From: Bacillota bacterium
Lineage (GTDB): Bacteria > Bacillota_A > Clostridia > Peptostreptococcales > Anaerovoracaceae
NCBI GenBank assembly: GCA_017457585.1
Contig: JAFTHD010000216.1
Span: 1-8,417, forward strand
Direction of reading: 5' to 3'
Length of the DNA: 8,417 bases
How positions within the stretch are numbered: position 1 is the first letter of the stretch; each line of letters begins with the position of its first letter. The translations under genes were made by a program, and so were the position numbers. Shown piece by piece: positions 1 through 8,417 of this stretch. The notes under the pieces were generated by a model that was given only the letters and a program-made list of their open reading frames with translations, was not told the origin of the DNA and did not search any database.

Positions 1-477
1 ATAATAAGCTTTCAGCGCACTTCTTATGCGAGAGAACTCCCCTTCAGGATCCGAAAAAACTTCTCCGTTTGTCGCCGTCGCCAGGAACCGTTCAGGAATA
101 CGCAGCCACTCCATATTGCTCCGCGGAACGTCGGTACAGTTGGTATACCTTGCGTAGAATCTGTCGATGGGTATAACGCCTACCCTGCCTTCTGCCTCCG
201 CCGTTTCGTGCCTTGTATATCCCTGATAGGTACCGGGAAGCGACGCATAGGCTGCCTGAAGCTGCTGGCCTATGGCCCTGGCCGTATCTCTCGTTACCCA
301 CACGCAAAATCCAGGCCCGAAGTCGTGATCCTGTGAAATTTGATCATCGTATCCGAAACACTCGGATCCTTCGCCTGCAAGTCCAAAGGCCATCTTGTCC
401 GCATAGCCCGGAAACTGTCTGCAAAGCTCGCCTGCGTATTCGTTGTAATAGGCTCTCGCCAGTTCCATTCCGTTCAT
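1..477 (-). CDS. DUF4037-like putative nucleotidyltransferase-fold protein (C-terminus cut by window edge)
   Basis: An open frame begins at the ATG at 477-475 and runs without a stop for 159 codons to the first base of the window, so only the N-terminal part is seen. The start overlaps the TGA of the upstream TPR gene in an ATGA arrangement, and an AGAGG Shine-Dalgarno (485-489) lies 7 nt before it, inside the TPR coding sequence. The protein begins MNGMELARAYYNEYAGEL. It contains GEGSE (residues 35-39), FGYDDQIS (41-48) and QDHDFGPGFCVW (49-60), which I recognise as the conserved block of the DUF4037 family of Firmicutes. G37-S38, 11 residues, then D50-H51-D52 fits the nucleotidyltransferase pattern G-S...D-x-D, in which the acidic residues bind metal. 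Catalysis is inferred from the motif only; no substrate is known to me. The family name is from memory and could be a neighbouring DUF. Tight coupling to the TPR gene suggests the two proteins work together. Confidence 0.8.
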   Translation of the reverse strand, partial: MNGMELARAYYNEYAGELCRQFPGYADKMAFGLAGEGSECFGYDDQISQDHDFGPGFCVWVTRDTARAIGQQLQAAYASLPGTYQGYTRHETAEAEGRVGVIPIDRFYARYTNCTDVPRSNMEWLRIPERFLATATNGEVFSDPEGEFSRIRSALKAYY

Positions 478-1268
478 ATCTGATCCTCTACCGTTTTAAG
501 GTTCCTTGCCATCATCTCATAAAAGGCATTCCTGCCGTAATCCCGTTCGATGAGTCCCATAGCCTTCCTGAAATACTGTGCAGCCTCCTGTGGCTTATTC
601 CAGTAATAATAGAGATTTCCCATCGCTGCTGTCGCCGCCGCATAGTGAGGATCCCGATCCCCCGATTCCAGTTCGTAAATGTTCAGGGACGCTCCCAGGG
701 TTTCCTTCGCCTCTTGGAACTTACCGAGCCTTGTCTGCACCTCTCCAAGGTTTATCAGGCTGGTCGCCATCTCCACCCTGAATTCCGGCATGGTGACGAT
801 GATTTCCAGGGACTTCAGCGCTGCTTTCTCAGCCTCTTCAAAGTTCTCCATTTCACGGTAGAGGGCGCTGATATTATTGCAGAGGGCTGCCATCCTATAA
901 TCGTTTTCGAAGCCGCGATAAACGAGTATCGACTCTGCCGTTCGGAACATCTGCAGGGCTGTGTCGTATTCATTGGCAACCATCATGACGTTTGCGCCAT
1001 TCTGGAGTGCTACCGCAAAGTTCTCGGAGGTCTCCTCCCCCATGTTCTTCAGAAGCTGCAGAACATTCTGGGACAACCGGATCGCCTCATCCACATTGCC
1101 CGACGCTCTGTAAAATCCAGCCAGCTCATTGCTCACTGCAACGATGGCTGCCGGATCGTTCTCCGTACGTGCATCGGTCAGACTCTTTATCATAAAGTTT
1201 TCCAGAGCCTTATTATCGTGCTGTGCAAAGTGCTGATCGAGTTTCTGATAAAAATCGTTTATATTCAT
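474..1268 (-). CDS. Tetratricopeptide repeat (TPR) protein
   Basis: A 264-residue, probably cytosolic protein with no signal peptide or membrane segment. It consists almost wholly of paired amphipathic helices. About five TPR units can be placed at residues 43-76, 84-117, 126-159, 167-200 and 209-242, with typical TPR positions such as NNISALYREMENFEEAEKAA and LINLGEVQTRLGKFQEAKET. TPR arrays are protein- or peptide-binding scaffolds; no catalytic motif is visible. I chose the ATG at 1268 because an AGAGG site sits 9 nt upstream (1278-1282). An in-frame ATG at 1325 would add 19 basic residues, but it has no ribosome binding site and lies at about the predicted transcription start. The stop overlaps the start of the downstream DUF4037-like gene (ATGA), so the two are translationally coupled and the TPR protein probably binds or regulates that partner. 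The pair has its own promoter and is separated from the redox operon by a terminator. Confidence 0.88.
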   Translation of the reverse strand: MNINDFYQKLDQHFAQHDNKALENFMIKSLTDARTENDPAAIVAVSNELAGFYRASGNVDEAIRLSQNVLQLLKNMGEETSENFAVALQNGANVMMVANEYDTALQMFRTAESILVYRGFENDYRMAALCNNISALYREMENFEEAEKAALKSLEIIVTMPEFRVEMATSLINLGEVQTRLGKFQEAKETLGASLNIYELESGDRDPHYAAATAAMGNLYYYWNKPQEAAQYFRKAMGLIERDYGRNAFYEMMARNLKTVEDQI

Positions 1269-1277
1269 ACGTCTTAT

Positions 1278-1282
1278 CCTCT
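1278..1282 (-). promoter_or_regulatory. Ribosome binding site fixing the TPR gene start
   Basis: AGAGG on the minus strand, 9 nt before the ATG at 1268. It decides between this start and a longer in-frame ATG at 1325, which lacks any purine-rich site. Confidence 0.7.
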
Positions 1283-1303
1283 GTTTAAGATGAAATTTGT
1301 AAT

Positions 1304-1317
1304 CGGTCAAATGACCG
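1304..1317. promoter_or_regulatory. 14-bp palindrome, candidate operator in the TPR gene leader
   Basis: CGGTCA-AA-TGACCG is a perfect 6+2+6 inverted repeat. It lies about 12-25 nt after the predicted transcription start of the TPR/DUF4037 unit and 36 nt before the ATG. That is a usual place for a roadblock-type repressor operator. It is too short and lacks a T-run, so it is not a terminator. The regulator is unknown. Confidence 0.4.
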
Positions 1318-1335
1318 TGTGACAACTTTAGAAAG

Positions 1336-1365
1336 ATTATAACACGTTTTCCTTCTCAATACCAA
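1336..1365 (-). promoter_or_regulatory. Sigma-A-type promoter of the TPR/DUF4037-like unit
   Basis: On the minus strand, TTGGTA (1365-1360) is followed by an 18-nt spacer and a perfect TATAAT (1341-1336). The -10 is preceded by TG-T, an extended -10. The predicted transcription start is near 1329, giving a leader of about 60 nt. It lies between the upstream operon's terminator and the TPR start, which supports independent transcription. The extended -10 would compensate for the imperfect -35. Confidence 0.7.
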
Positions 1366-1368
1366 ATG

Positions 1369-1386
1369 TACGCAATAAATACGCAA
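1369..1386. repeat. Phased direct repeat upstream of the TPR gene -35, candidate activator site
   Basis: On the minus strand the heptamer TTGCGTA occurs twice (1386-1380 and 1375-1369), separated by TTTA, a repeat period of 11 bp or one helical turn. The second copy ends 3 nt before the -35 at 1365. Tandem 7-mers at about 11-bp spacing next to a -35 are typical of sites bound by response-regulator dimers of the OmpR/PhoB type. The functional role is inferred; the repeat itself is seen directly. Confidence 0.4.
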
Positions 1387-1410
1387 AAAATCGGCGGTAT
1401 ATTCACAAGT

Positions 1411-1462
1411 CGGCAAAAGGAAAAGGAGCATACGCACAAATGATCGTGCGTCATGCTCCTTT
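1411..1462 (-). terminator. Intrinsic terminator of the Stn-like operon
   Basis: Fifteen bases after the stop codon of the large fusion gene, AAAGGAGCAT plus GACGCAC can pair with GTGCGT plus ATGCTCCTTT. This gives 10 + 6 base pairs interrupted by one bulged base, around an 8-nt loop (1438-1445). On the minus strand the stem is followed by a T-rich run (TCCTTTTCCTTTT including the stem end). The other strand has no comparable T-run, so the terminator acts on leftward transcription. It separates the redox operon from the TPR unit. Confidence 0.85.
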
Positions 1463-1476
1463 ATGCGCAAGTAGTT

Positions 1477-4400
1477 TTACAGCGTCGGGCTTACTGCCTT
1501 CGGGAGTCTCTCAGAAATGGTGTTCATCAGCGAGTCTGTACACGCTATCGGGTCTGCGAACTTGCTGTCCCCTACTGCGACCAGCTTTGCACCATCTGCC
1601 GGCGTAAGAACTCCGCCTAAGATCTCTCCCAACTCAGCCTTTCTGTAGGCCTCCACTTCGTAGTTCATCTCATCTGAAATATCCTCCGTACTCTCCCAGC
1701 CGTGGTCTATCTCGAAGATGTGCGCGATCTCGGAAGCCACCTGCCAGTTGGACAGTTCGATTCCTTCATCGATGGCTGCCTGAACAAGCTGAAGTCTTCT
1801 CTCGGTATTTGTGAAAGTACCGTCTACGGAAGCGAAGCCCGTTCCAGGAATGACGATGTCCGCCTTGGCAGCCAGCTCAGTCATGTGCGTATCGCATACT
1901 GCCAGGAACTCGAGGGCGTCCGTGTTGATATCCGCTTCCTCTCCGAATACGAGAAGGGCTTTCACTCCCTCAAGCTGCTCTGCTCCATCTGTGATACCCA
2001 GGTCTATAAGCCCCTGAGAGTTGTTCTTTGCCTTTAGCTGGAGGATTCCGTCGCGCGGACTTCCGATGTGACCGCTGATGAGCGCCAAATCTGCCAGCAG
2101 CGTAGCCGCATCAACCGAGATCAGGTTCTGGTTGAACACGATCATGGCCTTTCTCGCGTTGAGATAAATACCGGCCAGTTCCTTTGCATCTTCACTAACA
2201 GGAATCCCCTTGAGGCTCTCTTTCAGCTGATCGATTCCCTCGATACTGCAGTCCGGATGAGCTGCAATGGCCTCTGAAATCAGGCCTTTGACGAAATCAA
2301 GGCTGTTGTCCGTATAGTATTCCTTCTCAACGAAGTTCATGCTCTGCGGAATGCTTTCCGGGTTCACAAGGAATGCCCTGGCACCGTTATTTGTCGCATC
2401 TCTCATCTTGTTTGCGATAACAGGGTTCAGAGGTCTGTTAAATCCTACCACGAGAATCACGTCCGTTGAGAGCAGTTCATCGATGGTATTTGGCGACCCA
2501 TCGTGACCGAGCACAGGAAGGATACCGCTCTTTCTGTTGTTCAGCGAGAAGAGCTTTGCGCCCATGGCCTCGGCCATCACCTTTATGGCGTAGGCCTCTT
2601 CGTTGGTGTATCTATCGGAAATGGCAACGCCGATGGCGTCCTTGCCGTATCTCGTGCCCACTGCCTGACACTTCTTTGCAATCTTTACGAGGGCGTCGTG
2701 ATAGTCCGTCTCTACGAATGCGCCGTTCTTCTTTTCCAAAGGCTCTTCCAGCTTGTCCTCCAGCACGGAACAATCGAATCCGAACTTGCCCTTACCGCAG
2801 GAAATGCCCGCATTGACAGGCGCATTCATGTTGGCGTTGGCCTTCACCAACGTATCGCCGATGGTCTTCAATGTAAGTCCGCAACCCACGGAGCAGTAAG
2901 CGCAGGTTGTATCCGTATCCAGGGACTTGACAGGTGTCTCCTTCACCATGGTGGTCTTAACCTTGAGGGCGCCCGTAGGACATACTGCAACGCACTGTCC
3001 GCAGGACAGACAGCCTGACTCTGAGAGCGGTTTCATCATGTTCGGCATTACGACGTGATCGAAGCCTCTGTTCACACGACCCAGCGCTCCAACGCCCATT
3101 ACCTCGTCGCATACTCTGACGCAGAGTCCGCAGAGGATACACTTGTCAGGGTTTCTCTCTATGAACGGATGCTCATCGTCGAAGTCGGGGTGATTCTTCT
3201 CTCCCTTGAACCTGTCAGGATCCACATCGTAGTGATTTGCGAAGTCTATCAGCTTGCACTCGTAGTAAAGCTGGCATCCGCACTCGAGGCAGCGCATGGC
3301 TTCCTCTTCCGCCTGCTCCGGCGTAAAGCCATCAGGAATCACCTCTGAGAAGTTGTCTTTCCTGTCCTCAGGTGAAAGCTGCGGAATCACCGGTCTGCAC
3401 TCCCGTTCTCTGTCTTCAAAAGTTCTCTCCGTGATATCGTCACGTTCTACCAGGTACGGTTTCTCGTATTTGATGGGCTGTCCGTTCAGATAGCTGTCGA
3501 TTACATCGGAAGCCTTCTTCGCGTCTGCTATGGCTTCGACTGCAATGGAAATCTTATCGTTGCCGCAGTCGCCGCCTGCAAAGACGCCCGGTATGCTCGT
3601 CATGAAGGTTTCAGGGTCGTATGCGATGCCGTTCTTTCTCGTCTTATCCACGTTAAAGAAGGAGGAATCTACCGCCTGGCCGATTGCAAGGATTACCGTA
3701 TCCACCTCTAAGGTCTCCGTCTTTCCTTCAACAGGAACCGGTCTTCTTCTGCCGGACTCATCAGGCTCTCCAAGCTCCATCACCTGAAGGATCACTTCCT
3801 TCACGTGACCGTTTTCATCCTTTACGATTTCAAGAGGGTTTGTCAGGTTCTTGAAGATCACGCCTTCTTCCTCTGCCTCTTCAATCTCGATAAGGTCTGC
3901 AGGCATTTCGTCCTTCGTTCGCCTGTAGACGTTGTAGACTTCCTTTGCACCGAGTCTTACGGCGGTTCTGCAGGCGTCCATAGCCGTGTTGCCGCCGCCT
4001 ACGATGGCAACCCTGTTACCCAGGTTGATCTCTTCGTTTCTGACAACCTTTCTGAGAAAATCGATTCCGCCTATTACGCCGTCTGCGTCCTCGCCTTTGC
4101 AGCCGACGCCGGTTGAAACCCATGCTCCGATACCCAGGAGCACCGCGTCGTAGCTTCTCTGAAGTTCCTCAAAGGATATGTCAGTTCCGATTCTGAAGTT
4201 TGTTCTGATATCAACGCCTGTAGCTTCGATGGCTGCAATTTCAAGGTCCAGCACTTCCTTTGGAAGTCTGTACTCAGGAATTCCGTATCGGAGCATTCCG
4301 CCAGCCTTCGGCATGGCCTCGTAAATCGTTACGTCGTGGCCTTTTTGTCTAAGGAAGTATGCAGCGGAAAGTCCCAGAGGGCCGCCGCCTGCTATGGCCA

Positions 4401-4986
4401 CGTGCTTGCCCGTGCTCTCCTCACATTCCGGTACGAACACGTTGTCTGATCCCAGATCCTGATCTGCTGCAAATCGCTTGAGCATCTGAATTGAAATCGG
4501 CTCATCGATCAGGCCTCTTCTGCATTCCGTCTCACAAGGGTGAGGACATACTCTTCCCAGAGATGCTGGAAGCGGAATCTTGTCTTTCACCAGCTTGTTT
4601 GCCTCTTCGTACTCTCCGTTTGCAATCAGTCCTACGTATCCCTGACAGTCGGTTCCTGCAGGGCAGGCCTTTACGCAAGGGGGTCTGCAGTCACCCGAGT
4701 GGTTGGAAAGGAGCAGCTCCAGGTTCGTCTTTCTGGACTCGATTACCCTTTCCGTGTTGGTCTTTACCACCATTCCCGGTGAAATAACCGTCGCGCAGGC
4801 TTTGCAAAGCTTGTTGTTGCCTTCGACTTCAGTCATGCACAGTCCGCATGACCCGTATATTCTCGTTCTCTCGTCGTAGCAGAGGGTCGGGATGAAGATG
4901 CCGTTTTCTCTCGCTACTTCGAGAATCGTCTGGCCGGGATGCCCGGTCAGTTCTTTTCCGTTTATGTTAATTCGTAATGTTTCCAT
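1477..4986 (-). CDS. stnA: StnA-like fusion: ferredoxin + GltD/NfnB NAD(P)H-FAD module + [4Fe-4S] domains + degenerate molybdopterin-oxidoreductase domain
   Basis: This 1169-residue protein is probably the NADP(H)-side subunit of a soluble electron-bifurcating complex. Domains in order: [2Fe-2S] ferredoxin (C36, C47, C50, C64); GltD/NfnB-type Fe-S region (Cys between 100 and 114, and C147, C151, C155); FAD fold (GGGPLGL, 200-206); NAD(P)H fold (GGGNTAMD, 330-337, with YRR at 354-356 suited to the NADPH phosphate); FAD-closing GVFAGGDC (467-474); a Cys cluster (C566, C569, C571, C577); two [4Fe-4S] ferredoxin motifs (C616/619/622/626 and C659/662/665/669); and a molybdopterin-oxidoreductase-type Fe-S motif (C695, C698, C702, C730) followed by a NuoG/FdhA-like domain ending near TFTNTERR (1057-1064). 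The region where formate dehydrogenases carry Sec or Cys reads SLNNRKSG (814-821), and the C-terminal dinucleotide-binding domain is missing, so this domain is probably not a formate dehydrogenase. AGGAG overlapping the stop codon of the preceding gene lies 9 nt before the ATG. The symbol is assigned by architecture; automatic annotation may call it NuoG or FdhA. Confidence 0.85.
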   Translation of the reverse strand: METLRININGKELTGHPGQTILEVARENGIFIPTLCYDERTRIYGSCGLCMTEVEGNNKLCKACATVISPGMVVKTNTERVIESRKTNLELLLSNHSGDCRPPCVKACPAGTDCQGYVGLIANGEYEEANKLVKDKIPLPASLGRVCPHPCETECRRGLIDEPISIQMLKRFAADQDLGSDNVFVPECEESTGKHVAIAGGGPLGLSAAYFLRQKGHDVTIYEAMPKAGGMLRYGIPEYRLPKEVLDLEIAAIEATGVDIRTNFRIGTDISFEELQRSYDAVLLGIGAWVSTGVGCKGEDADGVIGGIDFLRKVVRNEEINLGNRVAIVGGGNTAMDACRTAVRLGAKEVYNVYRRTKDEMPADLIEIEEAEEEGVIFKNLTNPLEIVKDENGHVKEVILQVMELGEPDESGRRRPVPVEGKTETLEVDTVILAIGQAVDSSFFNVDKTRKNGIAYDPETFMTSIPGVFAGGDCGNDKISIAVEAIADAKKASDVIDSYLNGQPIKYEKPYLVERDDITERTFEDRERECRPVIPQLSPEDRKDNFSEVIPDGFTPEQAEEEAMRCLECGCQLYYECKLIDFANHYDVDPDRFKGEKNHPDFDDEHPFIERNPDKCILCGLCVRVCDEVMGVGALGRVNRGFDHVVMPNMMKPLSESGCLSCGQCVAVCPTGALKVKTTMVKETPVKSLDTDTTCAYCSVGCGLTLKTIGDTLVKANANMNAPVNAGISCGKGKFGFDCSVLEDKLEEPLEKKNGAFVETDYHDALVKIAKKCQAVGTRYGKDAIGVAISDRYTNEEAYAIKVMAEAMGAKLFSLNNRKSGILPVLGHDGSPNTIDELLSTDVILVVGFNRPLNPVIANKMRDATNNGARAFLVNPESIPQSMNFVEKEYYTDNSLDFVKGLISEAIAAHPDCSIEGIDQLKESLKGIPVSEDAKELAGIYLNARKAMIVFNQNLISVDAATLLADLALISGHIGSPRDGILQLKAKNNSQGLIDLGITDGAEQLEGVKALLVFGEEADINTDALEFLAVCDTHMTELAAKADIVIPGTGFASVDGTFTNTERRLQLVQAAIDEGIELSNWQVASEIAHIFEIDHGWESTEDISDEMNYEVEAYRKAELGEILGGVLTPADGAKLVAVGDSKFADPIACTDSLMNTISERLPKAVSPTL

Positions 4987-4998
4987 GGCACCTCTCTC

Positions 4999-6747
4999 CT
5001 ACTTCTTGATGATCGCATTCTTCGGGCAGGACTCGATGCACTTGCCGCACTTAATGCATTTATCGTGATCAATAACGTGAAGTTCTTTAACGTTGCCTGT
5101 AATGGCGTCCACAGGGCAGTTTCTCTTGCACTTGGTGCATCCGATACAGTCCTCTGTGATGTTAAAGGTGATGAGTGCCTTGCAGGAACCTGCGGTACAC
5201 TTCTTATGGAAGATGTGATCCTCGTACTCGTTTCTGAAGTACTGGAGCGTGGTGAGAATCGGGTTCGGTGCAGTCTGACCGAGACCGCAAAGTGAACCGT
5301 CCTTGATCTTGTTAGCCAGTTCTTCCAGCAGTTCTATGTCGCCTTCCTTCCCTTTGCCCTCCGTAATCCGCTCCAGGATTTCGAGCATTCTCTTCGTGCC
5401 GATTCTGCAGTAGTTGCACTTACCGCAGGACTCGTCTCTCGTAAAGTTGAGGAAGTACCTGGCCATGTCCACCATGCAGGTGTCCTCATCCATGACGATC
5501 ATTCCGCCCGATCCTACGATTGCACCGGTCTTGTTGATATCTTCATAGGTTACAGGTGTATCAATGAGCTCTGCAGGAATACATCCGCCGGATGGTCCAC
5601 CCATCTGAACGGCTTTAAATTCCCTGTTCTTCTTGATACCTCCGCCGATTCCGAAGATAACGTCCTTGAGCGTCAGCCCCATCGGCACCTCTACGAGGCC
5701 GCCCTTTTCGATCTTGCCTGCGAGGGCGAAGACCTTGGTACCTTTGCTCTTCTGTGTACCAAAATCTCCGAAGGCTTTGCCTCCGTTGTAGATGATCCAT
5801 GGAACGTTGGCGAGAGTCTCAACGTTGTTGATGTCGGTAGGCTTCTGCCAGTATCCTCTCTCAGCAGGGAAAGGCGGCTTCAGTCTCGGCATTCCTCTCT
5901 CTCCTTCAAGAGACGCGATGAGCGCCGTTTCCTCGCCGCATACGAAAGCGCCTGCGCCGGCTTTGATCCTCAGGTCGAAGCTAAATCCGCTTCCTAAGAT
6001 GTTGTCTCCGAGGAATCCTCTTTCTCTCGCCTGAGCCATTGCGATTTCAAGCCTCTTGATGGCCAGTGGATACTCTGCACGGCAGTAGATAACGCCCTCT
6101 GCTGCTCCCATAGCATATCCGCCGATGATCATTCCTTCTATGAGGGAATGAGGGTCGCCTTCAAGAACGGATCTGTCCATGAATGCTCCCGGATCTCCTT
6201 CGTCCGCGTTGCACACCAGGTACTTGGTAACCCCCGGGCTTCTGTAGGCAGCATTCCACTTGAACCACGTCGGGAATCCGGCGCCGCCTCTTCCCCTCAG
6301 GCCTGATACCTTGATCTCTCTGATAACATCATCCGGGCTCATGGTCTTGAGCACTTTGTCTATAGCCTTGTATCCGTCTGCTGCTATGTATTCGTCTATG
6401 TTTTCAGGATCGATAACGCCGCAGTTTCTGAGAACGATTCTCTGCTGCTTTGAAATGAATTCCTTATCGTCGTCGGTAATGGCCTGCTCTGCTACTACCT
6501 GCCCGTTTGTAAGGTGGCTTTCAACAATCTGCTCCACCTTGTCAGGCTGAACTTTCACGTATCTTGTAATTGCACCGTCGTCTCCGTATACGTCTACGAT
6601 CGGCTCCAGATAACAAGTTCCTACGCACCCTGTAACGCCAACCTTTACATCGAGATTCTTCTCAGCTATGAGCTCTTCAAATCTCGCAGCCGTCTTTTTT
6701 GCTCCGGTGGCAACGCCGCAGCTTCCCTGTCCAACTACAACTTTCAT
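4999..6747 (-). CDS. stnB: NuoF/HydB-like NADH-binding flavin and Fe-S subunit (StnB-like)
   Basis: This 582-residue cytosolic subunit should bind NAD(H) and FMN and, by homology with HydB/HndC, hold the flavin where electrons are bifurcated. An N-terminal thioredoxin-like [2Fe-2S] domain has C10, C41 and C45. The NuoF core has the glycine-rich GLRGRGGAGF (149-158), CNADEGDPGAF (179-189) and FVCGEETALI (268-277) motifs of the NADH/FMN site. A [4Fe-4S] cluster is ligated by C441, C444, C447 (SCGKCNYC) and C487. A C-terminal two-cluster ferredoxin (C534/537/540/544 and C564/567/570/574) is typical of HydB-type soluble enzymes and absent from classical complex I NuoF. An extra C517/C522 pair precedes it. 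The start overlaps the stop of the preceding gene (ATGA), with AGGAGG 7 nt upstream (6755-6760). The next gene starts 12 nt after its TAG stop. The NuoF/HydB assignment is firm; the Stn name follows from the third gene. Confidence 0.93.
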   Translation of the reverse strand: MKVVVGQGSCGVATGAKKTAARFEELIAEKNLDVKVGVTGCVGTCYLEPIVDVYGDDGAITRYVKVQPDKVEQIVESHLTNGQVVAEQAITDDDKEFISKQQRIVLRNCGVIDPENIDEYIAADGYKAIDKVLKTMSPDDVIREIKVSGLRGRGGAGFPTWFKWNAAYRSPGVTKYLVCNADEGDPGAFMDRSVLEGDPHSLIEGMIIGGYAMGAAEGVIYCRAEYPLAIKRLEIAMAQARERGFLGDNILGSGFSFDLRIKAGAGAFVCGEETALIASLEGERGMPRLKPPFPAERGYWQKPTDINNVETLANVPWIIYNGGKAFGDFGTQKSKGTKVFALAGKIEKGGLVEVPMGLTLKDVIFGIGGGIKKNREFKAVQMGGPSGGCIPAELIDTPVTYEDINKTGAIVGSGGMIVMDEDTCMVDMARYFLNFTRDESCGKCNYCRIGTKRMLEILERITEGKGKEGDIELLEELANKIKDGSLCGLGQTAPNPILTTLQYFRNEYEDHIFHKKCTAGSCKALITFNITEDCIGCTKCKRNCPVDAITGNVKELHVIDHDKCIKCGKCIESCPKNAIIKK

Positions 6748-7268
6748 TCTGCCACCTCCTCTCTCGATTTGATTTCATCGAGAATTTCCTTGACCTTTGT
6801 CTTTGTCAGGTTACCGTACGTCTCATCGCCGTCAGCGTTCTTTACCATCATGACAGGAGCCAGTGAGCAACATCCCAGACATGCCACATTATTCAGTGTG
6901 AAAACGCCGTCTTCCGTCGTCTCTCCGTCAGCTATTCCAAGGTGCTCATTTATGGCTTCCTCGATGAGCTGAGACCCGTTCACGTGACAGGCTGTTCCCT
7001 GACAAAGCATGATCAGATTTTTGCCTACAGGCTGCAGTCTGAACTGTGCGTAGAACGTAGCCACTCCGTAAATTTTGGCAGGCATGATTCCCGTCACTTC
7101 AGAAATGTAATTGATAGCATCAACGGAGAGATATCCGTAGATGTCCTGGGTCTTCTGAAGAATGGTGATAAGGCTGCCCGGTACGTTGGCGTACTGCTCA
7201 AGCACAGGTGCAAGATCAGTGAATTTGGCTGCCCTTGCCTCCTCGCAGTTACAACCGCCTTTACTCAT
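6744..7268 (-). CDS. stnC: NuoE/HndA-like [2Fe-2S] thioredoxin-fold subunit (StnC-like)
   Basis: This 174-residue subunit passes electrons to or from the flavin subunit encoded next to it. It has the full NuoE family layout: a helical N-terminal region (about 15-75, including the conserved IYGVATFYAQF at 66-76) and a thioredoxin-like domain binding one [2Fe-2S] cluster through C89, C94, C130 and C134 (CQGTAC and CLGCCSLAP). Length is normal for the family. An additional CNC (C6, C8) near the N-terminus is outside the conserved domain. The ATG at 7268 has an AGGAGG site 8 nt upstream (7277-7282). The gene is first in its operon and overlaps the next by 4 nt, so the two subunits are probably made in equal amounts. 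HndA of NADP-reducing hydrogenases, HydC and complex I NuoE all look alike at this level; the choice of Stn depends on the third gene. Confidence 0.93.
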   Translation of the reverse strand: MSKGGCNCEEARAAKFTDLAPVLEQYANVPGSLITILQKTQDIYGYLSVDAINYISEVTGIMPAKIYGVATFYAQFRLQPVGKNLIMLCQGTACHVNGSQLIEEAINEHLGIADGETTEDGVFTLNNVACLGCCSLAPVMMVKNADGDETYGNLTKTKVKEILDEIKSREEVAE

Positions 7269-7280
7269 ATTTATTTCCTC

Positions 7281-7316
7281 CTAACTCATAACAGGTTTAA
7301 CGTTCCTATTAGTTAA
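7281..7316 (-). promoter_or_regulatory. Possible leader hairpin just before the ribosome binding site of the redox operon
   Basis: In the minus-strand RNA, UUAACU-AAUAGG can pair with CCUGUU-AUG-AGUUAG. This gives two 6-bp helices (each with one G-U pair) separated by a 3-nt AUG bulge, with a 9-nt loop (7296-7304). The base of the stem takes in the first two bases of the AGGAGG site (7277-7282). It could modulate translation or stabilise the mRNA 5' end. It has no T-run and matches no riboswitch class I recognise. Confidence 0.3.
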
Positions 7317-7317
7317 A

Positions 7318-7347
7318 ATAATAACATGCGCTGTGTGCGTTAGGCAA
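7318..7347 (-). promoter_or_regulatory. Secondary candidate promoter of the redox operon
   Basis: On the minus strand, TTGCCT (7347-7342), an 18-nt spacer, and TATTAT (7323-7318) preceded by TGT (extended -10). It lies downstream of the Rex-like site and would give a leader of about 45 nt. It is weaker than the upstream candidate at the -10 but better at the -35. Confidence 0.35.
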
Positions 7348-7354
7348 CACGAAC

Positions 7355-7382
7355 ATTATAACGATTTGAAACATTGTTGAAT
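7355..7382 (-). promoter_or_regulatory. Main candidate promoter of the redox operon
   Basis: A perfect TATAAT lies at 7360-7355 on the minus strand. The best -35 at 16-nt spacing is ATTCAA (7382-7377), a poor match to TTGACA. A weak -35 overlapped by an inverted repeat (7374-7391) suggests a regulated promoter. The predicted start near 7348 gives a leader of about 80 nt. The holA terminator just upstream makes a separate promoter necessary for this operon. Confidence 0.55.
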
Positions 7383-7391
7383 GCTCAAAAA
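7374..7391. promoter_or_regulatory. Candidate Rex (redox-sensing repressor) operator
   Basis: On the plus strand TTGTTGA-ATGC-TCAAAAA is an 18-bp inverted repeat of 7-4-7 with a single mismatch between the arms. It follows the layout of the known clostridial Rex operator, TTGTTAA-N4-TTAACAA, matching 6 of 7 positions on the left and 5 of 7 on the right. It overlaps the -35 region of the predicted operon promoter. Rex releases DNA when NADH is high and commonly controls NADH-linked fermentative and hydrogenase genes, so the position and target gene type agree. The regulator gene is not in the window. Confidence 0.5.
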
Positions 7392-7399
7392 TTATGCGC

Positions 7400-7434
7400 G
7401 AAAAAGCGCGTGTATTTTTGTCGATACACGCGCT
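7400..7434 (-). terminator. Intrinsic terminator after holA
   Basis: AGCGCGTGTAT (7434-7424 on the minus strand) pairs perfectly with ATACACGCGCT (7415-7405). This is an 11-bp, GC-rich stem with an 8-nt loop, followed at once by TTTTT. It starts 44 nt after the holA stop codon and faces leftward. It separates holA transcription from the redox operon. Nothing else is seen between 7435 and 7478. Confidence 0.92.
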
Positions 7435-7478
7435 ACGATCTGGTTATTGATTTCAATGATTTGTTAATAATTTAGCAT

Positions 7479-8417
7479 TTAATTGTTTGAAATATAGTAT
7501 TCAAGAGCCAGTTTCGGTTCGAAGATTCCCCTTTTTACGTTGCCGTCTATTTCGTATGCTCCCGTGAGCATGTGCTTTATCATCTCAGAAGAGATGTTCT
7601 TTGACACCTGCATCGCCTTCTTCACCCTGAATTCCGGAATGCTCCTGCCCTTTCTTCCTGCTGACTCGAGATCACCTGCAATCTTTGAAATATCCTGCAG
7701 AACACGTCCGTCATCTGACATTTCTTTGACATAGAGAATCAGCTCAAGTTGCCTTACGATCATGGCCTGAATCATAAAGGGATCCACCTTCGCATCGAAG
7801 AGATTGTGGAGCATTTCAAGGGCGTCGCCTTTTCTGTTTCTGGATACGCTGTCAAGCAACGAGAATATGTTATTCTCCGGGTTGGTGCTTATTACAGCCC
7901 TCGCATCCTCCGCCGTTATCTCGGTTTCCCCTGCGTATGCCGCCAGCTTCTTAAGATCGTTATCCAGATTATAAAGCGTGTAGTCTATATATTTGTTACC
8001 GTATCCGCTCTCAGCTATTATGCTGCTCACAAGAGACGGCCTGTAGCCCTTCCCTGTCGCCTTCAGCCGCTTTTCTATAAATCCTCTGAGCAGGCTGTCG
8101 TCAAGGGGTTGGAAATCGTAAATGCTCCCGTTTTTTGCCTCCTTGATAGCCTTTCTGACAGGCGGAAGCTTGCTTTTTCCTTCCGTTTCTCCCGACGTGA
8201 ATATGAGGAGCGTGCTTTCAGGGACACCTGCACCCTTTGAAAGGTACTCCGTCAGATCTTTGATCTCACTTTCACCGAAGCCCCTTATCTTGCCTCCGTC
8301 TGCCGGTAGAAAATCAGGAACCAGCACCACTTTGCGCTCTGACATCATGGCTAATGTCTCACAGGACTCGATGATGTTCTGTGCGCTCAGATTATCGCCG
8401 CTTATGGTAACCATGTC
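7479..8417 (-). CDS. holA: DNA polymerase III delta subunit (clamp loader), N-terminus outside the window
   Basis: The delta subunit opens the beta sliding clamp as part of the clamp-loader complex at the replication fork. The visible 312 codons run from the window edge to a TAA. An ATG at 8414 is unlikely to be the start: the frame stays open to the edge, and the segment after it (ISGDNLSAQNIIESCETLAM, then MSERKVVLVPDF) is the internal block normally found roughly 50 residues into HolA, which is usually about 330-345 residues long. Other HolA-like features are LLIFTSG, the helical region around YIDYTLYNLDNDLKKLAAYA (domain II), and the C-terminal domain with NIFSLLDSV and PFMIQAMIVRQLELILYVK, ending KLALEYYISNN. 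The family has an AAA+ fold without a working P-loop, and none is seen. The gene is followed by a strong terminator. Confidence 0.92.
   Translation of the reverse strand, partial: DMVTISGDNLSAQNIIESCETLAMMSERKVVLVPDFLPADGGKIRGFGESEIKDLTEYLSKGAGVPESTLLIFTSGETEGKSKLPPVRKAIKEAKNGSIYDFQPLDDSLLRGFIEKRLKATGKGYRPSLVSSIIAESGYGNKYIDYTLYNLDNDLKKLAAYAGETEITAEDARAVISTNPENNIFSLLDSVSRNRKGDALEMLHNLFDAKVDPFMIQAMIVRQLELILYVKEMSDDGRVLQDISKIAGDLESAGRKGRSIPEFRVKKAMQVSKNISSEMIKHMLTGAYEIDGNVKRGIFEPKLALEYYISNN

Follow-up and report, generated by a model that had tools for sequence, protein, structure and literature searches.

A probable StnABC-type electron-bifurcating transhydrogenase operon and its relatives with intact-looking, altered or missing formate dehydrogenase domains

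Gene organization and domain architecture of the locus

The window (the whole 8,417-nucleotide stretch of DNA analysed) carries three consecutive genes on the minus strand: a stnA-like gene (HydC/NuoE/BfuC type; positions 6744..7268, 174 aa), a stnB-like gene (HydB/NuoF/BfuB type; 4999..6747, 582 aa), and a stnC-like gene (BfuA of Nfn-Bfu; 1477..4986, 1169 aa). According to the open reading frame list, the reading frames of stnA and stnB share 4 nt and 12 nt lie between stnB and stnC, and the three genes look like a single transcription unit. An AGGAGG ribosome-binding site (7277..7282, minus strand), read directly from the sequence, lies 8 nt 5' of the stnA ATG. Because holA ends in a hairpin followed by a T run that is a likely terminator (7405..7434, minus strand; z −3.1, 0 of 200 shuffles as good), we treat stn as a unit of its own, and co-transcription of holA and stn was set aside on account of this strong hairpin. 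A second hairpin, with a T-rich tail, is the likely terminator 3' of stnC (1422..1462, minus strand; z −6.5, 0 of 200 shuffles as good). The promoter-like sequence TTGCCT-18-TATTAT, with a TG ahead of the second hexamer (7318..7347, minus strand), is weak and was not accepted as a promoter, since the region contains 4 such sites against 5.1 expected, no better than chance.

StnA matches the 2Fe-2S thioredoxin-like family PF01257 (1e-49) as well as PDB entries, is named NuoE by NCBIfam above the cut-off, and includes one set of [2Fe-2S]-type cysteines (Cys89, Cys94, Cys130, and Cys134) read from its sequence. StnB comprises the Complex1_51K (PF01512), NADH_4Fe-4S (PF10589), and 4Fe-4S dicluster families, with an FMN/NAD site and a ferredoxin-like C-terminal domain, and is expected to hold three [4Fe-4S] clusters and one [2Fe-2S] cluster. 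Mapping on chain 8oh5_B revealed that every cysteine of the Sporomusa ovata protein except Cys210 is kept, together with Glu184 and Asp186 (Glu183 and Asp185 in the window). The BfuBC core is thus complete in sequence, with the FMN site, the [2Fe-2S] sites, and the C-terminal 2×[4Fe-4S] ferredoxin domain of StnB.

The protein StnC is composed of four regions, all encoded on the minus strand: (i) a [2Fe-2S] ferredoxin-like domain (residues 1–101; 4684..4986; PF13510) with Cys36, Cys47, Cys50, and Cys64; (ii) a GltD/NfnB-like FAD and NADP(H) module (residues 102–565; 3292..4683; PF14691 and PF07992) with Cys114, Lys170, Arg240, and a directly read GGGNTA motif of the GxGxxA type; (iii) a CLECGC...C motif followed by a 2×[4Fe-4S] ferredoxin (residues 566–682; 2941..3291), recognized from Pfam matches and the cysteine map; and (iv) an FdhF-like domain (residues 683–1169; 1480..2940; PF04879 and PF00384 without PF01568), in which one [4Fe-4S] motif is kept and the catalytic Cys/Sec is absent. 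The 20 Pfam families listed for StnC include Fer2_4, Fer4_20, Pyr_redox_2, dicluster ferredoxin, Molybdop_Fe4S4, and Molybdopterin, and include neither an H-cluster family (PF02906/PF02256) nor Molydop_binding (PF01568). These Pfam domains agree with the subunit types named in the earlier note, that is to say, a NuoE-like, a HydB/NuoF-like, and a GltD/NfnB-in-NuoG-like-scaffold subunit. Between the window and the relative L001, dN of the four StnC domains, from the N- to the C-terminus, is 0.04, 0.10, 0.16, and 0.18; dN/dS by domain was dropped because dS is saturated (1.4–2.8).

In an alignment with S. ovata StnC, whose available sequence stops at residue 1084 of 1172, the Fe–S motif cysteines, Lys170, Cys114, and Arg239 (Arg240 in the window) are conserved, and Lys170 and Cys114 are invariant across 28 aligned rows. 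The expected cofactors are 12 Fe–S clusters (7+4+1), FAD, and FMN, the cluster count being predicted from the alignment of cysteines with those of S. ovata StnB and StnC and from the inventory in the consulted parts of PMC10482914; the assignment of cysteines to motifs is our own reading rather than a ligand table. The earlier estimate was about 11 clusters (7 plus 4 to 5).

Identity of the complex

We designate the three genes StnABC and consider, with a probability of about 0.93, that they encode a cytoplasmic flavin-based electron-bifurcating transhydrogenase of the Nfn-Bfu type. The Stn-type layout read earlier from the window, with HydC-, HydB-, and GltD-NuoG-type subunits in one operon, is borne out by open reading frames, PDB matches, trees, and diagnostic residues. 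For each of the three subunits, the solved S. ovata Stn complex (8oh5) and its relative 9bov rank first among PDB matches and align over most of the subunit: StnC scored 1060 bits with 9bov_A (residues 2–1101) and 1010 bits with 8oh5_C (residues 2–1088), followed by 9n5u (NfnABC, 649 bits), NfnB (301 bits), and formate dehydrogenase (FDH, 245.5 bits); StnB scored 907 bits with 8oh5_B and 733 bits with HydB, 9n5u ranking behind 8oh5 and 9bov; and StnA scored 198 bits with 9bov_C and 180 bits with 8oh5_A. A quick tree of StnB sequences separates the window and the other Stn/Nfn-Bfu rows (44 in all) from 9 HydB-like rows with a support of 98. No NCBIfam model names the complex; 25 of 70 StnC matches were listed, all under the cut-off.

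S. ovata StnABC (the Sporomusa type Nfn; PDB 8oh5/8oh9) has the same three subunits and domain order, as described in the portions consulted of PMC7483475 and PMC10482914. Its StnC shares with the window protein the motif cysteines, Lys170, Cys114, Arg239, a dead FdhF domain, and a similar length (1172 versus 1169 aa), but the two are only 47% identical over 1066 aligned positions, compared with 68% over 578 for StnB. The PDB 9bov/9bp5 complex, whose "Molybdopterin oxidoreductase" chain has 1178 aa, supplies the top match of both StnC and StnA, yet its identity to the window protein across 684 N-terminal positions of StnC is 57%; our search under the code 9BOV found no relevant paper. The Nfn-Bfu group (clade 53 of the Bfu family) likewise combines a BfuBC core with an NADP(H)/FAD BfuA, and NADPH-dependent, NAD+-requiring ferredoxin reduction was demonstrated for the Thermococcus sibiricus enzyme (PMC9304861, in part). 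This archaeon is probably the source of 9n5u, whose BfuA is shorter (963 aa) and, unlike the window protein, lacks some ferredoxin-domain cysteines.

Two other complexes were rejected on sequence. The StnAB core is homologous to that of the FeFe hydrogenase HydABC, but StnC has no H-cluster domain and StnB belongs to a separate clade. NfnAB (NfnSL) contains the same GltD-type FAD/NADPH module and catalyzes the same overall reaction; however, Lys170 replaces the Glu cluster ligand of NfnB in S. ovata StnC and in the window (PMC10482914, in part, and alignment), and no NfnA partner is present among the five window proteins scanned. According to the same source, the FAD itself bifurcates in NfnAB, whereas a HydBC-like core does so in Stn.

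Two further identities were weighed. A related non-bifurcating NADPH oxidoreductase, either a sulfur or metal reductase of the Nso/Sfr type or a plain diaphorase, would share two domain types with StnC, as does Thermococcus litoralis NsoC (PMC7483475, in part), but this is very unlikely given the complete StnAB core, including the two C-terminal [4Fe-4S] motifs of StnB, and given that, among relatives whose function is known, the nearest belong to Stn/Nfn-Bfu complexes. The idea that the molybdopterin domain of the third subunit oxidizes formate, in a bifurcating or plain FDH, draws on the PF00384 and PF04879 matches, on the FDH chains among the PDB matches of StnC, and on relatives with an intact-looking FDH domain. 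For the window itself we regard it as extremely improbable and reject it: the catalytic Cys/Sec-His is replaced by a 7-residue gap, Lys stands at the Arg of the FDH motif PLRGQNNVQG, and the MGD-binding C-terminal domain (PF01568) is missing. In a quick FdhF-domain tree, the window domain falls into a single clade (support 100) with those of S. ovata, 9bov, and 15 relatives, and so groups with the inert S. ovata domain, apart from active FDHs. The earlier statement that the third subunit lacks an active FDH domain is thus upheld by sequence, and the refuting outcome named in the earlier note, a tree that puts the fusion with active FDHs, did not arise.

Proposed reaction and metabolic setting

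The StnC GltD module would exchange hydride between NADP(H) and FAD, and the StnC Fe–S clusters would pass single electrons to the FMN of StnB. The FMN and the [2Fe-2S] clusters of StnA and StnB would in turn exchange electrons with NAD(H) and also with ferredoxin, reached through the ferredoxin-like C-terminal domain of StnB, and the FdhF-like domain of the window would act as a catalytically dead structural arm. The predicted net reaction is NADH + 2 Fd(red) + 2 NADP+ + H+ <=> NAD+ + 2 Fd(ox) + 2 NADPH. This path and reaction follow those described for S. ovata Stn in parts of PMC7483475 and PMC10482914, the latter of which assigns bifurcation to the FMN and StnAB clusters and calls the GltD/NfnB-like FAD non-bifurcating; the NADP(H)-FAD module highlighted in the earlier note is present, but its FAD is not the bifurcating flavin.

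Relatives abound, with 6340 matches at E≤1e-3 among the 7992 candidates scored, and stnA, stnB, and stnC are all present in 69 of the 80 genome loci kept; the gene set is therefore not a chance association. The 120 relatives listed are 74%–81% identical over 99%–100% of the query, and the closest belong to Anaerovoracaceae-type Clostridia; 62 of 119 genomes from the family of the nearest relative encode a protein that matches StnC at E≤1e-150. Metabolic statements about the host rest on relative genomes, the nearest being G001 and G002 (StnC identity 81% and 79%). A search of 19 such genomes gave acetyl-CoA synthase in one, that of Blautia schinkii, and in none of the 18 from the probable family of the host, which is apparently a fermenting, non-acetogenic gut clostridium. 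The nfnAB pair is present in 11 of 19, G001 and G002 among them, so Stn may not be the chief NADPH source there. In both respects the relatives differ from S. ovata, and the frequent presence of NfnAB beside Stn in this clostridial family contrasts with the near mutual exclusion reported in acetogens.

At usual cell ratios, NADP+ reduction is favored, and the net direction in the host is likely toward NADPH for biosynthesis. It is possible, though doubtful, that the same complex runs in the bifurcating direction, oxidizing NADPH so that Rnf or hydrogenase is supplied with reduced ferredoxin and NADH is formed; NADPH itself would then come from NfnAB or other enzymes. The sequence itself gives no reading of direction. 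The bifurcating run fits the NfnA-NfnB pair, which follows a PFOR-like gene (recognized by eye) in the three genomes examined further, and the occurrence above cut-off of rnfC in 13 and of group A FeFe hydrogenase in 15 of the 19 genomes. Acetoanaerobium sticklandii and certain Alkaliphilus and Caldicellulosiruptor species are non-acetogens. They are named in the consulted part of Table 1 of PMC7483475, a paper that places Stn clusters in members of the Firmicutes, Proteobacteria, and Synergistetes; Stn in a non-acetogen is nothing new, and the new role suggested earlier for such a host falls away. S. ovata Stn itself operates both ways (PMC10482914, in part).

State of the FdhF domain among StnC relatives

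The window enzyme is a further member of an already characterized family and alone means little; the novelty lies in its relatives, which bear on a published question, the role of the FdhF arm and clusters C1 and C2. The consulted text of PMC10482914 regards the C1/C2 branch as a remnant that does not function, says that its exact role "is not clearly understood", and reports that deletion of the FdhF domain in S. ovata yielded no active complex. Natural StnABC operons range from those without an FdhF domain through intermediate stages to those with an intact-looking FDH, and the question is therefore directly testable. In one StnC clade, an intact-looking FDH stands where the dead domain stands elsewhere; in other relatives the FdhF domain is altered, shortened, or missing. 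The active-site residue in this FDH clade is Cys in G123 and G050 and, judging from the reading frame, probably selenocysteine in G102 and G341, which have an in-frame TGA and a tRNA-Sec about 100 nt downstream. The region 3' of the TGA in L118 of G102 shows no folding beyond chance expectation (z 0.16 for 46 nt and 1.03 for 61 nt), and hence no Sec insertion element is claimed. The literature listings consulted named no StnC-FDH chimera.

We give even odds to a reading in which the FdhF arm is an exchangeable catalytic slot. In one clade the dead arm would have given way to, or would have stayed, a working FDH (Cys or Sec), giving single complexes that join formate/CO2 to NADP(H), NAD(H), and, where StnB keeps its ferredoxin domain (the G123 and G050 type), ferredoxin; the arm would then decay again in steps (Asn, Ala, shortened domain), the window representing a long-dead state and C1/C2 the wire of a former formate branch.

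Swap and retention were compared by tests of two trees each; the trees were quick ones, and the groups were defined only once they had been inspected. The StnC N-terminal tree, in which long branches were flagged, holds 68 rows: a chosen part of 117 distinct StnC-like sequences (137 found), the window, 5 database proteins, 3 PDB chains, and 2 read-through rows. With these data, a clade of degenerate StnCs (plus S. ovata and 9bov) excluding the FDH clade was not rejected (p-AU 0.151, with the T. sibiricus-type row and three rows lacking FdhF omitted). The StnB data reject a degenerate-only clade: p-AU was 0.0375 once the FdhF-less and 9n5u rows were removed, and fell to 0.0007 on further removal of the long L118b row; a first StnB test, whose constraint kept those FdhF-less and 9n5u rows outside the clade as well, gave 0.022. 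In the StnB tree the FDH clade is not one group (three changes), which counts against our reading. In the FdhF-domain tree the L118b row was left untrimmed at its N-terminus, and the trimmed L164, 98% identical, stands beside it.

Identity and gene layout of the window complex

In a PDB search, the window StnC (1169 aa) matched 9bov_A (1060 bits, residues 2–1101) and Sporomusa ovata StnC, 8oh5_C (1010 bits, residues 2–1088), followed by 9n5u_A (649 bits), NfnB (301 bits), and a formate dehydrogenase (FDH; 245.5 bits). StnB scored 907 bits against 8oh5_B compared with 733 bits against HydB, and StnA scored 198 bits against 9bov_C and 180 bits against 8oh5_A. Sequence identity to S. ovata was 68% of 578 positions for StnB and 47.4% of 1066 positions for StnC (54% in residues 1–676 and 36% in the remainder, up to S. 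ovata residue 1084). All StnC motif cysteines, assigned to motifs by our own grouping, align with a cysteine of the S. ovata protein (Cys36, 47, 50, and 64; 100, 104, and 108; 114; 147, 151, and 155; 566, 569, 571, and 577; 616, 619, 622, and 626; 659, 662, 665, and 669; 695, 698, 702, and 730), and cysteines present in only one of the 2 proteins always lie outside these motifs. K170 is conserved in the window StnC, and S. ovata R239 corresponds to R240. StnB retains E184/D186 and every S. ovata cysteine except C210, which is a glycine in the window. By analogy with the S. ovata cluster inventory in the passages of PMC10482914 used here, 7, 4, and 1 Fe-S clusters are expected in StnC, StnB, and StnA, respectively.

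The StnB tree (53 rows) placed the window among 44 Stn/Nfn-Bfu proteins and separated this group from 9 HydB-like sequences encoded in relative genomes (support 98, quick tree). The FdhF-domain tree (37 rows) grouped the window with S. ovata, 9bov, and 15 relatives in one clade separate from the FDHs (support 100). The window FdhF domain has no catalytic Cys/Sec-His, has a 7-residue gap at this site and a lysine where the FDH motif has an arginine; the NCBIfam formate dehydrogenase model scored 197 bits on StnC against a cut-off of 666. Homology, residues, trees, and the lost FDH site thus identify the window complex as Stn as far as sequence features can show, and the three-gene observation and Stn assignment of the earlier note were correct. 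The reaction and electron path, measured for S. ovata (PMC10482914, in part), would be the same in the window enzyme, which is a further member of a known family and ordinary as a discovery.

Along the minus strand, the genes are ordered holA (7479–8414), stnA, stnB, stnC, and a TPR protein gene (474–1289 or 474–1325). The holA frame is probably incomplete at the window edge because its homologue in L001, the locus of relative genome G001, is up to 368 residues long. There is a 4-nt overlap between stnA and stnB, a 12-nt gap between stnB and stnC, and an AGGAGG 8 nt upstream of the stnA ATG. A hairpin with a T run lies 3′ of holA (z −3.1) and a second hairpin 3′ of stnC (z −6.5), so that stnABC looks like a transcription unit of its own; a promoter-like match (7347–7318) was not better than expected by chance. 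holA was found near stn in 35 of 80 loci (L001–L080), counted in fetched stretches in which many contigs stop early; this recurrent neighbour is probably unlinked because a terminator lies between them in the window. A homologue (84% identical) of the TPR protein (474–1325, minus strand) was found at the same position in only one of the 80 loci, L001.

C-terminal variants of StnC among relatives

The interest rests with the StnC variants of relatives rather than with the window enzyme. Searched with the longest StnC type, 191 of the 349 genomes of the G001 family gave a match (E ≤ 1e-120), and most among the best matches listed were ~1150–1200 aa, similar to the window StnC. Variants with a different C-terminus lie in stnABC operons wherever the contig was long enough to tell: (i) in at least 3 genomes (G057, G129, and G034), StnC has 679–708 aa and ends ahead of the FdhF domain, and these FdhF-less proteins lie within complete stnABC operons (L121, L122, and L123, respectively); (ii) in G041, G342, G110, and G021, the FdhF domain is shortened (StnC of 964–1000 aa; operon seen in 3 of 4); (iii) G044 and G090 have Asn and Ala, respectively, at the catalytic position; (iv) in G123 and G050, a 1356-aa StnC, StnC-FDH, has ARL-C-H at the FDH active site; and (v) G095 and G113 have StnCs of 844 and 756 aa, located elsewhere in the tree.

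The G123 and G050 proteins are encoded in complete stnABC operons (L115, 296–4366, minus strand; L116, 5171–9241, plus strand), and in both, the lysine of CVKG and the arginine of PLRGQNNVQG are kept. In L115, the locus scanned, StnC matched PF00384 (289 bits) and PF01568, and StnB retains its ferredoxin domain. The L115 FDH part is ~60% identical to FDHs of ~890–900 aa and 34% to the window domain. Five database proteins (P0123–P0127, 1362–1374 aa) likewise join a GltD part to an intact-looking FDH part with Cys, so StnC-FDH is not a single assembly error. The L115 and L116 complexes are candidate formate/NADP/NAD/ferredoxin enzymes.

In G102 and G341 (L118, 5521–13998, plus strand, and L164), a similar StnC-FDH contains a single in-frame TGA, which coincides exactly with the catalytic position. 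In both, a tRNA-Sec gene (72.5 bits) lies ~100 nt downstream and a selB over the cut-off is on the same contig; in L118, a selA-like gene recognised by eye comes next, between these two. Folding did not demonstrate a Sec insertion element for this TGA. These loci are candidates for a selenoprotein form of the complex. Their StnB has no C-terminal ferredoxin domain, so these complexes may do without ferredoxin. Each contig also carries a second, window-type StnC, which in L118 (845–4292, plus strand) is frame-broken (862 aa + 268 aa).

In the N-terminal StnC tree, the Cys/Sec, Asn/Ala, and shortened types (ii) together with P0123–P0127 formed one clade (15 of 68 rows, support 99) nested within clostridial Stn proteins, whereas the FDH domains of this clade grouped with ordinary FDHs. 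This discordance suggests that a live domain replaced the dead one, followed by renewed decay. The StnB data speak against the alternative, an ancestral FDH retained in this clade (p-AU 0.0375, and 0.0007 leaving out one long row), but the StnC data did not reject retention (p-AU 0.151) and the StnB tree did not recover the clade as a single group, so that replacement is a tentative reading.

According to parts of PMC10482914, electrons do not pass through the C1/C2 clusters and FdhF domain, yet these are required for assembly in a role not clearly understood, and deleting the FdhF domain in S. ovata reportedly yielded no active complex. By contrast, L121, L122, and L123 are natural FdhF-less operons. 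The natural series of no domain, a dead domain (the window), and a live-looking domain offers test objects for the role of FdhF. The passages of PMC9304861 consulted treat Fdh-Bfu and Nfn-Bfu as separate kinds, plus a bifunctional FdhFeFe-Bfu, and describe no NADP(H) and formate sites within one BfuA; among the records listed by full-text literature searches, none was named as joining these sites.

Physiological setting and other fusions

The closest genomes are uncultured Clostridia MAGs, with StnC 81% identical in L001 (G001) and 79% in L002 (G002); the family set of G001 also includes Anaerovorax odorimutans DSM 5092 (G018, L040), which makes the Anaerovoracaceae the probable family of the host. 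A search of 19 relative genomes detected acetyl-CoA synthase (PF03598) in 1, that of Blautia schinkii (G019, L048), the other 18 all belonging to the G001 family; formyl-THF synthetase was detected in all but 2 (G001 and G011), that is in 17, a group A FeFe hydrogenase above the cut-off in 15, and rnfC above the cut-off in 13, absences being soft because genome completeness was not reported. The earlier note expected a new role if the host is not an acetogen; Stn outside acetogens has already been published (PMC7483475, in part), and the host alone therefore lends this idea no support.

NfnB-like genes (TIGR01316 over cut-off) are present in 11 of the 19 relative genomes and are in every case immediately preceded by an NfnA-like gene. 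These genomes thus combine Stn with Nfn, unlike acetogens, for which the portion of PMC7483475 consulted gives near mutual exclusion with 2 named exceptions. In the 3 loci read further, L156 (G001), L157 (G002), and L158 (G014), whose genomes also carry stn, nfnAB directly follows a PFOR-like gene, recognised by eye, and a polyferredoxin-like gene (430–435 aa).

In L125 (G090:C2, 4180–7725, minus strand) and L126 (G123:C53), a StnC-like ferredoxin-GltD module is fused with the H-cluster domain of an FeFe hydrogenase (PF02906 and PF02256 in L125, the locus scanned); no StnA or StnB was found in the fetched stretches around them. In L160 (G001:C6, 663–4237, minus strand), L109, and L110, an FeFe hydrogenase adjoins a 619-aa protein, which seems to be a NuoF-like Fe-S part joined to a GltD module; the arrangement resembles the “glutamate synthase-linked” group A2.
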